The notes beneath the pieces were generated by a model that made no database searches, was not told the DNA's origin, and saw only the letters and a program-made list of their open reading frames with translations. This document shows positions 1 through 41,892 of a DNA stretch of 41,892 bases, in pieces. Position 1 is the first letter of the stretch, and every line of letters begins with the position of its first letter. This stretch comes from Candidatus Fermentithermobacillaceae bacterium. Its GTDB lineage: Bacteria > Bacillota > Sulfobacillia > Fermentithermobacillales > Fermentithermobacillaceae. A program made the translations under genes and the position numbers. The stretch covers positions 1 through 41,892 of the forward strand of contig DULO01000043.1 of the NCBI GenBank assembly GCA_012840345.1, read 5' to 3'.

Positions 1-118
1 CCTTGCCGCCAAAGAAGAGAGCAGTGAGTTGGTGTTGAGCCCGGGTTTTGACTCCAACGACATGGCGCAACTGATAGAGCTCTTAGGGAAGCTATTCTCG
101 TCCATCACGCGGAAGTAG
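1..118 (+). CDS. 3' end of an unidentified protein (partial)
   Basis: An open frame enters from the left edge in the phase starting at base 2 and ends at TAG 116-118, giving the last 38 residues of a protein. The tail reads LAAKEES at its beginning and ends SSITRK; it is a mixed, soluble-looking helix with no recognisable motif. Codon choice resembles the neighbouring genes, which supports real coding. The GTG start of the next gene lies 12 nt after the stop, so the two are probably co-transcribed. Too little is present to name the family. Confidence 0.55.
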   Translation, partial: LAAKEESSELVLSPGFDSNDMAQLIELLGKLFSSITRK

Positions 119-130
119 GGGGCAGGAGCA

Positions 131-658
131 GTGCTCTACGGGGAGAAGACCCGGCTTAGGCCGCCGGAAATGACCGATTTGGACAATATCATGGCATGGA
201 TCAACGACAGGGAAGTAACCCGGAACCTTGCCATCGGCTTCTGGCCGCTGTCGAGGAAAGCGGAGGAAGCCTGGCTGGCCAAGACAGTAGAGGGCAGCGA
301 TCCCCGAAACCGCGTCTTGGTCATAGAGGACTTGCAGGGTACCTATCTTGGCAGTATCGGCCTCCATGACATCGACATGAGGTCCGGCGTCGCCGAGGTC
401 GGGATCGTCATCGGACGCAAAGACTACTGGGGAAAGGGGTACGGTACCGACGCCCTTAGGACTCTGCTTCGGTTCGCTTTCGCTAACCTAAGGTTGAGAA
501 AGGTCTATCTCAAGGTTTTCGGCTCCAACGCCCGTGCCCAGAAGTCCTACGCCAAGCTGGGCTTCAAGGTGGCGGGACGGCTGAAGGAGCACGAACTCAA
601 GGAAGGCGAGTACGAAGACGTCATCTATATGGAGTTGTTTAGAGACGAGCTGAAATGA
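131..658 (+). CDS. GNAT family N-acetyltransferase (RimJ/RimL-like)
   Basis: A 175-residue protein with a GTG start and a G-rich ribosome binding site just upstream (about 118-122). The fold is the Acetyltransf_3/RimJ-RimL type of GNAT: an N-terminal strand LRPPEMTDLDNI, a central beta strand VAEVGIVIG, and the acetyl-CoA pyrophosphate-binding loop GKGYGTDA near residue 100. This is followed by the conserved helix and the C-terminal segment NARAQKSYAKLGF, which is typical of the family. Such enzymes move an acetyl group from acetyl-CoA to an amine, such as a protein N-terminus, an amino sugar or a polyamine. Nothing in the sequence fixes the substrate. It follows the partial upstream gene closely and precedes the photolyase-like gene by 45 nt. 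Confidence 0.85.
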   Translation: MLYGEKTRLRPPEMTDLDNIMAWINDREVTRNLAIGFWPLSRKAEEAWLAKTVEGSDPRNRVLVIEDLQGTYLGSIGLHDIDMRSGVAEVGIVIGRKDYWGKGYGTDALRTLLRFAFANLRLRKVYLKVFGSNARAQKSYAKLGFKVAGRLKEHELKEGEYEDVIYMELFRDELK

Positions 659-703
659 CGAAGCGGGGAACGCCGCTCCCGAAGTGGGGAACGCTAGTCT
701 TCG

Positions 704-1756
704 GTGATGCTCATGCCGTCGACCGGCCGGTTTGTGCCTCGCAGGGCGTATATCGAAGAAGCCGCTTTGTCATACCCGCTCGGCAGGTATATTGTTGAAA
801 GACTTAAGGACCTGGGCGTGCCAGCTCAGGTCCTTAAGCGTGGCGAAAGGCCGAAGGTGCCGGGCAAGAATCCCACCCAGGTCTATGAGGAAGCGAAACG
901 CACTTTGGTCGTGAGAGTGAGAAAGGACCGGGACTTCGCGACTTGCAAGCCGTCGGCTCACTATCAACTCCCGCTAGTCTCGAGCTGTCCCGGCCTCTGC
1001 GAATACTGTTACCTTCAGACCACTCTCGGCCCTAGGCCGTACGTGCGAGTATACGCCAACATCGAGGAGATCTTGGCCACCGCGAAGAGCCTGGTTCAAA
1101 CCCGGCTTCCCCAGGAGACCGTGTTTGAGGGCTCGGCAACTTCTGATCCCTTGGCAATCGAACACCTTACCGGTTCGCTGGCCAAAGCCATCGAGTTTTT
1201 TAGCGGCTTGGAAGGCAGCAGGTTTCGCTTTGTGACCAAGTTCAGCGGTGTCGAACCTATCCTGGGATTGAGTCACGGTCGGAGGACGACGGCGCGAGTC
1301 AGCGTCAACGCGGATTACGTCATCAGGACTTTCGAGCATAACACTTCTCCGTTGGAGGAGCGGCTCAGAGCGTTGAGCCTTCTCAGGGGGGCGGGATACC
1401 CTGTCGGAGTGATGATCGGTCCGGTCATAACGTTTGACGGCTGGGAAGACGGATACAGGGACCTGATGGAGCGTCTCAGGACTGCCTTGCAGTGTGAACC
1501 GTCTCTTGCGTCGGGCGTCCAGGCTGTTCCATTTGAGTTGATCACTCACCGCTTTACGGGAAGCGCGAAGAAAAACATACTCTCTGTGTTTCCGGGTACG
1601 AAGCTGCCGCTGGATGAAAACGACCGGAAGGTTAAGTTCGGCCAGTTCGGATACACCAAGTATGTTTACCCCGAGGAGAAGATGGACGCGATTCGGGAGT
1701 TTTTCCGGAAAGAGATCGATCGGATCCCCGGGGCATACGTTCACTACCTGGTCTAG
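704..1756 (+). CDS. splB: Spore photoproduct lyase family radical SAM protein
   Basis: A 350-residue radical SAM enzyme. The cluster motif CPGLCEYCYLQ gives Cys95, Cys99 and Cys102 for the [4Fe-4S]-SAM centre, followed by TTLGPRPYVRVY as in SplB. Other family hallmarks are VNADYVIRTFE, FELITHRFT and, near the end, FGQFGYTKYVYPEE. SplB reverts the UV lesion 5-thyminyl-5,6-dihydrothymine in germinating spores. One key difference: the conserved SplB stretch FEASCTSD, whose Cys donates the H atom that closes the repair cycle, reads FEGSATSD here, so Ala145 replaces that Cys. Start choice is uncertain among GTG 704, ATG 707 and ATG 713, because no well-spaced Shine-Dalgarno is visible. It may be a true lyase with altered chemistry or a divergent paralogue. 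Family confidence is high; exact activity is not certain. Confidence 0.85.
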   Translation: MMLMPSTGRFVPRRAYIEEAALSYPLGRYIVERLKDLGVPAQVLKRGERPKVPGKNPTQVYEEAKRTLVVRVRKDRDFATCKPSAHYQLPLVSSCPGLCEYCYLQTTLGPRPYVRVYANIEEILATAKSLVQTRLPQETVFEGSATSDPLAIEHLTGSLAKAIEFFSGLEGSRFRFVTKFSGVEPILGLSHGRRTTARVSVNADYVIRTFEHNTSPLEERLRALSLLRGAGYPVGVMIGPVITFDGWEDGYRDLMERLRTALQCEPSLASGVQAVPFELITHRFTGSAKKNILSVFPGTKLPLDENDRKVKFGQFGYTKYVYPEEKMDAIREFFRKEIDRIPGAYVHYLV

Positions 1757-1775
1757 TCTCAGTACTCAGAAGTTG

Positions 1776-1804
1776 TTGACTTCCCCCGCGTCGAAGCATA
1801 GAAT
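1776..1804 (+). promoter_or_regulatory. Sigma-A-type promoter for the candidate small RNA
   Basis: TTGACT (1776-1781) and TAGAAT (1799-1804) are separated by exactly 17 nt. Each hexamer differs from consensus at one position. The predicted transcript start, around 1811, coincides with the first base of the outer stem of the RNA fold downstream. It lies 20 nt after the stop of the photolyase-like gene. Confidence 0.65.
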
Positions 1805-1810
1805 CCGTAG

Positions 1811-1963
1811 GCGGAGGGCGGTTTCATGTCTGTCTACTATCTCATTACCCTGGAGTCGGTTCGCTAGACCGGCCTAAGCGGGTGCCAATATCGCGAACTA
1901 AGCCCAAGCGGGGCTGATGTTGGCGTTATTGAGATAGGATCAGCATGAAGCCGTTGTTTTTTT
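1811..1963 (+). ncRNA. Candidate small structured RNA, family not recognised
   Basis: About 150 nt between a strong promoter and a run of seven T (1957-1963). The sequence folds as a closed unit. The outer stem pairs CGGTTTCATG (1819-1828) with CATGAAGCCG (1944-1953) and extends by G-U pairs and by 1830-1832/1941-1943. The next stem is a perfect 8-bp CTATCTCA (1837-1844)/TGAGATAG (1930-1937). Inside is a three-way junction with hairpin GTCGGT/ACCGGC (1855-1873) and arm GCCAATATC (1884-1892)/GATGTTGGC (1916-1924), capped by AGCCC/GGGCT (1901-1915). The outer stem running directly into the U-tract also acts as a plausible intrinsic terminator. I compared it from memory with 6S, SRP, RNase P, tmRNA and common riboswitches and saw no match. 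It could be a trans-acting sRNA or a leader of the mutS2 gene 215 nt downstream. Confidence 0.55.
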
Positions 1964-2142
1964 GCTATCTAAGGCGACAGTATCCGGGGCTCAAGCCCAC
2001 GCACACGTAGCGGATTCCGCGTAGCACGGAAAGACAACAGCACCTCTGGTCTTATGGGGTATCGTCCGGCAAGAAGCCGGGTGCGCACCCTCTCCCGCGA
2101 AATCATGTCCGGGCCGGTCCAAAACCCGACGAGTTCCGCCGC
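1964..2142 (+). other. Structured non-coding stretch upstream of mutS2
   Basis: No convincing ORF. The segment carries consecutive dyads: GGGC/GCCC around TCAA (1987-1998), GCGG/CCGC (2010-2020), AAGAC/GTCTT with an inner CAG/CTG (2031-2053), CCGGC/GCCGG around AAGAA (2066-2080) and the perfect palindrome GGGTGCGCACCC (2079-2090). The last two overlap, so they could be mutually exclusive folds. This may be a 5' leader of mutS2 or a continuation of the upstream RNA. No known riboswitch core was recognised. Confidence 0.35.
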
Positions 2143-2178
2143 TTGACGTCATTTGTCACCACAAGGAGGGTTAACCAT

Positions 2179-4131
2179 TTGGACCAGGCAACCCTGGAAT
2201 TGCTCGAGTTTGACCGGATAAGGGAAGTATTGAAATCGTACTGCGTGAGCGGCCTAGGCAAAGACAAGTGCGACAAGCTGGTCCCCGAGACGGACGCCCG
2301 GCGCATAGTGCTTGCTTTGGCGGAGACTACCGAGTCTTTGATTATTGTGGGAGCCGGAGGCCAGCCTTTGCAGGGGCTTCACGACGTGCGTGAGGCGCTG
2401 TCCACCGCGGAGAAAGGCGCGGTCTTGTCTCCCAAGGACCTCCTTCGAATCGCCGATATGCTCAGGGGCGCGGCCAAGTTCAAGAAACTTATGCGCTCCA
2501 AGACCGAAGAGATGCCGCTGTTGTCCGCGTACTCGGAATCCATAGCGGATATGCCGGGACTTGCCGAAGCCATCGAGGCCTCCATCGAAGGAGACCAGGT
2601 GAGCGATCACGCCGATGACGAGCTACGGAAGGTCCGCCGGGAGATCAAGCAGACGGAAGCCAAGATAGAACAGCGTCTGCATTCCATCCTGAATTCGCTG
2701 TCCCCGCGCGACGCTGCCCAGGATGGTTTCGTTACCGTCAAGAACGGACGGTGGGTCATACCGGTGAAGGCATCTTCTCGCGGGAAGGTTCCCGGAACGG
2801 TTGTCGCGGCATCGTCCAGCGGTCAGACCGTGTTCATAGAGCCCGCCGCGGTGCAGCCGTTGATGGACCGGCTGGTTACCCTGCGCGCTCAAGAAGAGGA
2901 ATTAGTCTATCAGGTCCTGTGCGCGCTCACTGCTTTGGTTGTCGACAGGGTCACCGACATCCGGATCACCATGGAGGCTATGGCTACCTGCGACTTCATT
3001 TTCGCCAAAGGCCGCTACAGCATGGCTATCTCAGGGGTCGCGCCTGAGATCACCGTGAACGGGCCGCTGCGTCTGGAAGGTGCCCGCCACCCGCTCTTAG
3101 GTAGGGACGCGGTGCCCGTGGACATCAGGGTGGGAGACGGGTACAGAACGCTCCTGATCACTGGCCCCAATACGGGAGGAAAGACGGTTGTCTTGAAGAC
3201 TACGGGACTACTGGTCGCGATGGCTCAGTCCGGGCTTCATATCCCCGTCAAACCCGGCAGTACGATGCCCGTTTTCCAGGCGGTGTTCGCGGATATTGGC
3301 GACCGCCAGAGCCTAGAGCAATCCCTGAGCACCTTTTCTTCGCACATGAAGAACATCGCGGATATCCTCCGGAAGGCCGGGCAGGGTTCCCTGGTCCTGT
3401 TGGACGAGATCGGTACCGGTACGGATCCGAGGGAGGGGGCCGCCTTAGCCGCGGCAGTGTTGGATTTCCTGTACAGGAAGGGCTGCGTCACCCTGGCGAC
3501 AACACACTACGGAGATCTAAAGGCATACTCCGAAGGGCATCCCGGTTTTGTAAACGGATCCATGGAGTTCGATGAGGAGACTCTGAAGCCTCTCTATAAG
3601 CTGGTCATAGGCCAACCGGGGCAAAGCCAGGGGCTGATTATAGCCAAGAGGCTGGGGCTTATGGAAGAAGAGGTGCAAGCCGCTGAAGACTACGTTAGAT
3701 CGATGTCAGGGGGAGATATACCGCGAGAAGCCGCTCCTAAGCCTAGCGCGCCGCCAAGCCCGCCAAAGGCAGAGGTAGTCAGGCTGGCGCTTCCGACCGG
3801 CACGGCGTCCGAACCGGTTCCCGAAATCCCGAGGGAGAAGACTTTCTTGGTTGGGGATTCTGTCTTCGTCCGTACCGTCAAGGAGCGCGGCATTGTCGCC
3901 AAGGAACCTGACGAACGAGGCAACGTGATTGTCCTTGTGAGAGGCAGGCGGATCTCAGTTCACAGGAAGAGGCTCAAGCTTCTGGTGAAGAGGGAGGACC
4001 TCTACCCGGGTGAGGATTACGACCTGAACATCGTCCTTATGTCCAAGAAAGACCGGAAGCTCATGAAGACGATGAGCAAGAGACACACCGACGAGGTACG
4101 GGTGATCGAACCTGACCCCGAACCGCGGTAA
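2179..4131 (+). CDS. mutS2: MutS2-type DNA-binding ATPase lacking the Smr domain
   Basis: The start is TTG 2179, not the TTG 36 nt upstream, because AAGGAGGG (2163-2170) sits 8 nt before it and the resulting N-terminus (MDQATLELLEFDRI) aligns with MutS2 starts. The product has 650 residues. It shows the MutS core/lever and clamp helices, Walker A GPNTGGKT (about 329-336), the ABC-type signature region around QSLSTFSSHM and Walker B LVLLDEIGTG (about 405-414). MutS2 proteins suppress homologous recombination and/or act on collided ribosomes, usually with a C-terminal Smr endonuclease domain. Here the protein is over 100 residues shorter than typical MutS2 and ends after a KOW/SH3-like linker with VRVIEPDPEPR. 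No Smr motif (DLRG or HGxG) is present, so nuclease function is probably lost or supplied by another protein. The gene is followed by a strong terminator. Confidence 0.9.
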   Translation: MDQATLELLEFDRIREVLKSYCVSGLGKDKCDKLVPETDARRIVLALAETTESLIIVGAGGQPLQGLHDVREALSTAEKGAVLSPKDLLRIADMLRGAAKFKKLMRSKTEEMPLLSAYSESIADMPGLAEAIEASIEGDQVSDHADDELRKVRREIKQTEAKIEQRLHSILNSLSPRDAAQDGFVTVKNGRWVIPVKASSRGKVPGTVVAASSSGQTVFIEPAAVQPLMDRLVTLRAQEEELVYQVLCALTALVVDRVTDIRITMEAMATCDFIFAKGRYSMAISGVAPEITVNGPLRLEGARHPLLGRDAVPVDIRVGDGYRTLLITGPNTGGKTVVLKTTGLLVAMAQSGLHIPVKPGSTMPVFQAVFADIGDRQSLEQSLSTFSSHMKNIADILRKAGQGSLVLLDEIGTGTDPREGAALAAAVLDFLYRKGCVTLATTHYGDLKAYSEGHPGFVNGSMEFDEETLKPLYKLVIGQPGQSQGLIIAKRLGLMEEEVQAAEDYVRSMSGGDIPREAAPKPSAPPSPPKAEVVRLALPTGTASEPVPEIPREKTFLVGDSVFVRTVKERGIVAKEPDERGNVIVLVRGRRISVHRKRLKLLVKREDLYPGEDYDLNIVLMSKKDRKLMKTMSKRHTDEVRVIEPDPEPR

Positions 4132-4203
4132 GAAGCGAGAGAGTTAGAGAGCATGGAGGAAGAAGCCGGGCTGTACGGAGCGAGGCTGTAGGAACACGAG
4201 AAA

Positions 4204-4230
4204 CCGCCGCGAATTTGTCGCGGCGGTTTT
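4204..4230 (+). terminator. Intrinsic terminator after mutS2
   Basis: A perfect 9-bp stem CCGCCGCGA (4204-4212)/TCGCGGCGG (4218-4226) with loop ATTTG, then TTTT. It lies 72 nt after the mutS2 stop. The opposite strand reads TTTC after the stem, so it may also stop transcription from the convergent rubrerythrin gene. A second GC-rich stem, CGGCCCG/CGGGCCG (4244-4265), lies between them without a T-run. Confidence 0.85.
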
Positions 4231-4290
4231 CCTCATCTGTTCTCGGCCCGGTATCTCTCGGGCCGTCTGCTATCTCCGGTTTTGCCGGTC

Positions 4291-4824
4291 TTAGTAATTC
4301 TCAGGACTCGGCTCGTAGAAGGACTGCGGATGGAGGCAGGCCGGGCAAACCTTCGGGGCCTCTGTGCCGACGTGGATGTAGCCGCAGTTACGGCAGTGCC
4401 ACTTAATCGGTTCGGGGCGGCAGAAAACTGACTTGTCACAGACCCTGGCCAAGAGCTTGCGGTAACGCTCCTCGTGGGCGGCCTCTACTTCGGCTACTTC
4501 CTCAAACTGCTTCGCGATCTGCTCGAAGCCTTCCTCGCGGGCGACCTCAGCAAACTTCTTGTACATGACGGTCCATTCGTAGTTCTCGCCGGCCGCCGCG
4601 TCTTCAAGGTTCTTCTTGGTGTCTCCGATGAGACCGAGCGCGCGGGCCCAGAGCTTGGCGTGCTCCTTCTCGTTGTCCGCCGTCTCCTGGAAAATAGCAG
4701 CTATCTGCTCGAATCCCTCTTTCTTAGCTTGGCTGGCGAAGTAGGTATATTTGCTTCTGGCCTGGGATTCGCCGGCAAACGCTTCCAACAGGTTCTTTTC
4801 GGTCTGAGTTCCTTTTAAGTTCAT
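4291..4824 (-). CDS. rbr: Rubrerythrin
   Basis: A 177-residue protein. ATG 4824 is preferred over the upstream in-frame start, since GGGAGGTG lies a few bases before it and the N-terminus [16 protein letters not shown] is the family's usual beginning. The ferritin-like four-helix domain supplies di-iron ligands: Glu19 in AGES, E52xxH55 (NEKEHAK) and E114xxH117 ([10 protein letters not shown]). A C-terminal rubredoxin domain carries Cys144/Cys147 (CRNC) and Cys160/Cys163 (CPAC). Rubrerythrin is a cytoplasmic NADH-peroxidase component of anaerobes that reduces hydrogen peroxide, taking electrons from rubredoxin or flavin reductases. It is monocistronic, divergent from glpX and convergent with mutS2. 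Confidence 0.97.
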
Positions 4825-4891
4825 TTCCGCACCTCCCGTAGTTCTGCGAGAGCGCGAGGACATCCGCGCCCGTAACTTGTCTCTTCACCAA

Positions 4892-4920
4892 AACTTAACA
4901 GTATGTGCGCCGGATGGCAA
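4892..4920 (-). promoter_or_regulatory. Possible rubrerythrin promoter
   Basis: On the minus strand TTGCCA (4920-4915) and TAAGTT (4897-4892) are spaced by 17 nt, upstream of the rubrerythrin start at 4824. The match is moderate. No PerR-like box was clearly recognisable. Confidence 0.35.
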
Positions 4921-4931
4921 GCGTCGAAGCG

Positions 4932-4969
4932 TGTAAAAGCGTGTCCCGAATGTAAGAGCATGTCCCAAT
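4932..4969. repeat. Two-copy 19-bp tandem repeat in the rbr/glpX divergent region
   Basis: TGTAAAAGCGTGTCCCGAA (4932-4950) is followed directly by TGTAAGAGCATGTCCCAAT (4951-4969), 16 of 19 positions identical. The copies lie just upstream of the rubrerythrin promoter and about 125-160 bp before glpX. A 19-bp period places both copies on nearly the same DNA face, as expected for tandem regulator sites, but no regulator is identified. Confidence 0.5.
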
Positions 4970-5092
4970 CGTCTTAGAATTTTCCCCCACGATGGTTCCG
5001 CTAGTGGTACGATTGAATCACGACTCAAAAGTCATGGCTGGGAATAGCGGTATACAGAGACTAACCAATGACGATGAGGTGCGAGACAAGGG

Positions 5093-6076
5093 ATGAGGAT
5101 AGAGATCGAGAGGGAACTGGCGCTTGAGTTTGTCAGGGTGACAGAGGCGGCGGCCTTGGCTTGCGGACGACTCATGGGCACCGGCGACAAGGACGGGTGC
5201 GATGCCGCGGCCGTTAAGGCAATGCGCACCGCCCTTAGCACTGTGGAGATCAACGGGACCATTGTAATCGGCGAAGGGGAAATGGACGAAGCTCCCATGC
5301 TGTACATAGGCGAAACCGTCGGCACCGGCAGGGGTCCCGCGGTTGATGTCGCCGTCGATCCTTTGGAAGGGACAAACGTCCTCGCCAAAGGTCTCACACG
5401 GGCCCTCTCGGTCCTGGCCGTGGCCGAAGAAGGCTGTCTCTTGCACGCTCCGGATATGTATATGGATAAGCTGGCGGTTGGACCTGCCGCGAGAGGGAGG
5501 ATCGACATAGACGCTCCCATCAGCTACAACCTCCGTGAGGTCGCCAGGGGACTCAACAGGAACGTCGAGGACTTGGTTGTGGTAATCTTGGATAGGCCGA
5601 GGAACGAGAAACTCATCAACGAAGTCCGTAGGGCCGGCGCCCGGATCAAGTTGATACCCGACGGTGACCTGTCTCCGGCGGTGGCCGTCGCTTTTGAGGA
5701 TTCGGGCGTTGATGTTCTGGCGGGGATAGGCGGCGCTCCTGAAGGGGTCCTGGCCGCCGCGGCTCTTAGGTGTGTCGGCGGCGAGATGCAAGCCAGACTC
5801 TGGCCGACTTCCGAAGCTGAAGCCGAGCGCGCGAAAAAGATGGGGATCAAGGACGTGCGCCAGAAGCTGGTCATGGATGACCTTGTGAGGAACGACGATG
5901 TTGTGTTCGCCGCGACCGGGGTGACAGACGGGGAACTCCTAAAAGGAGTGTACTACTCAGGTCATACCGCCCGGACTCACTCTCTGGTTATGCGGGGCAC
6001 CACGGGCACGGTAAGGTTCATCGAAGCCCTGCACCGGCTGGACAGGAAACCCGAATTGGTTAAGAAAGGACGATAA
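5093..6076 (+). CDS. glpX: Class II fructose-1,6-bisphosphatase
   Basis: A 327-residue GlpX protein. It converts fructose 1,6-bisphosphate to fructose 6-phosphate in gluconeogenesis with Mn2+ or Mg2+. Visible signatures are the N-terminal [14 protein letters not shown], the metal-binding [11 protein letters not shown] (about 60-70) and [11 protein letters not shown] (Asp85, Asp89, Glu92), then the substrate region [17 protein letters not shown] and the C-terminal RTHSLVMRG. Length fits the family (about 320-340). The ATG is preceded by an AAGGG that is too close and a GAGG that is rather far, so translation initiation is not typical. The MBL-fold gene begins 13 nt downstream, so the two form an operon. 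pckG nearby makes a gluconeogenic theme, which is inference from context. Confidence 0.96.
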
Positions 6077-6089
6077 AGGCGGTATAGAA

Positions 6090-6953
6090 ATGGAAGGGAC
6101 GCTCAAAGAGCTAGGAGGCGGGCTATACACCTATACCCGGCCGCTGACAGGCTACGGCGGATCGGTGAACGGGTCGCTATTGGTGCTTCCGGGCGAAGCG
6201 CTCGTAGTGGATACGTTGTGCTCCCCGAAGGACATGGACGAATTCGCGGCTTTGATTGGGTCACGGGCGACTACAGTAGTGTACACCCACGCCGACTGGG
6301 ACCACTGCTTGGGTACCGGGGGATTGAAGCCCGAGAGGGTAATAGCCCACGAACTCACGGCACAAAGACTGACCGAAGAGGGGCAGAGTACGCTGGACGA
6401 TCTCACTCTCAAGAATCCCGAACTGGTCTCAGGGGCGTCAGTGGTACTGCCCGATACGACTTTCCGGGATACCTTCACGATCCCTCTTTCTGGATGTCTT
6501 GACGGTGAACCCGGGGAAGACGGCTCCCTAACAGCCGAGCTCATACATATGCCGGGTCACACCGGTGATTCGTGCGTCTGCTGGATTCCCAAACTCGGTG
6601 TCCTTATTGCCGGCGACGCGGTGGAAGACCCGTTCCCCTCAGTGACTTTGGCCACCAACATCGGGCTTTGGGCCGATAAACTGGAAGAACTGGGGAAAAC
6701 CGTGTCGTTGGTTATCCCGGGCCACGGGAACGTTTCGGGGCCTCAGCTGATCGCAGAAAACGTCCGCTACCTGAGGGGTCTCATGGGGGCAGCGCGGCGC
6801 AACACTCCGCATCCGTGGCTCACTCCGGACGTCTCACTGGAAACCTTGGACCCCGGCGCCGCTAAGAGGATTTCGAGGATGTCTAGGAGCGATCAGGCTT
6901 TCTACAAAGATGTGCATGAGGAGAACGTCCGGCGGGTGCTGTCTGTGTTGTAG
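6090..6953 (+). CDS. MBL-fold metallo-hydrolase
   Basis: A 287-residue metallo-beta-lactamase-fold protein. The metal motif reads HADWDH (67-72), where the usual HxHxDH has Asp in place of the second His. Further ligands are His157 in PGHTGDS, Asp176 in IAGDAVED and His212 in IPGHG. These enzymes hydrolyse thioesters, lactones, phosphodiesters or similar; no substrate can be assigned here. It lies 13 nt after glpX and is probably co-transcribed. A strong bidirectional terminator follows. No signal peptide is visible, so it should be cytoplasmic. Confidence 0.88.
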   Translation: MEGTLKELGGGLYTYTRPLTGYGGSVNGSLLVLPGEALVVDTLCSPKDMDEFAALIGSRATTVVYTHADWDHCLGTGGLKPERVIAHELTAQRLTEEGQSTLDDLTLKNPELVSGASVVLPDTTFRDTFTIPLSGCLDGEPGEDGSLTAELIHMPGHTGDSCVCWIPKLGVLIAGDAVEDPFPSVTLATNIGLWADKLEELGKTVSLVIPGHGNVSGPQLIAENVRYLRGLMGAARRNTPHPWLTPDVSLETLDPGAAKRISRMSRSDQAFYKDVHEENVRRVLSVL

Positions 6954-7074
6954 GAAACCCGGACACTGCACCAGATGATGTCTTGACGGCGTATTGCCGG
7001 TGCCCGCTAGTGCCTCGCCGGTGCCTCGCGGGTGGGGTGCGGGGCGAAGGCGGGGACCGCTCAACAAATGACGA

Positions 7075-7105
7075 CGGACCGGACGGCAAAGCCTCCGGTC
7101 CGTTT
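7075..7105. terminator. Bidirectional terminator between the MBL gene and the nitroreductase
   Basis: CGGACCGGA (7075-7083) pairs with TCCGGTCCG (7094-7102), and after one bulged C the stem continues GGC/GCC around an AAA loop. That gives about 12 bp. TTT follows on the plus strand. It lies between two convergent genes. Confidence 0.8.
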
Positions 7106-7107
7106 CC

Positions 7108-7617
7108 TTATCCAGCCACCCTTAAGCCCACTTGTCTACCGGGAACAGTTCCTCTTTGGTCTTGCGCGACCTGGGGATGCCTGGCTTTGCCGGGATGCCC
7201 AAGGGGCAACAGGCAGACCACGCTGACCTCTTCGGGAATCCCGAGGAGCTTCTTCACTTCTTCCTCGGAAAAAGCGCCGATCCAGCAAGTCCCCAGCCCG
7301 AGCGCGTGGGCGGCCAAGGTCATGTGGTCCATGGCTATGGCTACGTCAACCCTGGCGTACTTCCGCTCAGGGTTGGTGGCGCAACCCACGATGACGACTG
7401 TAGCCTCCCCGACGAACTTCTGGTTGTTGCAGGCCGGGACCAGCGCCTTCCTGGTAGCTTCATCTTTCACCACAATGAACTTGTATTCTTGCCTGTTGGC
7501 AGCCGAAGGCGCGAGGCGGGCGGCCTCCAAGACTTGAGACAGAGCTTCCTCAGGCACCGGCTCATCCTTATAGCCCCTGATAGACCTTCTGTTCTTTATG
7601 GCTTCAAAAACGTCCAC
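7108..7617 (-). CDS. Nitroreductase family flavoprotein with a C-terminal frameshift
   Basis: An FMN-dependent nitroreductase-like oxidoreductase. The start is GTG 7617: AAGGAGG lies 8 nt upstream and the product begins with the usual (M)DVFEAIKNRRSIRGY, where the RRS motif binds FMN phosphate. Later conserved parts are LAPSAANRQEYKFIVV, AMDHMTLAAHALGLGTCWIG and LPLGHPGKA. After about residue 148 the frame read here (HPQVAQDQRG...) does not resemble the family. The next frame does, reading RSRKTKEELFPVDKWA and then a stop at 7124-7122. The shift falls at a four-base homopolymer, GGGG at 7173-7176 on the plus strand; removing one base restores a 164-residue protein. This could be an assembly error, a recent mutation or slippage. 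The core fold is intact, but the C-terminal arm that helps the dimer is altered. Confidence 0.88.
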   Translation of the reverse strand: MDVFEAIKNRRSIRGYKDEPVPEEALSQVLEAARLAPSAANRQEYKFIVVKDEATRKALVPACNNQKFVGEATVVIVGCATNPERKYARVDVAIAMDHMTLAAHALGLGTCWIGAFSEEEVKKLLGIPEEVSVVCLLPLGHPGKARHPQVAQDQRGTVPGRQVGLRVAG

Positions 7618-7683
7618 GCGAAAGACCTCCTTCTGAAGAGCGTTTCCCGAGGAATTCTCTATCATGGCACCAAACCCTTCCAG

Positions 7684-7718
7684 AAGCGAAAGAGCGGAAC
7701 CTCGAAAGGTCCCGCTCT
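7684..7718 (-). terminator. Intrinsic terminator after pckG
   Basis: On the minus strand AGAGCGGGACCT and AGGTTCCGCTCT pair for 12 bp (one G-U) around a TTCG tetraloop (7718-7691). TTTCGCTT follows after the stem. It sits 44 nt beyond the pckG stop and upstream of the nitroreductase, separating the two units. Confidence 0.8.
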
Positions 7719-7761
7719 CAAGATTCCCAGAAACAGATTCTCGGAAACAAACAGGAGGAGC

Positions 7762-9552
7762 CTAGTTAGCCCCCAGTCTCTCCTTGAGATTCTCAAACTG
7801 CTTCGCCAGTCTCTTGGGGAGCCGGTCGCCGAACTGCGCGAAGTGGGTTTCGATGCTGGGGACTTCCACTGCCTTCCACGCCTCCTTGTCTACAGTAAGA
7901 AGCGTGGCGAGATCCTCCGCCGGAATGTCGAGCCCCGTAAGGTCTAAGGCGTCCTCGGTGGGGAGGTACCCGGCAGGAGTCTCCTTGGCGGCGGCCTTTC
8001 CGTCGACGCGCTCGCACATCCACTTCAGCACGCGGCTGTTCTCACCGAATCCAGGCCACAGGAACTTGCCGTCCGGACCCTTCCTGAACCAGTTGACGTA
8101 GAAGATGCGAGGAGCGTTCTTGCCTAGCTTGTCTCCCATCTCAAGCCAGTGTCCGAAGTAGTCCGCCATGTTGTAGCCGCAGAAAGGCTTCATGGCGAAG
8201 GGGTCTCTTCTCACCTGGCCAACCGCGCCGATGTTGGCGGCGGTGGTTTCAGAGGAAGCGGTCGCGCCCAAGAAGACCCCGTGGTCCCAGTCAAAGGCTT
8301 CAGCGACAAGTGGGATGTTGGTGGCGCGGCGTCCGCCGAAAATGAAGATGTCTATCGGCACGCCCTCGGGCTTCTCCCAATCCGGGGAGATGACGGGGCA
8401 TTGGGCAGCCGGAGCGGTGAACCTTGCGTTGGGGTGGGCGGCGGGTTCGGGGCTGTCCGGAGTCCAGTCACGGCCCTTCCAGTCGATGGCGTGGGCTGGA
8501 GCCGGCCCCATGCCTTCCCACCAGACATCGCCGTCGTCGGTCAAGGCGCAGTTGGTGAAAATGGTGTTTTCCTTCAGAGTGTCCATGGCGGAAGGATTGG
8601 TCTTGTAGGACGTGCCGGGAGCCACTCCAAAGAAACCGGCTTCAGGGTTAAGGGCGTATAACCTTCCGTCAGGCCCGATCTTCATCCAGGAGATGTCGTC
8701 GCCGAGGCACTCGGCCTTCCAGCCCGGGATAGTCGGGTGGATCATGGCCAGGTTGGTCTTTCCGCAGGCGGACGGGAACGCGCCCGCAATGTGATACTGC
8801 TTTCCTTCAGGACTGGTAAGCCGGAGGATAAGCATGTGCTCGGCCATCCAACCTTCGCGGCGGGCTATGGTGGACGCTATCCGGAGAGCGAAGCACTTCT
8901 TGCCCAAGAGGGCGTTTCCGCCGTATCCGGAACCGTAGGACCAGATGGTGTCTTCTTCGGGAAAATGGCTGATGTATTTCTTCTCCATGGGAGCGCACGG
9001 CCACCCGACGTCTTTCTGGCCCGGCTCCAAGGGGGCGCCTACTGAGTGGAGACACTTAACAAAGTCTCCATCAGTGCCTAGGAGCTCAAGAACCTTGGTC
9101 CCCACACGGGTCATGATGTGCATGTTGCAAACAACATAGGGGCTGTCCGTTATCTCGACGCCGATCCGGGAGATGGGCGATCCCAAGGGACCCATGGAGA
9201 ACGGGATGACGTACATAGTACGCCCGCGCATGCATCCCCGGTACAACTCGGTCATGATGCGCTTCAGTTCGTCCGCTTCAATCCAGTTGTTGGTCGGACC
9301 GGCATCTTCACGTTTCTTGGTTCCTATGAAGGTTCTGTCTTCGACTCTGGCCACGTCACTGGGGTCGGAACGGAACAAGTAGCAGTTTGGCCGCTTCTTG
9401 AGCGGAATGGCCATACCGCTTTCCACCATTTCAGACATTAGCCTGTCGTACTCAGCGCGGCTGCCGTCGCACCAGTACACTGATTCTGGCCGGCACAACT
9501 CGGCTACCTCTTTGACCCAGCTTAGGAGCTTTTCGTGGCGTACCGGATTCAC
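7762..9552 (-). CDS. pckG: Phosphoenolpyruvate carboxykinase (GTP)
   Basis: A 596-residue GTP-type PEPCK, full length for the family. It interconverts oxaloacetate + GTP with PEP + GDP + CO2 in the cytoplasm, and is the entry to gluconeogenesis or, in fermenters, an anaplerotic step. Signatures are [17 protein letters not shown] (about 117-133), the kinase P-loop FPSACGKTN (259-267), the metal-binding GDDISWM (284-290) and the GTP-type guanine-binding region [12 protein letters not shown]. The start is GTG 9552 with AAAGGAGG 8 nt upstream. It is monocistronic and divergent from the histidine kinase across a 335-bp region with several dyads. It ends with a strong terminator. Confidence 0.98.
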
Positions 9553-9667
9553 TACATTTGCCTCCTTTGCTTATGCGGCGATTGCGCTAGCGGTGAAGCC
9601 TGGACATTCTCTTTCCTAGTTCAACACCGCCTCAATAGTTCCTTCAAAGGATCGGTCATATTTCTAT

Positions 9668-9721
9668 TGGACCATCCAATTTGGTCCACGGCCAGAGGTC
9701 GCGACCACGGTTCAACCGTGG
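9668..9721. promoter_or_regulatory. Cluster of three dyads upstream of pckG
   Basis: In the 335-bp gap between pckG and the kinase gene, three inverted repeats lie side by side: TGGACCA/TGGTCCA (9668-9688), the palindrome GGTCGCGACC (9697-9706) and CCACGG/CCGTGG (9705-9721). A perfect minus-strand TTGACA (the complement of TGTCAA at about 9748-9753) lies just upstream, but without a good -10 at 17 nt. They could be operators controlling pckG or leader hairpins. No ORF was seen in the gap. Confidence 0.4.
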
Positions 9722-9887
9722 GCCATCACCATGTTCGCCAAATAGGCTGTCAATTGGGTGTGATACTGCCGTGAGCGGACCAATACTGTAATGGCAGAAA
9801 ACGGTAAATTGTCGACGGGCAAGAAGGAATGTCCCGGAGTTTGGCGAATTGCCAGAATAGTTAACTCACCGCGAAGGAGATTCGGTC

Positions 9888-10571
9888 ATGAGCGGTCTTC
9901 GCGACTTGAAGGATGACTTCCTTTACACGGTCTGTCACGACCTGAGGAACCCTTTAGCGGTAGTCATCGGTCAAGCGCAGCTCTTGAACCGGGCCCTAAA
10001 GAGTAAGGGTCAGGAGGAAGAGGCCAAAGCAGCCGAGCTTATCTTGCGGAACGCCTGGCGGATGTCCCAGATGATCGACATGGTCACGGTTTCCGCCAGA
10101 CTTGAGAGCGGTTTGGCGGTAACCCGCAGGGTTCCTGTGGATATGTGCCAAGCTGTCAGGGACGCCGTTGAACGCCAAGAAATCGCTTGCCCCTGCCGGA
10201 TCAAGTTCGTGACGCCTTGCAGGCAGCTATGGATCAAGGGCGACCCGGTGTGGATAGACAGGTGCCTTGACAACCTGCTTTCCAACGCTCTGAAGTATTC
10301 GCCTCCCGAAAGCCCTGTGGACGTGCGGCTCTACCGGTCCGGCGATCGCGTGATCGTCTCGGTCCAAGACCGGGGCCCGGGCATCTCCCCTGAGGAAACC
10401 CCTTTGCTCTTCAGCAAATACTACCGCGCCTCATCAAGCAAGGGTACGGAAGGCCTAGGATTGGGGCTGTACATATCAAGATTCATAGTAGAGGCCCACG
10501 GCGGCGACATCTGGGTGGAGAGTATGGAAGGTTCCGGCTCGGTTTTCTCTTTTTCGTTGCCCGCTTCATAA
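9888..10571 (+). CDS. Soluble sensor histidine kinase without an input domain
   Basis: A 227-residue protein consisting only of a transmitter module. The HisKA segment has the H-box CHDLRNPLAVV with phospho-acceptor His17. The HATPase_c domain shows the N-box NLLSNALKYSP (Asn133), G1 DRGPGIS (161-167) and G2 GLGLGL (189-194). There is no transmembrane helix, PAS, GAF or HAMP domain, and residues 1-10 are too short for any sensor. AAGGAGA lies 8 nt before the ATG. No response regulator is in the window, so the partner is unknown; the kinase may receive its input through another protein. The M20 gene starts 59 nt downstream and may be co-transcribed. Confidence 0.9.
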   Translation: MSGLRDLKDDFLYTVCHDLRNPLAVVIGQAQLLNRALKSKGQEEEAKAAELILRNAWRMSQMIDMVTVSARLESGLAVTRRVPVDMCQAVRDAVERQEIACPCRIKFVTPCRQLWIKGDPVWIDRCLDNLLSNALKYSPPESPVDVRLYRSGDRVIVSVQDRGPGISPEETPLLFSKYYRASSSKGTEGLGLGLYISRFIVEAHGGDIWVESMEGSGSVFSFSLPAS

Positions 10572-10630
10572 CGCCCGCAGGAGACAGGACTGTCTATCTT
10601 GAAAGGATTCACGAAAGGGAGGCGAGTGCC

Positions 10631-12046
10631 ATGATTGACATTCTTCAATTTCTGGATTCAAAACGATCTGAGCTAGAGAGCCTCGCGACAGAGGTATGGG
10701 AAGCCGCTGAAGTCGGCTTTCAGGAGTTTAAGTCCTCAAGAGCCCAGGCCGACTACCTTGAGGCCAACGGTTTCACCGTGACGCGTTCCGCGGCCGGCAT
10801 ACCTACCGCCTTTGTGGCTGAGTGGGGCTCGGGCAGGCCTTACATTGGCTTCCTCGGCGAGTTCGACGCGCTGGCGGGGGTGTCTCAAGAGGTGTCCGCC
10901 GAGAAGAAGCCTCGAGTCCAGGGAGGGGCCGGGCACGGCTGCGGACACAACGTCCTGGGTACCGCGGCTTTGGGCGCGGCCCTGGCCTTGAAGGAAGCCC
11001 TTCAGTCAGGCGGCATGCAGGGAACCGTCAGGTACTACGGCTGTCCCGCGGAGGAGCTATTGGCCGGAAAGGTGTACATGGCCAGGGAAGGACTCTTCTC
11101 TGACCTGGATGTGGCCATCACTTGGCACGGCGGCGCCTTCAACACGGTGAGGATGGGCACCGGTACCGCCATGAACTCGGCCAAGTTCCGGTTCCACGGC
11201 AAGACCGCCCACGCGGCCGGCGATCCCCACAACGGACGTTCGGCTTTGGACGCCGTGGAGCTTATGAACATAGGCGCCAACTACATGAGGGAGCACGTAA
11301 TCAGCTCAGCGAGGATCCATTACGTCATCACTAACGGCGGCGGACAGCCCAACGTGGTCCCCGCTGAAGCCGAGGTGTGGTACTTCGTGAGGGCTCCGCG
11401 AAGGAGCGAAGTTGACGAAATCTACAAGTGGCTCCTGGACATAGCCAAAGGCGCCGCTCTCATGACCGGGACCACCTTCGAGGAGAACTTCCTGACAGGC
11501 TGCTACGAAGTGCTCCTGAACGAGACCTTGGCGGACGTGATGTGGGAGTGCCTTAAGAAGGTAGGGCCGCCCGACTTTGACGAGAAGGACCTGGAGTTCG
11601 CCAAGAAACTCCGGGCGACCTTTGACCCGAAGAGCCTGGAGTCCGCCATGACGAACCAGGAGTTTGTCGAATTCCCCGAGCTCAAGACGCAGGTCTTGAA
11701 CACCACCCTGGTTCCGCCGACAGGCAAGGGGCGGGCCGGAGGCGGGTCCACCGATGTTGGCGACGTCAGTTGGATAGTGCCGACGGTGCAGGTGTCGGCG
11801 GCCACAGTTCCCATCGGGTGCCCCGGGCATTCGTGGCAGAACTGCGCATCGTCAGGCAGCTCCATCGGGATGAAGGGAATGTTGGTCGCCGCCAAGGCCA
11901 TGGCCCTCTGCGGCTTGGAATTGGTGAAAAACCCGGAGGAGATCGCCAAGGCTAAGAAGGAGTTCGACGAGAAGACAAAAGACTCTCCCTACAAGTGCCC
12001 GTTCCCGCACGGGAGGGAGTTCCCGCTGGACGAGTTCTTTAAATAA
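10631..12046 (+). CDS. M20 family amidohydrolase (AbgB-like)
   Basis: A 471-residue M20/M25/M40-type metallohydrolase closest in layout to AbgB, the p-aminobenzoyl-glutamate hydrolase subunit. Metal-binding and catalytic features are GHGCGHN (101-107), the EE pair in CPAEELLAGK (141-142) and ITWHGG (about residue 165). The dimerisation lid begins near SAKFRFHGKTAHAAG, and a late active-site segment GHSWQN lies near residue 400. Such enzymes cleave amide bonds of acyl- or aroyl-amino acids. AbgA, the usual partner subunit, is not in the window. No signal peptide is present. GGGAGG lies upstream of the ATG. It is probably part of peptide/amide use; the substrate is inferred only by similarity. 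Confidence 0.88.
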   Translation: MIDILQFLDSKRSELESLATEVWEAAEVGFQEFKSSRAQADYLEANGFTVTRSAAGIPTAFVAEWGSGRPYIGFLGEFDALAGVSQEVSAEKKPRVQGGAGHGCGHNVLGTAALGAALALKEALQSGGMQGTVRYYGCPAEELLAGKVYMAREGLFSDLDVAITWHGGAFNTVRMGTGTAMNSAKFRFHGKTAHAAGDPHNGRSALDAVELMNIGANYMREHVISSARIHYVITNGGGQPNVVPAEAEVWYFVRAPRRSEVDEIYKWLLDIAKGAALMTGTTFEENFLTGCYEVLLNETLADVMWECLKKVGPPDFDEKDLEFAKKLRATFDPKSLESAMTNQEFVEFPELKTQVLNTTLVPPTGKGRAGGGSTDVGDVSWIVPTVQVSAATVPIGCPGHSWQNCASSGSSIGMKGMLVAAKAMALCGLELVKNPEEIAKAKKEFDEKTKDSPYKCPFPHGREFPLDEFFK

Positions 12047-12116
12047 CTTGGAAAGACGTCCGGGGTATGGGCGCGGACACAAGGACTTACCGGGGTTTCC
12101 GCCCGAGGATTCATTG

Positions 12117-12155
12117 GGCGCTTTGGCCACGGCTGGCCGGAGCGCCTTCTCCTTT
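12117..12155 (+). terminator. Probable terminator after the M20 gene
   Basis: GGCGCT (12117-12122) pairs with AGCGCC (12141-12146), with an inner GGCC/GGCC stem, followed by the pyrimidine-rich TTCTCCTTTC. It is about 70 nt past the stop. Confidence 0.5.
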
Positions 12156-12212
12156 CATACCCAGGTGCTTTTAGACTGATACTAGGAGAGTGAACGCTGA
12201 GAACAACCGGGG

Positions 12213-14294
12213 GTGGAGACGACGAGCGAAAACGAAGAAATGGTCAATAGACTGGGACGGGAGAAGTCGCCGTACCTGCTGCAGCACGCCAAGAACCCGG
12301 TGAACTGGTACCCTTGGGGCGAGGAAGCTTTCGAGAAAGCCAAGGCCGAGGATAAACCGCTGTTCATAAGCATCGGCTACAGCACTTGTCACTGGTGCCA
12401 CGTGATGGCGCGGGAGTCTTTCGAAGACCGCGAGGTGGCAGAGGAACTGAACAGGAACTTCGTCCCGGTGAAAGTTGACAGGGAAGAACGTCCCGACGTC
12501 GACCACGTGTACATGGAAGTCTGCCGGATGCTGACCGGAAGCGGCGGATGGCCGCTCACTATCATAGCCACTCCGGACAAAAAGCCTTTCTTCGCGGGCA
12601 CTTACTTTCCCAAGGAATCCAAGTTCGGGCTTCCCGGCTTGTTGAACATATTGCAGGTGGTCAGCGAAGGTTGGGCGACCGACAAAGACAGGTTGATCAG
12701 GCAGGCGGAACGCGTCTCTAATGCCCTGGCGGAGGAAAACAAGCGGGGATGGAGTGGGGCAACCGGTGGAGAGCGGGCCGGCGAAACCGCGGTCAAGGCA
12801 GCGGTTGATGGCAAGCTCGTGGAAATCCTGGATAGGGCGTTTTCGTCCTACTCCGGTGCTTTTGACGAGGAGTACGGCGGTTTCGGCACCGCCCCCAAGT
12901 TTCCGTCTCCCCACAATCTCATGTTCCTTCTGAGGTACTGGAAGAGGACAGGGCAGAGGCGGGCCCTGGACATGGCGGAGAAGACTATCCGAAGAGCCTA
13001 CGCCGGCGGCATATACGATCACGTGGGCTTCGGGTTTTTCAGGTATTCCACTGACTCCAGGTGGATGATCCCGCACTTCGAGAAAATGCTCTACGACAAC
13101 GCCCTGATGCTCATGGCCGTAACCGAGCTTTGGCTTTGCACCAAGAAAGACGCCTACAGGCAAATGGCAAGCGAAATCGCCTCCTTCATTTGGGAGGAGA
13201 TGACTTCCCCAGAAGGAGGGTTCTACGCCGCCATCGACGCCGAGTCCGAAGGCGAGGAAGGCAAGTACTATGTCTGGACTTATGAGGACCTGGAACAGGC
13301 ATTGGGCAAACAAGACGCCCCGTTTGCCGCCAAAAGGTACGGGATAAAAGAGCAGGGCCCGTTCAGGGGCTTTTCTATTCCGCACCTTCCTTCAGACAAC
13401 CTGATCGGCCCCAGAGACCCGTCGGCGGAACGGTTCCGGAAGGGCATGAAGGCGTTTAGAGCGTCCCGGGTCCGCCCGGCCACAGACGACAAGATACTGA
13501 CGTCCTGGAACTCCCTTATGATAGCGGCCTTTGCCAAGGCTTACGGTGCCTTCAAGGATAAAGAGTACTTGCGGTCCGCCGAGGAAGCTTACGGTTTCAT
13601 AACCCGGCACCTGCTGAAAGACGGCGTCCTCTACGCCAGGTATAGGGACGGGGAAGTGCTTCACAAAGGTTACCTGGATGATTACGCCTTTTTCGTATGG
13701 GCGCTCCTGGAATTCTACCAGGCGACGTTTGAGGAGCGGTACTTGTCCCTGGCAAAGACGTTGGCAGAGGACATGGTGGAAATCTTCTGGGACGAAGAGC
13801 GCGCGGGGTTCTTCCTAACGGGAAAGGATTCGGAAGAGTTGATAATCAGGCCCAAAGAAGCCTACGACGGGGCCGTGCCTTCAGGAAACTCTGTAGCGGT
13901 CATGGACCTTCTGCGCCTTTCCCATCTCCTAGGTCTCGAGCGGTTTGAGGAACTGGGAATGGCCGCGATCGCGGCGATGGAAGAGATGCTCACAGAGAGT
14001 CCCGCGGCGTTCGGTCTCATGCTTTCGGCCCTAAGCTACTCGGAAGGAGCCCGGGACATAACGGTCACGGGAAGGCACAAGGACCCGGCCGTTGAGCCCA
14101 TGCTCAACTACATCCGCAGCTTGTTCCTTCCGGAGTCCCAGGTCATCTTCGCTCAAGACCGGGCCAGGGTGCTGGGAGACGAACCTGAAGACCCGCCATC
14201 CACGCCTTCCATCGTGATTTGTCAGGGAAGGGTCTGCGGGCAGCCCATAACCAATTTGCAGCAGCTGCAAAGGGCTCTAATGACCGCGCGTTAG
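12213..14294 (+). CDS. YyaL-type thioredoxin domain protein (DUF255 / SSP411 family)
   Basis: A 693-residue protein of the family that includes B. subtilis YyaL and human SPATA20. The N-terminal thioredoxin-like domain holds [13 protein letters not shown] and the CxxC-like site STCHWCHVM (Cys59, Cys62), then [13 protein letters not shown]. The rest is an (alpha/alpha) barrel like N-acylglucosamine 2-epimerases and six-hairpin glycosidases (GGGF-type repeats such as [17 protein letters not shown] and [14 protein letters not shown]). The function of the family is not established. GTG 12213 is the first start; ATG 12240 ([14 protein letters not shown]), where family similarity begins, is an equally good choice since neither has a strong ribosome binding site. 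It converges on the polyprenyl synthase gene with only 32 nt between and no visible terminator. Confidence 0.9.
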
Positions 14295-14326
14295 GCGATG
14301 CCGCGGCGATCTGTTGAGCAACCCAG

Positions 14327-15337
14327 CTAAACCGCTTTGTCGGCCATTCTGTTAACGATCTCCCCGGCGATACCCTCCAGCGCGTCCTTAGAGGCGCTTT
14401 TTGAGAAGATGGACAGACGAGACGCCGCTTTCCTCGCGAGGTGGGCGGCGTTTTGCTTGGCTTTCTGGATGTGCCCCCCGAGGATAAGGCCGGCGCGTAT
14501 CTCGGAGACAGTGTCTGCGTCCACAGATCGGGCTTGAAACGCTTTCCTCACGAGGTCTCCTATCGGGGTTTCCATGGCGAGAATAGTTGGCAGGGTTAAG
14601 AGGCCCCGCCTGAGGTCGTTGCAAGCTTCTTTTCCGGACTCTTCAGGGTCAGCGGTGAAGTCCAGGACGTCGTCGGCGATTTGGAACGCGCACCCTAGTT
14701 CTATGCCGAACCTGAGCAGGGCTTCTTCGGCGTGGGGAGGGGCGTTGGCGAGCATAGCTCCCGCCTGGCACGCTGCCCCCATTAAGACGGCGGTCTTCCG
14801 CGAGATGTGGGAGAGGTATTCTTTTTCCGTGACGCTCGCGTCGTAGAGCCTTTCGTCCTGCATGATTTCTCCTTCGCATGTAAGCTCAATGGCCTGGTTG
14901 AACAAGGAGGCTATGCCTAGCTCGGGATAACGAAGGGCGATCCTATTGGCCCTGGTGAACAGGTAGTCCCCAGCCAGAACCGCCGAATGCAGCCCCCACA
15001 CCACATGCACTGTGGGCATTCCCCTGCGCCTCTTGGCGTCGTCGATAATGTCGTCGTGGACCAAGGAGGCCATGTGGATGAGTTCGATGGCGGCGGCGAC
15101 GTCGAAAACCGTGTCGTGGTCAGGAGTTGTCCCGAAGGTTTCCCCCGCCATGGTCGACGACAAGATAGTCAATAGCGGTCGGAGCCTCTTGCCCGGCGTG
15201 GCGGAGACGAACTCCATTATCGGGGCGAGAGGCCCTGAATCACTGAGATGCTCCTCGAGCTTTTTCTGAAGGAGCCCCATCGTCTGGGCGTATGTGCCAG
15301 AGTTCTGAATGTATGCCGCAGGGATCGTGAGGACCAC
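14327..15337 (-). CDS. Long-chain polyprenyl diphosphate synthase
   Basis: A 336-residue trans-isoprenyl diphosphate synthase. The first Asp-rich motif DDIID (95-99) and the second DDVLD (222-226) bind Mg-diphosphates, and GKRLRP (49-54) and KTA (181-183) are typical. Small residues just before the first motif (MASLVH) point to a long product such as heptaprenyl or octaprenyl diphosphate for menaquinone, but chain length cannot be fixed by eye. The start is GTG 15337 with a weak GGAAAG upstream; residue 20 (Met) is an alternative. No other quinone gene is nearby. Confidence 0.92.
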   Translation of the reverse strand: MVLTIPAAYIQNSGTYAQTMGLLQKKLEEHLSDSGPLAPIMEFVSATPGKRLRPLLTILSSTMAGETFGTTPDHDTVFDVAAAIELIHMASLVHDDIIDDAKRRRGMPTVHVVWGLHSAVLAGDYLFTRANRIALRYPELGIASLFNQAIELTCEGEIMQDERLYDASVTEKEYLSHISRKTAVLMGAACQAGAMLANAPPHAEEALLRFGIELGCAFQIADDVLDFTADPEESGKEACNDLRRGLLTLPTILAMETPIGDLVRKAFQARSVDADTVSEIRAGLILGGHIQKAKQNAAHLARKAASRLSIFSKSASKDALEGIAGEIVNRMADKAV

Positions 15338-15464
15338 CGCTTTCCGAAGATTGGATCCGCCTTGCTATTATCCCAAGGAGGTCCAAGAATATGCCTTGTT
15401 GGATAATGGTTCCGGGACAGCGCCCCCAGAAGGGTGGGTTGGATTGGACGGCCGGGCTAACCAT

Positions 15465-15668
15465 ATGGCTCAGAAGGCAACCGACGACCACGGGCTATCC
15501 GTGGCCATGTTTTCGCTGTTCTCCGCCGTGATCGCGGTTCTGTTGTTGGGAGCCCTCTCGCTCTCTGTTTGCGCGACGCTTCCGCCTACGCCAAGTGACG
15601 AGGATATCCTTCAAATGTGGAGAAATAGTTCGTTAGGGGTATTGCATGGGACATCAGTGGTCTGCTAG
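15465..15668 (+). CDS. Possible small single-pass membrane protein
   Basis: A 67-residue reading frame starting MAQKATDDHG, with one hydrophobic helix (about residues 12-37, AVIAVLLLGALSLSV) and a short acidic tail TPSDEDILQMW. It resembles no family I know. The start is uncertain: an excellent AAGGAGG (15375-15381) lies upstream, but in this frame it could only serve TTG 15396 at a long 14-nt spacing. The same ribosome binding site is ideally placed for ATG 15391 in another frame, which gives only a 46-residue peptide without features. The membrane segment is the main argument for coding. It sits in a gene-poor gap of over 900 bp between the prenyl synthase and the membrane operon. Confidence 0.4.
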   Translation: MAQKATDDHGLSVAMFSLFSAVIAVLLLGALSLSVCATLPPTPSDEDILQMWRNSSLGVLHGTSVVC

Positions 15669-15931
15669 AATCCATGCAATATCCAAATAAGTGTTGGTTG
15701 TCTCAAGGAAGGGTACCTTAGGGTTCCGCGCCAATGGATTCCAAAGGATAAGTGTCCACAAGAGGGCGGCCTGGACCGAGCGGTACTAGCTTTAGAACAA
15801 AGCACACCGTGGGTAGAAAAGACCCGTGCGGCAAGTTCCTTGCACCGCCAGTTTGGTTGGCGATGACAGGTCTTACGCGCGGGTTTTTAATTGCGGGAGA
15901 CCTGGGGGCAGCCGGAAGGGGGGTGATAGTG

Positions 15932-16027
15932 ATGGGGATTACCGGGATTGCGACAATCTCCGCGGGTCTTTTGGCTGTGGGCATCCAGGTGAGAGATGGG
16001 AGAGCCAGGGGTGCCTTGTCCGAGTAG
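15932..16027 (+). CDS. Possible 31-residue membrane microprotein
   Basis: ATG 15932 follows GGAAGGGGGG (15914-15923) at a plausible distance. The product begins MGITGIATISAGLLAVGIQV, a single hydrophobic helix, and ends with the charged tail RDGRARGALSE. The frame is open further upstream to GTG 15752 (91 residues), but the added part is basic and low in family-like features, so the short form is preferred. It lies 233 nt before the four-gene membrane operon on the same strand. Function unknown. Confidence 0.4.
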   Translation: MGITGIATISAGLLAVGIQVRDGRARGALSE

Positions 16028-16174
16028 CCGATAGGGACTCATTCGTGACAACTCCTCCTGTTTCAAGACCACACACCATGCCTTACGCCTGGTACTCGGT
16101 TTCCTCTTCCATCTTCTCACCTGGACTCTAACGGACATGTCTCAACCAGGATCATGCTTTCGTCGCGCGTTTTT

Positions 16175-16207
16175 CCGGTTAGAAAACGCTTTTCGAAACG
16201 TTACCGG
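16175..16207. promoter_or_regulatory. Imperfect palindrome before the membrane operon
   Basis: CCGGT (16175-16179) pairs with ACCGG (16203-16207), and inside it AACG (16185-16188) pairs with CGTT (16199-16202). The arms form a bulged hairpin or operator 54 bp before the first gene of the operon. No convincing promoter hexamers were found next to it. Confidence 0.35.
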
Positions 16208-16260
16208 GAGACGGCTTGGCAAAACATGCCCTTATGACAGTTAGAGTGGAGGTCAGAAGC

Positions 16261-17016
16261 ATGGACAACAAGACCATAGCGTTTTGCTTCCTTGTGGCTT
16301 TCGCCCTTTCGTCCCTATATGCCATGAGGAGAAATTCCACCGGCAGCGGCATCCCGATCAGGCGGGTGCCGGGACTGGACGCCATCGATGAAGCCATCGG
16401 ACGGGCGACCGAGATGGGAAGAACCTCTCTCTTCGTTATCCCGGCGGGAGCGTTCGACGCCCAAGCCTTCGCCGCTTTCGATATCCTTGGCTACGTGGCG
16501 AGGCAGACTGCCAAATACGACACCAAGCTCCTAGTAGTCAACGCGCTTCCCGAAGCCCACACCATCGCCACCGAGGTGGTACGTCAAGCGTATCTCGCGG
16601 AGGGCAAGGAGAAGTCTTTCAGCCAAGACTCAATGCGGTTTCTATCGGGGGGATTCACCGCGGGAGTTCTCGGCATCTACGAACGGGAGCCCATCGGCGC
16701 CAACTTCTTGTTTGGGTCGTTCTTCTTTGAAAGTCTGACTTTGGCCGAAGCCGGGCAGAAAACAGGAGCTATTCAGGTATCCGGCACCGCCAACACTCAC
16801 CAGCTTCCTTTTCTTGTGGCGGCCTGCGACTACACCCTGATCGGCGAAGAGATATACGCCGCGGGCACCTACCTGTCCAGAAACGGCGCCCAGATCGGCA
16901 GCCTCGTCGCCCAGGAGGTCGGCAAATACCTGAGCATAGCGGCGATGATTCTCGGAAGCTTGTATTTCACCTTTAGGTCGGTATTCCAAGCTTCCCAAAC
17001 GATAGGGGGGCGCTGA
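16261..17016 (+). CDS. DUF6754-like membrane protein (operon protein A)
   Basis: A 251-residue protein. ATG 16261 is chosen over an upstream in-frame start because GGAGGT lies 8 nt before it. The layout is an N-terminal helix (about 6-22), a soluble domain of about 195 residues and a C-terminal helix (about 218-238). The soluble part begins RRVPGLDAIDEAIGRATEMGR, split here as RRVPGLDAIDE then AIGRATEMGR, a stretch I associate with the uncharacterised DUF6754 family. It later contains QVSGTANTHQLPFLV and YLSRNGAQIGS. No catalytic motif is recognised. The next gene begins 1 nt after the stop. Together with the following three genes it probably forms one membrane complex. The family name is from memory; the function is unknown. 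Confidence 0.8.
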   Translation: MDNKTIAFCFLVAFALSSLYAMRRNSTGSGIPIRRVPGLDAIDEAIGRATEMGRTSLFVIPAGAFDAQAFAAFDILGYVARQTAKYDTKLLVVNALPEAHTIATEVVRQAYLAEGKEKSFSQDSMRFLSGGFTAGVLGIYEREPIGANFLFGSFFFESLTLAEAGQKTGAIQVSGTANTHQLPFLVAACDYTLIGEEIYAAGTYLSRNGAQIGSLVAQEVGKYLSIAAMILGSLYFTFRSVFQASQTIGGR

Positions 17017-17017
17017 C

Positions 17018-17644
17018 ATGACGCGGCGGACCGTACCCCTTATCATCGGTTTTCTTGCCGGGACCATCGTGCTGGGCAAGTACTTCCTTCCTCAAAACGC
17101 TTTCCTCGATTCACTGGGCACCGATGTGGTGAACTGGCGCACAATCGTCGCCGCCTTCGCCCTCGGCCTCGGCGCCGTGAACCTCCTGGGTACTCACACC
17201 ATGAGGATTGCCCGTAAAGAGAAGGGGTGGGACGCCAGCATCGTCCTCTTGGCGTCTCTGGTGACCTTCACGGCCATCGGCCTTTTCAAGGGGACCACAT
17301 CCCCCGTCTACCAGTGGGGCTTCAACTACCTCTACCAGCCGATATATTCAGGCATCTCGTCCCTCTTGGCGTTCATGATCACTTCCGCGTCCTACAGGTC
17401 TTTCCGGTTTAAGGACTGGCAATCCGGGGTGCTGATGCTGGGGGCCGTCATAGTGATGCTTGGCCAGGTTGGTATAGGAGAGTTGCTGTTCAGAGGCCTC
17501 CCCGCGGTTTCCTCCTGGATCATGGCGGTCCCCAACACCGCGGGCATGAGGGGCATAGCCATAGGGGGGGCGCTTGGAGCCATAGCCTTGAGCCTTAGGG
17601 TCATACTGGGGCTTGAACGCGGATACTTGGGAGGTGGCCAGTAA
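17018..17644 (+). CDS. Polytopic membrane protein of unknown function (operon protein B)
   Basis: A 208-residue protein with about six transmembrane segments (near residues 5-22, 42-60, 74-92, 107-126, 137-157 and 183-200). The loops are short and carry few charges, for example RKEKGWD and YRSFRFKDWQ on the presumed cytoplasmic side. No transporter signature is recognised. ATG 17018 follows the stop of protein A by 1 nt and a GGGGGG ribosome binding site lies within the end of that gene. Its stop codon overlaps the start of protein C (TAATG). The translational coupling implies a fixed stoichiometry with its neighbours. Confidence 0.8.
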   Translation: MTRRTVPLIIGFLAGTIVLGKYFLPQNAFLDSLGTDVVNWRTIVAAFALGLGAVNLLGTHTMRIARKEKGWDASIVLLASLVTFTAIGLFKGTTSPVYQWGFNYLYQPIYSGISSLLAFMITSASYRSFRFKDWQSGVLMLGAVIVMLGQVGIGELLFRGLPAVSSWIMAVPNTAGMRGIAIGGALGAIALSLRVILGLERGYLGGGQ

Positions 17645-18495
17645 TGTCTTCTCCTTGGTACGAGCGGCTTCAGAGCATTCCCAAACCGGCTATTTACGCC
17701 ACCCTGATATTGGTTTTTTTGGTCCCGCTAATACGTCCTATGGGCTTGCCTCTCCTCATGAGCGAGAATACCCGGAAGGCTTACGAATACATCGACGCGC
17801 TGCCTGAAGGCTCCATCGTATTCCATTCCATCGCGTTCAACCCCGCGGTGGACGCGGAAAACTGGCCGCAGATGCTCGCTTTGGTCCGTCACTACATGAA
17901 GAACGGGCTCAAGATCATCTTCTACCCGACAATGCAGGAAGGCGGGATGTACGCCGAAAGGATACGTTCGACTTACGCGGCAGAGTACGGCTACGAGTAC
18001 GGCGAGGACTACGTCATACTGCCCTTTAAGGCGGGCGGGGAGAGCGCCATAGCCGGGCTTAAGGATTTCTGGTCCTTTATGCCAAGCGACGTGGACGGAA
18101 CCCCGCTCAAGGATCTCCCGCTGTTCCAGGGTTTTACCGATATGCGGGACGTCGACGTCATCGTGCCTTGTACGGGCAGCTCTGACGGTCTCTTCTACGT
18201 GAGCCACCTTAACGCGGCCTACGGCACGCCCATCATCATGGCGGGCACCGCTCCCGTGCTGCCGTTTATCGGCCCGTTCCTCGCGTCGGGACAAGTGAAA
18301 GGCGCGATTATCGGGCTTTCAGGCGCGGCCGAGTATGAGATTCTGGCGGGTGTTCCGGGTCAGGCGACAGGCGCTATGGACGCCCAGTCCATGGGCCACC
18401 TGCTTATCGTGGGCCTTGTCCTAATTGGGAACCTCGGCTTCCTTTACGGGAAGAGGGTCAACGGAAAGAACGGTCAGAACGGGAGGCGGTCTTGA
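17644..18495 (+). CDS. Helix - soluble domain - helix protein of unknown function (operon protein C)
   Basis: A 283-residue protein with the same overall plan as protein A: an N-terminal helix (about 16-36), a soluble domain of about 210 residues and a C-terminal helix (about 250-268). It ends in a strongly basic tail KRVNGKNGQNGRRS. Basic residues also precede helix 1, so by the positive-inside rule both ends should be cytoplasmic and the domain extracytoplasmic. The domain alternates strands and helices (GSIVFHSIAF, GLKIIFYPT, VDVIVPCTGSSDG, GTPIIMAGTAPV, VKGAIIGLSG), suggesting a Rossmann-like fold, but no nucleotide or metal motif is seen. GGAGGTGG precedes the ATG. The stop overlaps the next start. 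Confidence 0.8.
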   Translation: MSSPWYERLQSIPKPAIYATLILVFLVPLIRPMGLPLLMSENTRKAYEYIDALPEGSIVFHSIAFNPAVDAENWPQMLALVRHYMKNGLKIIFYPTMQEGGMYAERIRSTYAAEYGYEYGEDYVILPFKAGGESAIAGLKDFWSFMPSDVDGTPLKDLPLFQGFTDMRDVDVIVPCTGSSDGLFYVSHLNAAYGTPIIMAGTAPVLPFIGPFLASGQVKGAIIGLSGAAEYEILAGVPGQATGAMDAQSMGHLLIVGLVLIGNLGFLYGKRVNGKNGQNGRRS

Positions 18496-19127
18496 TGGCA
18501 GATACGGTCGGAACCTACTTGTCGGGCCTGCTCATCGTGGCATGCTTCAGCTACTTGTTCAAGGAAAACCGGGCATTCACCTACGCCGAACACCTTTACG
18601 TGGGGTTCGCGGCAGCCCAAGCTATCGTGTTGGGCTGGTCCAACATCAAGGAGATGGGCTTAGATCCTCTCCGTCAGGGGAAGTTCATCTTGGTCATACC
18701 CCTTGTCCTTGGCGTCCTGCTCTATGCCAGGTACTACAAGCCCCTGTCTCACCTCGCGAGGTTTCCCCTGGCCTTCATGATGGGCGCCGCGGCGGGCGTG
18801 ACCATAACCGGGGTTATAGATGCCCAGTTGGTGGCTCAAGTGAAAGCTACCATGCTGCCCATGACCAACCTGAACAACGTGGTCATGGTGCTGGGTACGG
18901 CTTCGACCCTCGCGTTCTTCCTCTTCATTCCCATTGGAAAGAAGGCGGAAGGGGTGAAGGCGGCGAACGGGTTCGGCGCGGGCAATTTGGTGCGGAACCT
19001 GGGGCGGGCCACCATAATGCTGGCCTTCGGTTCGTCGTACGGGTACACGGTCATGGCGAGGTTGTCCTACCTAGTCGCCAGGCTGCAGTTCCTGTTCGGA
19101 CGCATCATTCCGCTGATTCCCGACTAA
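18495..19127 (+). CDS. Polytopic membrane protein of unknown function (operon protein D)
   Basis: A 210-residue protein with about six hydrophobic segments (near 5-22, 36-52, 65-80, 88-110, 129-147 and 168-188). ATG 18495 shares its A with the TGA of protein C, and GGGAGG lies 8 nt upstream, so this start is preferred over the TTG one codon earlier. The size and helix number match protein B, giving the operon an A-B / C-D pattern (soluble-domain protein, then polytopic protein). I see no obvious sequence identity between B and D by eye. The M14 carboxypeptidase gene starts 27 nt later and is probably in the same transcript. Confidence 0.8.
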   Translation: MADTVGTYLSGLLIVACFSYLFKENRAFTYAEHLYVGFAAAQAIVLGWSNIKEMGLDPLRQGKFILVIPLVLGVLLYARYYKPLSHLARFPLAFMMGAAAGVTITGVIDAQLVAQVKATMLPMTNLNNVVMVLGTASTLAFFLFIPIGKKAEGVKAANGFGAGNLVRNLGRATIMLAFGSSYGYTVMARLSYLVARLQFLFGRIIPLIPD

Positions 19128-19154
19128 AGACCAAGAACATCTGGAGGGAGTTTA

Positions 19155-20846
19155 ATGAAACTGGAGGATTTCACCTGGGACCGTTACCTGAAGTACGACG
19201 AACTCACAGCCGCTCTTAGGTGGCTCGCCGAGACCTACCCCGACCTTTGCGAGATGTACTCCATCGGGAAGACCTGGCAGGGCCGGGACATTTGGTGTTT
19301 GGAAGTGACCAATAAGAAGATAGGGAAACCGTCGGAGAAGCCCGGGTTGTACGTGGACGGCAACACTCACGCGGGCGAGGTCACCGGAAGCATGATCTGC
19401 CTGTACAGCGCGTGGAGCTTGCTTTCAAATTACGCTACGGACCCCAAGACCAGGCTTCTGGTGGACACCAGGACTTTCTACATCGTCCCCAGGCTCTCGG
19501 TGGACGGGGCCGAACTGTACCTCACGGAACCGTATATTCCCAGGTCCAGCATACGGCCCTGGCCGTACGAGGAAGAGCAGGACGGTTTGAACCCTTACGA
19601 TATTGACGGCGACGGGATCATCGCCCAGATGCGCGTGGAAGATGAGAACGGGGCGTGGCGAGTGTCAGAGAAAGATCCCCGGGTGATGGTTAGGCGCAAG
19701 CCCAACGAGTTCGGCGGGAAGTACTACACCGTCTATCAGGAGGGCTACATCAAGAACTGGAACGGGGTGGAAGTAAAGCCCGCGCCGAGCCGCTGGGGCT
19801 TGGACGTAAACAGGAATTACGCGGCCAACTGGCAGCAAGACTACATGCAGCCCGGCGCCGGACCCTATCCGTTCTCGGAGCCGGAATCGAGGTCTGTCGC
19901 CGAGTTTTTCGAATCCCACCCCAATATAGCGCTGGCTCAGTCCTATCACACCTTTAGCGGAGTGGTGCTTAGGCCGGGCGCCGCCAAGGCCGACAAAGAC
20001 CTAAGCCCCAAGGACCTAAAAGCGCTCAAGGAGATAGGCGCGATCGGGCTCGAGACCACGGGGTATCCTTGCGTCGGGGTCTATGAGGACTTCGCGCTTT
20101 CCAAGGATATCGTAGGGAAGCGTCCCCTTTGGGGAGTAGCCCTCGAGTGGATGTTCGAGCACGCCGGCGTTATCGCGTACTCCACCGAGGTCTGGGATAT
20201 GCCCAACCGTGCCATGGGAAGGAAAGACAGCTACAAGACTCTCATGGACTGGACCGAGGAAGAAAACATCCAGATGCAAAAGTGGAACGACGAGAACCTA
20301 AACGGCGAAGGTTTCATCAACTGGCGTCCTTTCAACCATCCCCAGCTAGGGCCGGTGGAGATAGGCGGATGGAAGCACAAGTTCGTCATACAGAACCCGC
20401 CGCCCAAGTTCCTAAGGCAAGAGTGCGAGAAAAACTCGAATCTCTTCATTGAGATGGCGCTGACCACTCCTTTGGTAAGGATAACCCGGATCGAGGTCGA
20501 GGAAGTGGCGAAAGGCGTCTACAATGTGAAGGTGGCCGTCAGGAACATGGGGTACCTTCCGACCAACGTCACGGATCAGGCCAAGAAGAACAAGAAGGCA
20601 AAGCCCGTGAAGGCTACCATAGAGTTGCCTGAGGGCGCCGCCGTGGTGGGCGGCACGAAAGAAATCGAAATCGGGCACATGGAAGGCCGTCTTTCCGTGG
20701 GGAGGCCTTTCGGCGGCGGTCCGCAGACCGAGCATCTGTGCCAGTGGGTTGTGTCCGCGCCGTCACCGGTGACCGTTTCCGTGAAAGCCGGAAACGAGAG
20801 GGGAGGCTTTGACACCAAGGAAGTGAGGCTCATCCCCAAGGCCTAA
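19155..20846 (+). CDS. M14 family zinc carboxypeptidase with C-terminal beta domain
   Basis: A 563-residue peptidase. Zinc ligands are HAGE (His72, Glu75) and His265 in AQSYHTFSG. The substrate-carboxylate site is DVNRNY (217-222), and the general base is Glu345 in STEVWDMP. An inserted loop with Asp149, Asp151 and Asp153 (DIDGDGI) looks like a Ca2+-binding site. From about residue 440 the chain changes to a beta-rich domain (RITRIEVEEV, YNVKVAVRNMGYLPTNV) like CARDB/adhesion modules. There is no signal peptide, so the enzyme appears cytoplasmic unless exported by other means. GGAGGG precedes the ATG, and the gene closely follows the membrane operon. It probably trims peptides; exact specificity is unknown. 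Confidence 0.92.
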   Translation: MKLEDFTWDRYLKYDELTAALRWLAETYPDLCEMYSIGKTWQGRDIWCLEVTNKKIGKPSEKPGLYVDGNTHAGEVTGSMICLYSAWSLLSNYATDPKTRLLVDTRTFYIVPRLSVDGAELYLTEPYIPRSSIRPWPYEEEQDGLNPYDIDGDGIIAQMRVEDENGAWRVSEKDPRVMVRRKPNEFGGKYYTVYQEGYIKNWNGVEVKPAPSRWGLDVNRNYAANWQQDYMQPGAGPYPFSEPESRSVAEFFESHPNIALAQSYHTFSGVVLRPGAAKADKDLSPKDLKALKEIGAIGLETTGYPCVGVYEDFALSKDIVGKRPLWGVALEWMFEHAGVIAYSTEVWDMPNRAMGRKDSYKTLMDWTEEENIQMQKWNDENLNGEGFINWRPFNHPQLGPVEIGGWKHKFVIQNPPPKFLRQECEKNSNLFIEMALTTPLVRITRIEVEEVAKGVYNVKVAVRNMGYLPTNVTDQAKKNKKAKPVKATIELPEGAAVVGGTKEIEIGHMEGRLSVGRPFGGGPQTEHLCQWVVSAPSPVTVSVKAGNERGGFDTKEVRLIPKA

Positions 20847-20890
20847 AAACACAGGAATGGTGATTGAATAAGACGCGGAATGACCGCGAA

Positions 20891-20950
20891 AAATTATAGT
20901 GGCGTCCATCCATCGGAATCGGTACGGAGCTTCTAACGGATGGACGCCAC
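20891..20950 (-). terminator. Long inverted repeat with T-run between convergent genes
   Basis: GTGGCGTCCATCC (20899-20911) is a perfect 13-bp inverted match to GGATGGACGCCAC (20938-20950) with a 26-nt loop. On the minus strand it starts 8 nt after the amidohydrolase stop and is followed by ATAATTTTT, as expected of a terminator. On the plus strand it is followed only by GTGTTTCTTA. Confidence 0.7.
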
Positions 20951-20957
20951 GTGTTTC

Positions 20958-22130
20958 TTAGTTATGAGCCCGGGCGAAAACGCTCTGCCCTTCAATGTAA
21001 ACCTCCAAGACCTTCGAACGGATCCTGAAGGGGTGCCCGCTCCACACCACAAAGTCAGCGTCCTTGCCCGCGTCCAAGCTTCCGACCCTGTCGTCTACGC
21101 CCAGGGTCTCCGCTGGGGTCAAGGTCACGGCCCTGAGCGCGTCCTCTTCTTTCATGCCGTTGGCCCATGCCAGGGCGGCGGCGGTGGAAAGGAATTGGAC
21201 CGGCAGGAACGGATGGTCGCTCATGATGCTGACCCGGCATCCCGCTTCCGCGAGTATCCCCGCGGTCTTAAGGTTTATGTTAAGCGTCTCGATCTTGGTC
21301 CTACTGGAAAGGCTCGGGCCTATGTTGACCCTTGCTTTCCTCTTGCCGAGGAACTCGGCGATCGCGGCGCCGTCTGTGCAGTGTTCTATGGAGTAGTCAA
21401 GGTCGAACTCTTCCGCGATCCTGACCGCTGTGACTATGTCATCGGCCCGATGGGCGTGAATACGCAAGGGAATCTCACGTCGCAGGACCTTCAGTAGGTT
21501 TTCCATACCCAAGTCCCTGTCGGGCATCTTTGACGGGTCTTCCTGGCCGCGCTCGAGCTTCTTGGCGTACTCCCGGGCTTTGTACAAAGCCCCCCGCAAG
21601 AGCGCGGCGTTGCCCATGCGCGTAACGGGGGCCTGCTTGCGGTTGCCGTAGTAGTTCTTGGGATTCTCGCCCAAGGCCGCTTTTAGGCCGCTGGGGTTCT
21701 TGATTATCATGTCGTCCACGACGGTGCCTCTGGTCTTCGCCACAACCATTTCGCCGCCAATGATGTTGCCTGAGCCAGGGGTTATCTGGACCGTCGTGAC
21801 CCCCCCTGACCTGGCGTCCTCAAAGGCGGTGTGCCCGGGCCAAATGGAATCCAGGGCGCGTACTTCAGGCGTTATCGGGTTGGAGCCTTCGTTGCCGTCG
21901 GACTGTGGCTGTCCGTACCACTCGGGCCACATGCCGATGTGGGTATGCTCATCAACAAACCCAGGAAGTATGGACTTGCCCTTAAGGTCTATAATGGTGC
22001 AGCCTTCCGGCAGGGGGATGTCTTTACCGACGGCCGCGATTTTCTTGCCGTCTACTAGGAGCACGCCTCCATGGATCGGAGGCTTTGACACCGGGTAAAT
22101 GTCGGCGTTGATGTAGGCGGTCTTGCTCAC
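20958..22130 (-). CDS. Amidohydrolase, imidazolonepropionase-like (second of a tandem pair)
   Basis: A 390-residue member of the amidohydrolase superfamily (HutI/COG1228 type). The metal-binding HxH is EHTHIG (His62, His64). Later conserved elements are GGVTTVQITPGSGNIIGGE, LRIHAHRADD, SIEHCTDG and SDHPFLP, with the closing ADFVVWSGHPF characteristic of the family. The GTG start overlaps the stop of the upstream paralogue (GTGA), so it is translationally coupled. The enzymes hydrolyse cyclic amides or related C-N bonds. The substrate is unknown; the genes are not in a histidine-degradation operon, so imidazolonepropionase is not assumed. It converges on the M14 peptidase. Confidence 0.9.
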   Translation of the reverse strand: MSKTAYINADIYPVSKPPIHGGVLLVDGKKIAAVGKDIPLPEGCTIIDLKGKSILPGFVDEHTHIGMWPEWYGQPQSDGNEGSNPITPEVRALDSIWPGHTAFEDARSGGVTTVQITPGSGNIIGGEMVVAKTRGTVVDDMIIKNPSGLKAALGENPKNYYGNRKQAPVTRMGNAALLRGALYKAREYAKKLERGQEDPSKMPDRDLGMENLLKVLRREIPLRIHAHRADDIVTAVRIAEEFDLDYSIEHCTDGAAIAEFLGKRKARVNIGPSLSSRTKIETLNINLKTAGILAEAGCRVSIMSDHPFLPVQFLSTAAALAWANGMKEEDALRAVTLTPAETLGVDDRVGSLDAGKDADFVVWSGHPFRIRSKVLEVYIEGQSVFARAHN

Positions 22131-23317
22131 TTAAGGCCACCTGCCTTCTCTTGGTTCTCGTACACGATTTGGCCGTCAATGAAAGTGAGTTCGGCTTTGG
22201 CGTCGTACTCCAGGGGGTCCTTTGACCAAACTACCAGGTCAGCGTCTTTCCCCGGTTCAAGAGACCCGACCCTGTCCGCTACCCCCGCTATTTCGGCGGC
22301 GTGACGCGTTATGGCAAGCAAAGCCACGGTTTCATCCATACCTTCCCTTACGGCCAGCCCTGCAGATATCCTGAGGTACTGGATGGGGAGGACCGGATGG
22401 TCAGTGATGATGGCGAGCTTAACGCCTGCTTTGGACAGGGCTACCGGCGTGCTGAAGCCGATGTCCTTTACTTCGAGCTTGCTCTTGCTTGTGATGGACG
22501 GGCCAACGGTGACGGGAAACCCGCTTTCCTTCACGCGCTCCGCGATCTTGCCCCCTTCTGTGCAGTGCTCCAGCGAGATGTTGATGTCAAATTCCTTCGC
22601 AATCCTGATCGCCGTCATGATGTCGTCGGTGCGGTGGCAGTGGACCCGCAAGGGGATTTGTTTCTTAAGTACCGGGATCAAAGCCTCGTGTTTTAGGTTT
22701 AGAGCCGGTGCCTTTTCCGGGTCTTTCGCTTCTTCCTTCTTGCGGAGGTAGTCTTTGGCCGCCGCAAGCGCTTTTCGCATGGTTGCCGCGTTTCCCATTC
22801 TCGTTGTGGGCATTTTCCGGTCCGCCCCGTAGACTCGCTTCGGGTTTTCTCCAAGCGCCGCCTTCATGCCGCTGGGACGCAGCACCACCATGTCGTCGAC
22901 CACGGTTCCCCATGTCTTCATGACCAGGGTCTCGCCGCCGATGATGTTGGCGCTGCCCGGGTCGACTTGAACGCAGGTGACACCCGCGGCGACGGCGTCG
23001 GAAAGAGCGACGTCTTTCGGGTAAATGCCGTCGATCGCCCGTACGTCCGCCGTAATCGGGTTCGACATCTCGTTTCCATCGTTACCCGCCCAACCCGTGC
23101 CGTCTTCGGCCAGGCCTATGTGGCAATGGGCGTCGATGAACCCGGGAGTCACGACTTTGCCTGAACCGTCGATGACATTGGCCCCCGGAGGGACGGGAAT
23201 GCCCTGCCCTACGGCCGCGATCTTGCCGTCTTGGATGACGATAGTGGCGTCGTCAAGGAAGGGTTCGGCGTCTTTGGCGGTGAAGACCTTGGCGTGGACT
23301 ATCGCTGTCAAGTTCAA
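22127..23317 (-). CDS. Amidohydrolase, imidazolonepropionase-like (first of a tandem pair)
   Basis: A 396-residue paralogue of the next gene. It shows IDAHCHIG (His64, His66), ANIIGGETLVMKTWGT, LRVHCHRTDD, SLEHCTEG and ITDHPVLP, ending ADLVVWSKDPLEY. The start is TTG 23317 with AAGGAGG 10 nt upstream. Long identical stretches such as KAALGENPK and TRMGNAA are shared with the downstream copy, so the pair arose by duplication and may form a hetero-oligomer. Both lack signal peptides. Substrates may be cyclic or N-acylated amino acid derivatives released from peptides; this is inference from context. Confidence 0.9.
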   Translation of the reverse strand: MNLTAIVHAKVFTAKDAEPFLDDATIVIQDGKIAAVGQGIPVPPGANVIDGSGKVVTPGFIDAHCHIGLAEDGTGWAGNDGNEMSNPITADVRAIDGIYPKDVALSDAVAAGVTCVQVDPGSANIIGGETLVMKTWGTVVDDMVVLRPSGMKAALGENPKRVYGADRKMPTTRMGNAATMRKALAAAKDYLRKKEEAKDPEKAPALNLKHEALIPVLKKQIPLRVHCHRTDDIMTAIRIAKEFDINISLEHCTEGGKIAERVKESGFPVTVGPSITSKSKLEVKDIGFSTPVALSKAGVKLAIITDHPVLPIQYLRISAGLAVREGMDETVALLAITRHAAEIAGVADRVGSLEPGKDADLVVWSKDPLEYDAKAELTFIDGQIVYENQEKAGGLK

Positions 23318-23553
23318 AGGCGAAAAACCTCCTTTTTGCGTGTTCGGTTCGATTGTGGGACAACAAGACGAAATTCAGCAATCCGTTTCCGGATTCCTCC
23401 CAAGCCAAGGGTGTTCTGTGCAGGTGAATCCCGGCGGGTTGTAGAATGCGAGGGTTTGTTGGCCAGGCTTTGTTTGCCGGAAGGCATCACACCGGAGGCG
23501 AATGAGGGGCGTAAGAGCCCCGGAAACAGGGAGAAGATTGGAGGCGATTTGCC

Positions 23554-24384
23554 TTGAACGTACGGGCGGTCTTGTTCGATCTGGGAGGGACCCTTTGGTC
23601 TCCCTTCGGGGTTTTGGGGAGAGACGAGGCGCTGCGGCTGGCTTCACAAGCGGCGATCAAGCGGTTACAAGACGCGGGCGTCAAGGAGCTTCCCGAAACC
23701 GCGGTCGAGACACTGATGGAATCGGTATCCTTACGACTGGCAGGACTCCGTGGCCACAGCGACGGGCATTTGGCACGGCCGGTTGTGAAGCCCGCTACGG
23801 GTGATGCCGTGGGTCCCACCGCCGCTGCGTCCCAGGCCGGCTTAGAGGACTTAAGGGAAGTGGACTTCCAAGAGGTGTTCCTGAAGAGCGTAGGGCGGTT
23901 AGGAGTGACGCTCAGCGCCGAAGACGCCAGGGCTATGAGCTCCGCTTTCGCTTGCGACTTGGACGGGCACTATCAAGTGTTTCCTGACGTTATACCGGCC
24001 CTTAGCCGCCTGAGACAGGAGTTCCCCGGCCTCAAGGTAGGGATCGTCTCTAACACATCTATTCCGGAACAAGTCATAGACCGCCACGTAAACGAGGCCG
24101 GCATCCAAGCGTTCACCGACTTCAGGGTTTTCAGTTCCACCGTGGGGTGGCGAAAGCCCCACAGGGCCATATACGCCAAAGCCCTGGAACTTGCCGGGAC
24201 GGCTCCGGAGGACACTGTCTTTGTCGGGGACAGGCTGCTCGAGGACGTCATCGGGCCGAAGTCTATGGGGATGAAGGCCCTCTTGCGCACTCACGGCGAT
24301 CCTGTACCGGATGACGTGAACGCGTGCGACGCCGTCATCTCCGACTTGAGATATCTCGTGGAGGTCCTGCCCCGTATTTCGTAA
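23554..24384 (+). CDS. HAD family hydrolase
   Basis: A 276-residue haloacid dehalogenase-like hydrolase starting at TTG 23554, with GGAGG 9 nt upstream. Motif I reads FDLGGTLW: nucleophile Asp9 is present, but the usual general acid/base Asp two residues later is Gly11. Motif II is VSNTS, motif III Lys is in WRKPH and motif IV is VGDRLLEDV. A helical cap with a low-complexity stretch lies between residues 30 and 130. The DxG form occurs in some HAD groups and lowers or alters phosphatase chemistry. The substrate is unknown. It is a stand-alone gene, divergent from the amidohydrolase pair. Confidence 0.85.
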   Translation: MNVRAVLFDLGGTLWSPFGVLGRDEALRLASQAAIKRLQDAGVKELPETAVETLMESVSLRLAGLRGHSDGHLARPVVKPATGDAVGPTAAASQAGLEDLREVDFQEVFLKSVGRLGVTLSAEDARAMSSAFACDLDGHYQVFPDVIPALSRLRQEFPGLKVGIVSNTSIPEQVIDRHVNEAGIQAFTDFRVFSSTVGWRKPHRAIYAKALELAGTAPEDTVFVGDRLLEDVIGPKSMGMKALLRTHGDPVPDDVNACDAVISDLRYLVEVLPRIS

Positions 24385-24427
24385 CGCCCCGCGGTAAGAC
24401 CTGAACGTCCCTGCCCTAGCGGGATGG

Positions 24428-24443
24428 CCCCGCGGGAGCGGGG
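24428..24443 (-). terminator. Weak GC-rich hairpin between the HAD gene and the ABC operon
   Basis: CCCCGC (24428-24433)/GCGGGG (24438-24443) with a GGGA loop sits in the 66-bp gap between two convergent transcription units. There is no T-run on either strand, so termination here is only a possibility. Confidence 0.3.
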
Positions 24444-24450
24444 AGCGTCT

Positions 24451-25275
24451 CTACTCTTGACGGGCCCTGGAGCGCCTCACCTCCTCGGACAAGAGGTGCC
24501 AGACCTCCGAGTACAGTTCGATAAAGCGCCGGTCTCCCCTAAGGGACACGATATCCCTGGGCCGCTCCAGGTCGATGTCGATGATGCGTTTCACCTTCCC
24601 CGGTTGCGCCGTCATCACCAGCAGCCTATCGCCCAGGACCAGGGCTTCGTCCACGCTGTGAGTGATGAACACCGTCGTTTTCTGGGACTCCTGCCAAATG
24701 TCCATGAGTTCTTTTTGAAGTATCAGCCTGTTTTGCTCGTCCAAGAGCCCAAAAGGTTCGTCCATCAACAAGATCTCTGGATCCGCCGCGAAGGCCCTGG
24801 CCACGTTGACCCGCTGTTTCATGCCGCCAGACAGTTGGTGGGGATAACTCTGCGCGAAGGCCGTGAGGCCGGTCATGGCAAGGAGTTTCTTCACTGTCTC
24901 CTCGCGCTGCTTTTTGGGCACGCCCTGCATCTGAAGACCGTAACCGACGTTCCTTTCTACGGTCATCCACGGGAAGATGGAGTCGGACTGGAAGACCATG
25001 GCGGTAAGCGGCCTGTTGTTGGAACTCCTGTGGACGTAGATCCTTCCGGACGTCTGCTTTTCCAGACCTGCCATGATCCTGAGCAGCGTGGTCTTGCCGC
25101 ATCCCGACGGACCAACGATGCAGATGAACTCCCCTCTTCTGACTTGGATGTTGAGATCGTCCAAAGCCGTAACCGTTCCGGAAGGCGATTCGAAAGTCTT
25201 GGTTAGGTGCGAGGTCAGAACCGCGATGTCGCCGGCGTCCACCGGGTTCGGCACGTCAACTTGGCATGGATGCAC
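24451..25275 (-). CDS. NitT/TauT-type ABC importer, ATP-binding subunit
   Basis: A 274-residue ABC ATPase of the SsuB/TauB/NrtD group. Walker A is GPSGCGKTT (55-63), the Q-loop is in VFQSDSIFPWMTV, the signature is LSGGMKQR (148-155), Walker B is ILLMDEP (168-174), followed by FGLLDE and the switch His in FITHS. The FPWMTV segment is typical of this subfamily. The start is GTG 25275 with AGGAGG upstream. It is the last gene of the minus-strand operon lipoprotein - permease - ATPase, with 12 nt between permease and ATPase. The imported compound (sulfonate, nitrate, pyrimidine precursor or other) cannot be read from the sequence. Confidence 0.95.
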   Translation of the reverse strand: MHPCQVDVPNPVDAGDIAVLTSHLTKTFESPSGTVTALDDLNIQVRRGEFICIVGPSGCGKTTLLRIMAGLEKQTSGRIYVHRSSNNRPLTAMVFQSDSIFPWMTVERNVGYGLQMQGVPKKQREETVKKLLAMTGLTAFAQSYPHQLSGGMKQRVNVARAFAADPEILLMDEPFGLLDEQNRLILQKELMDIWQESQKTTVFITHSVDEALVLGDRLLVMTAQPGKVKRIIDIDLERPRDIVSLRGDRRFIELYSEVWHLLSEEVRRSRARQE

Positions 25276-25287
25276 TGTGAATCCTCC

Positions 25288-26136
25288 TTACCTTTCCTTC
25301 CAGGGGATGATCTTCTTTTCCAGGGCGTCTAGAGCGATGGATAACAAGTAGCCCATCACCGCGAGCGTGATGAGGGCGGAAAACATGCGCTCAATGTCAA
25401 ACATGTCGTAGGCTCTCCAGACCATCCAGCCCACGCCGGCTTGAGCGGCGGAGAGCTCCGCCGCCACGATCAAGAGGAGCGCCGTGCCCATTCCAAGCTT
25501 AAGGCCGGCGAAGATCATGGGCAGTGAGCCCGGCAAGGCCACGGTCAGGTAGAACTGCCGCCTGGATGCCCCGAAGTTTTTGGCCACGTCCAGGAATATA
25601 GGGTCGATGCTAAGCACGCCCGTCATCGAGTTTATGAGCACCAGGTAAAACACGCCTATGGCGATGGTGAACACCTTCGAAGCTTCACCCAACCCGAAAA
25701 CGATTAGGATCAAAGGCATAATGGCCAGCTTGGGGATGGGGAAGGTGCTGGCCACCAGAGGCATGAGAGATGCCCTGACGGGCGGGAACAATCCCATGGA
25801 CAGCCCGAGCACTACGCCGGGCACGGCTCCGCAAAGGAACCCCAGTATGATCCTCTGGACGCTGATCCAAGCGTGGCGGAAGAGCTCCCCGCTGCTCATG
25901 AGGGGAAACAGGGTCTGGAAAATGAGGGAAGGGCGGGAGAAGAGCCTAACGTCAATGACGTTAAGCCTCGCCAGCACCTCCCAAAGGACCAGGAGGAGAG
26001 AGGGTGACAAGAAAGTGATAAGTCGAAAGAGCGTCCTCTTGGCGACAAGAGACGGTCCGGTCTCCTGCACGTCTTCTAGGACAACCACTTCATCCTGAAA
26101 GCCTCTACCCGACGTCTTCCTAACGTAATCGCTCAC
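25288..26136 (-). CDS. NitT/TauT-type ABC importer, permease subunit
   Basis: A 282-residue inner-membrane permease with about six transmembrane helices after a 35-residue polar N-terminus. The BPD_transp_1 coupling loop shows EAA-like features near FLDVAKNFGASRRQFYLTVALPGSLP, quoted here in two parts: FLDVAKNFGASRRQF and YLTVALPGSLP. The start is GTG 26136 with GGAGGAGGA upstream. It lies between the lipoprotein gene (35 nt) and the ATPase gene. The pairing with a TauB/SsuB-like ATPase supports the family. Confidence 0.94.
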   Translation of the reverse strand: MSDYVRKTSGRGFQDEVVVLEDVQETGPSLVAKRTLFRLITFLSPSLLLVLWEVLARLNVIDVRLFSRPSLIFQTLFPLMSSGELFRHAWISVQRIILGFLCGAVPGVVLGLSMGLFPPVRASLMPLVASTFPIPKLAIMPLILIVFGLGEASKVFTIAIGVFYLVLINSMTGVLSIDPIFLDVAKNFGASRRQFYLTVALPGSLPMIFAGLKLGMGTALLLIVAAELSAAQAGVGWMVWRAYDMFDIERMFSALITLAVMGYLLSIALDALEKKIIPWKER

Positions 26137-26171
26137 TTTCGATCCTCCTCCTCCGCCATCCTGCTTGCGCC

Positions 26172-27266
26172 CTATTTCTCGTACTTGCCTAAGACCTCTA
26201 TGGCATAGTCAACGTATGAGTTGTCGACCACGTCCTCCGCCGTCAAATCGCCCTTCAAGAGTTCTCTGGACTTGTACCAGTCGATGTCCATCTGAACGCC
26301 CTTCATACGGACGTATCCGTCGGGGTTCAGTCCGGTCGGGTACATCTTTTCAAAAAGCTCCCTTTCGGTGACCGACGAGTACTCGACCAGGATGTCGATT
26401 ATGGCGTCCCGCTCTATGTCGCGGAAAAACGCGTCGTTGTAGTCCCTAAGCGACTGTACGTAGGCGACCATGAACGCTTTGGCCACTTCAGGCCTTTCCA
26501 TGATGCTCTTGCCGTACACCACAAGGGCGACTTGGGCGTCGGGGTCGTACTCCTCCGGGTCTTTCCACGGGTCGGCGATGTCTTTGGCTATCGCTTGGGC
26601 GATGAAGGGCTCGATGACCATGCCGCCGTCTATGCTCTTGTTGGATAGAGCCGCGACAATGTCGGGGAATGAGCGAATCACTTGCATATCAACGTCGGCG
26701 GTGGTCATTCCGCCCTTCTGGAGGACCCGGTCAAGGGCGATCTCGTCCAAGGACGCGGTGCCCACCACCGCCAGTTTTCGGCCCCTCAAGTCCTCAAAGT
26801 CCTTGATCTCGTCTACGAGGTCTTTGCGAATCACGAACCTGTAGTAACCTTCGCCGGGGATGTTGTAACCTTTGTCCGCGACGATCTTGAGCGGCAGGCC
26901 GCGGAGCATGGCGTTAAACAGGCCGGACGCGGTGACGGTGAGGCCTACGTCGAGCTGTCCCGCGGCTAAGGCGTTGATCATGTCCTGGCCGGTGGCGAAC
27001 TGCTGCATTTCTATTTCAATGCCCAGTTCTTTGTAGTAGCCCTTGGCGACCCCTATCAAGACGCCGGCGTCAGAGACCGCTTGCTTTAGGCCAACGGTCA
27101 CCTTGGTGGGCGGAGAGATGGGGGTAACCAGTTCAGAGAGTTTCGTGCCCGTCGCCGGAGCGGGCGCCGGCTCTTTTTCCTTCGGCCTGGGGCCGCACCC
27201 CGCAAGCGACAGCAAGACGCATAGAGAGCAGAGTACCGCTACGACGATTGACGTAATACGTTTCAC
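26172..27266 (-). CDS. NitT/TauT-type ABC importer, substrate-binding lipoprotein
   Basis: A 364-residue extracytoplasmic binding protein. The signal peptide ends in lipobox LAGC (21-24), so Cys24 should be lipidated. A Pro/Glu-rich linker follows. The mature part has the NMT1/OpuAC-like type II fold: KVTVGLKQAVSDAG, AKGYYKELGIEIEM, AAGQLDVGLT and IVADKG near the N-lobe, and DLRGRKLAVVGTAS at the hinge. The GTG start has GGGGGAGG upstream. It is the first gene of the operon, giving high expression relative to the permease, as is usual. Ligand unknown. Confidence 0.94.
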   Translation of the reverse strand: MKRITSIVVAVLCSLCVLLSLAGCGPRPKEKEPAPAPATGTKLSELVTPISPPTKVTVGLKQAVSDAGVLIGVAKGYYKELGIEIEMQQFATGQDMINALAAGQLDVGLTVTASGLFNAMLRGLPLKIVADKGYNIPGEGYYRFVIRKDLVDEIKDFEDLRGRKLAVVGTASLDEIALDRVLQKGGMTTADVDMQVIRSFPDIVAALSNKSIDGGMVIEPFIAQAIAKDIADPWKDPEEYDPDAQVALVVYGKSIMERPEVAKAFMVAYVQSLRDYNDAFFRDIERDAIIDILVEYSSVTERELFEKMYPTGLNPDGYVRMKGVQMDIDWYKSRELLKGDLTAEDVVDNSYVDYAIEVLGKYEK

Positions 27267-27374
27267 AAATGACCCTCCCCCAAAGAGACTCTGGTCATCT
27301 TACGTCAATCAGGAAACGGGTGTGACGGTGACGAACGGTACCGGCTCACCCGGTTGGGGGAGGGTTATGGGCTA

Positions 27375-29552
27375 TTAGGCGCGGGAAGCGCTCTTTCTAT
27401 AGTGTTCAAACCACGCCAGCATCCGCTCAAGCTTGTCGATCTGGTGCAGATGTCGCTTGAGGCCGTGGTACTCGCCGGGGTAGCGCACAAACACGGCGGT
27501 TTTGCCCAGCCTCCTAAGTGCCGCGTAGAACTGTTCGGAGTTGCCGATTGGGCACCTTAGATCGTTTTCGCCGTGCAGCAGCAGAAGCGGTGTGTTGACC
27601 CTGTCCACATAGCTGATGGGAGACCTGGAGAGAAGCCCTTCCGCGTTTTCCCATGGCTTGCCGCCGTACTCCTGCTCGTTTGCCCAAAGACAATCGGCGG
27701 TGGCGTAATCGTTGTGGAGGTTGGACACGCAAGCGCCGGCGCAGGCGGCCTTGAACATGTCCGTGTGGCCAACGGCCCATACCGTCCACCATCCACCGTA
27801 GGACCACCCGTACAGGAAGATGTTCTTCTCGTCCACCGTCCCCCGGGACACGGCTGCCCTAACGCATGCCATCACATCGCCGAAGTCCTTGTTGCCCCAG
27901 TCCCCGTCGATGCAAGAGGAAAACTCTTGACCGTATGAGGTGCTGCCCCTTGGATTGCAGTAGAGTACCGCGTACCCACGCCCGGCAAACAGGTTCGCGG
28001 TGAAACTGAAGGTGGGACCGTAGGCGCCGTGAGGTCCTCCGTGCACCATGACCAACGTCGGCAGCTTTTTGCCGGAACCCTTCTCATATCCCTTGGGATA
28101 CATAAGCCAATAGTCCAGTTCCTGACCATCATCGGCGAGACACTGCAGCTTCTCCCATGTACCGGTCTCGATGTCCTTCATTAGGGAGTCGTTCTCCAAG
28201 GTGAGCCTGGTTCCCGTCTTGCCGATCTTAGAGACATACAGGTTCTCGGGGGTCACCGGGTCAGACGCCTGGTAGGCTAGGGTGCCGGCCCCGATGTGGA
28301 AGTTGGATATGGCAGTGCCTTCTTCTCCCAAGACCTTCTCAAAGGCCCAAGTAGGGGTGGATACGGAACTGGGCGTAGCCCGGTAGATTGAGGTCTCGCC
28401 GTGATCCACCAGCCCGAAGTACAGCTCTTCGCCCTGCCACACCGCCGATCTTGCCTGCCCGGGGTAGGCGGGCTCGGGTCTTGGCCGCCCTAATAGGAGA
28501 TCCCGGTCGAACTTGCCTGTGAGATTGCGGGAGTCCGCTTGGGTCATGGGTCGGGGTGTGGAACCAGCGCTCAGGGAACTGATGAAGTTTTCCACGTCCA
28601 AGAGCCACAGGTCCACCCGGGTAGTGTCGCCTCGTTTTGAATCGTGCCCGGCAAAAGCGATCCACTTACCGTTTGGCGACCACACCGGCAGCTCACATGG
28701 TCCCGGCGCGTCATAAAGGAGCCACGGCCCCCTGGCGTCGGAGTGAGAGGAGGCGGCGCCTTCCAACTCGTACAGCCACAGATCGCTTTTCAGGCAGTAG
28801 TCGGCATCGTCTCTCCGAAGGGCCGAGACCGCCACATACCTTCCGTCGGGCGATACCGCGAAAGAGCCGTGGTCATAGTCACCGGCGGTTAACTGGACTT
28901 CGTTGCCCTTGTCGGATTCGGGACGGGCCGGAGGGGGAGCACCGGGCACCTCTACGAAGAAGATGTGGCGTCTCAGGTCACCAAAGTAGCCCTCTCCGTC
29001 AAGCCGGTACCTAAGACGGGTGATTACCTTGATCTCGTTGGGTTTGGGCAGAACCGGCTCATCTTTCTTGGAAGGCTCGGATTCTATCTCCCTAGTTGCC
29101 TGTTCTATCGCTCTCTTGCGGTCGTTCTCGGGGCATCCGGGGTAGGGGATCCAGTCTTCTCCCTTGGAGAATGCCTTGCCTTCGAAAAGGAGGCGCTTCC
29201 CATCCGGCGATACCGTCAAACCGCCTAGGACCGCCCGCTTTGTGGGAATCCGCCATGCCTCGCCTCCCGCGACGTCGATTACCCAGATCTGACTCTTGCC
29301 CGACCTTTCGGATATAAAGGCTAAGCGGCGGCCGTCTGGAAACCACCTAGGCGCTTTGTCCTTTCCCGAGCCGGTTAGCTTTCGGACCTGCCCGGCCGCC
29401 GGTTCCGCTATATAGATGTCGGTGAAGGACTCTTCTTTCTTCGCGTCGTGAGACTGACGGACGAAGGCGACGAGCTTGCCGTCGGGGGACACCTGGGCGT
29501 CACCGAAAGTAACCAAATTGAAGAGATCGTCGGGCGCAAGAGGCCTGGCCAC
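27375..29552 (-). CDS. S9 family prolyl oligopeptidase-type peptidase
   Basis: A 725-residue serine peptidase with an N-terminal beta-propeller (repeats such as SPDGKLVAFV, FPDGRRLAFIS, SPDGRYVAVS and SPNGKWIAFAG) and a C-terminal alpha/beta-hydrolase domain. The catalytic triad is Ser584 in GWSYGGWW, Asp664 in HGENDLR and His696 in GEYHGL. The nucleophile elbow GWSYGG differs from the common GGSYGG. The start is GTG 29552 (AGGAGG 8 nt upstream), giving an N-terminus ARPLAPDDLFNLV typical of acylaminoacyl peptidases. There is no signal peptide, so it should cleave short peptides inside the cell. It fits the peptide-degradation theme of the window. Confidence 0.93.
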   Translation of the reverse strand: MARPLAPDDLFNLVTFGDAQVSPDGKLVAFVRQSHDAKKEESFTDIYIAEPAAGQVRKLTGSGKDKAPRWFPDGRRLAFISERSGKSQIWVIDVAGGEAWRIPTKRAVLGGLTVSPDGKRLLFEGKAFSKGEDWIPYPGCPENDRKRAIEQATREIESEPSKKDEPVLPKPNEIKVITRLRYRLDGEGYFGDLRRHIFFVEVPGAPPPARPESDKGNEVQLTAGDYDHGSFAVSPDGRYVAVSALRRDDADYCLKSDLWLYELEGAASSHSDARGPWLLYDAPGPCELPVWSPNGKWIAFAGHDSKRGDTTRVDLWLLDVENFISSLSAGSTPRPMTQADSRNLTGKFDRDLLLGRPRPEPAYPGQARSAVWQGEELYFGLVDHGETSIYRATPSSVSTPTWAFEKVLGEEGTAISNFHIGAGTLAYQASDPVTPENLYVSKIGKTGTRLTLENDSLMKDIETGTWEKLQCLADDGQELDYWLMYPKGYEKGSGKKLPTLVMVHGGPHGAYGPTFSFTANLFAGRGYAVLYCNPRGSTSYGQEFSSCIDGDWGNKDFGDVMACVRAAVSRGTVDEKNIFLYGWSYGGWWTVWAVGHTDMFKAACAGACVSNLHNDYATADCLWANEQEYGGKPWENAEGLLSRSPISYVDRVNTPLLLLHGENDLRCPIGNSEQFYAALRRLGKTAVFVRYPGEYHGLKRHLHQIDKLERMLAWFEHYRKSASRA

Positions 29553-29744
29553 GATGCATACCTCCTGAAGAAAAGGGATGACCCCTTGCACTTCTCCGTA
29601 TCCAGGAAGAATACCTTTCTAGGGGTACCGGCCCCCTATGCCGGCGCGGTTACCGGCGGCCTCTCATTTTTCTGTGACGATGCCCGGACAATGCGGTATC
29701 GTATTTATGGATGAACGCGGCAACGAATGGACGGTGTCTTGTAG

Positions 29745-32090
29745 GTGGCAGATGAAAGCAGCTCGCTTGCAGATGAGAAGAGTACGGGACAAGAAGGAGT
29801 GGTCGTATCCGAGCGGTGGGTAGTCCGCGGGATGGATTGCGCCCACTGCGCGTCCAGGTTGGAGAAGACGTTGGCGCGCATGGAAGGGGTAAAGCGGGTC
29901 AGCGTCAACTTCGCTACCGGCGCGCTCTTGCTTGAGTACGACGTCACCAAAGTACTGCCCGCGGATCTGAAACGCGCTATAGCGGCCCTTGGGTATAGCG
30001 CGGAGGCACGCTCGGGGACGAGCCCGAGTTACGTTCACGATGGCGATGCCGGCAACTGTAAGGACCACTCCGAGCATGACTGCCATTGCGGGTTAGAGGG
30101 CCACAGCCACGTCCATTCCCACAGCGATTCGGACGATCACGACTACGACCGTTCTCATACCGGTTCCCATGTTCACGCCCATGGCCATTCCCACGACCAC
30201 GGGCACTCTCACGGCGAAGGCGGAGTGCGGGAACTGTTGCCGCCTTTGGCAGGGGCGATAGGGATAGGCCTGGGATTCTTGCTGCGGCGGCTCGGCTACG
30301 ATTGGTACTGGGCCGTGTACCTGGGCGCGTCGCTGGTCGCCGGCTATCCGGTGGCGAGGGCCGGTCTGCGCTCGCTCCTTGCCGGGATGGGGGCCGACAT
30401 AAACCTTCTCACCACGGTGGCGGGGATTGGCGCTCTGTTCTTGGGGGAGTGGGCTGAAGGGGCCGCCGTACTCACTCTCTTTTCCGTAGGAGAATACCTG
30501 GAAGGTATGGCAAGCGACCGGGCTCGACGCTCGATCCGGGAGGCGCTTGACCTAGCGCCGCCAACAGCCAGGGTCAGACAGGGTGAGGTCATCGCCGTTA
30601 TCCCGGCTGGAGACCTGGTCCCGGGAGACACCGTCATTATCTTGCCGGGCGAGCGCATTCCGGCGGACGGCAGGGTCATCCTGGGGGATTCGTCTGTGAA
30701 CGAGGCTCCCATAACCGGGGAGTCGGTCCCTGTGGAAAAAGCCCGGGGAAGCGAGGTGTACGCCGGAACGCTCAACGGGGAAGGGTCGCTGGAGATCATA
30801 GTGACCCGGGAAGCCCACGACACGACCCTGGCCAGGATAGTGTCTATGGTGGAAGACGCCCAGTCCAAGAAGGCGGTCTCGGAAAGGTTGATCGACAGGT
30901 TCGCCCGATACTGGACTCCGGCCATGATCCTCTTATCCGTATTGGTGGCTTTCGGAGTACCGCTCGCGACAGGAGCCGAAATCCGGCCCTGGATCTACCG
31001 CGGGCTTACCGTGCTCATCGTCTCGTGCCCCTGTTCGCTGGTGATCTCGACTCCGGTTACGGTGGTCGCGGCCATCGCCCGGGCAGCCCGAAACGGAGTG
31101 TTAATCAAAGGCGGCGTTCACCTGGAGGACCTGGGCCGGGTACGGGCGATAGCGTTCGACAAGACCGGCACCGTGACCAAAGGCAAGATGTCTGTGGAAA
31201 CCGTGCTGCCGGCGGCGCCTGACGTCACGGAAGAGCAGGTCCTGTTTACCGCCGCGTCTGTTGAGTCCCGTTCGGAACACCCGCTCGCCAAAGCCATCCT
31301 CGAACACGCCGAGGCAAAAGGAGTGACCTACGAAACCGGCGAGCACTTCGTTTCCCTGAGGGGCAGGGGAGCGAAGGCCAAGGTATCCGGCCGGAATGCC
31401 TACGTCGGCAGCGAGGCCTTGTTCCTGGAACTTGGAGTCTCGGTACCCGACGATATACGGGAGAAAGTCCTTGAGCTGCGCCGGATGGGACAAACGGCCG
31501 TCTTGGCGGGTAACGGGGAGCGGGTTTTGGGCGTTATCGGCATATCTGACCAGGTCAGAAACGAAGCCAAGGAAGCTTTAGCCCGGCTTAGCGACATGGG
31601 GCTGCACGTAACCGTTCATACCGGGGACGACGAAGTTACCGCGGCCGCCGTCGCCGAGAAGATAGGCGTCAAGTCTTTCAAGGCAAACCTCCTGCCTGAC
31701 CAAAAGCAGGAGGCCCTCCGAGAGGTCCGAAAGGCCTACGGGCGCACCGCCATGGTGGGAGACGGTGTCAACGACGCTCCTTCGTTGGCGGAGGCGTCTC
31801 CTGGCATAGCCATGGGACAAGGCGCCGACGTGGCCCTTGAGACCGCGGACGTGGCGCTTCTTAAGGATGATCTGCGGAAGATAGCCTGGGCGGTGGAACT
31901 GGGAAGGGCGTCCCGCGCGCTGATCTTCCAAAACATAGCGTTTTCGATAGCTCTGAAATCAGTGGCGTTGGTGGCGGTCTTGGGAGGAGTTCTCCCGATT
32001 TGGCTCGCTGTGATGGCCGATTCCGGCGCGGCGGTTATCGTCACCCTGAACGGCCTCAGGATCCTCGGCTTCAAGAAAGAAAACAATTAA
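29745..32090 (+). CDS. Heavy-metal P1B-type ATPase (Zn/Cd/Pb exporter type)
   Basis: A 781-residue P-type ATPase. The order is an N-terminal HMA domain with GMDCAHC (29-35), a His-rich linker (98-156, 18 His plus three Cys), eight expected transmembrane helices, actuator TGES (324-327), the metal site CPC (428-430) in VSCPCSLVIS, phosphorylation site DKTGT (Asp472), SEHP (510-513) and GDGVNDAPS. The CPC context and the KGG/LE segment after it are of the ZntA/CadA type. It pumps Zn2+, Cd2+ or Pb2+ out of the cytoplasm. The start (GTG 29745) is not well supported because no clear ribosome binding site is seen. A TAGGGG/CCCCTA dyad (29620-29638) lies in the divergent region toward the S9 gene. 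No ArsR/MerR regulator is adjacent. Confidence 0.95.
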   Translation: MADESSSLADEKSTGQEGVVVSERWVVRGMDCAHCASRLEKTLARMEGVKRVSVNFATGALLLEYDVTKVLPADLKRAIAALGYSAEARSGTSPSYVHDGDAGNCKDHSEHDCHCGLEGHSHVHSHSDSDDHDYDRSHTGSHVHAHGHSHDHGHSHGEGGVRELLPPLAGAIGIGLGFLLRRLGYDWYWAVYLGASLVAGYPVARAGLRSLLAGMGADINLLTTVAGIGALFLGEWAEGAAVLTLFSVGEYLEGMASDRARRSIREALDLAPPTARVRQGEVIAVIPAGDLVPGDTVIILPGERIPADGRVILGDSSVNEAPITGESVPVEKARGSEVYAGTLNGEGSLEIIVTREAHDTTLARIVSMVEDAQSKKAVSERLIDRFARYWTPAMILLSVLVAFGVPLATGAEIRPWIYRGLTVLIVSCPCSLVISTPVTVVAAIARAARNGVLIKGGVHLEDLGRVRAIAFDKTGTVTKGKMSVETVLPAAPDVTEEQVLFTAASVESRSEHPLAKAILEHAEAKGVTYETGEHFVSLRGRGAKAKVSGRNAYVGSEALFLELGVSVPDDIREKVLELRRMGQTAVLAGNGERVLGVIGISDQVRNEAKEALARLSDMGLHVTVHTGDDEVTAAAVAEKIGVKSFKANLLPDQKQEALREVRKAYGRTAMVGDGVNDAPSLAEASPGIAMGQGADVALETADVALLKDDLRKIAWAVELGRASRALIFQNIAFSIALKSVALVAVLGGVLPIWLAVMADSGAAVIVTLNGLRILGFKKENN

Positions 32091-32104
32091 GAAAGCTAAG
32101 AAAA

Positions 32105-32420
32105 GCGAACTTGGCCCATCATGACCTTCGCGCCGGTCACGAGGCCACGGTTTCGACACCATGACAGATCTTTCGACCTGCCATAGTACCTGACCGTAAC
32201 CGCGTGGCCTTTGCTCGACCTGTCAGATTACCTTTTGAACCATACTTGACCTTACGGCCAAGTACGATCCATACGGCAACCCGCCAGATCTTCGCCCGGC
32301 CATGTAGCCTACCGGTAAGGCCAAGCATGACCTTCTCTGGCCATGCAAGACCTAATCAACTCAAGACCGAAACCACAAGAGATGACGGCAAGCTAAATGA
32401 CCTTCGCGCCGGCAAGAACG
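32105..32420. repeat. Degenerate repeats of about 60 bp with inner dyads
   Basis: Three units begin CAGAT at 32165, 32224 and 32285 (spacing 59 and 61). Units 1 and 3 share CAGATCTT, then CG, CC, GCCAT and GTAA in order. Unit 2 is more diverged (CAGAT, CCAT, TGACCTTACGGCC). Related pieces flank them: TGACCTT recurs at 32122, 32247, 32328 and 32398, three times followed by a GGCC/GGTC arm that makes a small dyad, for example CTTG-ACCTTACGG-CCAAG. No ORF of quality occurs here. Composition and texture differ from both flanking genes. Confidence 0.5.
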
Positions 32421-32501
32421 CCTTCTTAGGCGTTCATACCTTTGCCCGACCAACTAGGACCAAATAGCCCTAGTTGATCTTGGCTCAGCCATGATGGGCT
32501 G
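32416..32501. other. Three consecutive hairpins between the two P-type ATPase genes
   Basis: Perfect stems follow one another: GAACGCC/GGCGTTC (32416-32435), CAACTAGG/CCTAGTTG (32451-32476) and CAGCC/GGCTG (32486-32501). None has a T-run, so they are not standard terminators. They could stabilise a leader RNA, slow readthrough from the upstream pump, or be protein sites. Confidence 0.4.
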
Positions 32502-32545
32502 TTCATATGGTTCCCCGCCTTCAGCGCGTTATGCTCCTTCCCATG

Positions 32546-32579
32546 TGGAGACTTCCGTCCGGTATGGAGACTCCCGCCA
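32546..32579. repeat. 19-bp-period direct repeat upstream of the Ca2+-type ATPase
   Basis: TGGAGACTTCCGTCC (32546-32560) recurs as TGGAGACTCCCGCCA (32565-32579), offset 19 bp, or nearly two helical turns. It lies about 100-130 bp before the start codon of the pump, in a suitable place for activator or repressor binding. Confidence 0.4.
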
Positions 32580-32675
32580 ATCTCGGGCAAAACAGGACTC
32601 TTAACCGCGATCTGGACATATGAATTGAAGTGCGTTTATCAAAAACACGAAACACGCCGGAGGTTCTGCGCAGTT

Positions 32676-35291
32676 GTGATTACTCATTGGCACTCTGTTT
32701 CCCCACACGACGCCGCCCGCGAGCTGGCTTCGGACCCTAGACGCGGCCTGACCGCCCGGGAAGCCAAGAGAAGGTTAAAGCAGTACGGACCCAACAGGAT
32801 AGTGAGACACAAGCGCCCCGGCGCCTGGTCCATATTCATATCCCAATTCAAGGATCCTATGGTGATGACGCTGTTGGCCGCGACAGCCGTTTCCTCCGTC
32901 ATGGGTGAGGTCATAGACGCCGTGGTGATCGCGGCGATCGTGGTGGTTAACGCCGCCTTGGGCACCGTCCAGGAGTACAGGGCGGAAAAGGCCATCGAGG
33001 CTTTGGAGGACTACGCGCCCCCGAGCGCGTGGGTGGTCAGGGGAGGCTCGACGGTTGAGGTGGAACGGGAGACGGTCGTCCCGGGAGACGTGTTAGCCTT
33101 GTGGCCGGGAGTACGGGTTCCCGCGGACGCGCGCCTCATCGAGTCTTCCTCTCTACAGGTAGAGGAAGCGGCTCTAACAGGGGAATCGCTGCCGGTTGGA
33201 AAGACCGCCGGCGTCGTTCTTGATTCGAAGACGCCGCTCCCTGACCGCAAGAACATGGTGTTTGGCGGCACGCTGGTGACCCGCGGGGAAGGGCTCGCCC
33301 TGGTCGTCGCGACGGGGATGGACACGGAGATAGGCCAAATAGCCCGGATGGTGCAGTCGACTTCCGAACAAAAGACTCCTCTGGAAGATAGACTCGCGTC
33401 TTTGGGACACGTGATCCTGCTGGGCTCTGTTGCGGTTTGCGGCGCGATCGCGGCCATAGGCATCGCGCGCGGGCTTCCGTTTCGCGACATGTTCTTGACC
33501 GGCGTCAGTTTGGCGGTGGCTGCCGTCCCCGAGGGACTGCCTGCGGTGGTTACCCTTTGCCTGGCAATGGGAGTTCAGAGGATGGCCAGGCAGGGCGCGG
33601 TTATAAGGAAACTTGACGCCATCGAGACTTTGGGTTCGGTAACCGTCATTTGCTCCGACAAGACGGGCACCCTGACGCGAAACCAGATGGCTGTCGCGGC
33701 TATCGGTATCCCCGGAGGACCCGGTTCTGTGAGAGAGTTGACCCCGCCTTGGAAGGATGATGAGGCGCGAGAGGCCCTGAAGGTGGCGGTATTAGCTTCC
33801 GACGCCAGGCACGTGACAAGCGAGGGCGACCGGACCGTAGGCGAAGACCCCACTGAGCAGGCGCTAGTGGCGGCCGCCATGGATGCCGGCATAATGGTGT
33901 CCCAGTTGGACAGGGACCACCCGCGCCTGGCCGAAAAACCCTTTTCCTCGGAACGAAGGGCCATGAGCGTGAAAGTAGCAGCGAGAGAGGGGGCGCTGAT
34001 TTGCGCGAAAGGAGCCCCGGACAGGATAATCCCGGCTTGCACAGGCCAAGTCGTAGGAAAGAATGTCCTTCCAATCGGTCCCCGGGACAAGGAGGTTTGG
34101 GACCGCTGGGTCGAGGACCAGGCAGGGAAGGGCATGAGAGTGTTGGCCGTAGCCATGAAACGGCAAGGAGCCGGGACGGGCGCGGACTACAGCGAGAACG
34201 GGCTGGAGCTTCTGGGGTGTGTTTCCCTGGCGGACCCCGTCAGGCCGGAAGCCAAGACGGCGGTCCAAGAGTGCCTCCGGGCTGGCATACGGCCGGTTTT
34301 GGTTACGGGAGACCACTTAAGGACCGCGGAGAGCGTCGCCCGCCAAGTAGGGATAATAGAAAACCGGGACGGGAGGGCGCTGACAGGCCAAGATCTAGAT
34401 AGCGTGAGCGAGAAATCGGTTACGTCCCTCTTACAGGAAACCAGGGTGTTTGCCCGGGTGTCGCCGTCTCACAAGCTTAAGATCGTGAGGGCGCTCCAAT
34501 CCAGGGGGCACGTGGTCGCCATGACCGGAGACGGCGTGAACGACGCCCCGGCTTTGAAAGAGGCTGCCGTGGGAATCGCGATGGGACGCACAGGGACGGA
34601 CGTGGCCCGGGAGGCCAGCGCCATGGTCTTGGCCGACGACAATTTTGCCACCATCGTGAAGGCGGTCGCCGAAGGGCGCGCGATATACGACAACATCAGG
34701 AAGTTCATCAGGTATTTGTTCTCCTGCAACCTGGGAGAGGTACTGGTGATGATGGGCGCCGTGGTATTGGGCCTGCCGGTCCCCTTATCTCCCACGCAGC
34801 TCCTATGGGTCAACCTGGTCACAGACGGTTTGCCCGCTCTAGCGTTGAGCATGGACCCGCCAGAACGGGGGATCATGCAGAGACCTCCCCGGGCGCCTTC
34901 GGAAGGCCTTTTCGCCCGCGGCCTTTTCCGGAAGATCGCTGCCCGGGGAGTCTATATCGGCTGTATCACGCTGCTTCTGTTTGTGTCGGGACTATCGTCC
35001 GGCGGTCCCGAACTGGCATGCACCATGGCTTTCGCCACGCTGGTTTGTACTCAACTTGTGGCCGCTTTCGACTGCAGGTCCGAGACCCGTTCTCCCGCGG
35101 AAGTGGGATTGTTCTCCAACTTGTATCTGGTGGGCGCCAATCTACTGTCCTTTCTCATGCTCGTAGCGACCATCCAGGTCCCGGCGGGAGCCAGGTTGTT
35201 CGGCACAGTCCCCCTTTCTTTTGGCCAATGGGTGTTGGTGTTCGCGGCGTCTGTTTTCCCTGACGTCTTCCGGAACGCCTTTTCACGTTAG
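32676..35291 (+). CDS. Cation-transporting P2-type ATPase (Ca2+-ATPase-like)
   Basis: An 871-residue P-type ATPase. GTG 32676, with GGAGG 12 nt upstream, is preferred over TTG 32625, which has none; the product then begins ITHWHSVSPHDA like relatives. It has an N-terminal cation_ATPase_N domain (LTAREAKRRLKQYGPN), actuator LTGES (167-171), transmembrane motif PEGLP (285-289), phosphorylation site DKTGT (Asp328), KGAPDRI in the nucleotide domain, GDGVNDAPAL and ten expected membrane helices, including NLVTDGLPALALSMDPPE (given as NLVTDGLPAL and ALSMDPPE). PEGL plus the C-terminal cation_ATPase_C region places it with SERCA/PMCA-like Ca2+ pumps, though Na+/K+ or Mn2+ transport is not excluded. 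It overlaps the convergent flavoprotein gene by 9 nt. Confidence 0.94.
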   Translation: MITHWHSVSPHDAARELASDPRRGLTAREAKRRLKQYGPNRIVRHKRPGAWSIFISQFKDPMVMTLLAATAVSSVMGEVIDAVVIAAIVVVNAALGTVQEYRAEKAIEALEDYAPPSAWVVRGGSTVEVERETVVPGDVLALWPGVRVPADARLIESSSLQVEEAALTGESLPVGKTAGVVLDSKTPLPDRKNMVFGGTLVTRGEGLALVVATGMDTEIGQIARMVQSTSEQKTPLEDRLASLGHVILLGSVAVCGAIAAIGIARGLPFRDMFLTGVSLAVAAVPEGLPAVVTLCLAMGVQRMARQGAVIRKLDAIETLGSVTVICSDKTGTLTRNQMAVAAIGIPGGPGSVRELTPPWKDDEAREALKVAVLASDARHVTSEGDRTVGEDPTEQALVAAAMDAGIMVSQLDRDHPRLAEKPFSSERRAMSVKVAAREGALICAKGAPDRIIPACTGQVVGKNVLPIGPRDKEVWDRWVEDQAGKGMRVLAVAMKRQGAGTGADYSENGLELLGCVSLADPVRPEAKTAVQECLRAGIRPVLVTGDHLRTAESVARQVGIIENRDGRALTGQDLDSVSEKSVTSLLQETRVFARVSPSHKLKIVRALQSRGHVVAMTGDGVNDAPALKEAAVGIAMGRTGTDVAREASAMVLADDNFATIVKAVAEGRAIYDNIRKFIRYLFSCNLGEVLVMMGAVVLGLPVPLSPTQLLWVNLVTDGLPALALSMDPPERGIMQRPPRAPSEGLFARGLFRKIAARGVYIGCITLLLFVSGLSSGGPELACTMAFATLVCTQLVAAFDCRSETRSPAEVGLFSNLYLVGANLLSFLMLVATIQVPAGARLFGTVPLSFGQWVLVFAASVFPDVFRNAFSR

Positions 35292-36581
35292 GAAGAGGTC
35301 CTCCAATCCTTCCCGCCGCACTCGCTTGGCGATAGCCTCAAGGTCGGGGACGTAGAGCCCCAAGGACTTCATCCTTTCGAAGTAGACCGAGCCGGCGAAA
35401 GTGTGGGAGGCCTTGAGCCCGTAGCCTCCCGGAACCGCGGGCAAGCCGTCAAGGCCGACAGCGCTCCTGGCGATATAGTCGCCTATAGCCGTTGATTCCG
35501 GGAGCCGGGTAAGCGCCTTGCCCTGCGCCAGGAGCGCGGCGTTTCTCCCGGCCAGAGCCCCTGTCACGATGGCCTCGGTGTGGCCGACGCACACGCCTAC
35601 CCGCTCGCCGCCCACAAACAGGTTCTCGGCCCCGAGGACCTTCAGAGTATCGTCCCTGGGCGAGACCGCCGTGAGACGAATAGAGTTGCCTCTGTCGCCC
35701 GCAAGCGGATCAGCGTACCTAGCGTTCTCAAACCCTTCCAGCGACCTGAGTTGTTCCAGAGGGAAAAACGGGGACATGAGCTTGGCGTGGCCGGTGTCCA
35801 GCAGGATGACGTTTTCAGCGTACTCGGGCATGGCGTACTGCTGGCACACTTTGGTCTCGAGTTTTGAGGCGTTGACCAGCTTTTCGGGAAGGCGGATCAC
35901 CACTACGCCCTCGGAGTCCAAGCGGCTCACGATGTCCTTGGAAAGTGACTCCTTGTGCACTTTGCAGGAACCCGACATGGCGCCGTACGTGCCCGGACGC
36001 CTGTTGCACATGAACTCGGGGAGACCGAGCAGCGACGTCATGCTCACCCGGGGGCCAAAAGAAGGGCACCTCTGTATGCAGCAGGCGCAGCCGTTGCCGA
36101 GCCTCAGGCACTGCCCCGGCGGCCCCGACGAGCCGGTGGCGTCAACGTAACTCTCGGCGAAGAAGCGGTGGCCCGCTTCCGACTCTACCCACATGATCTT
36201 GCGCTCGTCTGAGTGCAGCCTGGCTATCCGTTGACCTGTGTAGACTGATATTCCCCGTGACTCCAGGAGCCGCCTTACCGACGGTTCCATCAGCATGACG
36301 TCGTAAAGGCTGGCGTGGTTATGGCCCGGGAAAGAAATGTTCTTGTGTCGGGACAGGGACTCGGCCAGTTCAAAGAGGTCGCCAAACCCCATGGCTATGG
36401 CTTCTCCCGCGGCGACAAGCCTGCCGTTATTCCTCATGATTCCACCTACGAGCCCGGCTCCCAGAAGCATGTCTGTCCGTTCGCATAGCCCTACGTCGGC
36501 GCCCGCTTTCTTGGCCGCGATGGCGGCGGACACGCCGGACCAGCCGCCGCCAACGATGAGGACCTGGTGGTGTACGTTCAA
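35283..36581 (-). CDS. FAD-dependent oxidoreductase with a Cys-rich insert
   Basis: A 432-residue flavoprotein. The N-terminal Rossmann motif VLIVGGGWSGVSAA (7-20) binds FAD, and the late GGERVGVCVGHTEA region is the second FAD contact. A Cys cluster at Cys158, 165, 167, 168 and 172 (GNGCACCIQRC) lies in the middle and could hold an Fe-S centre or a redox disulfide. The layout resembles FAD-dependent oxidoreductases of the fumarate-reductase/GidA-like superfamily, but no specific subfamily is recognised. The start is TTG 36581 with GGGAGGG upstream. It is the second gene of a two-gene minus-strand operon, 40 nt after the reductase-like gene, which probably passes electrons to or from it. Substrate unknown. 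Confidence 0.8.
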   Translation of the reverse strand: MNVHHQVLIVGGGWSGVSAAIAAKKAGADVGLCERTDMLLGAGLVGGIMRNNGRLVAAGEAIAMGFGDLFELAESLSRHKNISFPGHNHASLYDVMLMEPSVRRLLESRGISVYTGQRIARLHSDERKIMWVESEAGHRFFAESYVDATGSSGPPGQCLRLGNGCACCIQRCPSFGPRVSMTSLLGLPEFMCNRRPGTYGAMSGSCKVHKESLSKDIVSRLDSEGVVVIRLPEKLVNASKLETKVCQQYAMPEYAENVILLDTGHAKLMSPFFPLEQLRSLEGFENARYADPLAGDRGNSIRLTAVSPRDDTLKVLGAENLFVGGERVGVCVGHTEAIVTGALAGRNAALLAQGKALTRLPESTAIGDYIARSAVGLDGLPAVPGGYGLKASHTFAGSVYFERMKSLGLYVPDLEAIAKRVRREGLEDLFLT

Positions 36582-36621
36582 GAAAAAACCCTCCCTATCT
36601 TCATGTGCCGGTTAAGAAAGG

Positions 36622-37599
36622 TTACTTGTTCCACAAAGCGTTCTCCGGGATATGGGCTTTGCAGCCGCGGAAGCCTTGTACCAGGCATGAGCCGCAGATG
36701 CCCTCGGCGCAAGTCATGGTAAGGTTAGACGACCACGCGAACGCGGGCGGCTCTGGCATCTCTCCCAGGAGGCTCTTGAGATTCTGGTGCTGTGTGTCAG
36801 ATCCAGAGCTTAATAGGAGATCATAGCCCCCGGCGCTAAGTTCGCCGGCGATCCTCCTGAGGTTATGGTCCTTTGCCTTAGGCATGACTTCTACGGACGC
36901 GCCAAGGGACGTCAAGAGACCGGCGGAAAAAACCGAACCCAAAGGGCCGGGGCCTATCATGGCCCTAAGAAAGCCGCCGCGATGGGCCACGTATTCGGCT
37001 GCCTGCAAGAGAGTGGCTTGCCCTATTCCTTTGGCAACCGCCAACACGCGTCCTCCGCCGAACTTGCGCAGGTTCTCTATGCCCTGAATCCCAGACCAAA
37101 AGGGGCCTGTGAGGATCAGATTGGATCCGGACGAGGCCGCTGTATCCAGGGCGATGGTCTTGGGACCCAGGACTTCCATCATGACTTCCAAGGAAGAGTC
37201 TTGTGCCCTCGTAACGCACAGAGGAACGTTCCACCTTTCAGACCGGCCTTGGGGCCGCAACATGACGAAAGACCCGGGAAACACCGACCAAGTCGCCACG
37301 TCTTGGGGAACGTCCAGGGTCAAAATGAGGACTCGTACGTCATCCGGCGTATCGTCCATGACTCTTTGCTCTAGGATCGAAACCGTGGAAGGGACTCTTC
37401 CCGGCGCGGGACGGCTGCCGTTGAAAGCGAACTGCAGCGAAACGCAGACGCCGCTCCAGCCGCACGCACACACGTTTTTGCCGCGCAGTTGAGAACACGC
37501 GACGCACTGGCCGAGCAAGGCCAGCTCACACGGGCAGTATTTGGACCCGGCGTCGAAGCACGGCGCCGACTCTCTTTTCAGTATCGTACCGTGAGACAT
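36622..37599 (-). CDS. Ferredoxin-reductase-like FAD/NAD protein with N-terminal Cys-rich module
   Basis: A 325-residue protein. ATG 37599 (GGGGGAGG just upstream) is preferred over an in-frame start 75 nt earlier. Residues 14-52 hold eight Cys (14, 22, 24, 32, 35, 44, 46, 52), including YCPC, CVAC and CACGWSGVC. The middle is a ferredoxin-NADP-reductase-like fold (PGSFVMLRPQG for flavin, GGRVLAVAKGIGQATLL near the NAD site). The C-terminus has the 2Fe-2S pattern of PyrK/dihydroorotate dehydrogenase electron-transfer subunits, Cys297, 302, 305 and 313 (CAEGICGSC). Such proteins exchange electrons between NAD(P)H, flavin and Fe-S partners. The N-terminal module occurs in a poorly characterised anaerobe subfamily as far as I recall. 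It is divergent from the debranching enzyme gene across 84 bp. Confidence 0.82.
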   Translation of the reverse strand: MSHGTILKRESAPCFDAGSKYCPCELALLGQCVACSQLRGKNVCACGWSGVCVSLQFAFNGSRPAPGRVPSTVSILEQRVMDDTPDDVRVLILTLDVPQDVATWSVFPGSFVMLRPQGRSERWNVPLCVTRAQDSSLEVMMEVLGPKTIALDTAASSGSNLILTGPFWSGIQGIENLRKFGGGRVLAVAKGIGQATLLQAAEYVAHRGGFLRAMIGPGPLGSVFSAGLLTSLGASVEVMPKAKDHNLRRIAGELSAGGYDLLLSSGSDTQHQNLKSLLGEMPEPPAFAWSSNLTMTCAEGICGSCLVQGFRGCKAHIPENALWNK

Positions 37600-37683
37600 C
37601 TGCCTCCCCCTCTCAGTGCAGGTTATGTGATTAAGCCGCCTGTGGTCCGTATACGGGCGGTATCCCGGGGGCAAAAGGATCCT

Positions 37684-39696
37684 ATGAATGGCGCATCGGA
37701 GGAACGAAGAGCTTTTTTGGGCGCGCGGGCTCTAGCCCCGTCGGAGCAAGAATGGTTGGAGACCGATGGGCTGGGCGGGTTCGCGTCATCCACAACCTTA
37801 GGAATCAACACTAGGCGCTACCACGGACTCCTTTTTCTTTCCGGGCGGGACCCGGGCGAGAGGTATCTTGTCGTGAGCAAGCTGGAGGAACGGTGCGAGG
37901 ACGGCGACTTTCGATGGGAACTGTCTTCCAACGTGTATCCGGGCGTCGTTTACCCAGATGGAGCAGACAACATCCTTGAGTTTAGGCGGTATCCGTTTCC
38001 GTGCTACCTGTACCGGCTGGGAAAACGCCGGCTTAAGAAAGAGATCTTTATGGTTTCCGGCAGGCGGGGAGTGTACTGCGTGTATCGCTTGGAGGATGAG
38101 GCCGCCGAAGGACCGCCGCTCATGTTACGCATTCGCCCCCTCCTAAACAACCGGTTTTATCATCATACGGCCAGAGAGGGGTCCTGGGAGCCCCGCATTC
38201 AACCGCTGGATGGGGCTGCTATGGTAATCGGTCACGTTTGCGGCACGCTCCTCTTGAGCTGTCCCTCATCGTCTTTTTCTTCCGAACCCGTGTGGTACAG
38301 AAACATGCTGTATCCCTGGGAAAGAAGGAGAGGGCTGGATTACTTCGAGGACCACCTGAGCCCCGGCGAGTTCCTTGTTCCCTTGCGCGCTGGGGAGGAA
38401 GTGGTCTTTTGGGCGGGCCCTGTGGAGGACGAAACGGCCAGGCGCAAACACACATCGGAACTGGTTCAAACGTACCGGGAAGCGCGAGCCGGAGAGGAAG
38501 AGAGGCGCCTTGCGTTGTGGGGGGACGGGCAAGGGACCGCCGGGAGGCTCGCGTTGGCCGCCGACCAGTTTATCGTGAAGGGTCCGGCGGGGGCCTCAAT
38601 CATCGCCGGTTACCACTGGTTCGGTGAGTGGGGGAGAGACGCCTTCATCTCCCTTCCCGGAGTCTGCCTCAAGTACGGCCGGTTCCGGGACGCGCAAGAG
38701 GTCTTCTTGAGGTTCGCGGAAGCCATGAGTTGCGGGCACATTCCCAACTGCTTTCACGAGGCGACCGGAGCCTCTTACAACACCGTAGACGCGGCCCTGT
38801 GGATGGTCTGGGCCTTGGCCCAATACGAGAAAGCATCGGGAGATCAGGGCTTTGTGGATCGTTTGGTCCCGGCTGTCCGAGACATCGTGAGGCACTACAT
38901 AAGCGGGACCCCTCACGGGGTTAAGATGGAGCCTTCCGGCCTCTTGTGGGCCGGAGACAGCGGGACGCAACTCACCTGGATGGACGCATGTGCCGGGGGC
39001 GTCCCGGTCACCTGCAGGGAAGGCATGCCCGTGGAAGTGAACGCCCTGTGGGTATGCACTCTCTTCGCTCTGGCCGGGTGGGAGAGGAGGCTCGGCAACA
39101 GCGACTGGGAGCGATATGGGGCCCTGGCCGCTTCCGCGGCTAGGGAGTTTATCCGGCTTTTCAGGTGGTCCGGGGTAGGTCTCTACGACCGGATCGACAA
39201 GATAGGCCCCATCTGTGAAGTCAGGCCAAATCAGGTCCTGGCGGCATTCGTATTGGGGACGGCCTTGCCTCAAGAAACTCTTCGCCAGGTGTTTCGGACG
39301 GCCACGGAGACGCTGGTGACGCCGAGAGGGCTGCGTACGCTGGCCCCGGGTTCTCCCGGGTACGCCGGCTCTTACCGCGGCGGTCCCGAAGAGCGGGACC
39401 GGGCGTATCACCAGGGCGCGGTTTGGCCCTTCCTGTCGTGGCCGTACATCGCGCTATCACGTATGGCCTATCCCGAAATGGCGGAGGATCGCTTCGCCGA
39501 AGTTGCGCGTAATTGCGCTTCCGGCTTCATGGACTTGGACGCCAACCTGTGCGCGGGTTCGGTCTTCGAAATAGCTTCCGGAGATCCGCCCAATACCCCT
39601 GACGGAGCCGTGGCCCAGGCATGGAGCGTGTCAGCGGCGGTGCACGCGGCGGAAGTCGCCGAAAACCCTAATACCGGGCATGCATTAGGCTCATAA
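37684..39696 (+). CDS. Glycogen debranching enzyme (amylo-alpha-1,6-glucosidase family)
   Basis: A 670-residue protein. ATG 37684 with AAAGGA upstream is chosen; the open frame extends 65 codons further but that part overlaps the divergent gene. The N-terminal GDE_N-type beta domain shows TDGLGGFASSTTLGINTRRYHG (as TDGLGGFASS and GINTRRYHG). The C-terminal (alpha/alpha) barrel of GH133 has HWFGEWGRDAFISLPG, NCFHEATGASYNTVDAALW (as NCFHEATGASYN and TVDAALW) and DRAYHQGAVWPFL near the end. It removes alpha-1,6 branch glucose in glycogen-like polymers in the cytoplasm. A GT4 glycosyltransferase follows at 48 nt, making an alpha-glucan operon. Confidence 0.93.
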   Translation: MNGASEERRAFLGARALAPSEQEWLETDGLGGFASSTTLGINTRRYHGLLFLSGRDPGERYLVVSKLEERCEDGDFRWELSSNVYPGVVYPDGADNILEFRRYPFPCYLYRLGKRRLKKEIFMVSGRRGVYCVYRLEDEAAEGPPLMLRIRPLLNNRFYHHTAREGSWEPRIQPLDGAAMVIGHVCGTLLLSCPSSSFSSEPVWYRNMLYPWERRRGLDYFEDHLSPGEFLVPLRAGEEVVFWAGPVEDETARRKHTSELVQTYREARAGEEERRLALWGDGQGTAGRLALAADQFIVKGPAGASIIAGYHWFGEWGRDAFISLPGVCLKYGRFRDAQEVFLRFAEAMSCGHIPNCFHEATGASYNTVDAALWMVWALAQYEKASGDQGFVDRLVPAVRDIVRHYISGTPHGVKMEPSGLLWAGDSGTQLTWMDACAGGVPVTCREGMPVEVNALWVCTLFALAGWERRLGNSDWERYGALAASAAREFIRLFRWSGVGLYDRIDKIGPICEVRPNQVLAAFVLGTALPQETLRQVFRTATETLVTPRGLRTLAPGSPGYAGSYRGGPEERDRAYHQGAVWPFLSWPYIALSRMAYPEMAEDRFAEVARNCASGFMDLDANLCAGSVFEIASGDPPNTPDGAVAQAWSVSAAVHAAEVAENPNTGHALGS

Positions 39697-39743
39697 CTCG
39701 GCTTTTCTTGGGCAATACCACAATGAGGTGGGAGGGATGCCAG

Positions 39744-41003
39744 GTGAGCTTGAATGTGCTCATGCTTTCTTGGGAGTATCCGCCTGACCACGTAGGCGGG
39801 CTAGGTAGACATGTTATGCACCTAAGCAGGGCATTGGTGGAGCGGGGGTCAAGTGTCACGGTGCTAACCAGGACCGGTCCGGGAAAGCCGGACGTCTGGA
39901 GAGACCAGGGCGTCACAGTGGTTTCCGCCGCGCCTTACAGCCTGAGTCCGCCGGATTTCGTGACGTGGGCGGCTGAGTTCAACGTGAGCCTTCTAGAGGA
40001 ATCCATAAGAAGCTTCGAACCCGGCCGGTTTGACGTGATCCACGCTCACGACTGGATTGTGGCCCCGGCGGCGAGGGCGCTGAAACACGCGTGGGGTCTT
40101 CCGCTCGTAGCCACGATCCATGCCACGGAATGCGGCCGGCAACGGGGGCTTCATACCCCCATGCAGAGGCATATTTCTGAACTTGAGTGGTGGCTGTGCT
40201 ACGAGGCGTGGCGGGTTATCGGATGCAGCCGCTACATGAAGGACGAGATCTGCGGGACTTTCAGCGTTCCCGACGACAAGGTAAGGGTGATACCCAACGG
40301 AATAGATGAAGGCTGGTTTTCTGTCCAAAGAAACCCGTCTCCTGACCCATTGGTGATTTACGTCGGGAGGCTCGTTCCCGAAAAAGGTTCTCACATCCTG
40401 GTGGACGCCATGTCCGATGTTGTGATGAGGTTTCCTACGGCCAAACTGGTTATCGCGGGCGGCGGGCCCATGGAAGAAGAACTCCGCCGGCGGGTGTGGG
40501 ATTCAGGCTTAAGGCGCGTAGTGGAGCTGGCCGGGCATCTGGACGATAAGCGGCTGAAAGAGCTCTACTCGAGAGCCTGGGTGGCGTGTTTCCCCAGTTC
40601 CTATGAGCCCTTCGGGATAGTCGCGCTTGAAGCCATGGCGACAGGCGCTCCGTGCGTGGTTGGGGACGCGGGCGGGCTATCGGAGATAGTGGACCACATG
40701 TCCACCGGGCTCAAAGTCCGGCCCAACGACCCCGTTAGCCTTGCGGGAGCCGTTTGCCGCCTCCTGGAGGACGGCGGCCTCCGCGACAGGCTGTCGTCGG
40801 CCGCGAGGCTAGTTGCGAGGACCAAGTACTCCTGGGACGACATCGCCGCCAGGACGCTGGAAGTGTACGATGAAGTCACGGAGAGGGAGGGCCGCCGCGC
40901 CAAACGGGCGACTCTGGTGCCGTCGTACCTCAAAGAAGACAATTTGGAGGTCGAGCTTTCCAAGGTCGCGGGGAGCGAAGCCGGCGACGGGTCTACCCGG
41001 TAA
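39744..41003 (+). CDS. GT4 family glycosyltransferase, probably alpha-glucan synthesis
   Basis: A 419-residue GT-B glycosyltransferase. GTG 39744 is chosen: GGAGGG lies 7 nt before it and the product starts MSLNVLMLSWEYPP, the usual first strand. It has the acceptor-side loop HVGGLGRHVMHLSRAL, GRFDVIHAHDWIVAPAA, the donor-domain start VIYVGRLVPEKG and the E-x7-E site EPFGIVALE. The WEYPPxxxGGLG beginning resembles glycogen-synthase-like GT4 enzymes. With the debranching enzyme directly upstream, synthesis of glycogen or a related alpha-glucan is likely, but a role in other glycoconjugates is not excluded. A strong terminator follows. Confidence 0.9.
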   Translation: MSLNVLMLSWEYPPDHVGGLGRHVMHLSRALVERGSSVTVLTRTGPGKPDVWRDQGVTVVSAAPYSLSPPDFVTWAAEFNVSLLEESIRSFEPGRFDVIHAHDWIVAPAARALKHAWGLPLVATIHATECGRQRGLHTPMQRHISELEWWLCYEAWRVIGCSRYMKDEICGTFSVPDDKVRVIPNGIDEGWFSVQRNPSPDPLVIYVGRLVPEKGSHILVDAMSDVVMRFPTAKLVIAGGGPMEEELRRRVWDSGLRRVVELAGHLDDKRLKELYSRAWVACFPSSYEPFGIVALEAMATGAPCVVGDAGGLSEIVDHMSTGLKVRPNDPVSLAGAVCRLLEDGGLRDRLSSAARLVARTKYSWDDIAARTLEVYDEVTEREGRRAKRATLVPSYLKEDNLEVELSKVAGSEAGDGSTR

Positions 41004-41053
41004 CGAGTCTTGGAGGGTGAGGCGCTTACCGGGTCACGGGTGCGCTTCTTAAA

Positions 41054-41099
41054 GAGGGCCGGAATCTCGTTTTGTGGGTTCCGGCCTCCTTGCTTTTTT
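41054..41099 (+). terminator. Intrinsic terminator after the alpha-glucan operon
   Basis: GAGGGCCGGAA (41054-41064) pairs with TTCCGGCCTC (41079-41088), one G bulged, followed closely by TTGCTTTTTT. It ends the debranching enzyme/GT4 unit. Confidence 0.85.
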
Positions 41100-41178
41100 G
41101 GTTGTTGCCGTATACTCTACCTTCGTTAATGTTACTGGGCTTACGCTACGGCGTATGACATTTCCGGGGGGAAAACGC

Positions 41179-41892
41179 GTGATTAGAGCCGATAGGTTGT
41201 GCAAGAAGTACGGGAGCCTCACTGCCGTGGACGACCTTTCCCTTGAGGTGTCGGCCGGAGAGGTGTTCGGGTTCCTGGGGCCAAATGGCGCGGGTAAGAC
41301 CACGACCATCAAGATGCTGACGGGGCTCCTGGTTCCGACTTCGGGCAGGGCCACCATCTGCGGGATAGACGTTCAAGAGAATCCGGTCAAAGCCAAGTCG
41401 GTATTGGGATACGTGCCTGATACGCCCGATGTGTACGAGAGGCTTACGGCGAGAGAACTGCTTAGATTTGTGGCTGACCTCCGGAGAATGGACGAGCCCA
41501 AGGCGGAAAGGCGGATGGCCGAGCTCTTCGACTTGTTCGAGTTGACCGATCGACAGGACGAGCTCCTGAGCGGATACTCTCACGGTATGAGGCAGAAGGT
41601 GAGCATCGCGGCGGCACTTCTGGACGATCCCAAGGTGCTTTTCCTTGACGAACCTACAGTCGGCCTGGACCCCAAGAGCGCCAAGCTAGTCAAAGATGTG
41701 TTGCGCTCGCTGGCTGATAGAGGCGGCACCGTCTTTGTCTCAACCCACATCCTCGAGATCGCCGAGAGAATGTGCGACCGGGTTGGCATCATTCAAAAAG
41801 GGCGCCTCTTGGCTGTGGGCACAGTGGACGAACTCAGGCAGAAGATCGTTCCGGGAGAGGGCGGAGAAAGCGCTTCCCTGGAAGACCTGTTC
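41179..41892 (+). CDS. ABC-2-type transporter ATP-binding protein (partial, runs off the end)
   Basis: GTG 41179 follows GGGGGGA at 7 nt. 238 codons are open to the last base with no stop, so the C-terminus is missing. The product starts MIRADRLCKKYGSLTAVDDL and has Walker A GPNGAGKTT, the Q-loop near LGYVPDTPDVYERLT, signature LSGYSHGMRQK (a variant of LSGGQ), Walker B VLFLDEPTVGLDP and the switch His in VSTHI. This is the CcmA/NatA-type ATPase of ABC-2 exporters; a permease gene is expected just beyond the window. Substrate unknown. Confidence 0.93.
   Translation, partial: MIRADRLCKKYGSLTAVDDLSLEVSAGEVFGFLGPNGAGKTTTIKMLTGLLVPTSGRATICGIDVQENPVKAKSVLGYVPDTPDVYERLTARELLRFVADLRRMDEPKAERRMAELFDLFELTDRQDELLSGYSHGMRQKVSIAAALLDDPKVLFLDEPTVGLDPKSAKLVKDVLRSLADRGGTVFVSTHILEIAERMCDRVGIIQKGRLLAVGTVDELRQKIVPGEGGESASLEDLF

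Follow-up and report, generated by a model that had tools for sequence, protein, structure and literature searches.

A four-gene membrane cassette from Fermentithermobacillaceae, repeated within genomes and accompanied by a GlmL-like ATPase

What is encoded by four tightly joined membrane-protein genes, of which only the first belongs to a known family? The question was raised by positions 16261-19154 of the window, that is, of the whole stretch of 41,892 nt that was analysed. The four genes, named A to D, encode one copy of an undescribed membrane complex, which exists in up to about 27 versions in some bacteria. The genes of the region were as follows:

16261-17016, + strand: protein A gene, ATG to TGA, 251 aa, DUF6754
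17018-17644, + strand: protein B gene, ATG to TAA, 208 aa, six transmembrane helices
17644-18495, + strand: protein C gene, ATG to TGA, 283 aa, TM1 / Rossmann-like domain / TM2
18495-19127, + strand: protein D gene, ATG to TAA, 210 aa, six transmembrane helices
19155-20846, + strand: M14 zinc carboxypeptidase gene, 563 aa, Pfam PF00246 with E 2e-44
20958-22130 and 22127-23317, - strand: two convergent amidohydrolase genes, Pfam Amidohydro_1/Amidohydro_3

A 1-nt gap separated A and B, and the B/C and C/D junctions were 1-nt overlaps (TAATG at 17644 and TGATG at 18495, respectively). The M14 gene started 27 nt past the end of D, with position 19154 as the final base before it. Protein A was assigned to PF20539 (DUF6754) with an E value of 6e-75 and 252 bits against a cut-off of 27; the match covered residues 3-240 of A and profile positions 9-250 of 257, and thus the whole domain. 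In the Pfam and NCBIfam profile searches, no family scored above its cut-off for B, C and D. These results agreed with the first-pass annotation, which had described the reading frames and the three junctions exactly so, had noted a resemblance of A to DUF6754, here seen over the full length, and had left B-D unrecognised. Furthermore, a match of A-D to a known transporter or secretion family was looked for, and none was found by Pfam, NCBIfam, PDB sequence or Foldseek search. Other readings of the region were rejected: A-D and the partner proteins described below gave no PADLOC match for anti-phage defence, no plasmid record was found, and there was no Rfam match for an RNA element. Promoter sites in the cassette region were no more numerous than in shuffled sequences.

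The cassette was repeated within genomes and widespread among them. The window's genome (2.36 Mb, 136 contigs) contained ten A, ten B and eleven C genes, co-located and in constant order. GTDB genomes were scanned with the ten A proteins as queries, which gave at least 571 confirmed relatives, and 80 loci were kept. Besides Bacillota (Fermentithermobacillaceae, Symbiobacterium and others), these loci came from Armatimonadetes, WOR-3/Stahlbacteria, Zixibacteria, Poribacteria, Planctomycetota, Cloacimonadota, Latescibacterota, Coatesbacteria, Riflebacteria, Acidobacteriota and one archaeon of the Methanomethylicota. Searched with profile models of A-D, the examined loci yielded 95 complete A-B-C-D runs and none in any other order, which indicates an arrangement beyond chance. 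Gaps in these runs had medians of 20, 14 and 9 nt, and some cassettes stood in tandem, in twos or threes. In 34 cassette-bearing genomes, the number of A matches ranged from 1 to 27 (median 3) and was two or more in 24; two relatives possessed 27 and 14. In a draw of 199 genomes from the window's phylum, DUF6754 was present in 16. The mean identity of random pairs was highest for A (0.47) and lowest for C (0.33) among the four proteins.

Protein A consisted of TM1 (residues 4-26), a Rossmann-like domain (39-206) and a long C-terminal helix with TM2 (209-249), and eight of its residues (G47, R48, E51, G152, E163, G169, Q181 and D190) were invariant in 77 sequences. The Rossmann-like domain of C had its elements in the same order as that of A, and B and D showed a common six-helix pattern with a long TM2 and a long TM6. 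The plans that had been proposed earlier, one for A and C (helix, alpha/beta domain, helix) and another for B and D (six helices), were therefore recovered, the likeness of fold being judged by element order only. Sequence homology between A and C or between B and D was not significant, with hhalign probabilities of 3-5% without structure. When predicted secondary structure was included, the A-C and B-D values were 23% and 8%, in register and above the unrelated pairs A-D and B-C. A common ancestry of A with C and of B with D is plausible, but profile comparison gives no proof of it.

The orientation of the proteins was deduced from positive-inside charge counts in the aligned families. By this rule, the domain of A is probably cytoplasmic and that of C probably extracytoplasmic, B is predicted to have both termini inside, and D is predicted to have both termini outside, opposite to B. 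For B, C and D the charge rule is the basis of the assignment; that of A has separate support from extensions before TM1. In relatives of A from other phyla, an N-terminal signal sequence was followed by an Fn3-like domain (a weak fn3 match, below cut-off) ahead of TM1, and one relative carried a PQQ beta-propeller there. The two soluble domains thus probably face opposite sides of the membrane, a point on which the first-pass annotation is corrected.

Whether the four proteins fold together was examined with locus L056, in which the four genes stand naturally in one reading frame. Its read-through product, with the stop codons replaced by serine, was folded as a stand-in for a multimer, using an alignment of 67 rows, each a natural in-frame AB, BC, CD, ABC or ABCD stretch. 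The best joint model (999 residues) had a mean pLDDT of 85.2 and a pTM of 0.85, and only the linkers fell below a pLDDT of 50. A pTM of this height over 999 residues points to one defined assembly, with the caveat that the linkers tether the chains. In this model, A and C each ran from a TM through a helix and six beta/alpha units to a second TM. The window's own A was predicted by AlphaFold with a pLDDT of 93.4 and a pTM of 0.87. No PDB structure matched the joint model or A alone at E 0.001 or better in Foldseek, and no PDB relative of A, C or either main partner protein was obtained by sequence search. Together with the 95 runs, the confident joint fold bore out the earlier proposal that the four proteins make up a fixed membrane assembly, built on an A-B / C-D plan with a pair of soluble domains, and it is quite probable that A, B, C and D form one complex.

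Clustering of the neighbouring genes at the 80 loci revealed three families that recurred in many phyla. The first was of GlmL/MutL type (PF13941; E 4e-119 with the Symbiobacterium copy). The second, some 375 aa long, showed weak similarity to barrel-sandwich domains (RnfC_N, NqrA_N), and the third was a small protein, 100-150 aa in length. Another small protein made up a fourth, less regular family. In locus L162 (genome G129), a single run at 4780-10993 comprised a small protein, A, B, C, D, the GlmL-like protein and the barrel-sandwich protein, in that order. None of the partner proteins was encoded inside the window. In the window's genome, an operon on contig C101 (locus L151) encoded both small proteins, a GlmL-like protein and a barrel-sandwich protein, and two more pairs of the latter two were located on contig C134. 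The GlmL-like proteins of this genome scored 124-520 bits with PF13941, against a cut-off of 27. The copy of L151 had all three ASKHA nucleotide motifs intact (DxGSTTTK, DIGGAT and GSGG, for phosphate and adenosine), and one copy on C134 (L152:14823-16667) had lost them. With the curated NCBIfam models, the ATPase reached 154.8 bits of the 204 needed for TIGR01319, 216.5 of 475 for NF040745 and 193.3 of 600 for NF040744. It was therefore named GlmL-like and not GlmL, since it stayed far below all three curated thresholds (GlmL, Or-4 and GlmL family). The genome encodes a genuine Or-4 separately, on C134 (L153).

The association between cassette and partners was strong. The barrel-sandwich protein (46-82% identity) was present in all 34 cassette-bearing genomes, from many phyla, and 33 of them had the long GlmL-like protein. 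These genomes were picked for the cassette, which makes the test one-sided, and the other side is given by the draw of 199 genomes, where the barrel-sandwich protein occurred in 14 of the 16 genomes with DUF6754 and in 1 of the 183 others. The four classes (both, DUF6754 only, barrel-sandwich only, neither) numbered 14, 2, 1 and 182, and one of the two DUF6754-only genomes was a 78% complete assembly. The Fisher P value for co-occurrence was 1.6e-18, and 2e-17 when the window's own genome was left out, values that overstate independence since the genomes are related. Moreover, the partners were fewer than the cassettes: four to six cassettes stood against one partner copy in some genomes, 10-11 against three in the window's genome, and few partner copies accompanied the 27, 14 and 10 cassettes of some genomes. 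The GlmL-like ATPase and the barrel-sandwich protein are near-obligate partners of the cassette, and the cassette and its partners are almost certainly real. The first-pass annotation had seen no ATP-binding motif in A-D, but the complex appears to draw on energy: an ATPase whose ASKHA motifs are intact accompanies it almost without exception, as does a barrel-sandwich protein, both encoded elsewhere in the window's genome. Cassette and ATPase pair together suggest a new kind of ATP-driven membrane machine.

The genes next to the cassettes offered some indication of substrates. The earlier description of a fixed, coupled gene set linked to a zinc carboxypeptidase held for the four-gene order, but the M14 link was not conserved: M14 adjoined this cassette only, among those examined, and the two M14 paralogues of the window's genome were on other contigs. 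It is possible that M14 is the substrate-side enzyme of this copy. The two amidohydrolases of the window were 49% identical and had relatives near cassettes in L015 and L085 (BLAST). An amide hydrolase lay directly after D on the same strand in several loci: M14 in the window, M20 in L011, creatininase in L171, and amidohydrolases in L179, L186, L188, L190 and L191, with an M19 dipeptidase or alanine racemase next in L188 and L186. In three copy-rich genomes, this position was occupied by an amide hydrolase in 8 of 17 testable cases, compared with at most 6 of 96 distant genes (P about 1e-4), a trend to be read with the small number of genomes, the choice of the category after the data were seen, and the upper-bound nature of the control counts. 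Over all Bacillota loci, amidohydrolases were found in 9 of 96 near positions and at most 2 of 96 far ones, a weak difference (P 0.03). Lineages with one cassette, such as Poribacteria and some Armatimonadota, had no substrate-type neighbours. Candidatus Fermentithermobacillus carboniphilus, a near relative by partner-protein identity (82-85%), is predicted to ferment peptides and amino acids (PMC10215811). Ordinary peptide ABC transporters are also present in these organisms (PMC10215811).

We tentatively favour, at a little under even weight, the reading that each cassette is a membrane unit with its own substrate specificity and that a shared GlmL-like ATPase works it; the unit would probably import solutes that bear amide groups. 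Here A-B-C-D would be an interchangeable unit of a larger ATP-dependent system, with A at the cytoplasmic face, B and D as opposed six-helix proteins within the membrane, and C at the outer face. Recognition of a small solute on the outside would fall to C, the least conserved of the four. A, the most conserved, would dock with a module in the cytoplasm, composed of the GlmL-like ASKHA ATPase, the barrel-sandwich protein and a small protein or two. The contrast in conservation is what one would predict if A contacts a partner that the units share and C contacts solutes that differ. A few copies of the module might serve many membrane units in one cell. The task of the system may be the uptake of amide-bearing solutes such as N-acyl amino acids, short peptides and cyclic amides, which the adjoining amide hydrolases would then open. 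ATP-driven transport, its direction, its substrates and the docking of A to the module are all what we infer. Against this reading stand the negative searches for a transporter family or PDB match, the peptide ABC transporters that these organisms also possess, and the fact that, to our knowledge, no ASKHA ATPase is known to power a transporter. The fuller proposal is a new class of primary active transporter, in which an antiparallel A-B / C-D unit, with halves of common fold facing opposite ways, would be coupled to the shared GlmL-like ASKHA ATPase through a barrel-sandwich adaptor and its copies would be specialised for different amide compounds; this is possible, on the doubtful side.

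Three other explanations were weighed against the same data. The cassette might be a housekeeping machine of the envelope, handling for example lipids, lipoproteins or wall precursors with the same ATPase, and the Bacillota copies might be a later expansion. The single, vertically stable copies in distant phyla and the archaeon agree with this, as do the general neighbour genes (aroB/aroK-like or tsaE/tsaB/tsaD) and the extracytoplasmic Fn3-like or PQQ-propeller extensions of A in several phyla, and the one-cassette lineages lacking substrate-type neighbours fit housekeeping equally well. Against it, such a machine would be unusual in having expanded to 10-27 diverged copies in one genome, at 33-47% mean identity and beside differing catabolic neighbours; we regard this explanation as somewhat unlikely. 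A rather unlikely explanation is a receptor, in which C would sense an outside solute and pass the signal through B and D to A and on to a shared hub of GlmL-like ATPase and barrel-sandwich protein in the cytoplasm. A variable outer domain, a conserved inner domain and many receptors for one hub would suit this arrangement, but twelve or more membrane helices per unit are many for a receptor, and no kinase, cyclase, regulator or chemotaxis gene recurred beside the cassettes.

GlmL proteins are thought to be activators or reactivators for B12 mutases. The GlmL-like protein might accordingly activate or reactivate a membrane-bound enzyme or an ion or redox pump with A or C as the catalytic part, and the strongly conserved polar residues of A (R48, E51, E163, Q181, D190 and E197) and the weak RnfC_N/NqrA_N similarity of the barrel-sandwich protein would be in line with this. 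No cofactor, metal-cluster or flavin motif was seen in A-D, B and D did not match the Rnf/Nqr membrane families, and no mutase or redox gene recurred near the cassettes, so that an enzyme or pump appears quite unlikely.

Part of this system was already known, namely the single domain A (DUF6754) and GlmL/MutL as a broad family. Neither the family libraries nor the open papers that were searched describe the complex of four proteins, the expansion of its copies or its ATPase partnership, which therefore appear new; among these papers, no mention of DUF6754 and no report on a GlmL-like protein with membrane partners was found. Four unannotated genes and one DUF have thus become a system of about seven components, whose logic can be tested and which occurs in many little-studied phyla and one archaeon. 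If the ATPase powers the unit, it would be a membrane machine built on an actin/Hsp70-fold ATPase, not on an ABC, P-type or rotary one, and would provide a second, tractable context for the GlmL/MutL family, whose role is unsettled. For thermophiles that ferment peptides and amino acids, such a system could account for the entry of many different amide compounds.

The cassette and its partners resemble several known systems in part. The nearest PDB folds to the domain of A were Rossmannoid domains of the SIS, RpiR and eIF2B type (MurR, RpiR, GmhA and eIF2B) at Foldseek E values of 0.004-0.03, none reaching 0.001; no sequence relationship accompanied the likeness, and A differs in being anchored in the membrane at both ends. 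PF20539 (DUF6754) is an uncharacterised single-domain family, and its Pfam description is without B, C, D or an ATPase module. The second partner resembles NqrA and RnfC in its barrel-sandwich stretches, where the similarity to RnfC_N/NqrA_N is weak and in most members does not exceed the threshold; elsewhere the protein differs from them. Neither Rnf/Nqr membrane subunits nor flavin or Fe-S parts accompany it, B and D are without a Pfam match, and the system is thus not a member of Rnf or Na+-NQR. GlmL/MutL is the accessory protein of methylaspartate mutase and of the ornithine pathway. The partner ATPase scored well over the threshold of that family (PF13941) and kept its ASKHA motifs, but it is longer, about 600-630 aa compared with about 450, and no B12 mutase adjoins it. 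In group II ECF transporters, one shared ATPase module, EcfAA'T, serves many S-components, diverged membrane units whose genes are often dispersed (PMC10368641). Unlike these, the present system has an ATPase of the ASKHA type (PF13941), gave no match of A-D to ABC, EcfT or S-component families (Pfam, NCBIfam), and has a four-protein membrane unit with soluble domains on both faces. Its copy numbers, with many units for few copies of the module, would fit such sharing, and the comparison is one of analogy and not of kinship.

The DUF6754 protein A of one locus carried a PQQ beta-propeller of about 600 residues before its first transmembrane helix, indicating that large binding domains can sit on the extracytoplasmic end of A. 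Variant and incomplete cassettes were also found.

L034:954-3632, DUF6754 protein with PQQ beta-propeller
L108:13016-17410, putative strongly diverged version of the system, 3' of a normal cassette
L154:4730-5904 (contig C38, window's genome), eleventh cassette, C (partial) and D

In L108, the normal cassette was followed by a second A, two unmatched genes, and C-like and D-like genes. The latter matched very weakly (19 and 25 bits, respectively), and the second set may represent the system in a strongly diverged form. The eleventh cassette was truncated by the contig end, which left only D and part of C.

The genes upstream of the cassettes included the following.

L012:1985-5785, ribonucleotide reductase gene, with relatives in L051 and L059; intein/LAGLIDADG domains in three neighbouring proteins of the locus set
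Window 12213-14294, thioredoxin-domain (DUF255/YyaL-like) protein gene

The latter lay two genes 5' of the window's cassette, with a polyprenyl synthetase gene on the opposite strand in between; neither gene was found again beside other cassettes.

Two loci of the window's genome concerned relatives of GlmL.

L152:14823-16667 (contig C134), GlmL-like paralogue, diverged
L153:4158-6565, adjacent ornithine racemase and true GlmL-related ornithine degradation protein (Or-4) genes

The paralogue had lost the second phosphate motif and the adenosine motif. It lay beside a barrel-sandwich gene that was also diverged, as well as ABC/FtsX-like genes, and was possibly an inactive regulator or a separate system. 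The L153 locus is a cluster for ornithine fermentation.
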